Origin: Allocoleopsis franciscana PCC 7113
Lineage (GTDB): Bacteria > Cyanobacteriota > Cyanobacteriia > Cyanobacteriales > Coleofasciculaceae
Assembly: GCF_000317515.1 (NCBI RefSeq)
Contig: NC_019738.1
Span: 3,622,001-3,686,000, forward strand
DNA length: 64,000 bases
Direction: 5' to 3'
The notes beneath the pieces are model-generated. The model had not been told where the DNA came from. It saw nothing but the letters and a program-made list of their open reading frames with translations, and searched no databases. Of the stretch, positions 1 to 64,000 are shown piece by piece. Every line of letters begins with the position of its first letter. Positions within the stretch are counted from its first letter, which is position 1. A program made the translations under genes and the position numbers.

Positions 1-128
1 TCGAACATCGTGCCTCAATCGAAGGTGCTGGAACAAAAACCCCAGAGAATTTATTGCGTGTTTCGGTAGGTCTTGAACATCCAGACGATTTGATCGAAGA
101 TTTGGCTCAATCGCTGAATTTAGATTGA
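1..128 (+). CDS. Trans-sulfuration enzyme family protein, C-terminal end (partial)
   Basis: Only the last 41 codons are present; the reading frame starts at base 3 and ends in TGA. The tail carries the segments EGAGTKTPENLLRVSVGLE and a final acidic DLIEDLAQSLN helix, which are characteristic of the C-terminus of PLP-dependent cystathionine gamma-synthase/beta-lyase (MetB/MetC) enzymes. These act in the cytoplasm in methionine/cysteine interconversion. The PLP lysine lies outside the window, so synthase, beta-lyase and gamma-lyase cannot be told apart. Confidence 0.8.
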   Translation, partial: EHRASIEGAGTKTPENLLRVSVGLEHPDDLIEDLAQSLNLD

Positions 129-301
129 CTCAGATTGCATCGGAATTCTGCAAAAACCTCAGCGTCCCTCAGCGTCTCCCACTGCGCCCTCTGCGTTAAA
201 AAAAATGATTCCAATGCAAACGGATTCGATATGACACAGCATCTCCGGAACCACCCATTCTCCCCTTGAAGTAGCCTACGAGCACTTCAGGAGGCAGCCT
301 G

Positions 302-1309
302 ATGCCCATCAAGTTACGCATTGCTACATTCAACTTAGAAAACCTGGACGACAAACCGGGAGAAAAGCCCACTCTGGAGGAACGCATCGCCGTCATGCGA
401 CCTCAACTTCAACGGCTCAATGCCGATATCCTATGCTTACAGGAGGTTAACGGACAGGAACAGGTGGGGCAACCTCGCCAGCTTTTGGCGTTACAAAAAC
501 TCATTGAGGGAACACCTTACGCTAACTTCGCCTCTGTGAGTACCATGACCGAGGATAAGAAGCAAGTCTACGATGAACGCAACCTCGTCATTCTTAGTCG
601 CTTTGAGATTCTCGGACACCAACAGTACAAACACAAATTTGCCCCACCTCCTTTGTACCGCACGGTGACCGCGACTCCAGGGGATAAAGAAGCGAAGGAA
701 GTAACCTGGGAGCGACCGTTCTTACACGCTACCATCAAACTCCCCGATAGTCAGATTCTCAATATCATTAACGTCCACCTGAAATCTAAACTACCCAGCC
801 CGATTCCAGGGCAAAAGCTCAACAATTATACTTGGAAAACCCCCTCTGGGTGGGCGGAGGGATTCTTCCTGTCGTCGATGAAGCGAGTGGGACAGGCGCT
901 AGAGACACGGATTTTCATCGATCAGTTGTTTGATGCCGATGAAGAGGCGCTAGTTGTAGTCTGTGGGGATTTTAATGCAGAAATCGACGAAGTTGCAATG
1001 GAAGCCATTCGGGGAGATGTTGAGAATACAGGAAATGGCAAGCTCTCGAAGCGGGTAATGGTGGCTTGTGAACGTAGTATTCCTGAGCCTGCGCGGTTCT
1101 CCTTGTTACACCACGGTAAGGGGAGAATGTTAGACCATGTGCTGATTTCGCGGAGGTTACTAGCGTACTACCGGGGGGCAGAAATTCATAATGAGCTGCT
1201 GCACGACGAATCCCTCGCCTTTGCCACTGATATGCTGTATCCCGAATCCGATCACGCACCCGTGATTGCTCAATTTGAGCTGCCAGATGGTAATTTGCTG
1301 AACTCTTAG
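302..1309 (+). CDS. Endonuclease/exonuclease/phosphatase (EEP) family protein
   Basis: 335 residues covering a single EEP (DNase I-like) domain. The catalytic signatures are all visible: NLEN near the N-terminus, LQEVN (metal-binding Glu), HLKS, GDFNAE (Asp/Asn pair), LDHVLIS and the terminal SDHAP. Such enzymes hydrolyse phosphodiesters of nucleic acids or phosphoinositide-like substrates with Mg2+; the substrate here cannot be read from sequence. No signal peptide is seen, so it is probably cytoplasmic. The ATG follows an AGGAGG-like ribosome site. The next gene (DUF2278/lamin-tail) starts 57 bp downstream on the same strand, suggesting co-transcription. Confidence 0.85.
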   Translation: MPIKLRIATFNLENLDDKPGEKPTLEERIAVMRPQLQRLNADILCLQEVNGQEQVGQPRQLLALQKLIEGTPYANFASVSTMTEDKKQVYDERNLVILSRFEILGHQQYKHKFAPPPLYRTVTATPGDKEAKEVTWERPFLHATIKLPDSQILNIINVHLKSKLPSPIPGQKLNNYTWKTPSGWAEGFFLSSMKRVGQALETRIFIDQLFDADEEALVVVCGDFNAEIDEVAMEAIRGDVENTGNGKLSKRVMVACERSIPEPARFSLLHHGKGRMLDHVLISRRLLAYYRGAEIHNELLHDESLAFATDMLYPESDHAPVIAQFELPDGNLLNS

Positions 1310-1366
1310 CAGATTCATGACCGAATTGAATTGAGTGAATTAATTAACCCAAGGAGACAAAAGAAA

Positions 1367-2392
1367 ATGCCTATCAAAAATTACGGTGTTTTGAAAGGTC
1401 GGGCTGTGGCTGGCAAGATGGAAAATGATGACAAAAGCCCACATTATCAAGTACATGTCAAAGATAATCAACAGAGCTACCGCCTTGCCATCAATGTTCA
1501 GTCAGTGCTGGCTCCCGTCGATTTGTTGTACTTCGTAGACGACGATTTTGATCACTCCATTACTGACAAGCTGACTGCGTTAGATTTGGGTTTTCATCTA
1601 TTGCCGAGCAAGCCAGGAGAGTTGGCTTTAGACTACATCCGGGGGAACCTATTTGATGTTACCCAAATGAAGCCGTTGCCGTACAACGTGCCTGGGCCAG
1701 ATAATGACCTGAATGAACTGATTGATTTATACATTCAACGGGCGATTAAATCTGACAAAGCCGTTGTGTATGCCTTCGGTGAAAAATGGGGGCCAGAGAC
1801 TAAGGCGGATAAGATTTTCGGCTTCCGTCCTGGGAATGGGGTTCATGACATACACATGAATCAGGGCAGTTCAGGTACGTTTCAAAAATATAACGGGGTT
1901 TATCAAGATGGGGGGCTGCTGATTCACTTCCCAGAACGGAATCAGTGGGTTGCGGCTTTCTTTGCCTTCCAGTCGCAGTCGTTCCATACTGATGATGTGA
2001 AGGGCAACCCCTTGGTAACCACTCCTGATAAACCGCCACTGCCCTTAGATCCGACCACTCCTACGGTAGCAGCACAGGTAAGAATCATCGCGGCTTTGGT
2101 TAATCCCATGGGTGAAGATCCAGGTAAGGAGTCAGTTACCTTGCTGAATGCCTCGCCTGCACCAGTAGATTTGACGGGTTGGGCGTTAGCAGATCGGTTG
2201 AAGCGTAAGTATACGCTCACAGGAATCATCGAGTCGGGTGCTTGTATGAGAGTACCGTTGAGTGGAACTGATGTCCAACTTGCCAATGATGGCGGGATTA
2301 TCACCCTTCTCGATGCCCAAGGGATTAAGATTGATGGCGTTTCTTACACCAAGGAAGAGGCGAAGAAACAGGGTTGGACTATCGTGTTCTAA
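1367..2392 (+). CDS. DUF2278 family protein with C-terminal lamin-tail domain
   Basis: 341 residues from the ATG that follows an AAGGAG ribosome site; an in-frame TTG 36 bp upstream is less likely because it precedes that site. The first ~220 residues resemble the DUF2278/YukJ family (LKGRAVAGK start, central FGEKWGPE and a repeated HDIHMNQG stretch). From about residue 235 the chain becomes a lamin-tail-like beta-sandwich (VTLLNASPAPVDLTGWALAD). Lamin-tail domains occur in bacterial secreted or nuclease-associated proteins, and the preceding gene is an EEP nuclease. The molecular function of DUF2278 is unknown. The 3' end overlaps the convergent larB gene by 4 bp. Confidence 0.75.
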   Translation: MPIKNYGVLKGRAVAGKMENDDKSPHYQVHVKDNQQSYRLAINVQSVLAPVDLLYFVDDDFDHSITDKLTALDLGFHLLPSKPGELALDYIRGNLFDVTQMKPLPYNVPGPDNDLNELIDLYIQRAIKSDKAVVYAFGEKWGPETKADKIFGFRPGNGVHDIHMNQGSSGTFQKYNGVYQDGGLLIHFPERNQWVAAFFAFQSQSFHTDDVKGNPLVTTPDKPPLPLDPTTPTVAAQVRIIAALVNPMGEDPGKESVTLLNASPAPVDLTGWALADRLKRKYTLTGIIESGACMRVPLSGTDVQLANDGGIITLLDAQGIKIDGVSYTKEEAKKQGWTIVF

Positions 2393-3174
2393 ATTGATTG
2401 ACGAAGTTGCAACTTGTGGGCTGTCCTCAGAATTTGCCCCGCTAGGATAGCCGCACCAAAGCCATTATCAATATTAACAACGCCTATACCCGCAGCACAA
2501 GAGTTCAACATTGTCAAGAGGGGAGCAAGACCACCGAAGCTTGCGCCGTAACCCACACTGGTAGGGACTGCCACCACTGGACAATCGGCTAACCCAGCCA
2601 CGACGCTGGGTAATGCGCCTTCCATCCCAGCCACAACAATTAGAACATCGGCTTGTGCGATCGCATCTCGATTATTCAGCAAGCGGTGGATACCTGCAAC
2701 CCCAACATCCCAGAGGCGCTGCACTTGAAACCCGCAAAGTTCAGCGGTGACAGCGGCTTCTTCTGCTACGGGTAAGTCAGAGGTTCCGGCAGAGATGAGA
2801 CTAATCAGTCCCGCATAGGTGGGTTGGGGTGCGGCAGGTGCTAACGCACAGATTCGAGCTGTTGAATAATATTGAACATCAGGGACTTTTTCTTGCAACT
2901 GGGCAAAAACATCTGGCTCAATTCGTGTTGCCATCACCACCGGATTATGCAGCCGCATTGCTTCCATAATCTGAGCAATTTGGTCCGGTGTTTTGCCTGG
3001 GCCCCAAATTACTTCGGGAAAGCCCGTTCTCAACGTGCGATGATGGTCAACTTTGGCAAAATCCCCCACGGATTCATAGGTAAAATTCTTCAGTTTATCG
3101 AGGGCATTAGCAGGGCTGACTTGACCAGCGGCAACGGATTCTAACAAGGATTGTAAGGCTTCAGGTTGGGTCAT
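2389..3174 (-). CDS. larB: Nickel pincer cofactor biosynthesis protein LarB (PurE-related carboxylase)
   Basis: 261 residues. The C-terminal half has the AIR-carboxylase (PurE)-like fold signature, with VVAGMEGALPSVVAGL, VAVPTSVGYGASFGG and a closing INIDNGFGA-like segment typical of LarB. LarB carboxylates and hydrolyses nicotinic acid adenine dinucleotide in the first step of making the nickel-pincer cofactor of lactate racemase. The N-terminal helical part (EALQSLLESVAAGQVSP) is also typical. larC and larE are not next to it, so the pathway assignment rests on family membership. Its stop overlaps the convergent DUF2278 gene. Confidence 0.85.
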   Translation of the reverse strand: MTQPEALQSLLESVAAGQVSPANALDKLKNFTYESVGDFAKVDHHRTLRTGFPEVIWGPGKTPDQIAQIMEAMRLHNPVVMATRIEPDVFAQLQEKVPDVQYYSTARICALAPAAPQPTYAGLISLISAGTSDLPVAEEAAVTAELCGFQVQRLWDVGVAGIHRLLNNRDAIAQADVLIVVAGMEGALPSVVAGLADCPVVAVPTSVGYGASFGGLAPLLTMLNSCAAGIGVVNIDNGFGAAILAGQILRTAHKLQLRQSI

Positions 3175-3276
3175 TCTACAAAAAATCTCTACAGGAATTA
3201 ACGCCTTGTTTAAGGACTACTCTTTCGGCAATGGTATCAAAGGGAATGTCAGAGTTCAGTTGCTGTGTTTTCCTAT

Positions 3277-5061
3277 TCAATCAGTCACCTTTAGTTCATA
3301 AAGGTTCCAGAAAGGGCCACCTAAAGCCGTGTATTGAATGCCTTGAAAGCGATCGCGCACGGCTTGCAGATTCAGTCGTTCTACCAAATGGATGAATGGC
3401 AATTGTTCGGCGGCAATTCTCTGATATTCAGCATAAATGGCCTTGCGTTTTTCCTCGTCCAGTTCCTGTACACCTTGGAGATAAAGACGATCAATCTCTC
3501 TTTCCCAATCGGAAGTTTCCCAACCAATGAGATTAGAAGTGCCTGGTTTTGGTCCTTGATTAAAGGCGTGTGAGGTTCCCGCAATTGTCCATATATTGCT
3601 AGCGCTATGAGGTTCAATGCCTCCTCCCGCAAATCCCCCAAGATAACATTCCCAATCCTGCGTATTTTTCAGTTTTGCTAGGTAAGCATTAAAGCTGAGA
3701 ATTCGTAGATCAACTTGTATCCCAATTTTGTCTAGATCTCGTTTAATCTGCACAGCCATGTCTCCTCTGACTTTTCGTTCTGAATTCGTGAGGAGAGTAA
3801 ATTTTACTGGATTTCCTTCAGCATCCAGAAGCCGATTTTGAGCATTGTATTTAAATCCGGCTCCTAGCAATAATTGCTTGGCTTTTTCGGGGTCGTAATT
3901 GTAAACCTTTAAACCCTCTTCGGGTGATAGGTAGAAGGGGCTTGTGGGATAAACAAATGAATATTGAAGTTCACCCAATCCCCGAAAAACATTAGTTTTC
4001 ATGGTTTCGCGGTCAATGGCATAGGCAACCGCTTGCCTGAATTCTTTGGTATTAAACCAGCGAGATTTGATGGGATCGACTAGGGGTTGATTTTTAGAAT
4101 TTTTGGCTTTATTCAGATTGAAAGCAATAAATGTTGTGCTTGTATCAATCCCACCGTTATAAATTTTAAAGCCAACTCGCTTTGCCTCTTGTTTGAGCAA
4201 GCTAAAAGCCTCCGGTGCTACTTCCAAATCATCCAATTGCCCTGAACGGAAACTGATGAGTTGAGTGTCGGTATTTTCGATAATTTGCCAAACAATCCGC
4301 TCAATATAAGGCAGAGGATTCCCTTGAGTATCTTTGCGCCAATAGTAAGGATTGCGCCGGAAGATTACACGCTGGCTGGGGGTGTAGCTTTCCATCACAT
4401 AGGGGCCATTACCGACAATTTTTTGAGGATCGGTTTCAGTTCCCCAAGTGGAAAGAAACTTAAGCTTGCCATCTGAACCAGTGGTGCGGACAGATTCCTG
4501 TAAAATATGAGCTGGCATAATGGGGATGCCACCCACATATCTCAGGAAGGGAGCAAACGGTTCTGGGACGGTGAATTCAACCCGTCGATCATCAAGTTTT
4601 TTCACAGTGGGGAATGCACGGCTTTGACCAATTCTTAGAGCATCTTGGGTTGGTGCAGGAATTTTGGGATTGAGGTAGATTTCGTTATAAGTAAAAACCA
4701 CATCATCTGTTGTGAAAGGTTTCCCATCTGACCACTTTAATCCTTCCCGTAACGTAACCACAATCCTCTGCTTGTCTTCTGTCCAGGACTCCGCTAAACC
4801 CGGTTCTAGTTTACTCGTTAGGGGGTTCTCATTGATTAATCCGTCGTAGAGAAAACCAAAAACACTGTAGGCAGACTGGTTGAGAGCATAGTTAAAGGTT
4901 GAAGGTTCACTGAGAACAGCGACAACAATTTGAGGCACTTGAGCCGATGCCGTTTTTAATTTCGCTAAGCTACAACTGGTCATTGTCACTACCAGCATAG
5001 AGGTCAATGAAACCAAGAACCACCGACAGCGAGTAAGGAAAGAGAAGAAAGTCGAAGACAT
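3277..5061 (-). CDS. ABC transporter substrate-binding lipoprotein, family 5 (peptide/nickel type)
   Basis: 594 residues from the ATG that places a hydrophobic signal directly at the N-terminus; a TTG 39 bp further upstream is the alternative. The signal ends at a lipobox-like MTSC, so the mature protein is probably lipid-anchored in the plasma membrane facing the periplasm. The body is a complete SBP_bac_5 domain (LEPGLAESW, LKWSDGKPFTTDDVVFTY, and a late IGIQVDLRI segment). Family members bind oligopeptides, nickel or related solutes. No permease or ATPase genes accompany it. It is a tandem paralogue of the next gene upstream on the same strand, separated by about 70 bp. Confidence 0.85.
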   Translation of the reverse strand: MSSTFFSFLTRCRWFLVSLTSMLVVTMTSCSLAKLKTASAQVPQIVVAVLSEPSTFNYALNQSAYSVFGFLYDGLINENPLTSKLEPGLAESWTEDKQRIVVTLREGLKWSDGKPFTTDDVVFTYNEIYLNPKIPAPTQDALRIGQSRAFPTVKKLDDRRVEFTVPEPFAPFLRYVGGIPIMPAHILQESVRTTGSDGKLKFLSTWGTETDPQKIVGNGPYVMESYTPSQRVIFRRNPYYWRKDTQGNPLPYIERIVWQIIENTDTQLISFRSGQLDDLEVAPEAFSLLKQEAKRVGFKIYNGGIDTSTTFIAFNLNKAKNSKNQPLVDPIKSRWFNTKEFRQAVAYAIDRETMKTNVFRGLGELQYSFVYPTSPFYLSPEEGLKVYNYDPEKAKQLLLGAGFKYNAQNRLLDAEGNPVKFTLLTNSERKVRGDMAVQIKRDLDKIGIQVDLRILSFNAYLAKLKNTQDWECYLGGFAGGGIEPHSASNIWTIAGTSHAFNQGPKPGTSNLIGWETSDWEREIDRLYLQGVQELDEEKRKAIYAEYQRIAAEQLPFIHLVERLNLQAVRDRFQGIQYTALGGPFWNLYELKVTD

Positions 5062-5130
5062 AAAATAAATGAGAGATATTTTTGAGTATTTAGACAACAA
5101 AATCGCTTGATTTTACAACTTAATCAGTGA

Positions 5131-6900
5131 CTATTTCTCTACAGTTTTAAGTTCGTAAATGTTCCAGAGTGTTCCTCCAAGAGCAGAAAATTGAATGCCT
5201 TGAACGCGATTACGTACCGCAGACATTGAGAGTGGGCTAACCAGGTAAATAAAGGGTAAATAATCCTGCGTAATTCGTTGGGTTTCCGCATAAATAGCTT
5301 TACGTTTGGCTTCATCTAACTCCTTAGCTCCCAGGATGTAGAGGCGACCAATTTCCCGCTCCCAGTCTGAAATTTCCCGTCCTTCAATTGGCGGTTGTCC
5401 AGGTTTAGCGGGTTGATTGAAGCGATGCGATCCACCATTTACAGACCAGACATTCGCCCCATCATTTGGCTCAATACCCCCTGTAAATCCTAGCAAATAA
5501 CATTCCCAATTGATTGTATTGTTGAGCTTGTCGAGAAGTGTGTTAAACGCTAAGGGAAAGAGATCAACTTGCATACCGATTTGGCTCAAGTCTGCCTGAA
5601 TTTGGGCTGCCATAGCCTCGCGAATTTTATTGCCCGCATTGGTGATTAGGGTAAAGTGTACGCGATTGCCATCGGCATCGAAAAGTTGACCTTGCTTGTT
5701 GTACTTGAAGCCTGCTCCTAGGAGTAATTCTTTGGCTCGTGCTGGATTGTAATCATAGATTTTAAGACCCTCTTGGGACGAAAGATAGTAGGGGCTTTGT
5801 ACAGAAATAGGTGAATTTTGTAATTCTCCCAGTCCCCGAAAGATATTGTTGTTCATTTGCTCACGATTAATCGCGTGCGCTACGGCTTGTCTAAAGGCTA
5901 CAGTATTAAACCAACGAGATTTAATCGGATCGATCAGGGATTTCCCGTTCCTTCGACCTTTATTTAGATTAAAAGCAATAAAACTAGTTCCTGGTGCTGG
6001 CCCATCTTCGTGAATTGAGAAGTTACTCCGCTTTTCTTCGCGTTTGAGCAAAGAAAAATAGTCGGGAGAGATACTTAAAACATCTAATCCTCCAGAGCGA
6101 AACTGAATTAAGGATGTATCGGTTGATTCTACAATTTGCCAAATGAATTGTTCAATATAAGGTTGAGGCTGCCGCCAGTAATAAGGATTTTTCTGGAAGA
6201 TTACACGCTCGTTAGGAACATAACTAGCGAGTTGGTAAGGGCCATTGACAATAATCGTGCTAGGGTCAGTAGAAGTGCCCAGCATTGTGAGAAATTTGGG
6301 CTTACCTTGAGCGTCTTTGGTGGTAATTGATTCCTGCAAGGAATGGGCAGGTAAAATAGGAAGACTAGTAATCCGTAAAAAAGGAGCAAAGGGTTCTGGT
6401 ACAGTAAATTCGACTTGGCGATCGCTGAGTTTTCGTACCGTCGGCAATGCTTCACTTTCTCCAATTTTTAGGACATCTCTCACAGGGGTGGGAATCAATT
6501 CATTGAAGTAGATTTCATTGTAGGTGAAAACCACATCATCCACGGTTAGGGGTTCGCCATCAGACCACTTCAATCCCTGCCGCAGGGTAAATACAATGCG
6601 TTGCTTGTCCTCAGAAATCTGCCAACGTTCTGCAAGGGCAGGCTCAATGGCTCCGGTGAGTCCATTTTCAGTAATTAATCCCTCATAGATATAGCTAAAC
6701 ACATTAGGCGATTCACTGCTGAGGGCATAATTAAAGGTCTTGGGGTCACTCAGGGTACTCACCACTAATCGCGGAATCTGCGCGGCTTGAGTTTTGTAGT
6801 CTGCTAATCTACAGGAGGAAAATGCGATCGCGCTGAACATCACTAGCATGACCGCTAGCCAGTGACGCCAAGGTGCAGGAATAGGGGCAAAAACTCTCAT
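5131..6900 (-). CDS. ABC transporter substrate-binding lipoprotein, family 5 (tandem paralogue)
   Basis: 589 residues from the ATG; a GTG 39 bp upstream would extend it. The N-terminal hydrophobic segment ends in FSSC, a plausible lipobox. The sequence aligns end to end with the downstream paralogue (LKWSDGEPLTVDDVVFTYNE, NPYYWR, INREQM, YLSSQEGLK), pointing to a tandem duplication. The same family-5 solute-binding role is expected; substrate is unknown. It is the promoter-proximal member of the pair, and no membrane components are encoded nearby. Confidence 0.85.
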   Translation of the reverse strand: MRVFAPIPAPWRHWLAVMLVMFSAIAFSSCRLADYKTQAAQIPRLVVSTLSDPKTFNYALSSESPNVFSYIYEGLITENGLTGAIEPALAERWQISEDKQRIVFTLRQGLKWSDGEPLTVDDVVFTYNEIYFNELIPTPVRDVLKIGESEALPTVRKLSDRQVEFTVPEPFAPFLRITSLPILPAHSLQESITTKDAQGKPKFLTMLGTSTDPSTIIVNGPYQLASYVPNERVIFQKNPYYWRQPQPYIEQFIWQIVESTDTSLIQFRSGGLDVLSISPDYFSLLKREEKRSNFSIHEDGPAPGTSFIAFNLNKGRRNGKSLIDPIKSRWFNTVAFRQAVAHAINREQMNNNIFRGLGELQNSPISVQSPYYLSSQEGLKIYDYNPARAKELLLGAGFKYNKQGQLFDADGNRVHFTLITNAGNKIREAMAAQIQADLSQIGMQVDLFPLAFNTLLDKLNNTINWECYLLGFTGGIEPNDGANVWSVNGGSHRFNQPAKPGQPPIEGREISDWEREIGRLYILGAKELDEAKRKAIYAETQRITQDYLPFIYLVSPLSMSAVRNRVQGIQFSALGGTLWNIYELKTVEK

Positions 6901-7064
6901 AATTTCAGTGTAGGAGCAGAGCGCCAAACCTATTGTCACTGTAGCGAAGCCTTAATGGAGGCTGACGCTGAGTGATTGGCAAATCCTACCGTAACGTCAT
7001 ACGGTGCAACGCCGCAGAGTCCTTCGCCCATAATAAAATTAACCCTGTTGGCAGAACATCACCG

Positions 7065-7658
7065 ATGGAAACTCTAACGCTGAATGTACCCCCTGCTGTT
7101 GGTCTGACAGACGAGCAATTTTATCAGCTATGTGTGGCAAATGAAGAGTGGCGGTTGGAGCTAACAGCAAATGGAGAATTGATTATTATGCCCCCAACTG
7201 GCGGAGAAAGCGGCATCAGCAATGCTGGGCTAACGGCGAAACTTTACAACTGGAACGAGCAAACCAAGCTGGGGAAAGTCTTTGACTCTTCAACGGAGTT
7301 CCGATTACCCAATGGTGCCAAACGTTGTCCCGATGCCTCTTGGGTGCTGCGCGAACGATGGGAAGCCTTACCTCGTGACGATAGGAAGCGCTTCCCTCCC
7401 CTCTGCCCAGATTTTGTGGTCGAACTGCGTTCTGAGACAGATTCTCTGGAGCAATTGCGCTCAAAAATGGGTGAATACCGGAATAATGGTGCTCGCTTGG
7501 GGTGGCTGATTGACCCCCAGACGCCGTTAGTGGAAATTTATCGACCTGCGGTTGAGGTAGAAACGCTCCATTTTTCCTTGAACGAACCGCCTATTCTTTC
7601 TGGCGAAGACGTGCTGCCTGGGTTCGTCCTAGATTTGGCTCCTATCCTGAATCCTTGA
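7065..7658 (+). CDS. Uma2 family endonuclease
   Basis: 197 residues from the ATG that gives the normal Uma2 N-terminus (METLTLNVPPAVGLTDEQF); an upstream in-frame ATG would add 31 unrelated residues. The PD-(D/E)XK-type core is visible: LIIMPPTGG, CPDASWV with the first acidic residue, then CPDFVVELRSETD and a following Lys-containing helix (LRSKMGEYRNNGARLGWLI). Uma2 proteins are very abundant in cyanobacteria; their biological role is not established. It closely resembles the copy at about 24.4 kb but not the third copy at 26.9 kb. Confidence 0.85.
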   Translation: METLTLNVPPAVGLTDEQFYQLCVANEEWRLELTANGELIIMPPTGGESGISNAGLTAKLYNWNEQTKLGKVFDSSTEFRLPNGAKRCPDASWVLRERWEALPRDDRKRFPPLCPDFVVELRSETDSLEQLRSKMGEYRNNGARLGWLIDPQTPLVEIYRPAVEVETLHFSLNEPPILSGEDVLPGFVLDLAPILNP

Positions 7659-7699
7659 ATCGTCGTCGCATCCCCCATGCTTGTAGTTTAGTCACCCCC

Positions 7700-7815
7700 G
7701 CCAAGAAATTAATTTCTTGCGTCATAGCTCAAGTCTATTGAAATGGACTGAAATTTTTATCCAGTCGTCTTTAGACGACTTTAACTATTAGCCAGGGGTT
7801 TAAACCCCTGGCGGG
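7700..7815 (+). repeat. Multi-hairpin intergenic repeat, copy 1
   Basis: A row of four short palindromes. The first is CAAGAAATTAATTTCTTG. The second is an AGTCTATT/AATGGACT stem, the third an AGTCGTCT/AGACGACT stem, and the last is GCCAGGGG..CCCCTGGC. Constant words join them: CCCGCC before the first, TAGCTCAAGTC before the second, CTATTAGCC before the last and GGCGGG at the end. A second copy lies in the opposite orientation near 26.1 kb with the same joining words but different, still complementary, stems. Confidence 0.8.
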
Positions 7816-7897
7816 TTATTGCGACTGGTGCAAGATGTCAGGATTACTACTTCTTATACCATTTCACTTTTAATCCGTTACACATCGACCCCCCTAG

Positions 7898-7916
7898 CCC
7901 CCCTTATCAAGGGGGG
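7898..7916. repeat. Perfect C/G-rich hairpin
   Basis: CCCCCCTT-ATC-AAGGGGGG, a perfect 8-bp stem with a 3-nt loop, in the gap between a uma2 gene and the convergent 7.96-kb gene. It could act as a two-way transcription terminator, although no long T tract follows on either strand. Related C/G runs occur near 35.23 kb. Confidence 0.5.
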
Positions 7917-7957
7917 AACAAGAAAACTATCTGTAGCAAGCATTTAGTGAATTGGTA

Positions 7958-8392
7958 TTACTGCCCCGTTCGCTGGCGATCCACAAACTTGTTATTGGGG
8001 CTATTCCACCAAAGCTGCCTAGCTGTTGTCTCGCCCACATAGCAAGCGGGTTCATCCCCACCTTCCTGGGCATAGGCTGAGCGTCCTTTACAAGCATTAC
8101 CACCGAAGGCGACATCATAAGGACAGGGGCAGTTTGGGTTTGCTTTGGTGCTGCGTTGGGTGGCAATTTTGGGGACGCGAATGCGACGGGGTTCTGTCAG
8201 GGTGCGTGTCGTTCCGGCGTCTTGAGCGCGGGTTGGGATAATTTTGAGGTTTTGTACTGACAGTCCTAGGACTAAACTTGTTACTACTAATGCAGCAATC
8301 TTTGTGTTTCGCATTCGGGCGATTTGATCGGAAAGTGCGATCGCATTTATCTCTGGTTGGGAGGCTCGCAGTGCGGTTAGGCGTTGCTGCAT
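7958..8392 (-). CDS. Hypothetical secreted protein with Cys-rich CPCPYD motif
   Basis: 144 residues from the first ATG; a second ATG 26 codons in (at 8314) puts a hydrophobic signal-like segment (IAALVVTSLVLGLSVQ) directly at the N-terminus and may be the real start. The mature part has NCPCPYDVAFGGNACKGRSA followed by EPACYVG, a cysteine/glycine pattern seen in small exported cyanobacterial proteins that I cannot tie to a function. Neither start has a clear ribosome site. Confidence 0.6.
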   Translation of the reverse strand: MQQRLTALRASQPEINAIALSDQIARMRNTKIAALVVTSLVLGLSVQNLKIIPTRAQDAGTTRTLTEPRRIRVPKIATQRSTKANPNCPCPYDVAFGGNACKGRSAYAQEGGDEPACYVGETTARQLWWNSPNNKFVDRQRTGQ

Positions 8393-8714
8393 GATTAAGT
8401 AACGAATAGCGAGGGTAATGAGGGAGTTGAAATTGCAGGAAGAGGAGAAAAATAGCCTATTTGCGAACGCGGCGTTGGACGTGATTGCTGTCTTTAGGTT
8501 TGCAATTTGAAGATATGGCTCTTCCAGGACTTAGTATGCCAAACTATCAGTTGAAACCGATGATAAACGTGATACCCCGCAATTTTCCGCAATTTAGTGC
8601 CTCCGCCGCCCCAATGAATTCTAAATAATGCCCAAAATTCTTGCAGGGCAAGAATTTTGGGCATCGCATGAGGCGAATTAGCATACTAGGTACGGAAGAG
8701 CCTCATTTACCGAA
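8393..8714. other. Gene-free stretch with a strong hairpin
   Basis: No plausible coding frame. At 8628-8664 there is a perfect 16-bp inverted repeat (ATGCCCAAAATTCTTG and its complement) with a 5-nt loop. It lies just past the 3' end of the SH3-domain lipoprotein gene and before the start of the 7.96-kb gene, so it could terminate or attenuate leftward transcription; no clear run of T follows. Confidence 0.6.
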
Positions 8715-9344
8715 TTACGGGCAGGTGGATAAGGGATTCCCACACTGAGCTTCCGGTTCAATCCATCCTTTTAGCCCTTCATGTTCAACCAAAGCCCAAG
8801 ATTGGCTACACCCTAAAAGTTTAACCCCGGTTGCGGGTGGAATCCGTCCCATAACAGAGCTTTGCGTATTGGCACTCTTGTACACGGAGACACCTTGAGT
8901 CCCATAACCACGAGTACTGGTGCCCAACAGTTGAGAGTGAACCCAGCCAGTTCCCTGGAATTCGACTTTATCAGGGCTTTCCGCTTTAGAGATCTGTACC
9001 CAGTTCCCTTTAGACCCTGTAATATCGACAATGACACCAATCGTTGTGGTCGGCAAATTCCCAATAACCTTCTGGCTCTCACCAGCTCCAGAACGCACAT
9101 TAACACCTTTTGGGTCTTTATCAATCACAAAGGCAGTAATATCACAAGTCTGCTGTGCCTGAGCCAAACTCTGCGGAGCCTCAGACTGGGTTGAAGATTT
9201 TGAGGTTTGTGCGATCGCAGGCGAACCGATCGCATTTAAACTGGAGGATGTGCTACCTGGCTGAGAGGTTCCTGTCACCCCTCCATCCTGGCATCCAGCG
9301 GCGAGACTCCCTAAAAGTAATGTCACCAGTATTACGTTTCTCAT
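8715..9344 (-). CDS. SH3 domain-containing lipoprotein
   Basis: 209 residues. A short hydrophobic signal ends in the lipobox LAAGC at about residue 18, so the protein should be lipid-anchored. A Ser/Thr/Gln-rich linker follows. Then come two bacterial SH3-like units: the first contains VNVRSGAGESQKVIGNLP, the second GVSVYKSANTQSSVMGRIPP, each ending in a WVQI/WALVE-type strand. Such domains usually bind peptidoglycan or peptides. A GAGGGAGA ribosome site supports the ATG. Confidence 0.8.
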   Translation of the reverse strand: MRNVILVTLLLGSLAAGCQDGGVTGTSQPGSTSSSLNAIGSPAIAQTSKSSTQSEAPQSLAQAQQTCDITAFVIDKDPKGVNVRSGAGESQKVIGNLPTTTIGVIVDITGSKGNWVQISKAESPDKVEFQGTGWVHSQLLGTSTRGYGTQGVSVYKSANTQSSVMGRIPPATGVKLLGCSQSWALVEHEGLKGWIEPEAQCGNPLSTCP

Positions 9345-9433
9345 CGCAGTTCTCCCTCATCGTTTGCTAAAAATTAAAACCGTCGAGCCGTCATATCTGT
9401 ATCTTCCAAACGACTCAATACTAGATCAGGGGG

Positions 9434-10072
9434 TTATTTGAGCTTGATGGCAACTGGCTCACAATTGACTGTTTCTGCGGCCTTGGGCTGCCCAGCCAGG
9501 GCTTCGCAAGCATCCCGATTGGGTTGAAAAAGCAGCTTCAGCCCTTGAGCACGCTCTGGGACTTCAAACGCAACCTCACCGCGTCGCTGATCCCCCGGTT
9601 GGATTGAACCGGTAGGGCTTTTCACATCTTCCAACGCCCCTGCCAATAGAGCAACCTCATAGGGATTATTTTGACTATCCATCAGTTCAAAGGATACAAC
9701 CGACAAGGTTTTGGCTTCCTGTCCTTTGTTAGCAATGGTCGTCGATACCACAATCCATTTATGACCTGAACTGGGCTGAATTACTCCTTTTCCTGGGTGT
9801 TCGCGGATTCCGTTAACTTTAAATTGCAAACTCAGGTTTTTATCTTTTATTGAAACAACGTCCCCCATGTTATGAGTGGATTTGGGCAGGGGGACGGCTG
9901 AAGGTTGTACGCTAGACTCCTGAGCTGAAGGGTTACGACTGGAGCTTTGTGTAGAAGTAGGCGTCGATTTCGTAGTGTCCTGCGGTGGCTTGGTGGAAGA
10001 ACACGCCGTGACGAGGGCGAGTAGAGTCAGGGTTGCAGTCCAACTAGTGAGTTTTCTAGAGACGTGATTCAT
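9434..10072 (-). CDS. DUF4352-type lipoprotein
   Basis: 212 residues with an N-terminal signal and lipobox LVTAC, a low-complexity Ser/Thr/Pro/Gln linker, then one immunoglobulin-like DUF4352-type domain: GHKWIVVSTTIANKGQEAK, FELMDSQNNPYEV and IQPGDQRRGEVAFEVPE. These cell-surface domains are common in bacteria and have no defined activity. It is encoded about 90 bp upstream of the SH3 lipoprotein on the same strand and may share its transcript. Confidence 0.75.
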   Translation of the reverse strand: MNHVSRKLTSWTATLTLLALVTACSSTKPPQDTTKSTPTSTQSSSRNPSAQESSVQPSAVPLPKSTHNMGDVVSIKDKNLSLQFKVNGIREHPGKGVIQPSSGHKWIVVSTTIANKGQEAKTLSVVSFELMDSQNNPYEVALLAGALEDVKSPTGSIQPGDQRRGEVAFEVPERAQGLKLLFQPNRDACEALAGQPKAAETVNCEPVAIKLK

Positions 10073-10245
10073 CCTTGGTGCCAGTGGTCAACGTTTTCGC
10101 TCTAGGATTGTTGACGTTTACTCTACTGGCTATGAGCCTGAACAGCGAAAATATTTTTCCCTCGCCGTATAAGGAATCAATCAATTCTCATTGAAAGGGC
10201 GATCATGGCTTGAGAAACCGCGATCGCCCCATGTATGCATATAAG

Positions 10246-12375
10246 TTAACTCACACGGCGTAATACTACGAGCGATCGCGCCGTAACTGGCACCGCTTGA
10301 GTGTCGGTGAACACTTGCTCCTCATTGAGGAAGCGAGGCTCTTTGGTGTCAATCACAACCGCCCACTGCTTATCCCGCAGCCCCTCTGGTAGAGTAAATT
10401 CAACCGTTTCATAGTGGGCATTAAAGAACAAGAGAAAATCATCATCAATGATGCGCTCCCCTTTAGGACCGCGTGCAGGAATCTCTTGTCCATTCAAGAA
10501 CACTGCAAGAGTCTTGGCATAACCCACTTCCCACTGCTCATCTGTCATCTCACCGCCATCGGCATTGAACCAAGCGATATCTGTGATGCCTGAGCCATGA
10601 ATTGCTCGACCTTGAAACCACTTACGCCGATGAAATACCCGATGCTGACGGCGGAAGTAGATGAGCTGACTGGTAAACTTCAACAGATCCGCATTTCCCT
10701 CTGGCAAGTTCCAATCAAACCAGGAGAGTTCATTATCCTGGCAGTAGCCGTTATTGTTGCCTCGTTGGGTGCGCCCCATTTCATCGCCCCCCAGCAACAT
10801 GGGGATGCCTTGGGACAGCATTAGGGTGGCGAGCATGTTTCGCCGCTGCTGCTCCCGCAACTGCAACACTCCTGGGTCGTCTGTTTCACCTTCCGCCCCA
10901 CAATTCCAAGAACGGTTGTGGCTTTCTCCATCACAGTTGTTTTCCCCGTTTCCTTCATTGTGCTTCTCGTTGTAACTCACCAAGTCGTTCAGGGTGAAGC
11001 CATCGTGGGCGGTGAGGAAGTTAATACTCGCATTCGGTCTGCGCCCATTAATCTCATACAAATCGGGGCTGCCGGTGAAACAGTAAGCAAATTGCCCTAA
11101 TCCACTCTCCTCCCCGCGCCAGAAGTCCCGCACTGTATCGCGATACCTGCCATTCCACTCCGACCAAAGAACTGGGAAGTTCCCCACTTGATAGCCACCT
11201 TCTCCCACGTCCCAAGGTTCCGCAATCAGCTTCACATCGGCTAAGACTGGGTCTTGGTGAATGATGTCAAAGAATGCTGACAGGTTATCCACCGCAAATA
11301 GCTCTCGCGCTAATGCCGAAGCCAGATCGAAGCGGAAGCCATCGACATGCATCTCCGTCACCCAATAGCGAAGACTATCCATGATTAACTTCAGGACTTG
11401 GGCTTGGCGCACGTTTAGAGAATTTCCGCAGCCTGTAAAGTCCATGTAGTAACGGGGATCATCTTCTACCAGACGGTAGTAAATGGCATTGTCGATGCCT
11501 CGAAGCGACAGAGTCGGCCCCATGTGATTGCCTTCCCCCGTGTGGTTGTAGACCACATCCAGAATCACTTCGATCCCGGCAAAGTGTAATGCCTTGACCA
11601 TCTCCTTGAACTCTTTGACCTGCCCCCCCGGCACTTTGTCTGCACTGTAGCCGGAATAGGGGGCCAAATAGTTGATGGAATCGTAGCCCCAGTAATTGCT
11701 TAGCCCTTTATCAACCAGATGTCCGGGACGGGCGAGGAAGTGATGAACGGGTAGCAACTCAACGGCTGTAATCCCGATCGCCTGAAGATGCTCGATCGCA
11801 GCTGGATGGGCGAGTCCCGCATAGGTACCCTGCAACTCTTCCGGGATATCCGGGTGCAGCTTGGTAAAACCCTTGACGTGGGTTTCATAAATAACCGTTT
11901 CGTGCCAGGGTGTTTTCAGCAGTTGGTCATCGCCCCAATCAAAGGACTGATCGACGACAACACACTTGGGCATCAGATGGGCGCTATCTAGATCAGAAAA
12001 AGATAGGTCTTCTTCCGCAGCCTCCCAAGAGTAGCCAAACAGTTCTGGCCCATTGCCAATATCGCCATCAATTGCCTTTGCATAGGGGTCAATCAGCAGT
12101 TTGTTGGGGTTGAAGCGATGACCATTCTGAGGGTCATAAGGGCCATGCACTCGGTAGCCGTAGCGTTGACCCGGTCCCACTCCGGGCACATAGCCATGCC
12201 AGACGAAGTTGCTGACCTCAGTCAGCTCTAGACGCGTCTCTTCATCATCTTTATCAAATAAACAAAGCTCGACGCCTGTTGCGTTTTCACTGAACAGAGC
12301 GAAGTTTGTGCCTTTACCATCCCAAGTTGCACCTAGAGGATAGACTTTACCGGGCCAGAGTGTTGCAATGTACAT
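10246..12375 (-). CDS. glgX: Glycogen debranching protein GlgX (isoamylase type)
   Basis: 709 residues, normal for GlgX. An N-terminal CBM48 (PLGATWDGKGTNFALFSENA) precedes a GH13 barrel. Catalytic residues are visible as the nucleophile Asp in DGFRFDLASAL, the acid/base Glu in IAEPWDVG and the third Asp in FLTAHDGFTL. It hydrolyses alpha-1,6 branches of glycogen or limit dextrins in the cytoplasm. The gene stands alone, with no other glg genes beside it. Confidence 0.93.
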   Translation of the reverse strand: MYIATLWPGKVYPLGATWDGKGTNFALFSENATGVELCLFDKDDEETRLELTEVSNFVWHGYVPGVGPGQRYGYRVHGPYDPQNGHRFNPNKLLIDPYAKAIDGDIGNGPELFGYSWEAAEEDLSFSDLDSAHLMPKCVVVDQSFDWGDDQLLKTPWHETVIYETHVKGFTKLHPDIPEELQGTYAGLAHPAAIEHLQAIGITAVELLPVHHFLARPGHLVDKGLSNYWGYDSINYLAPYSGYSADKVPGGQVKEFKEMVKALHFAGIEVILDVVYNHTGEGNHMGPTLSLRGIDNAIYYRLVEDDPRYYMDFTGCGNSLNVRQAQVLKLIMDSLRYWVTEMHVDGFRFDLASALARELFAVDNLSAFFDIIHQDPVLADVKLIAEPWDVGEGGYQVGNFPVLWSEWNGRYRDTVRDFWRGEESGLGQFAYCFTGSPDLYEINGRRPNASINFLTAHDGFTLNDLVSYNEKHNEGNGENNCDGESHNRSWNCGAEGETDDPGVLQLREQQRRNMLATLMLSQGIPMLLGGDEMGRTQRGNNNGYCQDNELSWFDWNLPEGNADLLKFTSQLIYFRRQHRVFHRRKWFQGRAIHGSGITDIAWFNADGGEMTDEQWEVGYAKTLAVFLNGQEIPARGPKGERIIDDDFLLFFNAHYETVEFTLPEGLRDKQWAVVIDTKEPRFLNEEQVFTDTQAVPVTARSLVVLRRVS

Positions 12376-12971
12376 AGGTTAAGTTTCGGGGAAAACTAAT
12401 ATTGGGTTAGAATCAACGATTGCTGAGTACCTGTCTTATAAGGGTTCGCCGCGTCTAATTTTTCAAGCCTGAAACAGCCTCAATGACTTAAGGATTGAAC
12501 AATTTCATGGGTATACGCAGTGACTTATTTGGGTATACGCAGTGACTTATTGATTAAATGAAGGTTCAGAATTTAGATCCAGTTCAGCCCCAGTAATTCC
12601 GTTGAAGGAATTGGAAACCAAGCAAACGTTGAGATTAATAATGACGCTGTAAACTTAGAGAAGTCCTCTCTCCTCTTCTATCGCGACCTTATCTCTTATT
12701 TGTTATCTGTGATTCATTTTATAGATTATTAGACCAAAAAAACTCAATCTCTGGACATAAGTAAATTAGTTTTCACTTAAATTGCATTAGTATTTAATAT
12801 AAAAAATATAAGAAAATCTAATATTCTGAAGGGGAAAATATATCTTCGGATAGTCTTATCAGTTATTTTAGCTAAAAATGCAAAAACATCCTTAACGTCA
12901 GCCTTTATTTGGCTTGGCCTACTGTCGCATTAAGGATGTATGTTTATTGAATTCTTTTTTATAAACAGCAC
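12376..12971. other. Intergenic region with a 22-bp tandem repeat
   Basis: No convincing gene. At 12508-12551 the 22-bp unit TGGGTATACGCAGTGACTTATT occurs twice without a spacer. Near 12.9 kb an inverted pair CATCCTTAA..TTAAGGATG encloses about 40 bp. The stretch leads into two gene remnants and looks like decayed DNA. Confidence 0.6.
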
Positions 12972-13142
12972 TTATTCAGGGATAAAATCATACTGATCAT
13001 TCACATAGCTCCGTAGATATTGCTCTGAAATACCTGTAATTTTGGCAATCTCTTTCAAAGAAACTTTCCCGAACAGAAGCTTTTCAATGAGGTCTTTTGT
13101 TCGCTGAGAAATTATCTGATTCTGATTTTGATAGTTTGGCAT
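12972..13142 (-). pseudogene. IS1-type transposase remnant, HTH segment
   Basis: A 56-codon frame encodes a helix-turn-helix-like segment (ISQRTKDLIEKLLFGKVSLK followed by EIAKITGISEQYLRSYVND). This resembles the DNA-binding part near the N-terminus of cyanobacterial IS1-family transposases. Neither the zinc-finger start nor the DDE domain is present, so it is probably a remnant rather than a working gene. A free-standing small DNA-binding protein is the less likely alternative. Confidence 0.5.
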
Positions 13143-13308
13143 CAGATCTATACCACTGATTCAGTAGGCACCTTTCTACTTTCGCTTTCTCTACGTTATA
13201 GTTTGGCTAATTCTCTGTCTGTCCTATAGCGTACAGTCATTCTTGCTCATGCTGGACGCTAGGATGTAATTTAAAATACATAACTTCTTTACAATAAATT
13301 CAGCCTGC

Positions 13309-13503
13309 AAGGAGTTCCTCTCGCAAATGCTGGGAGTGCGCCGTGCCAGCGTGAGTGTGGTGGCGGCGATTCTGCAAAAGGCAGGGCTAATCCGCTACAG
13401 TCGGGGCAGGATGAAGATTTGCGATCGCCTTGGTTTAGAAGGCACTTCCTGTGAGTGTTATCGGATTGTTAAACAGGAATTTGATCGCTTGCTGAGTGAG
13501 TGA
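13309..13503 (+). pseudogene. Crp/Fnr-type regulator, C-terminal remnant
   Basis: The frame encodes KEFLSQMLGVRRASVSVVAA, then a GLIRYSRGRMKICDRLGLE stretch and CECYRIVKQEF before TGA. This matches the winged-helix DNA-binding end of cyanobacterial Crp/Fnr-family regulators. The cyclic-nucleotide-binding half is absent: an in-frame stop lies about 45 bp before the homology begins. It is best read as the surviving tail of a deleted gene. Confidence 0.7.
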
Positions 13504-13624
13504 ACAGCAGATGCGATCCTAAGGCGACGCGGATCAGCTTAGACCCGGTTGGCAGAAGTTAGTCACCACCTCTTGATCATGCAAGGGAGCGATTTAGCTG
13601 GATAGTTATTTCTGCCTGGGTGTA

Positions 13625-14047
13625 CTAGGATACGTGAAACAAATCAAGAGGTAAATGACCGTACATTTCATTAATGCCGTCTTCGTAAGCCGATTGACAA
13701 GACACCAAAACGCCGCGATGGATGCCGGTGTAGGAATCGAGATAACACAGGCCAGTTTTCGGGTTGAATTTGATATAAACTGACCCCTCAATCGGCTGAA
13801 GGTCAAAAAGGGATGGATAACCTAAAGCCTCTGCGTAGCTTTTGAGGGCAGATAATCCTTGAGCTGCGGTATCCGCGCAAATTCCTAAAATTTGGTAATC
13901 TGAGTGTTCGGTGAGCAAAAGTAGTGCTTGACGGATGAGAGCTTTTTCAGATTCCGAGGTAATGGATTTGTTTTCGATGCAGTTGAACGGCTTAAGCAGT
14001 TCTTGCGCTTCTTGCAGGGTGAGAGGAGTTGAGTTTTGAGTGGGCAT
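13625..14047 (-). CDS. DUF1824 family protein
   Basis: 140 residues. The pattern LTLQEAQELLKPFNCIE, then LGICADTAAQGLSALKSYAE and a VYIKFNPKTGLCYLDSY strand pair, is that of DUF1824, a family restricted mainly to cyanobacteria. Function is unknown; no signal or membrane segment is visible, so it is probably cytoplasmic. Confidence 0.75.
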   Translation of the reverse strand: MPTQNSTPLTLQEAQELLKPFNCIENKSITSESEKALIRQALLLLTEHSDYQILGICADTAAQGLSALKSYAEALGYPSLFDLQPIEGSVYIKFNPKTGLCYLDSYTGIHRGVLVSCQSAYEDGINEMYGHLPLDLFHVS

Positions 14048-14357
14048 AAATTTTTAGCTTAATCGCCGGAAAGCCCCACAGCATAGCCATGGATTGGCGT
14101 GAAATGAAAGGCGGTCAACTTTTTCCAGAAGATAGCCACCACACAGGTGAAGGGGCATGACTGATTTAGAAGTATAAACAGGCAACCAAGATCCCCGACT
14201 TCTTTGTTAAAACCCTGATTACCACTGGATGAACTTAATTCAGAATTCGGGGAGCTGCTCAAACTCATACCCCTATTCAGCAACGCCGAGGTGAAATAAC
14301 AACCAGACAAGTATGTAATCATACAAAGAAAAACATTAACAATCAATCAATAGAAGC
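14048..14357. other. Gene-free stretch
   Basis: One 95-codon frame exists on the minus strand, but its product has no family features and an unconvincing composition. I see no repeat or regulatory structure here beyond the promoters expected for the two flanking genes. Confidence 0.5.
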
Positions 14358-14609
14358 ATGACCAGACCCACACAAGCCCACATGTCTCGCACAATCGGCA
14401 AGAACAAAACTGACGCCTTTAAAGATTTGACAAAACGCCAGATTGAATATTATATGGGGGCAAAACTGATCGAGGTTGGGGTTAACCCCAACTCCGCGAT
14501 TTATCGATGGTCATTAGAGACGAAGGGTTTTAACGAAATCTGGACTTACAGCGCATACTGGGGCGATTCTAAGGAGCAATTGCTCAAGCAGGAGCAGGAA
14601 TCACCGTAA
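14358..14609 (+). CDS. Small hypothetical protein
   Basis: 83 residues, or 75 from the second ATG. It is basic, with a helical middle (DAFKDLTKRQIEYYMGAKLI) and an aromatic end (IWTYSAYWGDSKEQLL). I do not recognise the family. The codon pattern looks coding and the convergent ABC gene ends 2 bp away, which supports a real gene. Confidence 0.5.
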   Translation: MTRPTQAHMSRTIGKNKTDAFKDLTKRQIEYYMGAKLIEVGVNPNSAIYRWSLETKGFNEIWTYSAYWGDSKEQLLKQEQESP

Positions 14610-14610
14610 A

Positions 14611-15384
14611 CTACTGCAACGTCGTGCCATCCCTTAATATGCCATCTTCCAGATAAGTGACGCGATCGGCAACATCGATAATGCGCGGGTCGTGTGTTAC
14701 CATCAGCACCGTGCAACCGCCTTCTTTCGCCAACCGACGCAGCAGTTCAATCACCTTATGTCCACTATGGGAGTCTAAGGCAGCGGTTGGTTCATCCGCC
14801 ATGATGATTTGCGGGTTGCCGGCTAAGGCGCGAGCGATCGCAACCCGTTGTTTCTGTCCTCCGGATAAATCAGCCGGTTTTTGATTGGCTTGAAACCCTA
14901 ACCCAACCTGTTCTAAGAGAACTTGCGCTTGATAGCGTGCTTTTTTGCCCTTAATGCCTTTGATATTGAGTACAACCTCTACATTTTCAGCGGCACTCAG
15001 CGCTGGAAATAGGTTAAAGTTCTGAAAAATAAAGCCAATGTTTTGCCGTCTAAAGTGAGCCAGCTTGGAGCGAGACATCTGGGTAATCTCTTCTCCAAGT
15101 AAGTATACCTGTCCCGCAGAAGGGGTCAGTAGTCCCGCCAAAATAGAGAGAAGAGTCGTTTTCCCAGAACCCGATGGCCCCATTAAGATTTGGATATCAC
15201 CACTTGCGATTTCCCAATCAACCGCTTTAAGAGCCTGAAAGCGCCGTTGCCCTGACTGATATACCATTTCTACCCCCTTGGCAAGGATAGTTCCCCTGTC
15301 AGGGCGGTTTAACCCAATTGAGCTGAAATCACCCAGGCCTCGTTTTTTCGTAAACAACATTGAGTCAGTTCTAGCAGCACTCAT
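14611..15384 (-). CDS. ABC transporter ATP-binding protein (MacB/LolD/DevA-like)
   Basis: 257 residues. Walker A is GPSGSGKTTLL, the Q loop lies in FIFQNFNLFPALS, the signature is LSGGQKQRVAIARAL, Walker B is IIMADEPTAALD, and the switch His is in VLMVTHDPR. The sequence belongs to the LolD/MacB branch, whose members energise MacB- or DevC-type exporters. About 35 extra N-terminal residues precede the domain. No membrane-fusion or permease gene is adjacent, so it is an orphan ATPase or works with distant partners. Confidence 0.85.
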   Translation of the reverse strand: MSAARTDSMLFTKKRGLGDFSSIGLNRPDRGTILAKGVEMVYQSGQRRFQALKAVDWEIASGDIQILMGPSGSGKTTLLSILAGLLTPSAGQVYLLGEEITQMSRSKLAHFRRQNIGFIFQNFNLFPALSAAENVEVVLNIKGIKGKKARYQAQVLLEQVGLGFQANQKPADLSGGQKQRVAIARALAGNPQIIMADEPTAALDSHSGHKVIELLRRLAKEGGCTVLMVTHDPRIIDVADRVTYLEDGILRDGTTLQ

Positions 15385-15796
15385 CCTTGTTGAGTGTCAG
15401 CGAGTATGATTTTAAAATCAAGATGGCTTGTGCCGCTCTTGCAAATTGTCCATTGTACTGGATATATCTTCAGTTTATCTATCACAGCTAGAAGGCGTCT
15501 AAACCGATACCTGATTATACGCTGCTGCATCTGCAAGTTTGTATCCAAAGCCGTATTTGGGAAGTTGCCACAGAAAAAGACTTACACATTGACACTAAGC
15601 AGTGATTCAAATCACATCCCGGGTAGTGATGCCAATGTATAAGTCTGGTAAGAGGTAAAAACTCTGAAGTTTAGATTGAACTCACTAGGGGAGTCGGGTC
15701 ACTGAATTCAAGCGGAGCATTGATGGCTTGATGATATACCCCTTTTATGCAAAAACTTTTGTTTGAACATCCGCCGAGAACAAACGGATGCGCTCA
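15385..15796. other. Intergenic region upstream of the ABC ATPase gene
   Basis: No supported gene; the 82-codon plus-strand frame has no coding features. At 15407-15420 lies TGATTTTAAAATCA, a perfect 14-bp palindrome about 25 bp upstream of the ABC gene start and so a possible operator. Nothing else stands out. Confidence 0.5.
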
Positions 15797-15991
15797 TTAC
15801 TTAACGGTCATCCAAATTTGATTGGATGAGGAATTTTTTCTGAGATTAACCCTCGGAATTTTCTGGATCAGCTTAGGATTAATCAGTTCAAGCGCTGGCA
15901 TTTCTTGTTTACAACGAGCGCAAAACCAATAAATGCTGCTTTGGCGAATATGACGGAGTAACTGCTCGGAGCAACAAGGACAAGTATTCAT
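15797..15991 (-). CDS. Small zinc-ribbon-like protein
   Basis: 64 residues. The N-terminus CPCCSEQLLRHIRQSSIYWF is followed by CARCKQEMP, giving two CxxC pairs spaced as in a zinc ribbon. The tail is basic. Similar tiny proteins accompany cyanobacterial regulatory genes; a nucleic-acid-binding role is only a guess. It lies downstream of the response regulator on the same strand. Confidence 0.65.
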   Translation of the reverse strand: MNTCPCCSEQLLRHIRQSSIYWFCARCKQEMPALELINPKLIQKIPRVNLRKNSSSNQIWMTVK

Positions 15992-16256
15992 AAAACGCCT
16001 CAGTTGTTAAAGAAAATATCCAGAACAGTAGCCATTGATACTGATATTGAGTAGGACTTGTGAGTTGTTTGAGGGGTGATAAACTCGATGTATTAACACG
16101 CTAAAACACAAGACCTTGCTAATCAGCTCATCACTTATTCTAGGTCAGAATATATAATATTTGGGTGAAAAAATTGGGGGATAAATCGGGAATAAATCGA
16201 GAAGAAGAAAAAAAGTTGACAACCAGAAATACTCGACTCAAAGTTAGTTTCTTTCC

Positions 16257-16934
16257 TTAGTTCAGTGATTTGAGGCGATAACCTACGCTGTGAACCGTTT
16301 CAAGCAAATCATCGGGAGCCTTCGCCGCTCTAAGTTTTTGACGCAAACTCTTAATATGAGCCTTGACGGTGTCTTCTTCTGGAGGATTTTCGAGTGACCA
16401 AATGTGTTCAATGATAGTGCTGCGGCTGAGTATACGTCGTCCGTTGCGTAGCAGTAATTCTAAAATACTGTATTCTTTGGGTGTCAAACGCAGCAGTTCG
16501 TTATTATAACTGACCTCATAGGTTGCTGGATCGAGCTGCAACTGCCCCCACTCCAGAATCGGAGACGATGAAGAACTGTTCCGGCGTAACAAGGAACGTA
16601 TCCTCGCGAGTAATTCCGGTAAATCAAGGGGTTTAACCATATAATCATCAGCCCCAGCATCTAAGCCGATGACTTTGTCAGTACTCATATCCAGAGCTGT
16701 TACCATTAAAATTGGCACAACATAGCCATAGGAACGCAAGCGCTTACATAAAGTAATTCCATCTAGCTTGGGCAGCATTACATCTAGCAAAATTAAGTCA
16801 TACTCAAAGCTTCTGATTTGCTCCCAAGCCGCTTCTCCGTCTCTGGCTTGATCAACTACATAACGTTGGTCGCTAAGGGCTTCGCCTAACGCTTCAGCAA
16901 GGCAAGGATCATCTTCTACGAGGAGAATTCTCAT
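16257..16934 (-). CDS. OmpR-family response regulator (orphan)
   Basis: 225 residues. The receiver domain (1-120) has the acidic pocket in LLVEDD, the phospho-acceptor Asp in LLDVMLPKLDG, the switch Thr in VTALD and the conserved Lys in VKPLD. A winged-helix effector domain follows (LRLTPKEYSILELLLRNGRR; HIKSLRQKLR; VHSVGYRL). It binds DNA after phosphorylation. No histidine kinase gene is adjacent, so the partner is unknown. Confidence 0.9.
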   Translation of the reverse strand: MRILLVEDDPCLAEALGEALSDQRYVVDQARDGEAAWEQIRSFEYDLILLDVMLPKLDGITLCKRLRSYGYVVPILMVTALDMSTDKVIGLDAGADDYMVKPLDLPELLARIRSLLRRNSSSSSPILEWGQLQLDPATYEVSYNNELLRLTPKEYSILELLLRNGRRILSRSTIIEHIWSLENPPEEDTVKAHIKSLRQKLRAAKAPDDLLETVHSVGYRLKSLN

Positions 16935-17173
16935 TGCAGGGGTGCCTTGAGTATTGATATATAAGAATTGCAGATAAAAAACTTTATTACCTAATTTTCA
17001 AATAAAGAATTGATTAATTACTCTTATCCTAACTCACGTTTTCCAGCTTAAGCATTGATGAGATAAAAAAATACACTTTTATCCTGTTTTCAGAAGATAC
17101 AATTTAAATGTGCGTTAGCTTAGAAGTCCGATTTGGTATAATCCAGATCAATTGATACAGGCATCCCAAAAAT

Positions 17174-18232
17174 TCAAAAATGATGTGGAATATTGTCGGT
17201 CTTTTGGGTTTGTCGAGGGTCAATGGGTCGAGCCACCAGGATACCGATCGCATATTTCACCCGACTGACATACTGCTCTAAATCCCGTGCAATGGTTACT
17301 TGTCCAGCCGGGGAGGCGTGAATAAAACCCATGTTGCCGTTGGGTTGGCGGTAAACCAATCCAGTATGGGTAACATCCAAACCCGAAATGTTAGTTGCAA
17401 CGGCAATAATATCCCCCGGTTGCAGTTTCGAGTACAGGCGACGAATCTGTTGGGTGGGAATGTATTGGATGGCTACACCATCAAGCTGGGATTCTCGTTC
17501 GACCATACACTGATAAGCAGTATCGTTACTGGCCATCGGGGGGTAATTCTGGCGATGCATACTCATAAAGTTCAGTTTCTTCTTGAGAGATAAACCGCCT
17601 AAATTCTGACCAATGTTTTGAATTGTTCCCCGTTTTTGGTTGTCATAAATCCATTGGGAAAAGTAATGGAGGCGGCTGCAATAACCATTGATTTGACCAT
17701 CCCAATAACGTTGATCGCGCAGGTGATTGACGAAGGTTGTGTAGGAATAATCCTCTACTGCAACACCTCGTGCGATCGCCAGTACGGTTTCGACCAATAG
17801 CACGCAATCGAACTGATTAAGATTGACAACAAGGGTTTCTTCTTTGGATTGATCTAATAAATTGGCTTTATAGGCACTACCGAGAAATGACTGTGCGATC
17901 GCTTGTAGAATTTCCCCCATGGGGCGCTGATGGAGTTTTTGTGCCCTTGCAGATTGCATGACGCGCCGGAAACGTTCTCCATCTTTGGTTTGAGGGATAT
18001 CCTCGCTTAGGGTTTGGGCGTTAAGATGATCGGTGGATTGAGTGGGGTTCACAGAAGATGGCAAGCTGGAGGTTGTCGCCTTAAGCTGTTTGGGGTTCGT
18101 CAGGATTTGCGGTTTAGCCGACGCAGAAGGAACCAGAAGACGTTGATTGTCCTTGGCGTGAGAGGCAACATGGGAAGCGACACCGAATGCGATCGCAAAG
18201 CCTACCATAGCCAGCCCGAAGCGTTTTCTCAT
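17174..18232 (-). CDS. DUF1460 domain protein (amidase-like, exported)
   Basis: 352 residues. A signal-like hydrophobic N-terminus precedes a ~70-residue Ser/Thr/Lys-rich linker. The DUF1460 domain then begins near residue 85. It includes the conserved Cys in NLNQFDCVLLVETVLA and the late HTGLVYRQ, consistent with the NlpC/P60-like Cys/His arrangement. Members are thought to act on peptidoglycan-type amide bonds outside the plasma membrane. It is transcribed divergently from the 18.4-kb operon. Confidence 0.8.
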   Translation of the reverse strand: MRKRFGLAMVGFAIAFGVASHVASHAKDNQRLLVPSASAKPQILTNPKQLKATTSSLPSSVNPTQSTDHLNAQTLSEDIPQTKDGERFRRVMQSARAQKLHQRPMGEILQAIAQSFLGSAYKANLLDQSKEETLVVNLNQFDCVLLVETVLAIARGVAVEDYSYTTFVNHLRDQRYWDGQINGYCSRLHYFSQWIYDNQKRGTIQNIGQNLGGLSLKKKLNFMSMHRQNYPPMASNDTAYQCMVERESQLDGVAIQYIPTQQIRRLYSKLQPGDIIAVATNISGLDVTHTGLVYRQPNGNMGFIHASPAGQVTIARDLEQYVSRVKYAIGILVARPIDPRQTQKTDNIPHHF

Positions 18233-18266
18233 ATTTAGAGCTTACTCCTCAACCACCTAATGTTTA

Positions 18267-18281
18267 CTGACCATCGGTCAG
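18267..18281. promoter_or_regulatory. Operator-like palindrome in a divergent promoter
   Basis: CTGACC-ATC-GGTCAG is a perfect 6+6 inverted repeat in the 200-bp space between the leftward DUF1460 gene and the rightward nuclease-like gene. The form resembles TetR-family operators. No regulator is encoded next to it, so this is a guess. Confidence 0.35.
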
Positions 18282-18427
18282 CTTAGCAAAAGTAGACGTT
18301 GGCTGGAGAGAAAAGTTTACCCCTGAGTTTTCCGTTGATAATAAAAAGAATAAGGGCAATGGAGGAATTAACCACGGGAGGCACCAACACTTACCCCGTC
18401 TACGTCGTCAGAGGGAGCAAGAAATTA

Positions 18428-19078
18428 ATGACAACAATTCTTGAAGCCAGTAATCTTTCCTTAAAAGATGTTCAGCGTCTTTTGAGCCTAGAGAGGCAAG
18501 TCAATCATTCCTTCACCTCATTATTATCCTTAAGTCCTTTGACAGAGGTGGAACAGCAAGACCTCGATGAAATCTGTACCAATTTTTATGACTACTATAC
18601 CGAAAGAAAAATTTCTGAAGGCGAAGTTAAATTTTTAACTATTTCTCCCTTGATGTGGTTGGCTGGTTTTTATAATTCTACAATCAAAATTACGCTCGAA
18701 GAAAAAATTGATGATATTTACATTGAAGATGAAGACACCTTAATTAAAGGGCGGATGGACATTTTAGCTGTCCATAAAATTCAACCAACAACAACATTAA
18801 CTCCCTTTTGGATTCTGGTTATTGAAACCAAGAATGCTACGGTTAATGCCTTTGAAGGTTTACCTCAGTTGCTCACTTATGCCTATAAAGGATTAGAGAA
18901 TCAAGCATCTGTTTGGGGATTAACAACCAACGGCATGAGTTACCAATTTGTTTATCTCGAAAAAGGAAATCCTTCAAGCTATCAGCTCTTTCCAGACTTG
19001 AATGTAATTTACCCGGAACGTTCTATCGAGCTGCTGCAAGTTCTCAAAGCTATCTGTGCAGGAATATCTTCTGTATGA
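18428..19078 (+). CDS. Stand-alone restriction-endonuclease-like (PD-(D/E)XK) protein
   Basis: 216 residues from the ATG giving the usual MTTILEASNLSLKDVQ start; in-frame ATG and TTG codons further up are alternatives. The second half reads like the nuclease core of type I/III R subunits: GRMDILAV supplies the acidic residue and FWILVIETKNA the ExK motif, followed by LPQLLTYAY. No helicase motor is present. Such short proteins are often labelled restriction endonuclease subunit R in cyanobacteria, but no partner methylase is adjacent. Its stop overlaps the next gene's start (ATGA), indicating translational coupling. Confidence 0.65.
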   Translation: MTTILEASNLSLKDVQRLLSLERQVNHSFTSLLSLSPLTEVEQQDLDEICTNFYDYYTERKISEGEVKFLTISPLMWLAGFYNSTIKITLEEKIDDIYIEDEDTLIKGRMDILAVHKIQPTTTLTPFWILVIETKNATVNAFEGLPQLLTYAYKGLENQASVWGLTTNGMSYQFVYLEKGNPSSYQLFPDLNVIYPERSIELLQVLKAICAGISSV

Positions 19079-20331
19079 ATCCGACAATAAATTATCAACC
19101 CTCTTTTCCCATCGAATTTGTTCGCCAACAATTTCCCTCTCTGGCTGGTGACTGGACTTTTTTTGATAATGCTGGAGGTTCACAAACCCTTAAGCAAGTG
19201 GTGGATCGGATTAGCGAATATCTCCTAACATCCGATGTGCAATTGGGAGCCTCTTATGGTATTTCGCAACTCGCAGGCGATCGCGTCGCGAAATCCGCTC
19301 AAGCCATGGCAACTTTAATTAATGCCAAGTCACCCTCAGAAGTGGTCATGGGTTCATCCACCACGTTGATGCTGCGGATTCTTTCGTTATGTATTAGCAA
19401 GACTTGGAATGCGGGTGATGAAGTTATCGTAACCAACTGTGACCATGAAGCGAATATAGGCCCTTGGGTTGATTTAGAAAGACAGGGAATTAAGATTAAA
19501 ATTTGGCGGATTAACCCGGAAAGTTTACAGTTAGAATTAGAAGATTTAGAGTCATTGCTGAGCGACAAAACTCGCCTGGTTGCCTTCACTCATGCCTCTA
19601 ATATACTAGGAACAATTAATCCAATTAAAGAGATTACTCAACTCGTCCACAGTTATGGTGCCAAGGTATGTATTGATGGTGTGGCGTATGCGCCTCACCG
19701 GTTAATCGATGTCCAGGATTGGGATGTAGATTTCTACGTGTTTAGCTTCTACAAAGTTTATGGCTCTCATTATGCATTACTCTATGGGAAACAAGAGCAT
19801 TTATTAGCCATACCTGGAATCAACCATTACTTTATTGGGCAAACTACTATTCCCTATAAATTCCAGCCAGGAAATGTTAATTTTGAACTGAGTTATGGGA
19901 TGCTGGGTTTGTGCGATTATTTAAGTGAACTGGCACAACATGCCTACGGTGAACAAGCGGCACCTAGCTTAAGAAGCCAGATAGAGCAAGCGTTTGAGGC
20001 GATAAGCCTTCACGAGGAAGAAATTGGCGATCGCTTCCTAAAGTACCTCACCAGTAAACCCAATATTCGCATCATTGGTCAACCCCAAGCTAATCGCGCT
20101 TCACGAGTTCCAACCATCTCGTTTGTGGTAAAGGAAACCCATAGCGAGACAATTCCGTTACACGTTGACAACTACAATATCGGCATTCGCTTTGGAGACT
20201 TCTACGCGAAGCGATTGATTGAATCCTTAGGGTTAGACAAGCAGGGAGGAGTGGTACGAGTGAGTATGGTGCATTACAACACGACAGAGGAAGTTGACCG
20301 ATTAATTCAGGCTCTCGATCCAGTATTGTGA
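19075..20331 (+). CDS. Cysteine desulfurase-like aminotransferase class V protein
   Basis: 418 residues from the ATG that overlaps the previous stop; longer frames upstream only re-read the preceding gene. Fold-type I PLP enzyme: FFDNAGGSQTLKQVVDRI near the N-terminus, the cofactor Asp in CIDGVAYAPHR, the Schiff-base Lys in FSFYKVYGSHY, and a C-terminal small domain (VRVSMVHYNTTEEVDRLI). It fits the VC1184-like branch of class V aminotransferases, whose substrate is not defined. True IscS/SufS activity is uncertain. Confidence 0.85.
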   Translation: MNPTINYQPSFPIEFVRQQFPSLAGDWTFFDNAGGSQTLKQVVDRISEYLLTSDVQLGASYGISQLAGDRVAKSAQAMATLINAKSPSEVVMGSSTTLMLRILSLCISKTWNAGDEVIVTNCDHEANIGPWVDLERQGIKIKIWRINPESLQLELEDLESLLSDKTRLVAFTHASNILGTINPIKEITQLVHSYGAKVCIDGVAYAPHRLIDVQDWDVDFYVFSFYKVYGSHYALLYGKQEHLLAIPGINHYFIGQTTIPYKFQPGNVNFELSYGMLGLCDYLSELAQHAYGEQAAPSLRSQIEQAFEAISLHEEEIGDRFLKYLTSKPNIRIIGQPQANRASRVPTISFVVKETHSETIPLHVDNYNIGIRFGDFYAKRLIESLGLDKQGGVVRVSMVHYNTTEEVDRLIQALDPVL

Positions 20332-20453
20332 GTATGACATTCCAGGTAAGCCCTATTGCATCTCATCCAGTTTATAGATGTCCTATGGCTTTTTCCAGCC
20401 GATAAATTAATCAGAAGCTATACTGCTGGAGAATTAAGAAGTAAGAGGTGACA

Positions 20454-21137
20454 ATGACAAAACTAATCGTGATTACAGGTGTTAGTCGGGGACTCGGTCA
20501 AGCTATGACTGAGCAATTTATTCAGTTAGGGCATACGGTTGTGGGTTGTGCTCGTTCACAGGCAGCGGTGGAACAACTGAACGAGAAGTTTGGTTCGCCC
20601 CACAAGTTTACAGCACTGGATGTTGCGGATGAAGCGCAGGTGATGAATTGGGCAAAGCAAATGCTCAGTGACTATGAACCTCCGGATTTACTGATTAACA
20701 ATGCTGCCATGATCAACCATTTAGCACCCCTTTGGGAAATCCCCAGTGAAGATTTTTCTCGCTTAATTGATGTCAATATCAAGGGCGTCGCCCATGTCAT
20801 TCGCCACTGGGTTCCAGCCATGATCGAAAAAGGAACTGGTATTATTGTTAACTTTAGTTCAGGCTGGGGTCGTTCTACCTCTCCCCAAGTTGCATCCTAT
20901 TGCGCTTCTAAATGGGCGATTGAAGGATTGACGCGATCGCTCGCTCAAGAACTACCCAATGGGATGGCAGCAATTCCCCTCAATCCTGGCATTATTCATA
21001 CCAAGATGCTGGAAGTTTGCTATGGAGAAGATGCCGCCAATTACACCTCAATCCAAAATTGGGTCGATCATGCCGTTCCTTTTTTACTCCAGTTGAGTCC
21101 TTCTGATAACGGAAAACCCCTCACGGTTCCTGATTAA
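20454..21137 (+). CDS. SDR family oxidoreductase
   Basis: 227 residues from the ATG that follows an AAGAGG ribosome site; the GTG 6 bp earlier overlaps that site. Classical short-chain dehydrogenase: TGVSRGLGQAM nucleotide loop, LINNAAM, catalytic Ser in NFSSGWG and the YCASK tetrad. It should use NAD(P)H in the cytoplasm; the substrate is unknown. It lies about 120 bp after the aminotransferase gene and may be in the same transcript. Confidence 0.9.
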   Translation: MTKLIVITGVSRGLGQAMTEQFIQLGHTVVGCARSQAAVEQLNEKFGSPHKFTALDVADEAQVMNWAKQMLSDYEPPDLLINNAAMINHLAPLWEIPSEDFSRLIDVNIKGVAHVIRHWVPAMIEKGTGIIVNFSSGWGRSTSPQVASYCASKWAIEGLTRSLAQELPNGMAAIPLNPGIIHTKMLEVCYGEDAANYTSIQNWVDHAVPFLLQLSPSDNGKPLTVPD

Positions 21138-21145
21138 TTCATCGC

Positions 21146-21811
21146 TTAAGAGCATCCTTCAACCCACTCCACTTCAGGGCGTTTTCCACCTCGAAAACTC
21201 GTGACGCGAGTCCCATCCGTCTCGAATACGATGCGATAGTTAGCCTCGTTGCGGTCTTTGGGTGTAAATATTAGGTAATGACCCTTTGGCTGATACTTAT
21301 GAGGAGTGACTGTAATTTGTCCTGGATAGAGTGATTTGATTTTAGATTCAGTATCGCCGATTCGTGCACCACTAATCGTCGTGATGCGGCTTTTGCCTCG
21401 AACATCAATCCGGGCGATGCGGTTATTTGTCACCATCATCAGGAAATCATAGTTGCTCCCTTGAGGTCTGATATAAGAACATTCTCTATTATCAGGTCGA
21501 GTCAGCTTAACCCCCGCCGCCGCCTCAGCTTGAGCCACACTCATCCCCACTCGAATCGGCCCAATGCTATTAATAGATAGTTTTGACTGTGCTGTTAGTT
21601 TGGCTTGCTGCTTGGCTGAGGTGTTTTCTGACTTGGATTCGGGTGCAATTGATGGGGTTTGTGTCGGTGAGGACGTTACTTGAGTAGCGGCGGGTTGCAC
21701 TGACTCAGAGGATTCAGCAACACTGACGCCTCCACTCGCACAAGCACCTAAACACAAGATTGTGGATGCAAGACTAAAAAGTAGCAGAGTTGACTGGCGC
21801 GAACTCAACAT
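21146..21811 (-). CDS. Hypothetical lipoprotein
   Basis: 221 residues. The signal ends at lipobox LGACA, and a Ser/Thr/Gln-rich linker follows. The C-terminal ~125 residues form a compact domain opening with LSINSIGPIRVGMSVAQAE and containing two cysteines (ECSYI and the terminal EGCS) that could pair. It resembles small periplasmic beta-rich proteins, but I do not recognise a named family. It converges on the SDR gene 8 bp away. Confidence 0.65.
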   Translation of the reverse strand: MLSSRQSTLLLFSLASTILCLGACASGGVSVAESSESVQPAATQVTSSPTQTPSIAPESKSENTSAKQQAKLTAQSKLSINSIGPIRVGMSVAQAEAAAGVKLTRPDNRECSYIRPQGSNYDFLMMVTNNRIARIDVRGKSRITTISGARIGDTESKIKSLYPGQITVTPHKYQPKGHYLIFTPKDRNEANYRIVFETDGTRVTSFRGGKRPEVEWVEGCS

Positions 21812-21928
21812 GTTTATCCCTTGGGTTTTAAACGACTGTCTATAGTGCCAATGGTAGAAAACAAAAGGGCTAAGCCGTGCCAGTTTGTGTCAATCTCTGA
21901 ATTGACCCTCTTAAAGGGGAGAGTTACT

Positions 21929-22585
21929 TTATCGTTGATTGCTCAAACATCTATTATCTCCACTCATATCCCCCAAACAATTACCATTTTTGTCTAGAAT
22001 AATCACGGACTTAACATTAGTAAATTGCTTGAGTGTAGCCGTTAAAGAACTAGTGGCACGGGCATCATCTCCAATGCCTGCCGATGGCATGATTCGACAA
22101 AATTGCAGTTTGGCGACTCCCTTGGACATCGATAGCTTAAAATCAGAACCGCAGTTAGAGCTACCTTGTAACTGAATCGCAGGTACCCAACCTTTTTGCC
22201 TTTCAGCACGAGTTGGCCCTGCAATTAATTGTTCTACAGCAAACCGGGCTAAATTTTGATTGCGAGTTGTCCGAATCACTGGCTCAACATAGTTAAGATT
22301 ATTATTGCTTTTTGGATTCCTGGGAAAAAATACTTTGACTTTATTTAGAGTCGCCGTATTCGCCTGTGAATATAGTTGTCCTATTGGTGATTGGCTGATA
22401 GTTAACTCGGCAGATGATGGTGTTATGGATTGGGATTGGATGGACTGTGTAGTTGATATTGTTGCAAATTTTGATAACTTTGAAAACTGGGCGCTCTCTA
22501 CTCTTCCATCTCCAAAGGTACCCAAGAACATGAGTGCGGATAAAAGACTAGAACCTAGTAAAATTGACTGGCGATTGTGAAGCAT
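21929..22585 (-). CDS. GerMN domain-containing secreted protein
   Basis: 218 residues with a hydrophobic N-terminal signal. From about residue 80 it carries a GerMN (sporulation/spore germination-like) domain: VKVFFPRNPKSNNNLNYVEP, then LARFAVEQLIAGPTRAERQ and LTATLKQFTNVKSVIIL. In non-spore-formers this domain is found in exported proteins of unknown role. It is encoded upstream of the 21.1-kb lipoprotein in the same direction, with a similar N-terminus. Confidence 0.8.
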   Translation of the reverse strand: MLHNRQSILLGSSLLSALMFLGTFGDGRVESAQFSKLSKFATISTTQSIQSQSITPSSAELTISQSPIGQLYSQANTATLNKVKVFFPRNPKSNNNLNYVEPVIRTTRNQNLARFAVEQLIAGPTRAERQKGWVPAIQLQGSSNCGSDFKLSMSKGVAKLQFCRIMPSAGIGDDARATSSLTATLKQFTNVKSVIILDKNGNCLGDMSGDNRCLSNQR

Positions 22586-22841
22586 TTTTTTTTCATCTGA
22601 TTAGTTTGCCTAGTCACTACTGTAGAAATCTCTCAAGAATAGCCGCGCCAAGTCTGTGTCAATATTTTAACTGACCGTAGGTAATACCATATCAGTAGAT
22701 TCTCCCCCATTTTTAAGCAGGAGCGGAGGGAGATATCATCGGTAACATCATTAAACAAAATGGGTATAAGCTTTTGAAAAACGGGTCACTAGGAGATGAA
22801 TATATCTCTATAGCCAGCAACTTATGACCGCAAGAAAATTT

Positions 22842-23666
22842 TTATTTTAAACGATGAGCGGCGTGTTTAATGGGGTCGAGTAAGCCTAACGGCAATTGCA
22901 TCATATTTAGGCTGATACTTTGTGCTTTGCCGTCAGGACTAGGCCCATGATAATCGCTACCACCTGTCATTAATAAGCCATATTCGACACACAACGCTTC
23001 AAGATTTTTCGTCTGCTTGGAGGTATGGCTGGGATGGTAAACCTCGATTCCCATTAAACCCACCTCAACCAGTTCCTTGAGCACGTCCTCTACAGCACCA
23101 CCTCGGAATAAGTAGGGATGTGCCCACACGGGGACAGCGCCACAGTCACGTAGCAGAGCAATACCCTCAGAAATTGAAAATTTCTCGTACTGAACGTAGG
23201 CTGGTTGGTTATCACCCAGCAAACGGTCAAAAGCTTTCTCCATGGACGGGAAATATCCCGCCTCCACCAGCGCTTTGGCTAGATGGGGACGACTGGGTGC
23301 TACTCCTTCTCCGAGTTGGGGTAGTGAAATGGGATAGCCCAGTTCTGCCAGTTTAGCGACCATTTCATGGGCACGGCGTTTACGTCCTTCGATGCGTTCC
23401 GCTAATGGGGCTTTGAGCTGATCTGCATTGGGGTAAAAGCCTAGGATATGCAGAGAGCGATCGCGGTGTACGGTACTCAATTCTACACCGGGGACAATTT
23501 CCAAGTTGTAGGGTTTGGCAGCAGCGAGCGCTTCATTCCAGCCAGAAAGCGTATCGTGGTCGGTAATCGCTAGGGCAAAGACTCCAGCTTGAACCGCCGC
23601 TTGGACGAGTTGGGTTGGAGTCAGGGTGCCGTCAGAGCAGGTGGTGTGACAGTGTAATTCAATCAT
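22842..23666 (-). CDS. PHP domain metal-dependent phosphoesterase
   Basis: 274 residues, a complete PHP domain: HCHTTCSDGTLTP, ALAITDHDTLSGW, GVELS, then AHPYLF and GSDYHG provide the His/Asp metal ligands. This matches the YciV/Rnm-like branch (3',5'-nucleoside bisphosphate phosphatase or 5'-3' RNase activity in characterised members). Cytoplasmic and monocistronic here. Confidence 0.88.
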   Translation of the reverse strand: MIELHCHTTCSDGTLTPTQLVQAAVQAGVFALAITDHDTLSGWNEALAAAKPYNLEIVPGVELSTVHRDRSLHILGFYPNADQLKAPLAERIEGRKRRAHEMVAKLAELGYPISLPQLGEGVAPSRPHLAKALVEAGYFPSMEKAFDRLLGDNQPAYVQYEKFSISEGIALLRDCGAVPVWAHPYLFRGGAVEDVLKELVEVGLMGIEVYHPSHTSKQTKNLEALCVEYGLLMTGGSDYHGPSPDGKAQSISLNMMQLPLGLLDPIKHAAHRLK

Positions 23667-23777
23667 TTTTCTATTGTGGCGTTATCAACAGCTTTTTTAA
23701 GCTTTGTACAGTAACTCATTAATCCGTTTAATAAAAACATATATGTATAATGCCTTGTCTTTGTAGAATCGTAATTA

Positions 23778-24266
23778 ATGCGAGAACCATTTTTTACGAG
23801 TAAGCAAGCGGCTGAAATGACGGGCTGTACCCTGCGCCAGTTGCAGTATTGGCGGGAGAAGGGGGTAGTTGTACCTACGGTGAGTGCAACGGGGACGGGG
23901 CGAAGTATTTATTACTCTCGCTCTGATTTGGTTGAGTTGGCGGTGGTGGAATATTGGTTATCTGTCGGGCTGAGTTTTGAGGTGGCTCGTGAAACTCTCA
24001 AGGCGCTAAAAGAGAAAGAGCCGGAGTTTTTTAACCCAGAGAGGCCAAGGCGCTTGATGTTGTGGTGGAATGGGAAGACGCGATCGCTTGAACTTGTGGA
24101 GTTCGATTGGGAAGAGGCGATCGCATCTTTTAAAAGCAGGTCAGCCTGTAATTCCGGTATGGTTGGATGCAATTCATCAACGGTTGTCAAGCAAGTTGGC
24201 GGGGTAAGTATCGCCTTACAGAAGAACATTTTGAGGAAAAGTAAGCATTATCTATGGGCAAACTGA
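23778..24266 (+). CDS. MerR-type HTH protein, frameshifted near its 3' end
   Basis: The N-terminal 75 residues form a MerR-like winged helix (FFTSKQAAEMTGCTLRQLQY; YYSRSDLVELAVVEYWLSVG). The body continues in frame to EEAIASFK and then turns into low-quality sequence. Removing one T from TTTTAAAA at 24128-24135 restores LKAGQPVIPVWLDAIHQRLS and a stop at 24205-24207, a far more natural C-terminus. The gene is therefore probably frameshifted, or the base is a sequencing error. It heads the degraded restriction-modification island. Confidence 0.75.
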   Translation: MREPFFTSKQAAEMTGCTLRQLQYWREKGVVVPTVSATGTGRSIYYSRSDLVELAVVEYWLSVGLSFEVARETLKALKEKEPEFFNPERPRRLMLWWNGKTRSLELVEFDWEEAIASFKSRSACNSGMVGCNSSTVVKQVGGVSIALQKNILRKSKHYLWAN

Positions 24267-24394
24267 CTCTACCCCAACTGGAACGTCATCTCTTCTCGGC
24301 GGCGGATATCCTGCGGGGAAAGGTAGAGGCAAAGCGATCGCTGTTAGAGGCGCATGGGTTTAACCCGACTAGGATTTTAGTGGAGCGGAATTAA
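24254..24394 (+). pseudogene. HsdM N-terminal remnant (type I DNA methyltransferase)
   Basis: 46 codons starting MGKLTLPQLERHLFSAADIL, which is the signature first helix of cyanobacterial type I R-M methyltransferase subunits. After residue 23 (RGK) the sequence departs from the family and stops. The AdoMet-binding and NPPY/F catalytic domains are absent, but a matching C-terminal part lies 580 bp downstream beyond a uma2 gene. The TAA overlaps the uma2 start as TAATG. Confidence 0.65.
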
Positions 24395-24972
24395 TGATGA
24401 GCGTAACTTTACAATTACCCCCGGTTCTCAAACTGACTGATGAGCAGTTTGAACAACTTGCTGCTGCTAACCAAGACTTGCAGCTAGAACTCACGGCTAA
24501 GGGAGAATTAATTATTATGCCCCCCACGGGGGGAGACACGGGAAATCGGAATTTTGAGGTTTACATTGACTTGGGAATTTGGAACCGTCAAACTCGTTTG
24601 GGAAAAGCCTTTGATTCTTCTACAGGGTTTCGATTGCCTAAAGGTGGTACTCGTTCGCCCGATGCGTCTTGGGTGAGGATAGAACGATGGAATGCTCTTA
24701 GTGAGGAGCAACGCAAGAAATTTTTGCCTTTATGTCCTGATTTTGCCGTAGAAGTGGTTTCGGAAACGGACGATGTGGAAGAAACGCGCTCAAAAATGCA
24801 GGAGTACATTAATAATGGGCTGCGATTGGGGTGGTTGATTAATCCTAGAACTCGGCAAGTGGAAATTTATCGACCGAATCAAGTGGTTGAAGTTTTACAG
24901 TCTCCTGCGACGTTATCGGGTGAGGATGTTTTACCTGGATTTGTATTAGATTTGCAACCTATTTTTGCATAG
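24394..24972 (+). CDS. Uma2 family endonuclease inside the disrupted hsdM
   Basis: 192 residues (or one fewer from the second ATG). Uma2 core: LIIMPPTGG, FDSSTGFRLPKGG, SPDASWV, CPDFAVEVVSETD and LRLGWLINPRTRQVEIYRP. It is a close relative of the 7.07-kb copy. It starts in TAATG overlap with the hsdM N-terminal remnant and ends directly against the ATG of the HsdM C-terminal frame, so all three could be read from one message. Confidence 0.85.
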   Translation: MMSVTLQLPPVLKLTDEQFEQLAAANQDLQLELTAKGELIIMPPTGGDTGNRNFEVYIDLGIWNRQTRLGKAFDSSTGFRLPKGGTRSPDASWVRIERWNALSEEQRKKFLPLCPDFAVEVVSETDDVEETRSKMQEYINNGLRLGWLINPRTRQVEIYRPNQVVEVLQSPATLSGEDVLPGFVLDLQPIFA

Positions 24973-26049
24973 ATGGATTATTTGGATTTTGTCCCTGCAA
25001 TTACCCAGAGAGGGCAAATCAAAGCCTTTATCGAATCTGACGCCGGAGTTCAAGCGACTGAAGCGAAGCTTTACGGCGTCTTTTCGGCTTGGTGGCAGTT
25101 GCACGCCCCAGGTTTGGGGGAGTTGCCGAAGACGAAGAAGGTGATGGAACTGAGGGCGGAGTTTTTGAGTTCGTTTGTCGATAGCCTCCAATCTGTGGGT
25201 TTACTCGATCGCTTCAAGGTGGCGGGTGTGGTGGCGAGTTGGTGGGATGAGGTGAAGTATGAACTCAGAACGCTCTCGGAATCAGATTTTGGCGGGTTGG
25301 TGGATAGTTGGGTGGATACGATTCGGGATGCTCTAGAGCAAGATGAGGAGACGCAGAACAATCAGACGAAATTCGACCCGCTCAATCATAAGCTGGTGGT
25401 GCGGTTGATGCCGGACTATCTGGAGGAAATTGCTGAGGCTGAGGCGAGAATTGCTGAGTTAGAGCAGCAAAAGGAAGCGTTTGAACGGGGGGAAGAGGCG
25501 GAGGCTGAGGAGGGAGAAGCTACTGAGGAGGAGTCGGAGGCGGTTAATTTTGCGAAGGAGTTGGAGACAAGGCTCAAGACTCTGAAGGGTTCGATTAAGG
25601 AGCCGAAGAAGGATATTAAGGATTTAAGGAAGAATTCGCCGTTGTTGAATGCGGCTAAAATCGCAGAACTTGAGGCGATGGTTGAGCCGATGGAAGCGGA
25701 AATTGCCGAGATTGAGAAACAACTGGAACCCTATAAGGAAATTAAAAAGCAACTGGCTCAAGCGAAGGGGATTCTGAGGACGCTCAAGAATGAGTTGGTG
25801 AAGCGTTTGGAGGCTAAACGTGCGGCGTTGACGGATGAGGAGTGTCAGGGGTTGGTGTTGGCGATTTTCCAGGATGGCTTGACGGCCCAACTGGAGCGAT
25901 ATGTCACGGCTCACCGTCAGCAGGTAATTGTGGCGGTTGAGAATTGGTGGGATAAGTATCGGGTGACGTTGCAGGATATTGAAGGGGAACGGGATGCGGC
26001 AGCGAAGCAGTTGAGTGAGTTTTTGAGTGGGTTGGGGTATGCAAATTGA
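24973..26049 (+). CDS. HsdM C-terminal part (no catalytic core)
   Basis: 358 residues. The start (DYLDFVPAITQRGQIKAFIE, then AGVQATEAKLYGVFSAWW) corresponds to an internal HsdM boundary after the methyltransferase domain. The middle is a long acidic/basic coiled coil (IAELEQQKEAFERGEEAEAE onward), and the end has VENWWDKYRVTLQDIE repeats of the type that contact HsdS. No AdoMet motif or NPPY/F motif is present. It cannot methylate DNA alone; whether it is expressed is unknown. Confidence 0.7.
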   Translation: MDYLDFVPAITQRGQIKAFIESDAGVQATEAKLYGVFSAWWQLHAPGLGELPKTKKVMELRAEFLSSFVDSLQSVGLLDRFKVAGVVASWWDEVKYELRTLSESDFGGLVDSWVDTIRDALEQDEETQNNQTKFDPLNHKLVVRLMPDYLEEIAEAEARIAELEQQKEAFERGEEAEAEEGEATEEESEAVNFAKELETRLKTLKGSIKEPKKDIKDLRKNSPLLNAAKIAELEAMVEPMEAEIAEIEKQLEPYKEIKKQLAQAKGILRTLKNELVKRLEAKRAALTDEECQGLVLAIFQDGLTAQLERYVTAHRQQVIVAVENWWDKYRVTLQDIEGERDAAAKQLSEFLSGLGYAN

Positions 26050-26057
26050 GCAGTTAT

Positions 26058-26186
26058 CCCGCCCGGAACTTAAGTTCCGGGCTAATAGCAAAAGTCCATT
26101 AAAATGGACTGAAAGCCTTACTTAATAATTAATCCTCTTCAGAGGACTTGAGCTACTCGCTGTGGGAATTAATTCACTAGCTGGCG
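26058..26186 (-). repeat. Multi-hairpin intergenic repeat, copy 2 (inverted)
   Basis: Read on the minus strand it has the same order as copy 1 at 7.7 kb. A GAATTAATTC-centred palindrome is followed by TAGCTCAAGTC, an AGTCCTCT/AGAGGATT stem, an AGTCCATT/AATGGACT stem, CTATTAGCC, and GCCCGGAA..TTCCGGGC ending in GGCGGG. Joining words are conserved while stems differ but still pair. It lies just upstream of the 26.2-kb gene and shows that the upstream in-frame start codon of that gene is not real. Confidence 0.8.
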
Positions 26187-26236
26187 TGGTTGGTAATCGA
26201 GAGATTTATCAGTCAATTACAAGCAAGGATAGGCAA

Positions 26237-26839
26237 ATGGCTTATAGTGACTTTTCTACATTAAGTAAATTCAAGAAGGCGTTTAACTTACGGATTGATG
26301 AAGAATCTGATTTATTTGCAACTGTAGAAGCTGTACAGCCGAGTGAATCTTTAGCCAATACTTTAGAGGAAACGGTTGAGCTTGCTCTGGCGATTAATAC
26401 AGAAAAAGCTCGGTCGGAAATGATGATTACGCCGATGTTATTGGAGGTGAGAAGACGGGCAAACTATCAGATTAGTTTATTTTCTGGTTCAGATTTTAAT
26501 GTTGATTTTGAAAAGGGGTTAAATGGGTATTGTGATTTTATAATTAGTCGTTCTAAGGAGCAATTAACAATTAATGCTCCGGTGGCGATTGTTGTAGAAG
26601 CTAAAAATGAGGATATTAAAGGCGGATTGGGGCAGTGTGCGGCGGCGATGTTAGCGGCACAGTTGTTTAACCAGCAGGAAGGAAATGATATTAAGACGAT
26701 TTACGGAGCGGTGACGACGGGAGATATTTGGAGGTTTCTGAAACTAGAGGATTCTGATGTGTTTATTGATTTGAGCAATTATTATATTAAAGATGTGGAT
26801 AAGATTCTAGGAATTTTATTTAAAAGTATTCAGGTTTGA
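26237..26839 (+). CDS. Nuclease-like hypothetical protein of the R-M island
   Basis: 200 residues from the ATG behind AAGGATAGG. An ELALAINTEKARSEMMITPM stretch, then FNVDFEKGLNGYCDFIISRS and a VAIVVEAKNEDIKGGLGQCA motif, give a PD-(D/E)XK-like layout: an acidic residue before a strand ending in ExK. It is then followed by KTIYGAVTTGDIWRFLK. This resembles stand-alone restriction-endonuclease-type proteins of cyanobacteria. Its role is unknown; it sits between hsdM and hsdS fragments. Confidence 0.65.
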   Translation: MAYSDFSTLSKFKKAFNLRIDEESDLFATVEAVQPSESLANTLEETVELALAINTEKARSEMMITPMLLEVRRRANYQISLFSGSDFNVDFEKGLNGYCDFIISRSKEQLTINAPVAIVVEAKNEDIKGGLGQCAAAMLAAQLFNQQEGNDIKTIYGAVTTGDIWRFLKLEDSDVFIDLSNYYIKDVDKILGILFKSIQV

Positions 26840-26880
26840 ATATAGGTTTTAGTTGAAATGGCAATGATGAGGAGGTTGTT

Positions 26881-27468
26881 ATGGTTGCAGTTTCAGATCG
26901 GCAATACTTTACTCCCCAAGAGTATTTAGATTGGGAAGAACAACAATCGATTAAATATGAATATATCGATGGTGAAGTTTTTGCGATGACCGGGGGAACA
27001 ATTCCCCATAACGATCTTGCAGTTAACCTAACAACGGCGTTAAAAAATCACCTGCGAGGGAAAGGGTGTAAAGTTTCAATGGCAGATGCCAAGGTTGGGG
27101 TATCGGAACGCGGACCCTTTCACTATCCCGATGTGATGGTAACGTGTGACGAACGGGATAGACGGGCGATTCGAGTTATCTATTACCCGTGTTTGATTGT
27201 TGAGGTTCTTTCTCCTAGTACTGAAGCTAAAGATAGAGGGAAGAAGTTTCAAAATTATCGCCGTATTTCTACGTTGAAGGAATACGTGCTAATAAGTGCT
27301 GAGCAGAAGGTTATTGAGTGTTTTCGATTGAATGAGAAGGGGGTTTGGGAACTTTATACCTATTCAGAAGGGGATGAAGTTGAATTAAAGAGCATTGATT
27401 TTCGCTGTCCGATTGAGTTGGTTTATGAGGATGTGATGTTAGAAGTCGTTGAGGAAGATGAAGAATAA
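26881..27468 (+). CDS. Uma2 family endonuclease (second subtype)
   Basis: 195 residues starting with YFTPQEYLDWEEQQSIKYEY, followed by DGEVFAMTGGTIPHNDLA, HYPDVMVTCD, CLIVEVLSPSTEAKDRGKKF and YVLI. The motif spacing is that of the other major Uma2 group, distinct from the two copies at 7.1 and 24.4 kb. A GAGGAGG-like site precedes the ATG closely. It separates the nuclease-like gene from hsdS. Confidence 0.85.
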   Translation: MVAVSDRQYFTPQEYLDWEEQQSIKYEYIDGEVFAMTGGTIPHNDLAVNLTTALKNHLRGKGCKVSMADAKVGVSERGPFHYPDVMVTCDERDRRAIRVIYYPCLIVEVLSPSTEAKDRGKKFQNYRRISTLKEYVLISAEQKVIECFRLNEKGVWELYTYSEGDEVELKSIDFRCPIELVYEDVMLEVVEEDEE

Positions 27469-27498
27469 GAGCGCAGCAATAGGATAAAAGGTTTGGGT

Positions 27499-27915
27499 AT
27501 GCGTGAAATTTTAATTAAATCTGAGAACTTTGAGAATTCATCTCTGGATAGAAAGCCAGAAGATTGGGAAGTCAGCAAAATTGAGGAGTTGGCATTTATC
27601 AGTTCAGGCTCAACACCAAATAGAAGTATTGCTGCGTATTGGCAGGATGGGACAATACCTTGGGTTAAAACGGGTGAAATAAATTATACGGTTATTAAAA
27701 GTGCTGAAGAAAAAATAACTCAAAAAGCACTTAATGAAACATCTGTCACAGTTTACCCAGTTGGTACGGTTCTTGTAGCTATGTATGGGCAAGGACTCAC
27801 AAGGGGTAAAGTTGGAATATTGGGAATTGAAGCGACCACGAACCAAGCCTGTGCTGCAATTATTCCCAAAAATGAAAATCTAATACCAAGTTATTTATGG
27901 TTCTTCAGGATGTAG
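27499..27915 (+). CDS. hsdS: Type I restriction specificity subunit HsdS, truncated by IS insertion
   Basis: 138 residues from the ATG; the in-frame TTG 6 bp earlier is unnecessary. It contains the first target-recognition domain only: DWEVSKIEELAFISSGSTPN, IPWVKTGEIN, GTVLVAMYGQGLTRGKVGIL and TNQACAAI. It breaks off at SYLWFF, exactly where the ISL3-like element's terminal repeat begins. The second recognition domain and the spacer helices are missing, so specificity function is lost. hsdR is not found in the window. Confidence 0.85.
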   Translation: MREILIKSENFENSSLDRKPEDWEVSKIEELAFISSGSTPNRSIAAYWQDGTIPWVKTGEINYTVIKSAEEKITQKALNETSVTVYPVGTVLVAMYGQGLTRGKVGILGIEATTNQACAAIIPKNENLIPSYLWFFRM

Positions 27916-29080
27916 TATGCTAAACTAACAAATGAAATGCCAGTTAAGCAAACATCTAATTCGATAATTGTCAAAGTTCCGAAACCCATAAGCCGAGCGC
28001 TTAATCAACTTAAGTTTGTTGTTAATCCCCTCCACAACACCGCTAGTCGTTCTGTTATCAAAGTAAGCAATGATCTCATCCAACCAACGGATGATAGTCT
28101 TCTGGCTATCAGGAAAATAGCTTTTCGCTTGCTTCAGCCATCCTCCCAAGTGAAATAATCCGGCTAACCAATGCTGGGTCTGAGTGAAAATTTGGCGAAT
28201 TTGCTCTTTTAATTCATGCATTCTCTTGAGAGTAAGAGATACATTCTTGACTTGAATCAGTTTAACTTTTTGCTGTTCACTTAGGTCGGATTCGTTCTTG
28301 AGCAAGACATATTTACTTTTCTTTAATCCCTCTAATACTGGCGAATGTTCTGCTTTTTCTTCCCGGCATTTTGCGGTTTTTATTAAATCTACTAATACTG
28401 CACAATAATTCCCCTTCCCTTTAATCAGTGCTATTTCATCAATTCCTAATCTTTTTAAGTCTATAGGTTTGATTTTTAACAGGTCTTTTGATGCGTCTTT
28501 TAACATCCTTTCTATTTCCGCCGTTGTTACCACTCCTTTTTTCGCTACGCTGTGGATATCGTTTTCTAAAACGTCTTGAATTATTTGATTAGCCAACCGT
28601 TTTGTGTACGTTCTTCTTGAACTGACAAATTCTAACTGTTCACTAAACGGTTTCTCACACTTTTCACACTTAAATTGTCGTCTGTTTATTTCTAAAAACA
28701 CTGGCATTTCTCCCCAAGGTAAATCTTTTACTATGTGTCGATGATTTTGGTGTAATCTACGACTTTTTGCTCCACAACGAGGGCAATTACTTTCTTTGCC
28801 AATTAATTCCACCTGTACAATTATTCCAATCCCTTCATGTTGACGATGTGAAATTACTTTTATTCCTTTTATATTCAAGAGTTCTGTCAGCAGCTTTATT
28901 CTCTTTTTTGTGGCCATCTCACTATCTATGCGTTCAATCCCTGTTTTGACGGTTTATAGTTAATAGGATATGACCTTCTTTGTCAATACCGACAACTACT
29001 TGGTTGACTTTCTTTCCGCATTTATTCATCTTTATTGACTTATTTAGCTATTGATTTAGCATACTGACTCATGAAGAACC
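27899..29080 (-). mobile_element. ISL3-family-like insertion sequence, decayed
   Basis: Bounded by imperfect inverted repeats of about 26 bp: GGTTCTTCAGGATGTAGTAT at the left, GGTTCTTCATGAGTCAGTAT (complement) at the right, both continuing GCTAAA. It carries one leftward transposase with an internal deletion. The 8-bp flanks (TTATTTAT and CTAATTTC) do not match, and the hsdS reading frame does not resume on the right side, so a flanking deletion or rearrangement followed insertion. Confidence 0.8.
27925..28917 (-). CDS. ISL3-type transposase with internal in-frame deletion
   Basis: 330 residues against roughly 400 or more for ISL3 transposases. The N-terminal zinc finger is intact (CPRCGAKSRR, KCEKCEKPF). 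The first catalytic Asp (GIDEIALIKGKG) and the last Glu region (SGVVEGINNKLKLIKRSAYG) are present. Between VLVDL and EGLKKSKYVLLKNE, however, the usual segment with the DLWKPY and DRFHV motifs, including the central catalytic Asp, is missing. The protein should be unable to catalyse transposition. Confidence 0.85.
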   Translation of the reverse strand: MATKKRIKLLTELLNIKGIKVISHRQHEGIGIIVQVELIGKESNCPRCGAKSRRLHQNHRHIVKDLPWGEMPVFLEINRRQFKCEKCEKPFSEQLEFVSSRRTYTKRLANQIIQDVLENDIHSVAKKGVVTTAEIERMLKDASKDLLKIKPIDLKRLGIDEIALIKGKGNYCAVLVDLIKTAKCREEKAEHSPVLEGLKKSKYVLLKNESDLSEQQKVKLIQVKNVSLTLKRMHELKEQIRQIFTQTQHWLAGLFHLGGWLKQAKSYFPDSQKTIIRWLDEIIAYFDNRTTSGVVEGINNKLKLIKRSAYGFRNFDNYRIRCLLNWHFIC

Positions 29081-29265
29081 CTAATTTCCAGTTTGAGGTA
29101 GTAGACTCTTCAACTACTTTAGAAGGAATTAGGATTGAAGAAATCATTCCTTCATTACTGTTAGGTTCACGAGAAAATCCTTGTGAAGCATTATGTTATG
29201 CAATTTGCGCTCTCAACAGCAACCCAAATTGCGTGAAAGATTGGAAAAAGAAACTCTGTAATTAA
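29071..29265 (+). CDS. Small hypothetical ORF beginning in the IS terminal repeat
   Basis: 64 residues. The ATG lies inside the right inverted repeat of the ISL3-like element, so the frame is probably the 3' remainder of a gene cut by the element, or a chance fusion. The product has three clustered cysteines (PCEALCYAICALNSNPNC) and no family I recognise. It is not the missing half of hsdS. Confidence 0.4.
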   Translation: MKNPNFQFEVVDSSTTLEGIRIEEIIPSLLLGSRENPCEALCYAICALNSNPNCVKDWKKKLCN

Positions 29266-29286
29266 AGGTTTCTCATAAGTTCAAAA

Positions 29287-31380
29287 ATGAGAGATCCTTC
29301 AAATATATTTAATTTTATAAAAAGTATTGAAAATAAAGGGTTTACTGAGATTACTTATAGTTGCTTAGGAGGAGAAATTTATACTAACTCTGATCTTGAA
29401 AGATTCAGTTTTAAAGATCAAGTTTTTCACATTCAGTTGTACTGGAAATTTTTCTTACTCTTGGCTGTACTACTGTTAGCAATATTTTCAGGAGCGCTCT
29501 TGGGAGCAGGCAGCATATTTTCAATTACTTTACTAATAAAATACTCTCAATCCATACATGGATCTTCAGTTTTACTGTCTCTATTAGTTTCAGTATTTAT
29601 TATTTACCGAAGAGGATTTCCGCTAGGAGTTATTGTAGGCATAGCATCGTTAACACCATTTTTGCTTCTATCAACAATTCTCCCTACAAATGAGACTGGT
29701 ATTGACATTGGTACTTCTTTTTTCACTGGTGCTGGCTCCATAGTTCTGGTTGCTTCTGGTATTGCAATGACAGGGCTATCAATGACTCTAGCAGCAGTTG
29801 TAATTGAATCTATTCCTGTTGCTGCCGTCAGTGTGTTTATCCCCACGATCCTTATGGCTGCTGCAACCATGCGAACATTCAAGGTAATGCCTATAGTCCT
29901 TGCAATGCCCATAGTCCTTGTTGCTGTTATGCTGGCAGGGCATCTCAGTTGGAAGACAGTTAAGGGTAATCAGGCATTTCGATGGATGCTTCAGATTGCC
30001 ATAGCAATAGCAGCAAAAGGAGGTCATACTTTTAGAGGTGCAAATCTAACTGATGCAGACTTTACTGGTGCAACGCTTAAACTTTGTGATTTAAGAGGAG
30101 CTAATCTTAAGCGTACTCGTCTTTTTGAAGCTAAAGGACTTGAATTTTCTCGCTTAGGAAACACCTACCTTGCCAATCCTAAAATCCGCCAACTGGTTGT
30201 CACACTGAATGGACAAGCTCAAAACTTTGATGGTTTGAATCTGGAAGGGGTCAATCTGCAAGACGCAAATCTGCAAGATGCCAGTTTTATTGGGGCAAAC
30301 CTCAATCATGCCAATTTACAAAATACGGATTTGTCTAGAGCTATCCTGAAGCAAGCTCAATTGGATGGCGCAGATCTAACAGGAGCAATCCTCACGGGAG
30401 CCTGTATTGAAGATTGGGGGATTACAGGTACTACCAAGCTAGAGGGTGTACGATGTGACTACATATTCATGCGTCTTGAGACAAAAGACAATCCCGACCG
30501 ATTACGAAAGCCCGATAACTGGCGAGAAACCTTCGCTGATGGAGAATTTTCTGATTTCATTAAACCTTACGTTGATACTCTAGATTTGTACCACAGTCAG
30601 GATATTGACCCCCGCGCCATCTCCATTGCCCTCAAAAACCTGTCAGTCAATCATCCAGAGGAAAAGCTACAGTTTGTGGCGATCGAACGGCGAGGCGGCA
30701 ATGGATTGAATCTCAGGTTTACAACGGCACCAGGAGCAGACAAATCTGAGTTAAGTCACGAGTATTTTACGGATTATGCTCGAATTAAGAAAGAATTGCC
30801 AATCGCCGTTCAGTTAAGATTGGCTGAACAAGATGCTGAAATTCGCACACTTAAGGGAACGATCGAGCAGTTTATTGAAGCAGGTACGCATCAATCTAAA
30901 ATTCAAGCGGAAACAATTCAGGTCATTCAAGGAGAATTGGTTGTGACAGAGAACAAGGGAATCAACATCACTTCAGGCGGTGGTAGCATTGGTGACATCA
31001 GTGGCTTAGTTGGTGGTGATGTCAGTGGAGTCGTTAATCTTGGCACCATTAGCGGCAACGTGACCAACACGATCAATCAGTTGCCAGATGCGTCTGAACC
31101 CGATCAGCCTAACCTTAAAGAACTCCTGACACAACTCCAACAGGCGATCGAAAATGATTCCAACCTATCTGACCCCGACAAAGCCGATCTGTTAGAGCAG
31201 GTGCAAGTTTTGGCAGAAGCTAAGCAGACAGAGGAACCTGCGAAAAAAGAAGGGTTAGCACGCAAAGCGAGGAAGATGTTTGACGCAACATTGAGCAGTT
31301 TGCCGCAAACTGCCAGCATTGTAGAAGCGTGCAGTAAGTTATTGCCAATGGTTTTAAAGGCATTAGGGGTGTCTGCGTAG
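29287..31380 (+). CDS. Pentapeptide-repeat membrane protein with coiled-coil and helical tail
   Basis: 697 residues in several parts. An N-terminal ~50-residue soluble region precedes a run of hydrophobic segments (about 55-235, at least five possible membrane helices). Next are two blocks of A(D/N)Lxx pentapeptide repeats (about 245-290 and 315-375). A mixed domain with a coiled coil follows (IRTLKGTIEQFIEAG). Then comes a Gly-rich GDISGLVGGDVSGVVNLGTI strip and a final helical module (LKELLTQLQQAIENDSNLSD; LPQTASIVEACSKLLPMVLK). Tails of this kind recur at the ends of cyanobacterial pentapeptide and signalling proteins. The function is unknown. Confidence 0.75.
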   Translation: MRDPSNIFNFIKSIENKGFTEITYSCLGGEIYTNSDLERFSFKDQVFHIQLYWKFFLLLAVLLLAIFSGALLGAGSIFSITLLIKYSQSIHGSSVLLSLLVSVFIIYRRGFPLGVIVGIASLTPFLLLSTILPTNETGIDIGTSFFTGAGSIVLVASGIAMTGLSMTLAAVVIESIPVAAVSVFIPTILMAAATMRTFKVMPIVLAMPIVLVAVMLAGHLSWKTVKGNQAFRWMLQIAIAIAAKGGHTFRGANLTDADFTGATLKLCDLRGANLKRTRLFEAKGLEFSRLGNTYLANPKIRQLVVTLNGQAQNFDGLNLEGVNLQDANLQDASFIGANLNHANLQNTDLSRAILKQAQLDGADLTGAILTGACIEDWGITGTTKLEGVRCDYIFMRLETKDNPDRLRKPDNWRETFADGEFSDFIKPYVDTLDLYHSQDIDPRAISIALKNLSVNHPEEKLQFVAIERRGGNGLNLRFTTAPGADKSELSHEYFTDYARIKKELPIAVQLRLAEQDAEIRTLKGTIEQFIEAGTHQSKIQAETIQVIQGELVVTENKGINITSGGGSIGDISGLVGGDVSGVVNLGTISGNVTNTINQLPDASEPDQPNLKELLTQLQQAIENDSNLSDPDKADLLEQVQVLAEAKQTEEPAKKEGLARKARKMFDATLSSLPQTASIVEACSKLLPMVLKALGVSA

Positions 31381-31440
31381 CATCGCAGTATTTGCTTCAA
31401 GTGCCACCTCATCGGATGATAGAGCGACTCGGCATAAGAT

Positions 31441-31628
31441 GCGATCGCTCATTTATTCCCTCCCAACTTTTCCAGCAACGCTTGCCACAGCCCAATCTGC
31501 TGCTGTAATTGCTGGATGCGATCGCACCTCGGACAATGAGGAAAAGCGATCGCTCATTCATTCCCTCCCAACTTTTCCAGCAACGCTTGCCACACCTCAA
31601 TCTGCTGCTGTAATTGTTGGATGCGATC
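31441..31628. repeat. 83-bp direct repeat, tandem duplication of a gene's 3' tail
   Basis: Two copies (31441-31523 and 31546-31628) with few mismatches and a 22-bp spacer; the period of 105 bp equals 35 codons. Read leftward, each encodes DRIQQLQQQI..WQALLEKL and a stop, so the right copy is the tail of the adjoining ribbon-helix-helix-like gene and the left copy is a spare. Each copy starts with a GCGATCGC (HIP1) octamer. Confidence 0.75.
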
Positions 31629-31690
31629 ACTGTCTACTTCCCGTCTAACCAACCCACCTCGACCCGCTAATTCACCTTGACAACGGGTAA

Positions 31691-31933
31691 TCAGTTCGCT
31701 GAGGGCTTTCCCAGGTTTTCTTTGTCCTCCTGATTCATTTCAGTATCGCTAATTGACACTACACCCCTAGCTGCCTGCTCTAGCAATTCCGAACGAGAAA
31801 GTCCTAAAGCTTTCGCCCTCTCATCAATTTTTTGCGCGGCTGTCGGCGTCAGCATAATCGAGAATCGCTCCTTAGCTTCTCCCCAAGCCATTCTCTCGGC
31901 TTGATTTTGCTTTTTCTTGCGACGATCTCTCAT
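31691..31933 (-). CDS. Ribbon-helix-helix-like regulator, frameshifted
   Basis: 80 residues as it stands. A basic start (MRDRRKKKQNQAERMA) leads to RFSIMLTPTAAQKIDERAKA and LGLSRSELLEQAARG, a ribbon-helix-helix/CopG-like pattern for DNA binding. The frame ends at GKPSAN. A one-base shift within AGGGCTTTCCC (31702-31712) would continue as ALSELITRCQGELAGRGGLV and run through the QQLQQQIEVWQALLEKLGG tail to a stop at 31554-31556. The gene is therefore probably broken. It is divergent from the split gene at 32.1 kb. Confidence 0.6.
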   Translation of the reverse strand: MRDRRKKKQNQAERMAWGEAKERFSIMLTPTAAQKIDERAKALGLSRSELLEQAARGVVSISDTEMNQEDKENLGKPSAN

Positions 31934-32010
31934 CCTTTAACCCTATTTATGCATAGCTTCAAACCTTTATTTTATGACTTCTATAGACATCTTTTCTGTT
32001 ACAATTGCCT

Positions 32011-32022
32011 TATGTATACATA
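32011..32022. promoter_or_regulatory. Operator-like palindrome in the divergent region
   Basis: TATGTATACATA, a perfect 12-bp palindrome, lies 78 bp upstream of the leftward ribbon-helix-helix gene and about 100 bp upstream of the rightward gene. Such regulators often bind short palindromes in their own promoter, so it is a candidate operator. This is inference from position only. Confidence 0.4.
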
Positions 32023-32047
32023 GGGTAAAACAAACCTATCGATACAA

Positions 32048-32090
32048 AGAGCCGTGCATCCTTGGCTACCAACCTGATCCGCACGGCTCT
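32048..32090 (+). promoter_or_regulatory. Stem-loop in the 5' leader of the split gene
   Basis: AGAGCCGTGC and GCACGGCTCT form a perfect 10-bp stem around a 23-nt loop. The stem ends about 15 bp before the AGGGAG ribosome site of the 32.1-kb gene. No T run follows, so it is more likely an RNA leader structure or a recombination site than a terminator. Confidence 0.5.
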
Positions 32091-32121
32091 ACCTCCACAC
32101 AATTAGGGAGATTCTTTGATC

Positions 32122-32472
32122 ATGACAAAAAATCAAGCAATTAGCCTCATTGATGGCTATCAGCAAGCCTTAGAGGATTTTGCGATCGCGCCTCTGATCA
32201 CCCGCCTGAAAACCTACTCCGATGCCGACTTCGATGCGGCGTGGATGAACCTCACCCAACCCGAACTCGAAAGCCTAGCCGCTATCCTCATCCGAGAATT
32301 AACCGCCAACCTCAACGGCAAAGCGATCGCCGGATACTTAAACGCCCTACGTCACGGCAGCATCGACATACCCCCCAGCTTAGTTCACCTAGTATTTGGG
32401 CCCCCATCCATTGACCTGCCAGCCAACTTCCCCGACGTTCAAACCCCTCGCTACTTAGGGCTTGCTGAATAA
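32122..32472 (+). pseudogene. 5' part of an IS-split hypothetical gene
   Basis: From the ATG after AGGGAG, 112 native codons (NQAISLIDGYQQALEDFAIA, then LKTYSDADFDAAWMNLTQPE and FGPPSIDLPANFPDVQTPRY) run into the IS at 32458 and stop five codons later. The 3' part resumes beyond the IS at 34135. The rejoined gene would encode 180 residues. The family is not recognised; the N-terminal half is helical, the C-terminal half Trp-rich. Confidence 0.85.
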
Positions 32473-32566
32473 GTCGGCGAAAAACAACCGATGGATTAAT
32501 CAGTTATTTAATCCTGGAATAATAATGAGCTTTTGTTGTTGTTAATTCCCACAAGCATAAGCCGAA

Positions 32567-33475
32567 TTAATAGTTATCGAGAAAAAAGGCGTGATGTTGT
32601 GTATTGCACAAAAAAAGACAAAAAAACTGCCGTAGCAGGGTGGAAAGATTCATGACTAAAAAAGTGATAGCAATAGCCGTTTGAGAAGTATGAGGCAGTT
32701 TAGCCATGACGCGATTCAAGCTAAATCTTCGCTTTGAGATGCCAAATTTTCCTTCAATAGCATTGCGAACCTTCTCGTCGTCTAAGGCTTGTTTCTTTTT
32801 GTCTGAGCTGACATTAGCTGGAGGTCTGCCTAAGGGGGGGCCACTTATTCTAATCCCTCTTTCTTTACAGAATGCTCGATTCTCGCGATTTCGATAAATT
32901 CTATCTACATGTACTGATTCGGGATAGACTCCTGTGTGCTGTTTAAATGCTTCTATTTGGGCTTTTAAGTCTCCGGCTTCATTAAAGTTATCCCAGCTTA
33001 TACGGTCTAAAAAGACATATCCATCTCTGACGCTTGCTGCTAGTTTAGCTCCAAATTCTACAGGTTTTCCGGCTTTTCCTCTCACAATTGGACGGATATG
33101 GGGCTGACTTAAACTGACTATTCTGTCGTCAATTCTCTGGGCTTTATTCTCATACATCCATTGCTGTTGACGGTAAACTTCCGCCACCACCAGCAAGCTC
33201 TTATATTGAGAGATGCTCAAACCCTCAAGTGCTTCTCCTGTCTGAAGGAGCTGGTCAATGTGTGATAAATTTCTTTTTATATATTTCAGTTGTTTTTTTA
33301 TAGCTTTTCTTCTCTCTTTTCTTGACGATCTCCGTTTTTTGGCGACTTTCAAGTAATCTTTCCGAGCGAGGTTTCTATAAGTTTTTGGCTTTTTCTTTAG
33401 TCTCCCTTTTAGGGGCTTATAGAGAGTATCTATTATCTTTTCCGTTTTGACTCTGGCTTGATTTAATAGACCCAA
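32567..33475 (-). CDS. Transposase, catalytic C-terminal frame
   Basis: 302 residues as an independent frame, but the open frame extends further 5' through LILDATCAPGDISYPND, which contains the first catalytic Asp. The second Asp lies in ESVHVDRIYRNRENRAFC and the Glu in RNAIEGKFGISKRRFSL. The basic linker GRLKKKPKTYRNLARKDYL is typical of this IS5/IS1182-related group. It is probably made as a -1 frameshift fusion with the upstream frame. Confidence 0.8.
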   Translation of the reverse strand: MGLLNQARVKTEKIIDTLYKPLKGRLKKKPKTYRNLARKDYLKVAKKRRSSRKERRKAIKKQLKYIKRNLSHIDQLLQTGEALEGLSISQYKSLLVVAEVYRQQQWMYENKAQRIDDRIVSLSQPHIRPIVRGKAGKPVEFGAKLAASVRDGYVFLDRISWDNFNEAGDLKAQIEAFKQHTGVYPESVHVDRIYRNRENRAFCKERGIRISGPPLGRPPANVSSDKKKQALDDEKVRNAIEGKFGISKRRFSLNRVMAKLPHTSQTAIAITFLVMNLSTLLRQFFCLFLCNTQHHAFFLDNY

Positions 33476-33522
33476 GTCATTGGGATAGCTGATATCTCCT
33501 GGCGCACAGGTAGCATCCAGAA

Positions 33523-34077
33523 TTAATTTCCCTTGATTCGGGCTTTCTCTTGTTTCTTGCCTTTCTGAGAGTGAGCTTTTTTTTTAGATTCCTCCTCTGT
33601 TTCTTCCTGAATCTTCTTTACCATTCTTTGATTTATTTGATTTACTAAATCAACATTTATCCTTTCTCTAAATCTTACCAAAAGTGAGGCATCATAAGGG
33701 GCTTCGTTGCTGTAATGCTTTCTCCCTATAAAGTATTGTAAGTAAGGGTTTTCTTTTATTTGTTCTACTGTTTCCCGATCGCTTATTCCTAATCTTTCTT
33801 TGATTATTAATGAACCCAATGCCATCCGAAATGGCAGCGCAGGTGCCCCCATATCAATAGAAAAAATTTTGGCGTATTCCTCTTCAAATTCATCCCAGGG
33901 TATCAGATTTGCCATGATTACCCAACGGTTATCTTGTGATAACTTTCCCTCAAAGGGCAGCTCAAAGTTTTCCGGTGGGGTCGGGCTTGAGGAAGCTTTT
34001 CTGTACATTTTCCCTGCTCTTGGTACAAGGATTTTGTGGGATTCTACCAGATTTCCTGGGAGCTGAACAACTTTCAA
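33523..34077 (-). CDS. Transposase, N-terminal (DUF772-like) frame
   Basis: 184 residues. The DUF772-type region is visible: MANLIPWDEFEEEYAKIFS, ALPFRMALGSLIIKERLGIS and ENPYLQYFIGRK. The last ~25 residues beyond SKKK are frame-specific. Slipping back one base in the nine-A run (T9 on the plus strand, 33577-33585) continues as SSLSERQETRESPNQGKLIL into the catalytic frame, giving one normal transposase. Confidence 0.8.
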   Translation of the reverse strand: MKVVQLPGNLVESHKILVPRAGKMYRKASSSPTPPENFELPFEGKLSQDNRWVIMANLIPWDEFEEEYAKIFSIDMGAPALPFRMALGSLIIKERLGISDRETVEQIKENPYLQYFIGRKHYSNEAPYDASLLVRFRERINVDLVNQINQRMVKKIQEETEEESKKKAHSQKGKKQEKARIKGN

Positions 34078-34128
34078 GACCGCTCAAACTATTTATAGCT
34101 AAGGGTTTCCGGTTTTTACAGCAAACCC

Positions 34129-34341
34129 TACTTATACGGCGACAAACTGCGCTGGATTCCTGAAGGCGACAAAACAGACTGGGGAATTGCGATCGGCAGA
34201 TTCTACAGCTTTGCTCCCCACCACTGCGCTTGGACGTGGTGCTACCTCATTTGGCTCGACAAACTCTCCCCCAGTACCGCTTGGACGGTTGCCGATATCG
34301 CCTGGGAAAACGACCTCGAACCGATGGAGGACGCCGCATGA
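34129..34341 (+). pseudogene. 3' part of the IS-split hypothetical gene
   Basis: Continues the 32.1-kb gene after the target duplication: YGDKLRWIPEGDKTDWGIAI, then a tryptophan-rich CAWTWCYLIWLDKLS and a final EDAA before TGA. The stop overlaps the next ATG (ATGA), supporting an original operon with the 34.3-kb gene. Without the IS there is no gap or frame error. Confidence 0.85.
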
Positions 34342-34640
34342 AACCCCGTCCCCTCACCGAACGAGAACAAACTCTAATCGACTTCTACGGTTACTGTCAA
34401 CTTGGGATGACACCGCAGCAATTCTACGCCAAATGGCAAGTCAATCACGAAGCGATCGCCTTTATCTGCTCTCGTTCCATGTCTACCGTCCGACGCTGGT
34501 TTAGAAGGGGTAAAAACTACCGCCGTCCGCAACCTTCCGATTTGCGCCATCTCGCCTTGATGGACTTCCTATTGGAGCATTACCAAGACATTCCCGAACA
34601 ACTCTTAAACGCGCTGTGTTCTCCCAAGCGCAACCCATAG
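34338..34640 (+). CDS. Helix-turn-helix-like hypothetical protein
   Basis: 100 residues from the ATG in ATGA overlap with the split gene; longer frames upstream run through that gene and are rejected. REQTLIDFYGYCQLGMTPQQ, FYAKWQVNHEAIAFICSRS and MSTVRRWFRRGKNYRRP look like a helix-turn-helix followed by a basic recognition segment. It probably binds DNA. The family is not recognised; it travels with the adjoining small genes. Confidence 0.6.
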   Translation: MKPRPLTEREQTLIDFYGYCQLGMTPQQFYAKWQVNHEAIAFICSRSMSTVRRWFRRGKNYRRPQPSDLRHLALMDFLLEHYQDIPEQLLNALCSPKRNP

Positions 34641-34740
34641 GAATCCCAACTTTCACCCAATGTAAATATCCGTTGGACATTATCTCGCTAGCCATCCTCT
34701 TTGTAGGGTGGCTTTAGTTGTTTAGAGCAACCTAAAAACC

Positions 34741-35055
34741 TTGAGAACATTCAAAGCGAACCAGCGCAAAGCCAACAACCACAGGGCTTCAGGACGGCGT
34801 ATCGCCCAAGAAATTGAAATTATTCGCGCTGCACTCAAACGACGCGGCTACCGCATCCGCAAGCAACCCAAACAAGCTGCTTGGGCTGTTTACGTCACCG
34901 ATGACAAATTCTACCTGTTGACCTATCAACCCGCCCCTATCAGTGCTTGGGTGCTTCACCCGCAAGATAACGATTCCACCCGCGCCACCCTCTCCAACCT
35001 CATTCAACGTGCATTAACCAAACAACCCGCAGGCAATACCAGGAGGAATTCATGA
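34741..35055 (+). CDS. Small basic hypothetical protein
   Basis: 104 residues from TTG; no ATG lies early in the frame. The N-terminus is highly basic (KANQRKANNHRASGRRIAQE), then EIEIIRAALKRRGYRIRKQP and a beta-rich AAWAVYVTDDKFYLLTYQ. It may bind nucleic acid. Its TGA overlaps the next ATG (ATGA). Unknown family. Confidence 0.5.
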   Translation: MRTFKANQRKANNHRASGRRIAQEIEIIRAALKRRGYRIRKQPKQAAWAVYVTDDKFYLLTYQPAPISAWVLHPQDNDSTRATLSNLIQRALTKQPAGNTRRNS

Positions 35056-35261
35056 CTACTTACCTCGAACGATTAAGTCCTTGGTGCCTCGTCAGACTTC
35101 TTCCCAAAATGCAGCGACTTACTGTTGGTCGTTTTCGTCGCTGGAATGATGCCCACGAACATATGCGATGTTCTTGTTCAGAGGATAGGCGATCGCATGA
35201 ACTTGGGCAGGCGAATGCCAAAGATTTTTCTTTTCCCCCTTTAATCAGCCGGCGCTCATAG
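35052..35261 (+). CDS. Small hypothetical protein, last gene of the accessory cluster
   Basis: 69 residues; the ATG overlaps the preceding stop and follows AGGAGGAATTC, a strong ribosome site. The start TTYLERLSPWCLVRLLPKMQ, then RLTVGRFRRWNDAHEHMR, looks like a conserved small protein. The remainder (CSCSEDRRSHELGQ onward) looks unlike it, so the 3' end may be truncated. Function unknown. Confidence 0.55.
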   Translation: MTTYLERLSPWCLVRLLPKMQRLTVGRFRRWNDAHEHMRCSCSEDRRSHELGQANAKDFSFPPLISRRS

Positions 35262-35276
35262 AGGGGGTTAGGGGGT

Positions 35277-36590
35277 CTAAAGCGTTAACGATTGCGGATC
35301 GGTTTCAATCAACTTCGCCAAGTCTTGCAGGAACGCTGCCGCATCAGCACCGTAAATAATCCGGTGGTCACAAGTGATATTCACCTGCATCTGACGCCGC
35401 ACACCCATCATTCCCTCCTCCGTTGCCACAACGCTAGGACGTGATGCCCCGATCGCCAAAATTGACCCTTGTCCTGGCGGTAAAATAGCATCAAAACGGT
35501 CAACCCCAAACATGCCCAAATTGGACAGCGTGAAGGTACCAGAGCTATATTCCTCCGGCTGCAACTGCTTGAGTCTGGCACGTTCTACCAAGTCTTTCCA
35601 ATTGCGAGATAGGGAATAAATATCAACTTGGTCAGCTTGTTGTAAGACCGGCGTAATCAGTCCTCCACCAGGCATTGCCACCGCGACGGCAATATTGATG
35701 GAACTGTGATACTGAATGCCCTGTTCTACACAACTGGCATTGACCAAAGGATGTTTTTGTAACGTAACCGCCACGGCCTTAGCCAGCAGTGCCGTCATCG
35801 TCACGCCTTTGGTCTTGATTTTTTTGTATAACTTATCCAGCTCATCGGTTGTAATGGTATAGCCAACGTGGAAGGTAGGCACCTGAAGGCTGGCAACCAT
35901 ATTCCGTACCACCGCATTTTGCAGCGTATTAAACGGTACGGTTTCACCCAAGGCAGCAACAGGAACCGCTGGGGTGGGGGCTGGACGAGGTGCAGGGGTA
36001 GTTGGCGCGGGGGTTGAGGTTGGTTTCGGTGCTGTTGTCGTCGCGGCAGGCGTAGCGGCAGGAGTACTCCCTTTCCCGGCGGCGGCTTCCACATCCTCGG
36101 CAATAACCCGCCCATAGGGGCCACTGCCTTTGAGGCTGTTGAGATCGACGCGGAGTTCCTTGGCTAACTTGCGAGCGCGAGGTGAGGCGACAATCCGTCC
36201 ATTGCGAGGGCTGGGTGTATCTTGAGCCGCCACTGGGGCAGCCTCTACTTGTCCAGGCGTCGGTGTGGGTACCGAGTCTTTTTGAGGGGTGGAAACAGCA
36301 GTACCCTGGCTGGATTGAGCCGCTTGTTGTTTAACTTGCTCAATTTCAGCTTCCGATTCTGCCAAAAGTGCGATCGCCGCCCCTACGGGAGCTGATTCAC
36401 CAGCCGGTACCGTGATCACAGCCAGATAACCTTCATAGAAGGACTCAACGTCCATATCTGCCTTATCTGACTCAACCACCACCACCGTTTCGCCTTTCTC
36501 AACTCGGTCCCCTGGAGATTTTACCCAAGAGACTATTTTGCCTTCGGTCATTGTGGAACTGAGGGCGGGCATGAAAACTTCGTGGATCAT
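35277..36590 (-). CDS. pdhC: Pyruvate dehydrogenase E2, dihydrolipoamide acetyltransferase
   Basis: 437 residues from the ATG giving MIHEVFMPALSSTMTEGKIV; a start 87 bp upstream is not needed. One lipoyl domain (lipoylated Lys in VVESDKADMDVES, about residues 5-75), an Ala/Pro linker, a peripheral-subunit-binding domain (ASPRARKLAKELRVDLNSLK), a second Ala/Pro/Thr linker, and the catalytic domain with the His-containing CDHRIIYGADAAAFL end. It transfers acetyl groups to CoA in the cytoplasmic pyruvate dehydrogenase complex. The E1 and E3 genes are elsewhere, as is common in cyanobacteria. Confidence 0.93.
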   Translation of the reverse strand: MIHEVFMPALSSTMTEGKIVSWVKSPGDRVEKGETVVVVESDKADMDVESFYEGYLAVITVPAGESAPVGAAIALLAESEAEIEQVKQQAAQSSQGTAVSTPQKDSVPTPTPGQVEAAPVAAQDTPSPRNGRIVASPRARKLAKELRVDLNSLKGSGPYGRVIAEDVEAAAGKGSTPAATPAATTTAPKPTSTPAPTTPAPRPAPTPAVPVAALGETVPFNTLQNAVVRNMVASLQVPTFHVGYTITTDELDKLYKKIKTKGVTMTALLAKAVAVTLQKHPLVNASCVEQGIQYHSSINIAVAVAMPGGGLITPVLQQADQVDIYSLSRNWKDLVERARLKQLQPEEYSSGTFTLSNLGMFGVDRFDAILPPGQGSILAIGASRPSVVATEEGMMGVRRQMQVNITCDHRIIYGADAAAFLQDLAKLIETDPQSLTL

Positions 36591-36888
36591 GAGGTGGTTT
36601 TCCGAATCAATTGAGCTAAGGCGAACAAGAATTTTTGCCAGATTGCATTGTAGCCTGAGGAACGGCTCTAGAACCATTGAGTCTTCACAGTTCTTGGAGA
36701 AGCTGTACCCCAGATCGCATTTCTAACACTTAGCAGCCGAAATCGCCAAGAGATCTATATTGATTTTTGCCACAAGCCGAAACGGGGAGACAATTATACG
36801 AAGTTGCGTTCAAAGGGGATAGATCAGAAACAGCAGGGGAGCTGGGGAGCTGGGGAAAAAGTCTGCTATCTTTGACTGCAACTTGGTA

Positions 36889-37929
36889 TTAGCTGATTTT
36901 TCGCCCCTGATAGCGAGGGAGTGATGGATCAATTTCTTTAGTCCAAGCTTCGATGCCACCTTGGACTTTGGTTCCGGCAATCCCAGCCTTCTGTAGCAGT
37001 ACTAAAGCACGGGCAGAGGGTTTGCCAGTCGTGCAGTAAGCCAAGAGTTTACGACCTTTAAGCTGGGACTTAATGGCGTTAATGCCTTTGCCTTGTTCTA
37101 TGTCTTGTAGAGGCAGCGAGACGGCACCGGGGATGTGTGAAAATTTGTATTCATCGGGCGTGCGAACATCGACCAACAGGTAATTTTCCTGCTTGCTGTT
37201 CATGAGTTTCTTGAGTTGCTGTACACTCATGACTGGCTCAGACGCTTCTTGAATCGCATCGCCGATGATCGGTAAATCTGAGGCCACAGCTAAAGGCACT
37301 CCCGCTTGGATCACAGGTCGTAGTAAGTCCGAGTTGTAGCGTACCGCTCCTACAGCACCCACAGCGCCCAAGGCGAGAGCTACACCACAACCGGATAACC
37401 AGCGTTGTTTGGGCACTCGCTTATTGGCCAAACTTAACTTAATTTCGGGGATGTCTTTACGCACGTATGTGGGAAGACTTGGGTCGATGTAATCTCTCCA
37501 GGCATCAATCCCACCCGTAATATTGGTGGCTTTGATACCTGCTTGTTGTAGGCGAAAGACACTGTGGGCTGAGCGAATTCCAGCTCTACACAAAATGAGG
37601 ACTTGTATTTCTTCGTTGGGATGATGCTGTTGTTTGTCTTGAATGAGTTTTTTGATTTTTGCTAATGCTGCACCCGATTTAATTTGTGGATAAGGAATCA
37701 GGAACCACTCTCCTGGTAGGTGAGCAATGTTAAATTCGCTGTTGTAGCGCACATCAATCAGTAAGAGATTGGTGGCGTTTTTCGTCAAAAGTTGCTGGAG
37801 TTGTTGGACGCTCATCTGAGGGACTTGCGTTTGCACAAACCGATTGCCGACGACGGGAAGTTGGGTAAGTTTGCCAACGGGATTGCCTTGGGGGATGAAG
37901 TTGGATAAATTCGTGCGAACGTCGAGCAT
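36889..37929 (-). CDS. Double rhodanese-domain membrane protein
   Basis: 346 residues. Rhodanese domain 1 (about 40-150) has active-site loop LCRAGIRS; domain 2 (about 230-340) has YCTTGKPS. Between them is a hydrophobic segment (GVALALGAVGAVGAV) that could anchor the protein. Rhodaneses carry sulfur on the loop Cys. The second half, including the hydrophobic segment, is paralogous to the 40.3-kb protein. Confidence 0.85.
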   Translation of the reverse strand: MLDVRTNLSNFIPQGNPVGKLTQLPVVGNRFVQTQVPQMSVQQLQQLLTKNATNLLLIDVRYNSEFNIAHLPGEWFLIPYPQIKSGAALAKIKKLIQDKQQHHPNEEIQVLILCRAGIRSAHSVFRLQQAGIKATNITGGIDAWRDYIDPSLPTYVRKDIPEIKLSLANKRVPKQRWLSGCGVALALGAVGAVGAVRYNSDLLRPVIQAGVPLAVASDLPIIGDAIQEASEPVMSVQQLKKLMNSKQENYLLVDVRTPDEYKFSHIPGAVSLPLQDIEQGKGINAIKSQLKGRKLLAYCTTGKPSARALVLLQKAGIAGTKVQGGIEAWTKEIDPSLPRYQGRKIS

Positions 37930-38715
37930 GATTGTTGCTTTCCTTTGTTCTCTCTATCCTGTCTAAATCGCAATTGCAGTTTGGTAATGCTTACCCAGGT
38001 GTTTTGCAGTTAATGAACAAAAAAACTTATTGGTTGCTGTTATTCCTGCAAAATTAGCTGACTACATTGGGACAATGTAGAGTATTTTTAGCGGGGTTTA
38101 AAGGATTAATTAGCTTTAAATCCCAATGTTTAAATCCTGGCTTGAAAAAATATTTATTGAGAGTTTTTCATCAAAAAGCGAGGATTATTTGACTAAAATA
38201 GAAGAATATCATTCCGAGATAAAACTCAAATTAGGTCACGCGTTTCTGTCATAACCATAGGTTACCTGAGTATCCGAAAAAGTTATAATTCTTCGATAAA
38301 TAATTATTTCAGCTTTAAATTAAAAATCGATTCTTAAAGTTACGATGAACTCATCAACCCAGGAGATAGGATTCCAGAGCTTCTTCCACTTGGCGTGAAT
38401 CCTACTTATCTCAACTTTAGATTCACCCGTCAGTGAAACCGATACTTGCTCTCAGTTTTCGCAGATGGTTTCCTCTCCCCGTAGCTCCAGCCTGGTTAGC
38501 GACAGCATCGCTAATTGAGTAGACGGTTTGATAGTAAAGATATGTTAAAAATATAGATTAAATTAACAAGCCATTCCTGATGTGCTATTGACTCAAACCG
38601 TAAGTTAAATTATCCGATCTACAAACTTCGTCAACGTTGCAATTGAAACATGACAAAGCTCTATTCGGTTATTTATTTTTATTTCCCTTATTGAACAGCT
38701 CTGCTGTTAAGTGTT
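37930..38715. other. Long gene-free intergenic region
   Basis: About 790 bp without a credible reading frame, AT-rich. An imperfect inverted repeat with arms at 38363-38374 (GAGATAGGATTC) and 38397-38412 could fold into a hairpin. The rest should hold divergent promoters for the rhodanese and lipoprotein genes; no operator is recognisable. Confidence 0.5.
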
Positions 38716-39291
38716 ATGTCTGGTCAGTTGAAAAATTCTCTCGTGCTGCTAGCCAGTGTGGCGATCACCCTGAGTGCTTGCAATCGCGTCAATGTGGAGT
38801 CGAGGAACATCGAAGGGAATCGCTCAGAGCTAACCCCTCAGGAAACAACACCTGTGAAGAGTCCCTCACCCCTTGTGACACCTAGCCCCATATTGAGTCA
38901 GGACAAGTCGGAAATTAAGACTTCTAGCGCTAGCGTAAAGGTTAATCGAGAAAACTACAAACCCATTGCCCTTACTCAGTTAACGAAAAATGAAGCTCTC
39001 ACCGGTGAGGAACCCAAAGCGATCGCCCTAGCGGCTTTCGGTGATGTTGACTCCGAGGGAGGTTCACGAGACGTAAAAGTCGAGTATCCGCAACCCGATC
39101 GCGCCGTTGTAATCATTACCCAAACCGGTGTTGCGGATGATTCGGTGCGGGCAATTCGGTATCGAGCTGAACTAGTCCCTACCTCAAAATCCCAGACGGG
39201 CAAGCAGTGGAAGATCGTGTGGGCTGGCTCTCAGTTTACCTGTCAACGGGGGCGCGGTCATCAAGATTGGTCAATAAAGCTTTGCTCTTGA
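38716..39291 (+). CDS. Hypothetical lipoprotein
   Basis: 191 residues. A hydrophobic signal ends in lipobox LSAC. A Ser/Thr/Pro/Lys linker is followed by a compact C-terminal domain (EEPKAIALAAFGDVDSEGGS; AVVIITQTGVADDSVRAIRY; WKIVWAGSQFTCQRGRGH). Family not recognised. A diverged copy of the last ~80 bp of this gene lies near 41.1 kb. Confidence 0.65.
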   Translation: MSGQLKNSLVLLASVAITLSACNRVNVESRNIEGNRSELTPQETTPVKSPSPLVTPSPILSQDKSEIKTSSASVKVNRENYKPIALTQLTKNEALTGEEPKAIALAAFGDVDSEGGSRDVKVEYPQPDRAVVIITQTGVADDSVRAIRYRAELVPTSKSQTGKQWKIVWAGSQFTCQRGRGHQDWSIKLCS

Positions 39292-39297
39292 TATTCC

Positions 39298-40107
39298 TCA
39301 CTTGAGGCTGCGCTGCTTACCGTATTCACGAGCTTTTTGGATTAGCTCTAAAATATCTGAACGGCTTGATTCCGGTGAGTCCTTGGGAAAAAACAGCCCT
39401 TGTAAACCATAACCGATTAATCCCCCATATTCTCTAAAGACGAGAAAAGTTTCATCCTTAAAGCCTAGGTAAGAAGGCAGGGGAGTCGTATAGGGAATTA
39501 CGGTAAAACCATTAGCACGGAACACAAGCATTGAGCGCAGCATGTGAGGTTCGTCCGTAACCAATATAATTCGCTGAACTCCCCGTGATTGTAAGATGGC
39601 GGCTGAGAAAGTTGCATTTTCTGCTGTAGTTAACGAGCAATTTTCTCCATCTATCGATTGCGGAGAAATCCCTTTTGCCTTCAGTTGCTCTATCATACTA
39701 GGAGCATCAGCAATCCCGCTCACAAAAATCTGCGGTGCTTGCCCATTATTCCAAAGTTTAGCCGCCAGATTGACTCTGTAGTCATAAAATTCTCCTCCCC
39801 CCCGTCCTAGCACTACAATTGCATCGGCTTTTGCTCCGGGGTCAGTTGGCAGGAAAACCACTAATAATTTAGAAGAGAAAAGAATAAATAAGGGAAAAAT
39901 AGCTGTAAAAATAAATAAAAACCAATAAAACTTCCGATTTTTTAATTTATGCTTCCATGTCCTATATTTAATTAACCACAGAATTACGAAAAAAACGAAT
40001 AGAGCTAGAGCCAATAAAAGAGGCTGATTCAGCCATTCAATCTGCCACCAAGGAATAAAAATTGGCAGTTTATTTAGTGTGCGTTCACATAAATTTGAAT
40101 CAAACAT
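39298..40107 (-). CDS. YdcF family protein (DUF218)
   Basis: 269 residues. Two N-terminal membrane helices (about 20-45 and 58-85) precede a DUF218 domain: ADAIVVLGRGGGEFYDYRVN, APQIFVSGIADAP, NCSLTTAENATFSAAIL and ILVTDEPHMLRSMLVFRANG. E. coli YdcF binds AdoMet and relatives are linked to envelope functions; the activity here is unknown. It converges on the 38.7-kb lipoprotein gene, 6 bp apart. Confidence 0.85.
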   Translation of the reverse strand: MFDSNLCERTLNKLPIFIPWWQIEWLNQPLLLALALFVFFVILWLIKYRTWKHKLKNRKFYWFLFIFTAIFPLFILFSSKLLVVFLPTDPGAKADAIVVLGRGGGEFYDYRVNLAAKLWNNGQAPQIFVSGIADAPSMIEQLKAKGISPQSIDGENCSLTTAENATFSAAILQSRGVQRIILVTDEPHMLRSMLVFRANGFTVIPYTTPLPSYLGFKDETFLVFREYGGLIGYGLQGLFFPKDSPESSRSDILELIQKAREYGKQRSLK

Positions 40108-40281
40108 TCACAACTGTAGTAAAGTTGTCATGAGTCATTTATAGCACTTCCAATTTTAGATGACTACATCAACATCCATCGATAAATCTCTCTAACTCTT
40201 ACTTCCAAGGGGATAAAGACTAATTTTAGAAAAGGGGAAAAAGGACGATTTCCTTGTCCTTTTTCCCTCAAGTGACAACCC

Positions 40282-40842
40282 TTACCAATTGTTGCGCGGG
40301 AGGGAGGGATCTATTTTTTCTGTCCATTCCTTAATCCCGCCAGAATATTGAATGCCTTCAACTCCTGCCTCCTGAAGCCTAACTAGCGCCACCCCAGATC
40401 GGTAACCATGAGTGCAGTAAGCAATCAAACGACGACCATTAAGCATGGATTTAACTTTTTGGATGCCGGAACCTGCCTCAATTTCTGTCAGAGGTACAAG
40501 AACCGACCCAGGAATATGAGAAAGTTTGTACTCCTCAGGAGTCCGGACATCTAAGATGAGGTAATTTTTATCCTTGCTATCAATTAATTGCTTGAGTTCT
40601 TGAGCACTAATTTGGGGTGTCTCTGCCCGTTTAATGGCATAATCCACGAAGCCTACATTTGATGCCCACTTGACAGGCACCCCAGCTTTAATCACAGGGA
40701 TGAGTAAATCTGGGTTGTGACGCACAGCGGCGAGAGCACCAAAAGCTCCTAAGGCAAGAGCTACACCAACACCGTATAACCAGAGTTTCTTGCTCGGACG
40801 CTGCTTGGTCTGGGTAAGCTGATTTTCTAGGGTATTTTTCAT
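40282..40842 (-). CDS. Membrane-anchored rhodanese-domain protein
   Basis: 186 residues. An N-terminal hydrophobic segment (GVGVALALGAFGALAAV) followed by RHNPDLLIPVIKAGVPV leads into one rhodanese domain with loop YCTHGYRSG and the end GGIKEWTEKIDPSLPR. Every part matches the C-terminal half of the 36.9-kb double-rhodanese protein, so one probably arose from the other by duplication. Probable sulfurtransferase at the membrane. Confidence 0.85.
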   Translation of the reverse strand: MKNTLENQLTQTKQRPSKKLWLYGVGVALALGAFGALAAVRHNPDLLIPVIKAGVPVKWASNVGFVDYAIKRAETPQISAQELKQLIDSKDKNYLILDVRTPEEYKLSHIPGSVLVPLTEIEAGSGIQKVKSMLNGRRLIAYCTHGYRSGVALVRLQEAGVEGIQYSGGIKEWTEKIDPSLPRNNW

Positions 40843-41422
40843 GAAATACTGGAGTAGGTAAGGGGGAGATTTCTTGTCTCCAAGCTTGGCAGCTATGGAT
40901 CAAGCCAAAAGGGTTTTGCCTAGATATATTCTAAGAGATTCAAATAAAGAGCAAAATTTTACCGAAAATTCTTATTTAGGGCTTTAAAAAATTTAGTGGT
41001 TTTTAAAGTGTGAGTGAAGTAACCAATCGGCAAGACTCTTTTAAGTTTTCCCAGTTTTTTTATTTGCCCACTGGGGCAGATCGTGCAGAAAGGTTCCCAG
41101 TTTACCTGTCAACCGGGGTGAGGTTATCAAGATGGGTCAATGAGGCTTTGCTCTTGACCTGCTCTTGCTTTTTTCTTTGCAGATGACCCTGAATCGAATG
41201 ACACTTTGTTATGACAATCAAGGAATGATCGCCAAGCGGGACGCTGTCCGGTGGAAACCGGAACTTGAGGGCTACCCTAGTGGAACACAGTCCGCAAATA
41301 AAGGTTTATTTCTCATCCTAGGGACAGAGTTGAGGAGTGTTCCGACTCTCTGATCGTCGTGCCATTCGACCCTGCGTAATTGAAGGCGTACTCCAACGAT
41401 CGCCCCGCTCTATTCGCACAAC
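40843..41422. other. Intergenic region holding a duplicated gene tail
   Basis: No supported gene; a 62-codon frame at 41.17 kb is unconvincing. About 41079-41159 is a diverged copy of the last ~80 bp of the 38.7-kb lipoprotein gene (shared CAGTTTACCTGTCAAC and GGCTTTGCTCTTGA-like words, several substitutions). Near 41.25 kb CCGGTGGAAACCGG could form a short stem with a GGAA (GNRA-type) loop. Confidence 0.6.
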
Positions 41423-41872
41423 CTAAACGTCACCCCGAATTTCTTCTACAACTCCATCCCGTAGAAGAATTTCTACATTCATTTTTCGCACCAGGTTATC
41501 TCCCAGTTCAACACGGAAATAACTTTCCATCTGACCTTGATTCACTTCTTGATCCAGCTCGAGCATCTGTACTTGTTGTAGTTGCTGGAGCTGCTGATTT
41601 TTTTGCTCTAGCAGTTCACTTTTCTTTTGATTGACCTGCATTTGAATATTTTCGATTTGTTGCGCCATCTGAGGTCCTGGCGGTTGCAAGGTTTGTTTTT
41701 GAATTTCTGCGATCGCTCGTTGCCCTTGCATATCGAGCTGTTGTAGCTGGGAGTCAATTTGGTTAATTTGCGCCTGAAGTTGTTGCTGAACTTCTTCCTT
41801 CCATCGGGGGGTGACGATGGCTTTAATGTTAATCGGTCGCTTTAACAGCAAGTTTGACTTAAATTCGTCCAT
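41423..41872 (-). CDS. YlqD family protein
   Basis: 149 residues. A short N-terminal strand region (LLLKRPINIKAIVTPRWKEE) leads into a long Gln-rich coiled coil (about 25-110). A C-terminal beta part then has YFRVELGDNLVRKMNVEILL and DGVVEEIRG. This is the YlqD layout; the family is widespread in cyanobacteria and firmicutes with no known function. Confidence 0.8.
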   Translation of the reverse strand: MDEFKSNLLLKRPINIKAIVTPRWKEEVQQQLQAQINQIDSQLQQLDMQGQRAIAEIQKQTLQPPGPQMAQQIENIQMQVNQKKSELLEQKNQQLQQLQQVQMLELDQEVNQGQMESYFRVELGDNLVRKMNVEILLRDGVVEEIRGDV

Positions 41873-41977
41873 ATATGTTGCGCTCGGTAGATCTAAAGGT
41901 TAAATGATTTGAAGTTTCCTACTTTGCAGGAGAATCGATCAGAGAGTTTTAGACAACTCTCTCCTTTTTCACCTGAA

Positions 41978-43996
41978 TCAGGCAAACATCCCGATAATAA
42001 TATCGTGATAACGTTCCATAACAACGGGTCGCCGGATTTTCAAGGTTTGAGTCATCATGCCATTTTCCAGAGAAAATGGTTCTAAAATCAACTCAAAAGA
42101 GCCAATCCGGTCATCAGGGCGATAACCTGGGCGATTTTTGACCTCTCGGTTTAGTTCGCTACGGAATAAGCTCTGAACCTCTTTACTCTGAAGGTCAATA
42201 GCTGTCCGGAACTCCTCTGGTGGTGCGGCAGACTGAGGGGACACAGCATCAGGGAGACGCAGGTTAAGATTTTGAGCGGCAGCCCACTGTTGTAAGGCTT
42301 CGAGATTAGGAACAATTAATGCACCGAGCGATCGCTGGTCTTGACCCACTAACATAATCTGATCGATATAAGCACTGCGTATGCAAGCATCTTCAATCGG
42401 CTGCGGCTCAATATTTTCACCATTGGTTAAGACAATCGTGTCCTTGGCCCGACCGGTCAGCACCAGGTGATTTTCCGGTGTCACCCAACCCAAATCCCCC
42501 GTATCAAACCAACCGTCGGCATCAATTGCTTTGGCCGTGGCTTCCGGTTTTTTATAATAGCCTTGCATTACTTGTGGACCCCGTACCATGACTAAACCCT
42601 GCTGTCCTTGAGGCAGAAGTTGACGAGTTTCGGGGTTAACAATCCGAATTTCTGTACCGGGCATGGGTGGGCCTGAACTATAGCGCAAGTTCCGCCAAGG
42701 ACGGCGCACGTTGGTCACAGGAGAGGTTTCTGTCAAACCGTAGCCCACCAACACTTCTACCCCAATAATCTCAAAAAAGTCGTCCAAGTGCCTTGCCAGG
42801 GAACCACCACCGCTAATGACGATCTTAATTTGTCCGCCGGTGGCTTCGCGGACTTTTTGATAAACGATCTTGTTTGCTAGTTGATGAACCGGCCAGAGGA
42901 CAGTGGCTTGGACACGGGCTTTTAGTCGTTCGATGGCGGAGGGTTGGAGGTTGCCTAAGCTCAATCCCTGCGCTAGTCGCCGTGCCTCAATGTAACGTTT
43001 ACTTACGTTCAGGAAGTTTTGTACCAATCGCTGCTTATTGGCAGGCTGTTCGCGGAACTGCTTTTGCACGCCTTCGTAAATGGATTCCCACAGTCGTGGT
43101 ACACCGACCATCAATTGGGGTTTAAATTCTCTCAGGTCTTTTTTGACGTTGCGTAAATTCGTATAAATCTGCGTGCAACCTTGGGAAAGGATGAAATACT
43201 CAACCGCTCGCTCGTAGGCGTGCCAACTCGGAAGGATGGAAAGAACTTTATCGCCCGGTTCTGGTAACCATACGGAACCAATGTTTACAACTTGATGTAG
43301 CAAGTTCCCATGAGTCAGCATGACGCCCTTGGGCTTGCCGGTGGTACCAGAGGTGTAGAGTAGGGTGGCTAAAGTATCCCGATGGTGGATAACACTCGTT
43401 AGGGGGTGGGATGCCCCGGCTGCCATTAACTGGGCGTAGTTGATAATCTTCAGCGTTTCGCCTTCCGGCGGCTGTTCTTCGGAGAGGAGAATCACCCAAC
43501 CAATGGGAAGAGAGTCTAAGCGATCGCGCAAACTTTTCAGCAAGGCGAGGTTTTCCACCACTAAACCGATGCTACCGCTATCTTCCAGGATATAGAGTAG
43601 TTCTTCTCGGTCTGCCTGAGCGCTACGCACAGCATTTGCCGCCCCTGCTGTAATGATGCCCTGATCGGCAATCATCCATCGGGGACTGTTGTCGGCAAAC
43701 AGAGCAATCCGAGTCGGAAGTCCTGTTTCATCCAATTCTGTCTTGAACCCCAGTGATTGCAACCCAGCCGCAAATTGCTGAATCTGCTGATATAACTGGG
43801 CATAGGTGAGGGACGAAGGTTTAGCACCAAGCGCTCCGACACCATGAGGGTCTTGGAGAGCAACAATATTCTTAAAGCGTTGAGCAGCAAGAGGCCAAAT
43901 TTCAGGAAGGGACTGCACGGAAGAATAATCGGCAGCACGTTTGAGGTTATTACTTTCTTCTGGAGTGAGGCGGTAAGCGGTGCGATGGTTCGACAT
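41978..43996 (-). CDS. aas: Acyl-ACP synthetase / long-chain acyl-CoA synthetase
   Basis: 672 residues, typical of the cyanobacterial AAS. Adenylation motifs: LLYTSGTTGKPKGVMLTHGN (AMP/phosphate loop), GYGLTETSPV, DGWFDTGDLGWV and the C-terminal KDTIVLTNGENIEPQPIED. In cyanobacteria this single enzyme activates recycled or imported free fatty acids, mainly to acyl-ACP. It is probably peripheral at the membrane. An insertion near residues 320-390 fits the long-chain subfamily. Confidence 0.9.
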   Translation of the reverse strand: MSNHRTAYRLTPEESNNLKRAADYSSVQSLPEIWPLAAQRFKNIVALQDPHGVGALGAKPSSLTYAQLYQQIQQFAAGLQSLGFKTELDETGLPTRIALFADNSPRWMIADQGIITAGAANAVRSAQADREELLYILEDSGSIGLVVENLALLKSLRDRLDSLPIGWVILLSEEQPPEGETLKIINYAQLMAAGASHPLTSVIHHRDTLATLLYTSGTTGKPKGVMLTHGNLLHQVVNIGSVWLPEPGDKVLSILPSWHAYERAVEYFILSQGCTQIYTNLRNVKKDLREFKPQLMVGVPRLWESIYEGVQKQFREQPANKQRLVQNFLNVSKRYIEARRLAQGLSLGNLQPSAIERLKARVQATVLWPVHQLANKIVYQKVREATGGQIKIVISGGGSLARHLDDFFEIIGVEVLVGYGLTETSPVTNVRRPWRNLRYSSGPPMPGTEIRIVNPETRQLLPQGQQGLVMVRGPQVMQGYYKKPEATAKAIDADGWFDTGDLGWVTPENHLVLTGRAKDTIVLTNGENIEPQPIEDACIRSAYIDQIMLVGQDQRSLGALIVPNLEALQQWAAAQNLNLRLPDAVSPQSAAPPEEFRTAIDLQSKEVQSLFRSELNREVKNRPGYRPDDRIGSFELILEPFSLENGMMTQTLKIRRPVVMERYHDIIIGMFA

Positions 43997-44123
43997 AACT
44001 CAATTCCCTGAATAGTCGATTGCTTGTGTTTTTACCATACTCTTGTGCTACGCCAGAATAGATCTTTTGAGAGGACAGTATTGATTCTGCCACTCGTGCC
44101 CGTAAAAACTAAAGGGAATTCCG

Positions 44124-44717
44124 ATGAACCAAAAGTCGATTAACCCTGGCAAAATCAAGCCACTCTTCTTCCTGTTCTGGCTAGCCATCAGCTCAATGGC
44201 TGTTTTGGCAAGCTGCAATCATACCCCGACTGCCTCCAGTTTTCCAACTGCCACAACGTCCCCAAGTACTGAAAATATTACACAAGCGGCGAAGGTAATA
44301 AAGGCAGAGGCGGCACTCAAGAACCTTTACACAGAGCAAGTGGGGCTTGCGATTGAGTCCGTCACTTGTCCAGAAGATGCCAATTTTCAGGCTGGAAGTA
44401 TTTTTGAATGTCAGGCGATCGCGCAGGGCGTTAAGTTTGGTATAGAAATTCAGGTTGAGAACGACGAAGGCCGTTTTGACTCGAAAGTCAAGGGAAGATT
44501 ATTAAACTTATCGAAGGTTGAAGACTTACTGCAAAAAGCGTTTAAGGACAAAGCGAAGCTAGATGTTACGGCTGATTGCGGTGGCAAACGCCGAGTTTCT
44601 AAAGCGGGAGATATATTCACCTGTAAAGTTACCGATAAACAGGGTCAAGTCCGTAATGCTCAAGTCACGGTGAAGGATGAACAAGGAAATTTTAATGTCA
44701 AGATTGAGGGCTTATAA
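44124..44717 (+). CDS. DUF4333 double-domain lipoprotein
   Basis: 197 residues with lipobox LASC. Two DUF4333-like units follow: one with VGLAIESVTCPEDANFQAGS and FECQAIAQG, the other with AKLDVTADCGGKRRVSKAGD and FTCKVTDKQG. Each has a paired Cys spacing consistent with one disulfide. Surface-exposed, function unknown. Confidence 0.75.
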   Translation: MNQKSINPGKIKPLFFLFWLAISSMAVLASCNHTPTASSFPTATTSPSTENITQAAKVIKAEAALKNLYTEQVGLAIESVTCPEDANFQAGSIFECQAIAQGVKFGIEIQVENDEGRFDSKVKGRLLNLSKVEDLLQKAFKDKAKLDVTADCGGKRRVSKAGDIFTCKVTDKQGQVRNAQVTVKDEQGNFNVKIEGL

Positions 44718-44928
44718 AGAAGCGAAGTCGGGACGTAAAGAGTTTGTAAACCCTTAATTTTCTCTTAAAAGAGAAGGCATACTAGGTTAAGACTATCAGA
44801 ATCGCCAATAGCGATTTTAGGGATAGTCATGAGAAGTGAGCCATGTCCAAATTTAGATGAGACAATAAGTTTGCTCCTAATTCTCTTACTTCATCTGTTC
44901 TGAAATAGGAAGGTAAAAAAGGTCAAGC

Positions 44929-45321
44929 ATGAACATCAAAACTTTTGCTATTATTGCAATTTTAGGTCTTGCTGCACCTGCAATTACAGACCTAGTCATT
45001 AATAATCAAGCTCATGCCGAGGAGCCGCAATTAACAGAGCCATTAGGCGGATTTAGTGATGGTCTTTGGACGGTATCCCTATGGCAGGAAAATAATTTGT
45101 ACAACTACAGTGTTAAGAACCATCAGACAGGGGCTACTCTTTTCTTATCAAGCCCTGAACAATCAATTGATGGCGATAATCGTATTTATACTTGGCGTTA
45201 TAATTCTACGGATTATCAAGTCTCATGGCAACCGAGCAATCCTCGTATGATTAATTTGCAAGTCATTGGTCCGAATGGCAAGCAAGTTTTGAATCGTGTA
45301 CTTCCTAAAAGATTTAACTAA
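44929..45321 (+). CDS. Small secreted protein, paralogue A
   Basis: 130 residues. The signal peptide MNIKTFAIIAILGLAAPAIT is followed by a mature beta-rich domain (GLWTVSLWQENNLYNYSVKN; YQVSWQPSNPRMINLQVIGP; GKQVLNRVLP). It shares nearly the same signal and domain pattern with the 53.9-kb protein. Family unknown; a GGAAGG-type site precedes the ATG. Confidence 0.65.
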   Translation: MNIKTFAIIAILGLAAPAITDLVINNQAHAEEPQLTEPLGGFSDGLWTVSLWQENNLYNYSVKNHQTGATLFLSSPEQSIDGDNRIYTWRYNSTDYQVSWQPSNPRMINLQVIGPNGKQVLNRVLPKRFN

Positions 45322-45408
45322 ATTCTTCTTCTTAGAAATCCGGATAACTTTTATCCCTTCATTGCTCCATTCTCCTGATAAATATCTGGCTACTTAGGCC
45401 AGATATTT

Positions 45409-45681
45409 TTACCATGTTTGAAGAAGTTCCTGCTTGGATTGTCGGCCTATCGGGGAATGTGATCGAATGAACGAACTGTCAAAAAACCTAGGGTCTAAAT
45501 CCGGAGGAAATACCACAATATCCATTCCCGAACTCAGTCCCATACGATGTAGCGCAATAGCATCAACCAAAGGATAGAAAGTAATAGGAATCCAGCCGCC
45601 ATTATCAAAATAGACCACGACTCGGCTGGTTGTCTGCTCTTGTCGGGGTAGTGGAACCTGCCAGGGGGAATCCACACTCAA
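45409..45681 (-). CDS. Hypothetical protein
   Basis: 90 residues from TTG (GTG two codons later is an alternative; an in-frame stop lies just upstream). The sequence SRVVVYFDNGGWIPITFYPL, then VDAIALHRMGLSSGMDIVVF, looks like an ordered alpha/beta domain. I do not recognise the family. Confidence 0.5.
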   Translation of the reverse strand: MSVDSPWQVPLPRQEQTTSRVVVYFDNGGWIPITFYPLVDAIALHRMGLSSGMDIVVFPPDLDPRFFDSSFIRSHSPIGRQSKQELLQTW

Positions 45682-45820
45682 TAAACCTTTTCTACGAAAC
45701 AGAGTTACTTACCTTTATGGCTCTAAAGCCCTAGTCACTACCTCTACCTTTGGGGGTATGTCCGAGGATTAAACCACGAACTATTAAGTCAAGTGTCCCG
45801 CTTGATTGTTGCTAGTGCAA

Positions 45821-45868
45821 GAAGGCAGAAAAAAGAAGGCAGAAAAAAGAAGGCAGAAAAAAGAAGGT
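45821..45868. repeat. 14-bp tandem repeat
   Basis: GAAGGCAGAAAAAA occurs three times head to tail, followed by a partial GAAGGTAAG unit. It lies between two genes and looks like simple slippage-prone sequence. Confidence 0.8.
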
Positions 45869-45914
45869 AAGAACGCTTGTATACTAAGCTTTTTAACCTT
45901 TTTGGACTGGTGGG

Positions 45915-46382
45915 TTATTTCTGCCGCGCTGCACTAGCCATTGTCCAAATCCCTTGGTCAATAAATTCCAATAAAATTTGTTGATGAGGAGTTCCGATAG
46001 GACGTACCTGATCCGCCTTTTGAGAGTAGCAATGACCCGCTTTAATCTGTTCGGGGGTTAATAAACCCATATCCCAGCCTTCTTTGAGTACCAATTGCTC
46101 TACTTCCACGGTTAGGGGGGCATGAAAAACATGGCGAATCACTTTGGCATCCGAATAGCAGCCGAACTTGGATACCCAGGGTGGGGTATAGCTAATTTCT
46201 TCCCAAAGTTCCCGTTTTACTGCGGCTTCAGGTGTCTCGCCCGGATCGAGATGACCTCCAAAAAAGCCCCAATGTCCCGGATAGAAGATGCCAGGAATGT
46301 TATCTCGTAGTTGCATCAGAAATCGATCCGAGGAGTAGAGAATCGCGATCGCCACTTCAACGGGCTGACTATTATCCATCAT
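45915..46382 (-). CDS. NUDIX hydrolase
   Basis: 155 residues. The Nudix box is visible: GGHLDPGETPEAAVKRELWE followed by EI, with Glu metal ligands. The start is one of two adjacent ATGs, in ATGA overlap with the upstream lipoprotein gene. It hydrolyses a nucleoside diphosphate linked to X in the cytoplasm; substrate unknown. Confidence 0.88.
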   Translation of the reverse strand: MMDNSQPVEVAIAILYSSDRFLMQLRDNIPGIFYPGHWGFFGGHLDPGETPEAAVKRELWEEISYTPPWVSKFGCYSDAKVIRHVFHAPLTVEVEQLVLKEGWDMGLLTPEQIKAGHCYSQKADQVRPIGTPHQQILLEFIDQGIWTMASAARQK

Positions 46383-46876
46383 CCTTCATCCTTTCGGGGT
46401 TGTTCGGGTTGGCTGGCTTTTCGATTCAACAACTGCTTTTGTTGAACATAAACTTCGCCTAGCTCTTGCATACCAATGGGAATGCTTTGAAACTGCACTT
46501 TACCCTTAATTGAGACTTGATCACCAACGTTGGGCAGAGTTTGGTTGGTGAACACCCAAATTGTGCCAGTTGTATCCTTGAGTTGGTAAGCACCAGAACT
46601 TAAAAGCGGTGCACGATTAGTCACTTGACCCTGAAGATACACAAGGGTGTCAACATTAGGATTTTGGGGAATATCACTGATTTTAGTAGGATTCCCCCCC
46701 ATATTGCCCCAATTGAAGCTACCCAATCCCAGGAAATCGGAGTGATTACAGCCAACCAACCCTATCCCCAAAACTAAACAGCACAAAGGGAAAAGGTAAA
46801 CTCTGCGTGACAGTGGCTTGCACCCCCCCCAAAGGGAAGAGGGGGAGGATTTGCTGATTGCCTTTTTAGAGGGCAT
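46379..46876 (-). CDS. Hypothetical lipoprotein with OB-fold-like domain
   Basis: 165 residues from the ATG that keeps the signal's n-region short; a start 45 bp upstream is possible. The hydrophobic core ends at lipobox GIGLVGC. The mature domain (VDTLVYLQGQVTNRAPLLSS; YQLKDTTGTIWVFTNQTLPN; VGDQVSIKGKVQFQSIPI) resembles bacterial OB-fold proteins. It is translationally coupled to the NUDIX gene. Confidence 0.65.
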   Translation of the reverse strand: MPSKKAISKSSPSSLWGGCKPLSRRVYLFPLCCLVLGIGLVGCNHSDFLGLGSFNWGNMGGNPTKISDIPQNPNVDTLVYLQGQVTNRAPLLSSGAYQLKDTTGTIWVFTNQTLPNVGDQVSIKGKVQFQSIPIGMQELGEVYVQQKQLLNRKASQPEQPRKDEG

Positions 46877-47066
46877 CGGCTTAATTTTTACGAGCATCAG
46901 CGCCATAGGTTTCATAAACATTATTTCCCGGCTTTTGCCTTTGCACGATACATGAGTTAATCGTTGTTAATAGATGAGCGAAATCTGCGAAACTGTTATG
47001 GTTTATGGTTGACCTGCTCAAACAAGCAGATACTCAAGTTCCACAGAAAACGCTCTGACAATTGCG

Positions 47067-47942
47067 ATGGACTCAACCTACGCCCACATACTAGATGGTA
47101 AAGCTCTTGCTCAACGAATTCAGGCTCAGATCTCTGAAGAGGTCGCTCAGCTACTCTCAACCTTCGGGCGTCCTCCAGGATTAGCCGTGTTGATGGTTGG
47201 TGACAACCCGGCTAGCGCCGCCTACGTGCGGGGGAAAGAGCGTGCTTGCGCTAAGGCAGGGATTGCGTCTTTCGGGCATCATTTCCCAGAAAACACGTCC
47301 CAAACCGAACTAGAGCAAACCATTGAAGCCCTGAATCAAGATGAGCGCGTCGATGGCATTCTTGTCCAACTGCCTTTACCCGATCATTTAAATGCTGTTT
47401 CATTACTTCACCAAATTAATCCGGATAAAGACGTGGATGGACTGCATCCAGTTAGCCTAGGGCGTTTGGTACGGGGAGAGTCTGGATTGCGAAGTTGCAC
47501 GCCAGCCGGGGTGATGCGTCTGTTACGGGAGTACCAAATTGAGGTTAAGGGCAAACAGGCTGTTGTGGTCGGACGCAGTATTTTGGTGGGTAAACCGATG
47601 TCGCTGATGCTGCTAGAAGCCGATGCGACGGTGACGATTGCCCATTCGCGAACCGAAAACCTCAAGGAACTTACGCGCAGTGCGGACATTCTGATTGCAG
47701 CCATCGGACGCACCCAATTCATCACGGCTGACATGGTCAAACCTCAATCCGTGGTGATTGATGTTGGGATTAATCGCGTCTCTGATTCCAGTGGTCAATC
47801 CCGTCTAGTCGGCGATGTTCATTTTGACACGGTTCGGGAGATTGCCCAATCTATTACCCCCGTACCGGGGGGTGTTGGTGCGATGACCGTTGCTATGTTA
47901 TTACACAATACTGTACTCAGCTATAAACGATCGCAATCATAA
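47067..47942 (+). CDS. folD: Bifunctional methylenetetrahydrofolate dehydrogenase/cyclohydrolase FolD
   Basis: 291 residues. Conserved segments: [17 protein letters not shown] with the catalytic Lys in the family motif, [30 protein letters not shown] (NADP-binding) and [14 protein letters not shown]. It interconverts 5,10-methylene- and 10-formyl-tetrahydrofolate in the cytoplasm. It is followed after 58 bp by crtE, an order often seen in cyanobacteria. Confidence 0.95.
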
Positions 47943-48000
47943 CGACGCCAACGCCCCGTAGAATTGTTAAAACAGTGACAAAAAATCAAGGAATGAAGGC

Positions 48001-48930
48001 ATGGTAGCGACGGAAGGGCGACCTGCCCCCAAAGGGGAATCCCTCACTTTTGACTTATCAACGTACTTAAAGCAACGGCAAGCTCAAGTAGAGGCGGCGC
48101 TAGACCGTTCTCTTCCCCTCACCTATCCCGAAAAGATTTATGAGGCTATGCGCTATTCCCTGTTAGCAGGGGGTAAACGCTTGCGTCCGATACTTTGTCT
48201 TGCCACTTGTGAGCTAGTCGGTGGCACGCTGGAGATGGCAATGCCAACAGCCTGTGCCCTGGAAATGATTCACACCATGTCGTTGATTCATGATGACCTC
48301 CCGGCAATGGATAACGATGACTACCGCCGGGGCAAGCTGACGAATCACAAAGTCTACGGTGATGACATCGCCATTCTGGCAGGAGATGGCTTACTCGCCT
48401 ATGCTTTTGAGTATGTTGCCACTCAAACCCAGAATGTCCCAGCGCACCAAGTGTTGCAGGTGGTTGCCCGCTTAGGTCGGGCAGTGGGGGCAGCCGGATT
48501 GGTGGGCGGTCAAGTGGTTGACCTAGAATCGGAAGGGAACTCAGATATTCAGGAGGAAACCCTGACTTTTATTCACACTCACAAAACCGGGGCTTTGTTA
48601 GAAGCCTGTGTGGTTTGTGGTGGAATCTTAGGGGGGGTAACTGATGAGGAAATTGAGCGACTCTCTCGTTATGCCAAAAATATCGGCTTAGCCTTTCAGA
48701 TTGTTGATGATATCTTGGATATCACCGCCACTCAGGAGGAACTGGGAAAAACAGCGGGGAAAGACCTCCTCGCGCAAAAGGCGACTTATCCCAGCCTTTG
48801 GGGAATTGAGGCATCCAAAACCAAAGCTCAACAACTGATAGATGCAGCCAAAGCCGAATTGGAATTGTTTGGTGAGAAGGCTCAACCGCTTTTGGCAATC
48901 GCCGATTTCATTACAACGCGCACTCACTAA
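48001..48930 (+). CDS. crtE: Geranylgeranyl diphosphate synthase
   Basis: 309 residues. The first Asp-rich motif is in [18 protein letters not shown], the second in [11 protein letters not shown], and GGKRLRPIL precedes them. The residues before the first motif fit a C15/C20 synthase. It supplies GGPP for carotenoids, phytol and quinones. It sits between folD and the PAP2 gene on the same strand. Confidence 0.93.
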
Positions 48931-49110
48931 GGAAAGGATGAAGTTTTAAGGATGAAGTGTGAAACAATGGTTAGTTCTTCACTGAGCTAGGGGGTTAATC
49001 CAATTCTGCTGATTCTCTGGTTCCATCTTTCCTTCTTCATCCTTTCTCTTTCAGCCTTTCTTCTCAATCTTTGTAATCCTGATTATTCTCTCATTTGCCC
49101 GTAAAACACT

Positions 49111-49566
49111 ATGCAGGACTTTGGCAACATCCTAAACAACCAGGTGCTGCTGGTTGCGATCATTGCTTGTTTAGTTGCACAACTTTGTAAGCTTTTGGTT
49201 GAACTCACCAAAAATCGTAAACTTAATCTTCGCGATTTGGTAACCACTGGCGGTATGCCCAGCGCTCACTCAGCATTTGTTGCCGCCCTAGCCGCAGGTG
49301 TGGGACAAACGATGGGATGGGACTCTCCGGATTTTGCGATCGCTACAATTTTTGCTGTAATCGTCATGTATGATGCCGCTGGTGTTCGTCAGGCGGCTGG
49401 TAAGCAAGCACGTATTCTCAACCAAATCATTGATGAGATATTTACTGAAGGCAAAGACTTCAACGAAGACCGACTCAAGGAATTACTCGGACATACCCCT
49501 TTTCAGGTCATTGTTGGACTGCTGTTGGGCATCGCGATTTCCTGTTTAGCGGCTCCTGCTTATTAA
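49111..49566 (+). CDS. Divergent PAP2 family membrane protein
   Basis: 151 residues with about four membrane helices. TTGGMPSAHSAFVAALAAGV and VMYDAAGVRQAAGKQA are the family signatures; the ancestral phosphatase motif is degenerate, hence divergent PAP2. In cyanobacteria it is repeatedly found after crtE, and a lipid-phosphate or isoprenoid-related role has been proposed. Confidence 0.85.
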   Translation: MQDFGNILNNQVLLVAIIACLVAQLCKLLVELTKNRKLNLRDLVTTGGMPSAHSAFVAALAAGVGQTMGWDSPDFAIATIFAVIVMYDAAGVRQAAGKQARILNQIIDEIFTEGKDFNEDRLKELLGHTPFQVIVGLLLGIAISCLAAPAY

Positions 49567-49657
49567 GCTGATTAAGCAGCTCCTCTTTACCTAGATCGGG
49601 TAGAACAAGCGCTTTGGGTGGAATCTAACTCACTAAACTCAATGGCTCAGAAAGGTT

Positions 49658-49870
49658 TTAGGGTTTTGAGGGGAATAGAGAAGTTGTGGCTTTCGGGTCA
49701 CCATGAGTTACAACAGCATTGGCTTCTTGCACAGCCGCTTGAGTCGGTGTCCGACGCTGATTACCGTTCTTCAAAACCTCAATAACCAAGGTTTTTTGTG
49801 TGGGAGTTAGCTTATCCAGCCAACATTGTACCCATTCTTCTTGCAGAATATTGTTAGAAGCAGTAAGCAT
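49658..49870 (-). CDS. Small hypothetical protein
   Basis: 70 residues, mostly helical (EEWVQCWLDKLTPTQKTLVI; EVLKNGNQRRTPTQAAVQEA). Unknown family. The composition and stand-alone position suggest a real small gene. Confidence 0.5.
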   Translation of the reverse strand: MLTASNNILQEEWVQCWLDKLTPTQKTLVIEVLKNGNQRRTPTQAAVQEANAVVTHGDPKATTSLFPSKP

Positions 49871-49964
49871 ATCGGCCTTTAGTTAGAGTTCTTCTACTCC
49901 CCAGTTTATAAAAAAAATCTTAAAAAGATGGTAAGCCCCAGCACATGGTTAATTAAAGTTTGAC

Positions 49965-50597
49965 TTAAAAGTTCACCACGGGTCGGAGTAGGGTGACTCG
50001 GCGGCTATCAACAACCATGCTCAAAAATCCGCGATCGCTCAATCTTCGCAAAGTCGAGTTCGCCTTGCTCTGATCGTTTGTGTACACCACGAGTAAGTAG
50101 GGGCGCGTCCCATAAGAGACTAAGCCAACATCGCTGCCCAGAAGTTGCTTGAGCTTTCCAGCCACTTCCGGCTGATTGAAGTAATCCACCAAAACAGCAT
50201 AACCCTCGCCCAACGGTTGAGGGTTATAGGATGGAATATTGGTAGACACCGTTGTCGCGCTAGGTCGCAGCACATAGGCTGATAATCCGACAATTTCCTT
50301 CACATAGCGTGCCCAATCATTGGCATCCTCAACGCGCTTAAAACCTGAAACACGGGTTACCGTGTCCTCTAAATATCGGCAAACCGTAAACTGAGTATTC
50401 GCAGGCAAAGTCCGTTGCAGTTGTTCCTGACTCTCTTGGGTTGAAGTGCGGACTAACAAAAGGTACTCGTTCGACTGGGGGGGTTGACAAGGAGACATTG
50501 ATGGTTGAGCTTGTGCCAAGTTAAAGAACCCAGATAGACTCACAAGCGTCAACAGACCCGAGCTCACTCGGAGAAAGGCTATATTTCTCACTCTCAA
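49965..50597 (-). CDS. Secreted SPOR-like hypothetical protein
   Basis: 210 residues. The signal peptide ends near FFNLAQAQ. The mature part has two similar alpha/beta units of about 75 residues: EYLLLVRTSTQESQEQLQRT with TQFTVCRYLEDTVTRVSGF, and GEGYAVLVDYFNQPEVAGKL with VSYGTRPYLLVVYTND. Repeats of this shape resemble SPOR-type domains that bind peptidoglycan, but the match is not certain. Confidence 0.6.
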   Translation of the reverse strand: MRVRNIAFLRVSSGLLTLVSLSGFFNLAQAQPSMSPCQPPQSNEYLLLVRTSTQESQEQLQRTLPANTQFTVCRYLEDTVTRVSGFKRVEDANDWARYVKEIVGLSAYVLRPSATTVSTNIPSYNPQPLGEGYAVLVDYFNQPEVAGKLKQLLGSDVGLVSYGTRPYLLVVYTNDQSKANSTLRRLSDRGFLSMVVDSRRVTLLRPVVNF

Positions 50598-50747
50598 CTC
50601 ACATTCCTCACTCAGCTATTACGCCTATAAATTAGGGCTTACCCATTACCTCTATATCTTCCGCAAAAGCGAAAGCTGGGCAACCACGGAGGGATTGCCC
50701 CTACAGATCGTGTGCGTGCCTAAGTCATCTTTTCTTCTGGCAGGAGA

Positions 50748-50777
50748 CTCCCGTTACAATCTTTGATTTAACGGGAG
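50748..50777 (-). repeat. Right-end hairpin of the IsrB element
   Basis: A 9-bp perfect stem (CTCCCGTTA/TAACGGGAG) that overlaps the last codons and the TAA of isrB. This packing is typical of compact IS605-type elements. Confidence 0.75.
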
Positions 50778-51874
50778 AGGAATGCCAGTCCTCCATGTAA
50801 GTTTACAACCAGGTGACTTGAGTAACTAATCAATCGGGTGTTTCTGTCGGTTACGCCTTGCTTGAGTCGCTTTTTAACAGGGAAGAATTGGTACAAATCG
50901 TTGGCGCTGATATATCCCTTTAGGGTTGAGCGCTTGGTTTTGTACTCAACATAATCCCCGTTCTTGAAGGAATGCGTTCCATCAAATCCGCCGTAAGTGT
51001 CGCGAACCCCGCCTGCTCCAACGGTCAAATCGTGCATTTTTCGGGGTCTTGAAGGTAGGCGTTCTACGATACCAAAAGTGAAAGGAGTCACCTGAACTAT
51101 TCCTTTCCATTGGTATCCTGTCTGCTCTTTGTGATGAGTATTAGCCGCATATCGGATAAAGTGTCTAGCGGCTTGCGCTATGGCATCCGATACATGTGCA
51201 GCAGGCGTTTGCTCTCCTTTGTTTTTGGACTTGGGTAGCTTGAGCCACTCCCTTGTTGCTTCGGTTTCCCATCCTTTAACCAAAGTCACGCTTACGCGAT
51301 TCTCTAGTTCTTTGATCAGGAATGTTTGACCTTGAGCGGCAACAGTAAAGCCAGGACTGTTTGACTGATTAAGTCGCTCCACATAAGCATGACAGATTGG
51401 GTACAGTCGTCGCAATTCGTCTACAACCCTCAGTTCTAGTTGTTTGTTGGCTCGAATACTGGGAGGTAGTTTAGATTGCCGACGATTGTTAAACCTCTTC
51501 TGTCTGTGGTTGCGAAGTTTAAACGAAAGGTTTCGTTTGATTCGTCTTCCTCGTCGTGTTCTGCGAAGTACAGCGCGTTCTGTTAATCGTTTTTGAACTT
51601 GCTTTTTGGGTAAGTTGAGGTTCAATCCAATTAAGGTTTCTTGTTTAGACTGAACAGCTACTCCGGTAAAGCAGCTTCCAGGGTCAATACCAAGACTAAT
51701 ATCTTGGCAATTTTTGCCTGACGGTTCTTTAACGAGTTGAACACAAAATACTGGCAAATCGTTCTTTACTACTCTGGCAAACCCGTCTCTAATCCAGCGC
51801 CTTGCTCTCGATGCTTTGGTTGGCATTGCCGGAGTTCCGTCAGGATTAAGGACTGGTACACGTTTGTTAAGCAT
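50768..51874 (-). CDS. IsrB-like RNA-guided nickase (RRXRR/PLMP-RuvC protein)
   Basis: 368 residues from the ATG giving MLNKRVPVLNPDGTPAMPTK; a TTG start 39 bp upstream lies in the presumed omega-RNA. The layout is an N-terminal PLMP domain, RuvC-I with catalytic Asp in SLGIDPGSCFTGVAVQ (about residue 64), an Arg-rich bridge helix (RAVLRRTRRGRRIKRN), RuvC-II Glu in AYVERLN (about 166), and RuvC-III His/Asp in AHVSDAIAQ (about 227-230). Between RuvC-II and -III there are only ~60 residues with no HNH motif, so this is IsrB rather than IscB. The C-terminal beta-rich part (GGVRDTYGGFDGTHSF) corresponds to the target-adjacent-motif-binding region. Characterised IsrB nicks DNA with an omega-RNA. 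Confidence 0.85.
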   Translation of the reverse strand: MLNKRVPVLNPDGTPAMPTKASRARRWIRDGFARVVKNDLPVFCVQLVKEPSGKNCQDISLGIDPGSCFTGVAVQSKQETLIGLNLNLPKKQVQKRLTERAVLRRTRRGRRIKRNLSFKLRNHRQKRFNNRRQSKLPPSIRANKQLELRVVDELRRLYPICHAYVERLNQSNSPGFTVAAQGQTFLIKELENRVSVTLVKGWETEATREWLKLPKSKNKGEQTPAAHVSDAIAQAARHFIRYAANTHHKEQTGYQWKGIVQVTPFTFGIVERLPSRPRKMHDLTVGAGGVRDTYGGFDGTHSFKNGDYVEYKTKRSTLKGYISANDLYQFFPVKKRLKQGVTDRNTRLISYSSHLVVNLHGGLAFLSR

Positions 51875-52110
51875 TGGAGATAATCCAGTTAACTGTACTT
51901 GTTGGTTTTCCAACTACCCCTCGCGCATTCTTAACACCGATTCCCGACAACTGATTGGGTCAAAGAGGTTGTCCGAGCTTGGGTGGCACCCGGAAGTCTG
52001 TAAGCGTTAAAAACTCGTGCGCTATTCAGCTTGCTTACCGCTTGAGGTTCAGTGATTCCTCGCAAGCTCCCGTTACAATCTTTGATTTAACGAGAGAAGC
52101 TGACATCAAT
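51875..52110 (-). ncRNA. Candidate omega-RNA of the IsrB element
   Basis: Noncoding region between the left-end hairpin and isrB, read leftward. It folds into several stems: GCTTGC..GCAAGC enclosing GAGG..CCTC, then GACAAC..GTTGTC, and GTTGGAAAACCAAC near the start codon. In IscB/IsrB elements the omega-RNA scaffold lies here, and its guide is copied from DNA just outside the left end. The exact boundaries, and whether the RNA runs into the coding sequence, cannot be seen. Confidence 0.65.
52067..52096 (-). repeat. Left-end hairpin of the IsrB element
   Basis: CTCCCGTTA paired with TAACGAGAG (one G-T wobble) around the same loop as the right-end hairpin. It lies about 40 bp after the ycf54 stop codon, marking the insertion boundary. 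Confidence 0.75.
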
Positions 52111-52134
52111 TTGCGACCTAGCTTACCACTTTAA

Positions 52135-52464
52135 TCACGCGACAGATGCCAGAGATGCCAGGGGGTCAGCAATTGCCTCGGAGGGTGCCTGAAATTCTCC
52201 GGTTTTGACAAATTCTAAGCGCAGCTTTAACCAGGTAATGAACTGAGGATTCGTAGAAATAATGGCTACGGAGGGTTGGGGACAGGCTTGCTTAACCTCT
52301 GCCATCTGGGGTGCCTCTAGGAAGGCTGGTTGCTTGACTAACCAAAAGTCAATTTCTTTTTCCTGTTCATGGTAGTGTCTAGTACGCTCTTTGAGGACTT
52401 CCTCAAGGGGTTCTTCTTCTAAAAGAAAGCGTTGACTGGCGACAAGGTAATAGTAAGTTTTCAT
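52135..52464 (-). CDS. ycf54: Ycf54-like Mg-protoporphyrin IX ester cyclase factor
   Basis: 109 residues covering the whole family: YYYLVASQRFLLEEEPLEEV, then EQEKEIDFWLVKQPAFLEAP and SVAIISTNPQFITWLKLRLE. Ycf54 is needed for the aerobic cyclase that makes protochlorophyllide in chlorophyll synthesis. It follows pdxJ by 64 bp on the same strand and is immediately upstream of the IsrB element. Confidence 0.92.
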   Translation of the reverse strand: MKTYYYLVASQRFLLEEEPLEEVLKERTRHYHEQEKEIDFWLVKQPAFLEAPQMAEVKQACPQPSVAIISTNPQFITWLKLRLEFVKTGEFQAPSEAIADPLASLASVA

Positions 52465-52528
52465 GGGAAACGTTGTTTTGTTAGTAGTTAGGGCTGAGGG
52501 TCCGTTGTTATGAGTTAAGCGTCATCTC

Positions 52529-53251
52529 TCACATCTCTCCTCGCATGGCTTGTTTCATCTCTTTCACGGCTCGTTCTAGACCCACGAGCACGGCTCTAGA
52601 AATGATGCTATGACCAATATTGAGTTCTTCCATGCCTTTTAAGCAAGCAACGGGGTAGACATTCCAGTAGGTGAGTCCATGTCCGGCGTTGACTCGTAAG
52701 CCAGCGGCGAGGGCTTGTTCGCATCCCCTGGCTAGCATCGTCAGTTCTTTTTCCCGACTCGCCTCATCCTTGGCATCGGCATAGCGACCAGTGTGCAGTT
52801 CAATAAATTTGGCTCTGGTTGAAGCTGCCGCATTGATTTGGGCAACATCAGCGTCGATAAATAGGCTAACGGGAATCCCTGCACCTTGCAAGTTGGTGAC
52901 AATTTCAGTCATGCGCTGCATTTGACCGACGACATCGAGTCCCCCTTCTGTTGTCACTTCTTCCCGTTTTTCAGGGACGAGAGTCACATAATTGGGTTTA
53001 ATGTCGAGTGCGATCGCCACCATGGCATCCGTGGGTGCCATTTCCAAATTCAAGTGAGTCCGCACCGTCTGCCGCAACACATAGACATCCCGGTATTGAA
53101 TATGACGCCGATCTTCTCGTAAATGGACAGTAATGCCATCGGCACCAGCTAGTTCGGCTAACACCGCTGCCGCCACTGGATCGGGTTCCACCGTGCGCCG
53201 TGCCTGCCGAATTGTGGCAATGTGGTCAATGTTAACGCCAAGTGTCAGCAC
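52529..53251 (-). CDS. pdxJ: Pyridoxine 5'-phosphate synthase PdxJ
   Basis: 240 residues. [48 protein letters not shown] and [11 protein letters not shown]-like [12 protein letters not shown] are family signatures. It condenses 1-deoxyxylulose 5-phosphate with 3-amino-2-oxopropyl phosphate, the last step of de novo vitamin B6 synthesis in the cytoplasm. First gene of a likely pdxJ-ycf54 transcript. Confidence 0.95.
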
Positions 53252-53330
53252 CTGCGTTTTTCTCCTGAACTAGGGCGAGTCTACAGCCCATTATCTTATA
53301 ACGAAAGCCATTCTCCTCACATAGAGGCAA

Positions 53331-53708
53331 CTAGCTCAAATTCATGCGATATCGCACTTTAAGTAATTCATCGGAATCAAGAGACGAGGCTCCTGTATTA
53401 ACTTCTACACTATTGATCAAATCCAAGATGACTGTAGGAACTTGGATCAGAGGTACCTCGGTGTTCTGACTGAGAAAAATAGGTTGCCATTCCCTCAGAG
53501 GCTGCGTTTCAGAAAAAATTGTGGAGTAATCTTCTGAAGCGTTGCGATTTTCCAGACCCAGCAGAGACTCACTCGATAATGTACTCAACTCGCTTTCGGA
53601 TGGAGAGAGGACAGTCAGGTTAGCAGCATAGGCAGATTTCTGTAAGCCAGTGATGAGGCTGCAACATCCGAAGGTGGCTAGAAGGGCATGAAACAAAAGC
53701 GTTTTCAT
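53331..53708 (-). CDS. Hypothetical secreted protein
   Basis: 125 residues from the ATG that places a signal peptide at the N-terminus (TLLFHALLATFGCCSLITGL, cleavage near AYAA); an upstream in-frame start is less likely. The mature part is acidic and Ser/Leu-rich (LSPSESELSTLSSESLLGLE). No family recognised. Confidence 0.5.
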   Translation of the reverse strand: MKTLLFHALLATFGCCSLITGLQKSAYAANLTVLSPSESELSTLSSESLLGLENRNASEDYSTIFSETQPLREWQPIFLSQNTEVPLIQVPTVILDLINSVEVNTGASSLDSDELLKVRYRMNLS

Positions 53709-53939
53709 GCCAGAGACGACGTTTCTTTGTGCGGATTCGATACGCCTGTAATTGCTACTCTCTTGGTAAAAAGTCATACCCTGTACTCTCCGACTGTTGA
53801 TGTTTTAACAGTAGAAGGAAGGTATGACTCATAAAGATAGCTCTATGCAACTGACTGAGGTGACTATCTCCCTCAGGGGGAATCAGGCTTTATTCATGGC
53901 TTGAGTCCCTGTTTCCTCAGACAATCGGTGAACTGACAC

Positions 53940-54323
53940 TTAGTCATAATTGGCATAAAGGAGACGGTTCAAAATTTCTCGACCATTAGAAGAAAAAACT
54001 TGCACTCGAATCACATTTGGGTCTCTGGGTTGCCACACAACTTGATATCGATTAGGGCCATTTCGCCAGCTAAAAACACGTCTTTGGTTATTTCCTGATG
54101 TTGTAGCACCGGATAATAACAGAGAAGCCCCCGTTTTCATATTCTTCCCTTGATAAAAGTAGGAATTATTTTCAAACCACAGCGATACAGACCAAGTATC
54201 GTCCATAAATGTACCGGTGGGAAATGGAGGAGCCGCCAGTACGGAAGAATTAAGAGCAAGGTCTGCAATAGCTGGTGTGGAAAGACCTAGAATCGCAGCA
54301 AGAGTAATGGCTTTGATGTTCAT
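53940..54323 (-). CDS. Small secreted protein, paralogue B
   Basis: 127 residues. The signal MNIKAITLAAILGLSTPAIA and the mature pattern (DTWSVSLWFENNSYFYQGKN; YQVVWQPRDPNVIRVQVF; GREILNRLLY) match the 44.9-kb protein along its full length. The two are dispersed paralogues; function unknown. Confidence 0.65.
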   Translation of the reverse strand: MNIKAITLAAILGLSTPAIADLALNSSVLAAPPFPTGTFMDDTWSVSLWFENNSYFYQGKNMKTGASLLLSGATTSGNNQRRVFSWRNGPNRYQVVWQPRDPNVIRVQVFSSNGREILNRLLYANYD

Positions 54324-54364
54324 AATTAACCGATTGACTGTAAGCTAAATTTTTGAGTTATGAA

Positions 54365-55231
54365 TTAAGAAATTTTGCAGGTACTCAGTCTTTGCACCAA
54401 AGAATCAATGGGATAGGCAAAACCAGCATTCACCCAACTTCGACGCCACCAAAGCGCTGGCAGGTGACCTATTGGTGCTGAAAGATTAAAAGTAAGGTCG
54501 TCATAATAGACCCAATTTCCGTTGGTATACTGCCCGATGCGATTGCCAAAACCTTCAGCTATTGCCGTATCCTCCGTCTGAGGAGAACCCCCTACACTTT
54601 CCCAAATCTCTTTTTGTACGCTAAAACCAAACCGTCCTTGAGAGGCGAATAGCCAAATTTTATCCAAGTCTTTCAGGAGTGAGCAGGGGATTTTTGAGAG
54701 TTCGTCGCGCTCAAATGAACCTTCAAAATCTCGACCAACAGATTTTAGCATCAACCTCGCCGTTTCTTCGTCGGCTTCTTGCCATTTTTCTGCGGTTAAA
54801 AAGTCTCGCAATTGAGCATACTTGTCCTGCATTTGTAAAGCCCATATAACACTAATGCAACCTTGATTATCGTAATGTCCTCCTACCTCTCCCCAAACGC
54901 CATCATCATTGCAGACAAAGGAGACAATTTCCATGGGATTTAACTCAATTGTTGCTTCTGTCCCCACATATTGAAACGAACCATTAGCGCGACGAACAAT
55001 TAAGCTACCTTCGGGAGAACCAGGTAATTTATAATTTTCGGTTCCTTTTGGGTAATTGGGATGACCCGCAGCAGAATGAAAGCCAACGTTAGGGTTATAA
55101 GTCCATTGTCCAGCCGCTGAAAATTTTACTCTCACAGATTGGTCAGATAGATTTTGGAAATAAGTTCCTTTAGGAGTGGCAGATTCAACATTAAAACACC
55201 CTTCAATGATTAGTTGATTGATATTACTCAT
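54365..55231 (-). CDS. GUN4 domain protein with N-terminal lectin-like domain
   Basis: 288 residues. The first ~130 residues are beta-rich (VRVKFSAAGQWTYNPNVGFH; GSLIVRRANGSFQYVGTEAT), resembling LecA-type jelly rolls. From about 135 a GUN4 domain follows: YAQLRDFLTAEKWQEADEET, ARLMLKSVGRDFEGSF, LDKIWLFASQGRFGFSVQKE and a DLTFNLSAPIGHLPALWW end. True GUN4 regulates Mg-chelatase by binding porphyrins. GUN4 domains fused to other modules are frequent in cyanobacteria and their ligand is unknown. There is no signal peptide. Confidence 0.75.
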   Translation of the reverse strand: MSNINQLIIEGCFNVESATPKGTYFQNLSDQSVRVKFSAAGQWTYNPNVGFHSAAGHPNYPKGTENYKLPGSPEGSLIVRRANGSFQYVGTEATIELNPMEIVSFVCNDDGVWGEVGGHYDNQGCISVIWALQMQDKYAQLRDFLTAEKWQEADEETARLMLKSVGRDFEGSFERDELSKIPCSLLKDLDKIWLFASQGRFGFSVQKEIWESVGGSPQTEDTAIAEGFGNRIGQYTNGNWVYYDDLTFNLSAPIGHLPALWWRRSWVNAGFAYPIDSLVQRLSTCKIS

Positions 55232-55498
55232 TGTTTCTTTCAGGAAAGGGTAATGATGCCTGAGCTATTACAACAATCAACTACACTTTGAGTCGAGGCG
55301 ATTCCTGAAAGTATTCCTACTCACTCTTCGGGAAGCTGAGAAAGCTTCATAAATTTTTGTATTGGCTAGCGACAAGAATTTTCCATCAGCTATCAGCGGA
55401 CATCATCGCTAAATGCGAAAAACTCCCGTTTGAGTCTGTAGTTAAAGGAATTGCCAAGGAATCTGGCTAGTTTTATACCGTCCCAAGAGTAACAAATC

Positions 55499-57130
55499 AT
55501 GCAACTCTTACCTTACGATACCTTTACTATCCACACTCGAAAGCCTTTAGAGGATGTCATTGAGCAGCTAGATGCCCAAATCGAAGCCCCAAAGCCAATT
55601 CGATGGTCTTTTTCTCGCAACCATGCTCTCTATGAAGGCACTATCAATAGCTCTGGATTTAAAATCAATCGCATTATTCACTACCGCAACTCATTTATAC
55701 CCAACATCCAGGGGCGATTTGAGCCGTCATCTGATGGAACACTCATTCGCGTCACGCTGAAATTGCATCCCTTTGTCACAGCTTTTTTAGTGTTTTGGTA
55801 CTTGGTATGGTACAGCGCCACAATCCCTCTTTTTCTGTTTGGCGCTTTGTCTGGGGATGTGGATGTAATTACAGCCTTGCAGTTTGTGGGAATGCCGATT
55901 GTATTATTATTTGTATTCTGGTGTACGTTTTGGTATGAGGCAAATCGCAGCCGTCGCGAATTAGCACAGATCATTCTAGAAGAACCGCTTGGGCAGACAA
56001 TTTCCAGTAATCTGAAGCGTAGAGCTTTGTGGATTTTGGCAATCACAGCCATTATTCTCTGGAACGGTGTCTTTTTGTACTTTTTACCCTCTGTTCAACG
56101 TAGATTGCCGTCAGTAACATCAAAGTACTGTTCGCAAAATTTAATCCAGTCTCCCTATTGCAATTTTTCCGTCATTCACTCCCTTGATGGACATCCCACC
56201 GCCTCTGCTATTGCCATCAGTGCTGATGGTAAAACTCTAGTCAGTGGTGGACAAGATAAGGCGATTAAAATTTGGGATTTGTCAACAGGAGAGTTGAAAA
56301 AAACACTTCAGAGCGATTCGGGTGAAATTGAAGCTTTGGCGATCGCTCCTGATGGAAAAACTGTAGTGAGTGGTAGTGGTGATCTCATGGTTCGCATCTG
56401 GGATATTACCTCTAACCAGCGCCCCCGGATGCTTAAGGGACACTCTTACAGGGTTAACCAGATTGAGATTGCATCAGATGGAAAGACTATTATTAGTAGA
56501 ACTTATAATGAGATAAAAGTATGGGATTTGGTAACAGGTCACCTAAAAGCAACATTACCAAAGTTATCTGCCACTGACCAAGAAATAGGTTCACTCGTGA
56601 TTAAAAATAACTCACCCTATTTCCGTCCCTTAACCATCAGTCCCGATGGCAAAAGGGCATTGGTTGAATTAGGGAACAAACTTATAATGTGGGATTTGGC
56701 AACAAACGAGCAAAAAATTCTCCAGAAAAAAGCGGCTTTTGAATCTATTGGTTCTGCACGCATCAGTATAGACGGACAGACGGTAGTTACCACCTCATCA
56801 TCTAGCAAACCTGTTGTTCTGAAGGTACGGGATCTAAAAACAGGAACGGTTAAGGCACACAGACGTGTCATCTCTTCTCCTAGCCAAAGTTCGCTCAATA
56901 TCGTCCTCTCTCGTACACAAGCAACCGGTACTGCTGAAGTAGAAGACATTATTAGCAGCACCAAGGAGGGGCTGACGGTGTGGAATCTGCAAACAGCCGA
57001 ACTAGAAGCAATTCTTGAGACACAGCAGATGAGTCATCTGGTTGTCAGTCCTGATGGCAAACTCTTAGCTGGAATTACAGGGGATGCAGACAATCGAAAT
57101 ACTCAGATTAAAGTGTTACGGCGTCCTTAA
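55499..57130 (+). CDS. WD40-repeat membrane protein
   Basis: 543 residues. The N-terminal ~95 residues form a soluble domain; two hydrophobic segments (about 88-115 and 120-140) and a third near 180-195 anchor it. From about 225 several WD40 blades follow, e.g. AISADGKTLVSGGQDKAIKI with WDLSTGELKKTL, AIAPDGKTVVSGSGDLMVRI with WDI, then TISPDGKRALVELGNKLIMW. Later blades are degenerate. It is probably a membrane-tethered scaffold; partner unknown. Confidence 0.8.
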   Translation: MQLLPYDTFTIHTRKPLEDVIEQLDAQIEAPKPIRWSFSRNHALYEGTINSSGFKINRIIHYRNSFIPNIQGRFEPSSDGTLIRVTLKLHPFVTAFLVFWYLVWYSATIPLFLFGALSGDVDVITALQFVGMPIVLLFVFWCTFWYEANRSRRELAQIILEEPLGQTISSNLKRRALWILAITAIILWNGVFLYFLPSVQRRLPSVTSKYCSQNLIQSPYCNFSVIHSLDGHPTASAIAISADGKTLVSGGQDKAIKIWDLSTGELKKTLQSDSGEIEALAIAPDGKTVVSGSGDLMVRIWDITSNQRPRMLKGHSYRVNQIEIASDGKTIISRTYNEIKVWDLVTGHLKATLPKLSATDQEIGSLVIKNNSPYFRPLTISPDGKRALVELGNKLIMWDLATNEQKILQKKAAFESIGSARISIDGQTVVTTSSSSKPVVLKVRDLKTGTVKAHRRVISSPSQSSLNIVLSRTQATGTAEVEDIISSTKEGLTVWNLQTAELEAILETQQMSHLVVSPDGKLLAGITGDADNRNTQIKVLRRP

Positions 57131-57364
57131 TCTAGGCCAAACAGGGTTTCCAGGCGGGACGAACCGTGCAATCTCTAACACTCACGCCATTCGTATAGAT
57201 CAGCTATCACAGACAAGCTTTTGTTACCATTAAATGTTATTTTTGGCAATACGTTGTGAACCCTAAATCTGCCAATGCCTCTCCTAGATAAAGATTTATA
57301 AATAAATAATTACAAAGCTTAGTAGAATAACCTTATTCACAGCTAAGTATTTTTGCTCACTGCC

Positions 57365-59050
57365 ATGATGCCGGATCAATTCCCTTGGCTAACCACGATT
57401 ATCCTGCTCCCACTCGTTGCTTCCCTAGCCATCCCTGTGTTGCCCGATAAAGAAGGCAAGCGCGTGCGATGGTATGCCCTGGGTGTAGGTATCGCCGATT
57501 TTGTCTTGATGTGCTATGTCTTTTGGAAGCATTACGATGCGAGCAGTGCTAGTTTTCAACTCGTGGAGAAGTATGCCTGGGTGCCTCAGTTAGGTCTAAA
57601 CTGGGCAATTTCGGTTGATGGTTTGTCTGTCCCCCTGGTGCTTCTAGCCGGACTGGTGACGACACTGGCAATGTTTGCCGCGTGGCAAGTCGATTATAAG
57701 CCTCGCCTATTTTATTTCCTAATGCTGGTGCTGTATTCCGCACAGATAGGGGTGTTTGTCGCGCAAGACGTGATGCTGCTGTTCATTATGTGGGAACTGG
57801 AGTTGGTTCCCGTCTACCTTCTCGTCTCCATTTGGGGTGGGAAGAAGCGTCGCTACGCCGCTACAAAATTCTTACTCTATACCGCAGCAGCTTCTATATT
57901 TATTCTGGTGGCGGCGCTGGGCATGGCGTTCTACGGCGACAATATCACCTTCGATATGGTGGAACTCGCCATGAAAGATTATCCGTTGGCTCTAGAATTG
58001 CCGCTTTACGCAGGATTGCTGATTGCCTTTGGTGTCAAGCTGGCGGTTTTCCCCCTGCACACCTGGCTACCTGACGCCCACGGCGAAGCCTCTGCTCCTG
58101 TATCGATGATTTTAGCGGGTGTACTCTTGAAGATGGGCGGATATGGATTGATTCGCCTGAATCTAGAGCTTCTCCCCGATGCCCACGTTTATTTTGCACC
58201 GATTCTAGCCATTCTAGGTATTGTTAACATTATCTACGGCGCTTTTGCCTCTTTTGGTCAGACCAATATGAAGCGCCGCCTCGCCTATTCGTCAGTTTCC
58301 CACATGGGCTTTGTCCTGTTGGGGATTGCATCCTTCACTGATGTGGGTATCAGTGGCGCACTGTTGCAGATGATTTCACATGGTTTGATTGCTTCGGTGC
58401 TGTTCTTCCTGGCTGGCGTAACCTACGATCGCACCCACACGCTGATGATGGACGAGATGGGCGGGATTGGTCAAGTGATGCCGAAAGTGTTTGCTTTGTT
58501 TACAGCCGCTGCTATGGCATCGCTGGCGCTGCCTGGAATGAGCGGCTTTATCAGCGAACTCTCAGTTTTTGTAGGTGTGACAAGTAGCGATATCTATAGT
58601 TCGCCCTTCCGCACGGTGACGGTGTTCTTAGCGGCTGTAGGAGTTATCCTAACGCCAATCTATCTGCTGTCCATGTTGCGACAGGTGTTTTATAACTCTG
58701 GTGCCGCACCAACATGCAATGTCACCAATGCAGTCTCAGAAAATCAGGGCAGTCAGGAGGCTGTGTGCTTCGGGACAAACTGTATCTTACCAGGCGATGC
58801 TCTTTATAACGATGCGAGTCCGCGTGAAGTGTTTATTGCGCTCTGTTTTCTGGTGCTGATTGTCGGGATTGGGTTCTACCCCAAGGTGGCTACCCAGATG
58901 TATGACGTGAAGATGGTAGCGGTGAACGCTCAAGTTCGCGAATCGTATACCCAAATCGCCCAAGCTAATCCCCAGATTTATGCCAAGGGATTGTTTACAC
59001 CAACTCTTGCAGAGGCTGAGGTAACGGCTGTTTTGGGAGTTCTCAAGTAG
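57365..59050 (+). CDS. ndhD: NAD(P)H-quinone oxidoreductase subunit 4 (NdhD)
   Basis: 561 residues from the ATG (the next codon is also ATG); an upstream TTG is not needed. About 14 membrane helices. Conserved proton-channel segments include [20 protein letters not shown] (key Glu), [40 protein letters not shown] and [16 protein letters not shown]. It is the NdhD subunit of the thylakoid NDH-1 complex for respiratory and cyclic electron flow. The sequence resembles the NdhD1/D2 group. No other ndh gene is adjacent. Confidence 0.95.
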
Positions 59051-59080
59051 CTTGAGCCGCCTCTAATGCTGTTGAAATTG

Positions 59081-59136
59081 AAGCGATCGCTTTATATATA
59101 GGAGATATAGGAGATATAGGAGGCGATCGCTTTTTC
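59081..59136. repeat. Short tandem repeats between two HIP1 octamers
   Basis: GGAGATATA occurs twice plus a partial unit, enclosed by GCGATCGC at 59083-59090 and 59123-59130. The right octamer is followed by five T. Because GCGATCGC is self-complementary, the two copies could pair and make a terminator-like stem after ndhD. Confidence 0.5.
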
Positions 59137-59268
59137 TGTGGATACCGAATGGACTACATTTGTCGCGAATTCAAACAAAGTCTTTGTAACAGATTCCCGA
59201 TGCTCACCTGAGTCAAGGTAGAGGGCGGGGTTTGCCAAGATTTAGCTAACGTAAAAGTGAACAGAGAG

Positions 59269-59505
59269 TTATACGTTGGAATGCCGTTGGGTATGAGGGA
59301 ATAAGCTTGTGATCTGGCGCTCTGCTGGATAGTGAGGAGGAACTAGAGCAACCATTTGAGGTTGGTTTGTGGCGATCGCCATTTTTTGCTCAAAGATGAA
59401 TTCGCTGTAGTCGGCAAGATTATCGAGTCCCAGTAGGTTCAAGATGATTTCGATCGCTAGCCAAATCGTCACCTTTACCCATCTGTTTTTCCACTGCGTC
59501 TTCAT
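59269..59505 (-). CDS. Small hypothetical membrane protein
   Basis: 78 residues. A basic start (MKTQWKNRWVKVT) precedes a hydrophobic stretch (IWLAIEIILNLLGLDNLADY) and a soluble tail. An AAGGGG ribosome site supports the ATG. Similar short proteins appear in cyanobacteria; function unknown. Confidence 0.6.
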   Translation of the reverse strand: MKTQWKNRWVKVTIWLAIEIILNLLGLDNLADYSEFIFEQKMAIATNQPQMVALVPPHYPAERQITSLFPHTQRHSNV

Positions 59506-59850
59506 AACCCCTTGCCTTTTAGGTGGCTGATGGCGGTTCAGCCTTTGAGTTCAATCAACCAAGCAGTGGTTTCAGAGTGAGCGGGTTAATCAACTAAATC
59601 TTGGGTGATGTCCTGCTCTGGACAGCTACATCCGTAAAACGTTGAAATACCTCTTATAGAAAGTTAACGAAAACTCACTGCACCATTCATCATATAAAGT
59701 TACCTAAAGTTCTGTAAAGGGTATTTTCAGAAAAAACACCGACTATGGCGAAAGTTGAAGACGTTATTGAACGTTACTGAGTATAAAGGCTTAGGGAATA
59801 CCCTTTCCCGATGAAGAGGTTACACATCGATGCTCCCAACGTCCTCACCC
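59506..59850. other. Gene-free intergenic region
   Basis: About 345 bp with no credible frame, inverted repeat or promoter motif that I can distinguish. It should contain the promoter of the 59.3-kb gene and the end of the ClC transcript. Confidence 0.5.
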
Positions 59851-62502
59851 TTACTCCGAGGGAGCACCACGTACCAAAATCACGGTGCTGTTGACACCTC
59901 GTGCGATCGCTTCGGGAATATTTCCATGAACCACCTGCTGCAACAACCCTTCACGACTGGCTCCCAAAACAACAACATCGTAATGCTGTGTATGAGCCAA
60001 GCGAATAAGGGCATCAGAGACAGAATAGGAACGGACGGGTATTGTCACGACTTTCTGGCAAGAAACTTGATGGCTGAGGAGAAAAGCCGCTTTTTCTAAC
60101 CCAGAGGTGTCTGGTAAAAGGATCGAGGGTGCAAAAACTTGAGTTACCCCAATCATCAACGCTGAATTATGAGAGGTGAGCGCAGGTAAGAGTTGAATCG
60201 CACAACTGGCATTAGGCCCCCCCGCGATCGGCACTAGCCAACGATTCCAGGCGATCGGTAAAGGACAAGAGGCCACCGTTGTCCCATCCCGTTGCATCTC
60301 TTCCCGGTGCCCCAGCTTCACCAATACCAGCTCACAGGGAGCTTGTCGAATCAGGGTATCAACAATACTGCCAAAAATGCGATTCGGGGTGGTGGGTGGC
60401 TCAGCTTTCCAACCCATGAGGATGAGACTAATATGTCGCTCCTTAATCGTCTCTAGAATGGCTTGAGATGTATCGTGGGATACTCGGATTTGAGTATGAA
60501 CCGGAACTTCCCAATCTCGCCCCATCTTTTCTGCCATCCGGAGCAAGCGGCGGCTTTTCGTGGTGATTACCGCCGTTTGAGTGGGGTTGTGATGGCGGGG
60601 AATGGAGATAACTTGGAGACATTCAATCTCATAGTGGCGCTCACGGGCGATCGCTGCTGCTAATTGCAACAAAACAGGTGCCGTTTGGGGATTCGCCAAG
60701 GTAACCAACAGACGCCCTTTTCCCACCGCTGGGGCGCGAGTTTGATAAACGATATAAGATGGATCAGGGCGTGGCCCTACTTGCTCTGTATCACCACTGA
60801 GCTTATCGGCTTCGGCGCGAATGATATCCGCACGGGTGATGATTCCCACCAACTTGCGATCTTCTGTAACCGGCAACCGACTGAGTTGATAACGGTTCAG
60901 CAGAAACAGAACCTCGCTCAACGTGTAGATTGGCTTAACAGTGATCGGTTGGGGCGTCATAATTTGAGCCAGAGGGGTATCTCCAGGCTGTGAATTTTGG
61001 GTGGCATTGGCAATGTCTGTTTGAGTGATGATACCCACCAACTCTCCATCATCCACCACGGGAAAACCGCGATGATGGGAACGGGAAAATGCCTGAACCG
61101 CTTCATCCAATGTCATCTGACTGGCTAGGGTTTCAACCCGACGCTGCATCAAATCCGCTGCCGTCAACCCAGCTAAGGAACTCTGTTCAACTCCTTGTGT
61201 GGGTAAGGTGTAGCCTCTTTTGTTCAACAAGCGCTGATAGAGTGACCCTTTAGAGAGCTTATCAGCAATCAGGTAAGATACTCCAGAGGTAATCATTAAG
61301 GGCAGCACCAGGTTAAAGTTGGTTGTCATCTCAAACACGATGACAATTGCTGTGATTGGAACCTTCGAGACGGCGCTAAAAAATGCCCCCATCCCCGCTA
61401 AGGCGTAGCTTGTTGGCGAACCTAATCCCAGCAACTGAACCTCAGCCGTCCCTACCAAGTAACCCAAGGCAGCACCCAACACAAGGGAGGGGTGAAACAA
61501 TCCCCCAGGTGCCCCAGAGCCATAGGCAATTAAGGTGAGAACGAAGTAAGCGACAAAGGCAAAGCTGGTGAATTGCCAACTGGCTGTACCGGTAAGCAGT
61601 AACTCCCGTAACCCACTGTTGTCCCGAAAAGCTGGGGGTAATAGAGCAACGACGCAGCCACAAATCATCCCAGCTAAGCCGATTTTCATCGGCAAATTCA
61701 GGTTAAGGCGATTGTAGAGAGATAGACTAGCGAGAATTCCTTGATTAAATAAAGCACCAAGCAACCCAGCCAAAATACCTAACAACAGATAAAAAGGAAT
61801 TTCGGGTGCACTGAAACTGCTCGAATGACTGCTTAGTTGTAAATTTAAATCTAAGGTGAGTCCACCCAATGAGCGCGAGATCACCGCACCGATGAAGGAA
61901 GCCAGAATTGCCGTCCCCAGCGTCAAGTTAGAGAGATCCCGCAGGAGTTCTTCGATCACAAACAGAATACCCGCTAAGGGGGCATTAAAACCCGCCGCTA
62001 ACCCAGCCGCAGCACCGGCAGCAATCATCTGGCGTCGGTGATCGGGAGAGGTGGGCACCCAATGGCTCAATTGAGCGGCTAAAGCTGCGCCGATGTGTAC
62101 GGTTGGCCCTTGTCGCCCTAATGTCATTCCAGCAGACATGGCGAGAATGCTGGTTACCAACTTAACGAAAGCTACCCGTAAATTAAGGGCGATGGGAAAC
62201 AGGGCAAGTGCTCCCTTAATTTGCGGAACGCCACTCCCCGTTGCCTCTGGTTCTAAACGCTCGATGATCAAACCGCAAAGGAGTCCTAAGGAGAGTCCGA
62301 TCGCAGGTAAGACTAAACTAGCGGGTAATTGGTTAGACGCATGAACGCGCCATGTTCCAAGCCAGCCAGCACCTTGCTTGAGTAAGACGGCTGAAAGTCC
62401 AGAGACGATACCAATCAGACAGGCTTCTGCGATCGCCAGTCGTCGTCTGGGCAATAGCCACTGGCGCAATCGGGCGGAAAGGAATACAGGTGACGTTGTC
62501 AT
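59851..62502 (-). CDS. ClC-type chloride channel with CBS and USP domains
   Basis: 883 residues. The ClC membrane domain (about 20-425) has the selectivity filter GSGVPQIKG and the helix starting GRQGPTVHIGA, where the gating Glu of the GREGP motif is Gln (about residue 131). Two CBS domains follow (about 445-565: MQRRVETLASQMTLDEAVQA; IMTPQPITVKPIYTLSEVLF). The last ~280 residues hold two universal-stress-protein-like domains (HISLILMGW; YDVVVLGASREGLL). It should move chloride across the membrane, gated by nucleotides. A triple ClC-CBS-USP architecture is known from cyanobacteria. Confidence 0.88.
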   Translation of the reverse strand: MTTSPVFLSARLRQWLLPRRRLAIAEACLIGIVSGLSAVLLKQGAGWLGTWRVHASNQLPASLVLPAIGLSLGLLCGLIIERLEPEATGSGVPQIKGALALFPIALNLRVAFVKLVTSILAMSAGMTLGRQGPTVHIGAALAAQLSHWVPTSPDHRRQMIAAGAAAGLAAGFNAPLAGILFVIEELLRDLSNLTLGTAILASFIGAVISRSLGGLTLDLNLQLSSHSSSFSAPEIPFYLLLGILAGLLGALFNQGILASLSLYNRLNLNLPMKIGLAGMICGCVVALLPPAFRDNSGLRELLLTGTASWQFTSFAFVAYFVLTLIAYGSGAPGGLFHPSLVLGAALGYLVGTAEVQLLGLGSPTSYALAGMGAFFSAVSKVPITAIVIVFEMTTNFNLVLPLMITSGVSYLIADKLSKGSLYQRLLNKRGYTLPTQGVEQSSLAGLTAADLMQRRVETLASQMTLDEAVQAFSRSHHRGFPVVDDGELVGIITQTDIANATQNSQPGDTPLAQIMTPQPITVKPIYTLSEVLFLLNRYQLSRLPVTEDRKLVGIITRADIIRAEADKLSGDTEQVGPRPDPSYIVYQTRAPAVGKGRLLVTLANPQTAPVLLQLAAAIARERHYEIECLQVISIPRHHNPTQTAVITTKSRRLLRMAEKMGRDWEVPVHTQIRVSHDTSQAILETIKERHISLILMGWKAEPPTTPNRIFGSIVDTLIRQAPCELVLVKLGHREEMQRDGTTVASCPLPIAWNRWLVPIAGGPNASCAIQLLPALTSHNSALMIGVTQVFAPSILLPDTSGLEKAAFLLSHQVSCQKVVTIPVRSYSVSDALIRLAHTQHYDVVVLGASREGLLQQVVHGNIPEAIARGVNSTVILVRGAPSE

Positions 62503-62643
62503 TTGTCAGTAGCAACGGACAACAGATACTAAACTACGAACATCAATGATCAGCCTTACCCTTTGGGTAAGGGTAGGAAAACAAAGCAGGTCAGTGTTCA
62601 CAAAACCTGTCTCAATTAATAATTAATTGAAATTGAAAGTTAA

Positions 62644-62666
62644 GTCTATTAAGGTCTATAATAGAC
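62644..62666. promoter_or_regulatory. Inverted repeat upstream of trxA
   Basis: GTCTATTA and TAATAGAC (8-bp arms, 7-nt spacer) lie about 70 bp before the thioredoxin start in a very AT-rich promoter region. A possible regulator site; no further support. Confidence 0.35.
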
Positions 62667-62735
62667 AGATGTTACATCAAAAAAACATATAACTTATAGT
62701 TGTTTTTTGATCATCTAAAACATTGAGGAATATTC

Positions 62736-63056
62736 ATGAGTAAGGTAGCCCAGATCCAGGACAGTGAATTTGATGAACTTTTAACCGACGAAGGGCTAGT
62801 TGTCGTGGATTTCACAGCTCCCTGGTGTGGCCCGTGTCGCAAAATTGCACCGTTAATGGAACAACTGGCTGAAGAATACGAAGGTCGTGTCAAGGTAGCG
62901 AAGTTAGATATCGACCAAAACAAAATTAATGCCAAAAAATTTGGGATTAAAAGTATCCCAGCCGTCCTCATGTTTAAGGGGGGGGAGATGGTAGAAAATC
63001 TGGTGGGTGTTGCTCCTTATGAAAAATTTACCAGTGCTGTTAATCAGCACATTTAG
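62736..63056 (+). CDS. trxA: Thioredoxin
   Basis: 106 residues, the full family length. VVVDFTAPWCGPCRKIAPLM contains the redox CGPC at 31-34, and KSIPAVLMFKGGEMVENLVG carries the cis-Pro loop. A cytoplasmic disulfide reductase for light-regulated and stress enzymes. A GAGGA ribosome site precedes the ATG. Confidence 0.93.
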   Translation: MSKVAQIQDSEFDELLTDEGLVVVDFTAPWCGPCRKIAPLMEQLAEEYEGRVKVAKLDIDQNKINAKKFGIKSIPAVLMFKGGEMVENLVGVAPYEKFTSAVNQHI

Positions 63057-63207
63057 GCTTGGCTCTTACCTAAATCCTGGAAAGTTCACAAGATTAGGTT
63101 AATTGGCTTCACTTAATAGGTTTTGGGAGAATTAATAAAATTAGGTCTATGTTGATTAATTCTTCCAGAGCCAGCCTTATACCAAATTTAGGATGTTCAA
63201 CGTCTCA

Positions 63208-63906
63208 TTAATCTAGACCCATCAGAGATACCAATGACTGTAAATCAGGTACCTCTAAATCTGGATTACTGCTGGCTGCAACTGTTGCACCAAAACCTTC
63301 TTGACCTTTTCTGCGGTTAACCCATACGGCAGTGATACCCATCGTCTTGGCGGGAACGATGTCGTGATAAATACTTTGGGCAACATGTAAAAGCTTGTCA
63401 GGATTGATGCCCATTCGCTGAATCGCAATTTCAAAATTCTGCACCGAGGGTTTATAGGATTTGACTTGTTCCGCTGTGATGAGCCAATCAAATTCTACCT
63501 CTAACTTTTTGGCAGAATAGGCAAATAATTCATCATCAATATTGGAAATAATCGTCAGTTTATATCTTGTTTTGAGTGCTTTGAGTGCCTTAACGGTATC
63601 TGGGAAAGGTTCCCAGTTTTGAATAGATTCAGCCAAAGCATTGACCTCAGACTCTGTAGGGGTAAAGTTGAACCTTTTCCCGAAGTCATGAACAACGTTT
63701 TTAAGCACATCTCTATACTTCAAGTAATCGCCTGACTCTTGAATTGATTCTTGTTGAGCAAATAACTCAAGAATTTCGTTGTCCCTCAGATGAATATTGT
63801 GGTTATAAAGAATTGTTTTTAATGCTGATAAAATTCCATTTTCCCAATTAATTAAAGTTCCATAGCAATCAAAACTTAATACTTCAAAATTCTGAAAATT
63901 CATCAT
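63208..63906 (-). CDS. HAD family hydrolase (haloacid dehalogenase-like)
   Basis: 232 residues. Motif I is SFDCYGTLINWENG with the nucleophilic Asp, motif II is TIISNIDDELF, and motif III has the Lys in VKSYKPSVQNFEIA. FDxYGT with this cap layout matches the type II 2-haloacid dehalogenase/HAD-IA branch. The substrate is likely a small phosphorylated or halogenated acid. Cytoplasmic. Confidence 0.85.
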   Translation of the reverse strand: MMNFQNFEVLSFDCYGTLINWENGILSALKTILYNHNIHLRDNEILELFAQQESIQESGDYLKYRDVLKNVVHDFGKRFNFTPTESEVNALAESIQNWEPFPDTVKALKALKTRYKLTIISNIDDELFAYSAKKLEVEFDWLITAEQVKSYKPSVQNFEIAIQRMGINPDKLLHVAQSIYHDIVPAKTMGITAVWVNRRKGQEGFGATVAASSNPDLEVPDLQSLVSLMGLD

Positions 63907-64000
63907 CTGATCGTTATTCCTTTTTAAGTTAACTTGGTATAAATTTTCTTATTAAGGGGTTAGAAAATTCAAAAATTGAAGCTGAAAGAATTTAAAAATT

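What the first reader, a model, noticed from the sequence alone, without database searches (positions are those of the whole stretch)
50735..52110. Compact IsrB element: RuvC nickase lacking HNH, with IS605-type hairpin ends and no transposase
The protein has PLMP, RuvC-I/II/III and bridge-helix features but no HNH insertion, which defines IsrB. It is enclosed by directly repeated hairpins and contains no tnpA, so it is a minimal, transposase-dependent RNA-guided nickase element. The call rests on motif reading plus known IscB/IsrB organisation; activity is inferred. It is the most system-like object in the window.
Basis: partly seen in the sequence, partly recalled or inferred. Interest (0 to 1): 0.75.

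Follow-up and report, generated by a model that had tools for sequence, protein, structure and literature searches.

The report
Cyanobacterial IsrB element with ωRNA
This is a small mobile DNA element from a cyanobacterium that carries an IsrB gene, an RNA-guided DNA-nicking enzyme and miniature relative of Cas9, together with its guide RNA; it is a clear new copy of a known kind of element whose exact ends, target site and guide can be read from relatives.

Summary
Window 50729-52104 (1376 bp, gene on the minus strand) is an IsrB-carrying IS200/IS605-type element without tnpA. The protein (368 aa from ATG 51874) matches DtIsrB best by sequence (8dmb, E 5e-28) and by predicted fold (Z 28.4, 315 residues). 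It keeps D64/E166/H227/D230 and has only 60 residues between RuvC-II and RuvC-III, with no HNH. A same-genus genome has the site without the element. Empty sites of a homologous element in six genomes of another genus hold a single ATGA, so the element sits immediately 5' of ATGA, the known IsrB TAM type. Guide: AAGCTAGGTCGCAAATTGAT. No Y1 transposase with matching ends was found in the host. Relatives include two intact copies in Kastovskya, a gene-less ωRNA-only derivative there, and a copy in a 212-kb phage-like contig. It is a new member of a known kind. Activity and mobilisation remain inferred.

The parts
50729..52104 (-). whole IsrB element, 1376 bp, given in gene orientation (5' end at 52104)
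   Evidence: ends shared with two Kastovskya copies whose flanks differ; cut point relative to ATGA fixed by empty sites of homologous elements; absent from same-genus genome
50725..50728 (+). TCAT insertion target on the + strand, which is ATGA read with the gene = predicted target-adjacent motif (TAM)
   Evidence: (G)ATGA at the 3' end of the copies with clear 3' ends; a single ATGA between the flanks in empty sites
50768..51874 (-). isrB, 368 aa from ATG 51874, stop codon inside the 3' hairpin
   Evidence: dN/dS about 0.11-0.15 against Kastovskya copies
51683..51685 (-). RuvC-I catalytic Asp64 codon
   Evidence: invariant in 23 IsrB proteins; position
51377..51379 (-). RuvC-II catalytic Glu166 codon
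   Evidence: invariant; position
51185..51196 (-). RuvC-III HxxD motif (His227, Asp230)
   Evidence: invariant; 60 residues after Glu166, so no HNH insertion
50858..50869 (-). RxxQ (Arg336, Gln339), aligned with the DtIsrB TAM-reading Arg323 and Gln326
   Evidence: alignments; roles of R323 and Q326 from PMC9581776
51875..52104 (-). ωRNA scaffold (HEARO-like), 230 nt up to the start codon
   Evidence: weak HEARO hit 51909-52104, 28.5 bits; covariation 27 of 36 pairs
52067..52097 (-). 5' (gene-proximal) terminal hairpin = first hairpin of the ωRNA (SL1)
50748..50778 (-). 3' terminal hairpin, 30/31 identical to the 5' hairpin
52105..52124 (-). predicted 20-nt guide AAGCTAGGTCGCAAATTGAT, lying in flanking host DNA
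   Evidence: position by analogy with DtIsrB, 20-nt guide 5' of scaffold; only perfect match in the genome is this site
50631..50724 (.). dispersed cyanobacterial repeat next to which the element sits; not part of the element
   Evidence: partial copies elsewhere in the genome; also absent from the same-genus genome

Best explanation
It is an IsrB OMEGA element, a non-autonomous IS200/IS605-type transposon. Its transcript yields an ωRNA made of about 20 nt of flanking host DNA (guide) plus a 230-nt scaffold, and the downstream ORF makes IsrB, which binds it (inferred from tested relatives). A Y1 TnpA supplied in trans would excise the element as single-stranded DNA by recognising the matching terminal hairpins and the TCAT target, and would reinsert it 3' of another TCAT (end anatomy and target shown; transposase inferred). 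Excision leaves the guide-matching sequence directly followed by ATGA. IsrB-ωRNA should recognise that empty site and nick its non-target strand, favouring repair from a sister copy that still holds the element. The filled site is protected, because the guide match there is followed by GTCA and not by the TAM. Shown here: protein family, catalytic residues, lack of HNH, RNA structure, ends, target, purifying selection. Inferred: expression, nicking, retention benefit (I would put that step at about 0.6), source of TnpA.
For: Sequence: DtIsrB best hit E 5e-28, profile E 2e-67 over the whole length. Fold: Z 28.4 over 315 residues, TM 0.75/0.83. Catalytic residues invariant. TAM-reading R and Q conserved. 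RNA: HEARO-like hit at the right place, covariation score 0.712 against 0.256±0.029 shuffled and at most 0.19 for slid partners. Mobility: same ends with different flanks in relatives, site without the element in the same genus, a single ATGA in empty sites of a homologous element in six genomes, gene-less derivative with both ends. Selection: dN/dS about 0.11-0.15. Cyanobacterial IsrBs (Crocosphaera, Dolichospermum) nick DNA with an NTG TAM in vitro (PMC9581776).
Against: No TnpA with matching ends in the host and only one copy of this element there, so it may be immobile now. HEARO score is below Rfam's gathering threshold, 28.5 against 83. The exact pre-insertion allele (repeat present, element absent) was not found, and the site in the same-genus genome does not carry the TAM next to the guide match. 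Nicking was not tested.
Confidence: 0.9

Rival explanations
1. A decayed IscB that lost its HNH domain, so a broken IscB and not an IsrB.
For: N-terminal half matches the NCBIfam IscB model, and IscB structures are the next best folds.
Against: Full-length colinear match to DtIsrB; Z 28.4 against 23.9 or less for IscB; many cyanobacterial relatives with the same HNH-less layout; purifying selection.
Confidence: 0.04
2. An IsrB element that is now an immobile resident, kept by selection for a host function (for example RNA-guided regulation) or simply fading.
For: Single copy; no TnpA with matching ends in the genome; the other three IsrB genes in this genome are only 42-44% identical and one is broken.
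Against: Both ends and the ωRNA are intact; the same subfamily is at several sites in Kastovskya and in a phage-like contig; low dN/dS fits ordinary selection on active elements.
Confidence: 0.3
3. The terminal hairpins are transcription terminators or REP-like repeats that flank an ordinary gene by chance.
For: Cyanobacterial genomes are rich in short palindromic repeats, and such repeats are seen even inside the Kastovskya copies.
Against: Outside the two element ends, the pattern has no other match in the 7.97-Mb genome; the same end layout recurs in other IsrB subfamilies with other stem sequences; the segment they bound is missing at the orthologous site.
Confidence: 0.01

Closest known systems
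DtIsrB (Desulfovirgula thermocuniculi), PDB 8dmb, PMC9581776
   Same: Whole domain order PLMP-RuvC-bridge helix-RuvC-RuvC-TI, no HNH, catalytic residues, TAM-reading R and Q, ωRNA 5' of the gene, TGA-type TAM
   Different: About 27% identical; ωRNA scaffold 230 nt up to the start codon against 262 nt; shorter stretch after RuvC-II in the place of the HNH-like linker (HNHL)
Cyanobacterial IsrBs tested in PMC9581776 (CwIsrB, DsIsrB)
   Same: Same phylum and family, nicking shown in vitro, NTG TAM
   Different: Their sequences were not compared directly here. A Dolichospermum plasmid homologue is 45% identical. The window subfamily lacks the KADVDLTSGRK-like segment common in other cyanobacterial IsrBs
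IscB / ISC elements and HEARO RNA (RF02033)
   Same: Shared fold and ωRNA plan, RNA upstream of the gene starting at the element end
   Different: No HNH domain; RNA scores far below the HEARO gathering threshold
IS605/ISDra2 TnpB elements
   Same: Hairpin ends, insertion 3' of a short fixed target, nuclease guide read from the far flank, TAM equal to the insertion target (TnpB side from own knowledge)
   Different: TnpB is a different RuvC family; the IsrB gene runs in the opposite sense relative to the target side; no tnpA in cis

Membership tests
IsrB | N-terminal PLMP domain | tested here: met
   RVPVLNPDGTPAMPT aligned with DtIsrB RVPVVGVDGRPLMPT; modelled with pLDDT above 90 over residues 11-50
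IsrB | split RuvC with catalytic D, E, H/D | tested here: met
   D64, E166, H227, D230 invariant in 23 proteins
IsrB | arginine-rich bridge helix | tested here: met
   RRTRRGRRIKR in and after helix 90-108; Pfam RRXRR 149.8 bits
IsrB | no HNH domain between RuvC-II and RuvC-III | tested here: met
   60 residues only; no HNH Pfam hit at E up to 1; model shows helix-strand-helix
IsrB | C-terminal TAM-interacting domain with R323/Q326 equivalents | tested here: met
   R336/Q339 aligned
IsrB | ωRNA encoded directly upstream, guide at its 5' end | tested here: met
   covariation, HEARO-like hit starting at the element end; the guide itself is by analogy
IsrB | RNA-guided nicking of the non-target strand | not testable with these tools
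   needs biochemistry
IscB | HNH insertion | tested here: not met
   NCBIfam IscB 99.4 bits against cut-off 175
HEARO RNA (RF02033) | reaches Rfam gathering score 83 | tested here: not met
   28.5 bits, E 0.0035; related RNAs at other IsrB loci score 31-45
IS200/IS605-type element | subterminal hairpins at both ends | tested here: met
IS200/IS605-type element | insertion next to a fixed short target without target duplication | tested here: met
   shown on a homologous element: a single ATGA in empty sites of six genomes. For the window copy the target is read by analogy, since a nested repeat hides the joint
IS200/IS605-type element | Y1 tnpA in cis | tested here: not met
   none in the element; usual for IsrB/IscB loci (PMC9755519), so at most a non-autonomous member

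The most novel reading that the evidence does not exclude
The first ωRNA hairpin (SL1), reported as dispensable for nicking by DtIsrB, is kept because it is the transposase's end hairpin. Gene-less derivatives that keep both ends and a complete ωRNA spread in trans and supply extra guides to IsrB proteins encoded elsewhere, so that one nickase serves a set of scattered insertions.
Probability: 0.35. Interest if true: 0.45.

Novelty: new member of a known kind. Interest (0 to 1): 0.3.

Why it matters
It is one more HNH-less Cas9 relative, with a compact linker and a TAM that can be read from genome comparison. The set of filled and empty sites gives natural guide-target-TAM triplets for IsrB. 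The matching hairpins bear on an open remark in the IsrB structure paper, that SL1 is not needed for nicking and may serve transposon mobility.

Tried and rejected
AlphaFold with 12 sequences gave pLDDT 47 and was not used; 23 sequences gave 79. A Y1 TnpA with CTCCCGTTA-type ends was sought in the host and, at the 30 TnpA loci fetched, in ten relatives: none seen; the hairpin scan was simple and could miss imperfect stems. The orthologous site in the same-genus genome does not give the exact pre-insertion allele, because the 94-bp repeat is also missing there. HEARO as a search model misses the other three IsrB loci of the host. Empty-site comparisons were not all equally clean: for L093 all six genomes show ATGA before GTGCTAAA, but in one (L106) the bases just before it differ; for L094 three genomes show ATGA after CGCC, two of them with other bases following; for L092 only one genome (G056) aligns across the joint and it reads ATGC there. 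A statistical test of the match between 5' and 3' hairpin stems across subfamilies was left out, as few independent elements had both ends clear.

Full report
The thing itself. The ORF at window 50768-51913 (-) is best read from the ATG at 51874, which gives 368 aa and puts the start just before the PLMP domain. phmmer against solved structures returns DtIsrB (8dmb) at E 5e-28 and IscB proteins far behind; a profile of 23 relatives covers DtIsrB end to end at E 2e-67. Pfam finds only RRXRR. NCBIfam's IscB model matches only the N-terminal half, below its cut-off. The predicted structure (pLDDT 79, pTM 0.79) matches DtIsrB with Z 28.4 over 315 residues, ahead of all IscBs. D64, E166, H227 and D230 are invariant in the alignment, and 60 residues separate E166 and H227, so there is no room for an HNH domain. 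Arg336 and Gln339 align with the DtIsrB residues that read the TAM (roles from PMC9581776).

The ωRNA. Rfam's HEARO model hits 51909-52104 (-) over its full length, but at 28.5 bits, below the gathering score of 83. Hits of similar strength sit at the same place in several other cyanobacterial IsrB loci. An alignment of eight such regions folds into a common structure; 27 of 36 pairs show changes on both sides, 95% of cells are paired, and the covariation score is 0.712 against 0.256±0.029 in shuffles and at most 0.19 with slid partners. The RNA begins exactly at the element's end, and its first hairpin is the terminal hairpin of the element.

The ends and the target. The two 31-nt hairpins are 30/31 identical. 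Two Kastovskya adunca copies (87-89% identical protein; DNA in L040, L041) share GTCAGCTT at one end and AAGATGA at the other, with different flanks, although the 3' hairpin of one copy is interrupted by a short repeat. A same-genus genome has the orthologous site without window 50631-52107. The segment 50631-50724 of that stretch is a dispersed repeat with partial copies elsewhere in the genome, so the element seems to sit inside or at the edge of such a repeat. To place the cut exactly, three near-identical elements in another genus (G028) were compared with their congeners. For element L093, six genomes show ATGA between the flanks, five of them with CCCTCGA or a near match just before it; for L094 three genomes show ATGA; for L092 the one genome that aligns reads ATGC. 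In the filled sites a single ATGA lies at the 3' end. Hence the element inserts immediately 5' of ATGA, which is 3' of TCAT on the other strand, as IS605 elements do at their own targets. In several cases that ATGA looks like the start codon of a gene, as read from the sequences (L093, L094, L161). By analogy the window element is 50729-52104 with ATGA at 50725-50728, and the guide is AAGCTAGGTCGCAAATTGAT. Its only perfect match in the genome is its own flank, where it is followed by GTCA and so lacks the TAM.

Relatives. Of 97 genomes searched, 54 hold a relative at E 0.001 or better, some of which are IscB. The host has three more IsrB genes, 42-44% identical, one broken. Kastovskya also has a roughly 380-bp derivative with both ends and a whole ωRNA (87% identical to the window's over that part) but no gene. 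The next closest relative (63%) lies in 212-kb and 155-kb IMG/VR contigs; in the 212-kb one its neighbours are RIIA, RIIB and DNA ligase genes, as in T4-like phages. Between the window gene and the Kastovskya genes dN/dS is about 0.11-0.15, so the protein has been under selection.

Mechanism. The anatomy fits the accepted plan for OMEGA elements: TnpA excises, and the RNA-guided enzyme acts on the empty site, which carries guide match plus TAM, to favour return of the element. That plan is established for TnpB and IscB (own knowledge; the IsrB enzyme itself in PMC9581776). What a nick, as opposed to a double-strand break, does for retention is not told in the papers read here. No transposase with matching ends was found in the host: the one intact Y1 gene has AGCCTGC hairpins, and a second is a remnant beside a TnpB gene.

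Verdict. The element is a new member of a known kind. Tested cyanobacterial IsrBs already exist, so the find is not surprising. Its main use is a clean natural record of ends, target and guide, and the identity of SL1 with the transposon-end hairpin.

Noticed in passing
L206 (Kastovskya G008 C26, about 155393-155774): Gene-less derivative of the same element: both ends and a complete ωRNA, IsrB ORF gone, inserted after TCAT; a candidate trans-acting guide element.
   Followed up: partly
L007 (host genome C1 5558852-5559158): HEARO-like RNA (33 bits) without any IsrB/IscB ORF or remnant nearby; a hairpin and TTTTT-ATGAGC, which looks like a start codon, lie downstream, so it looks like another ωRNA-only element.
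   Followed up: partly
L161/L177 (IMG/VR contigs of 212 and 155 kb): Closest IsrB outside Kastovskya (63%) in a phage-like genome (RIIA, RIIB, DNA ligase nearby), inserted just before an ATGA that looks like a start codon; phages may carry these elements between hosts.
   Followed up: partly
L208 (G060 C31), 739-2482; also L102 810-889: A group II intron (domain V, and a reverse transcriptase ORF in L208) ends within a few bases of the isrB start codon in L208; a domain V also lies upstream of isrB in L102.
   Followed up: partly
L040 and L041 (Kastovskya IsrB copies): A short repeated sequence is inserted in frame in the C-terminal part of IsrB (TLRLGYFDKAQYKSVT), and related sequence sits between ωRNA and gene.
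   Followed up: no
window 50631-50724: Dispersed cyanobacterial repeat (TTAGGGCTTACCCA ... GGGCAACCACGG..GGATTGCCC) next to which the element sits; absent with it from the same-genus genome.
   Followed up: partly
L001 (host genome C1 6681900-6682244): The host's only intact Y1 TnpA, IS200 type, flanked by AGCCTGC hairpins of its own.
   Followed up: no
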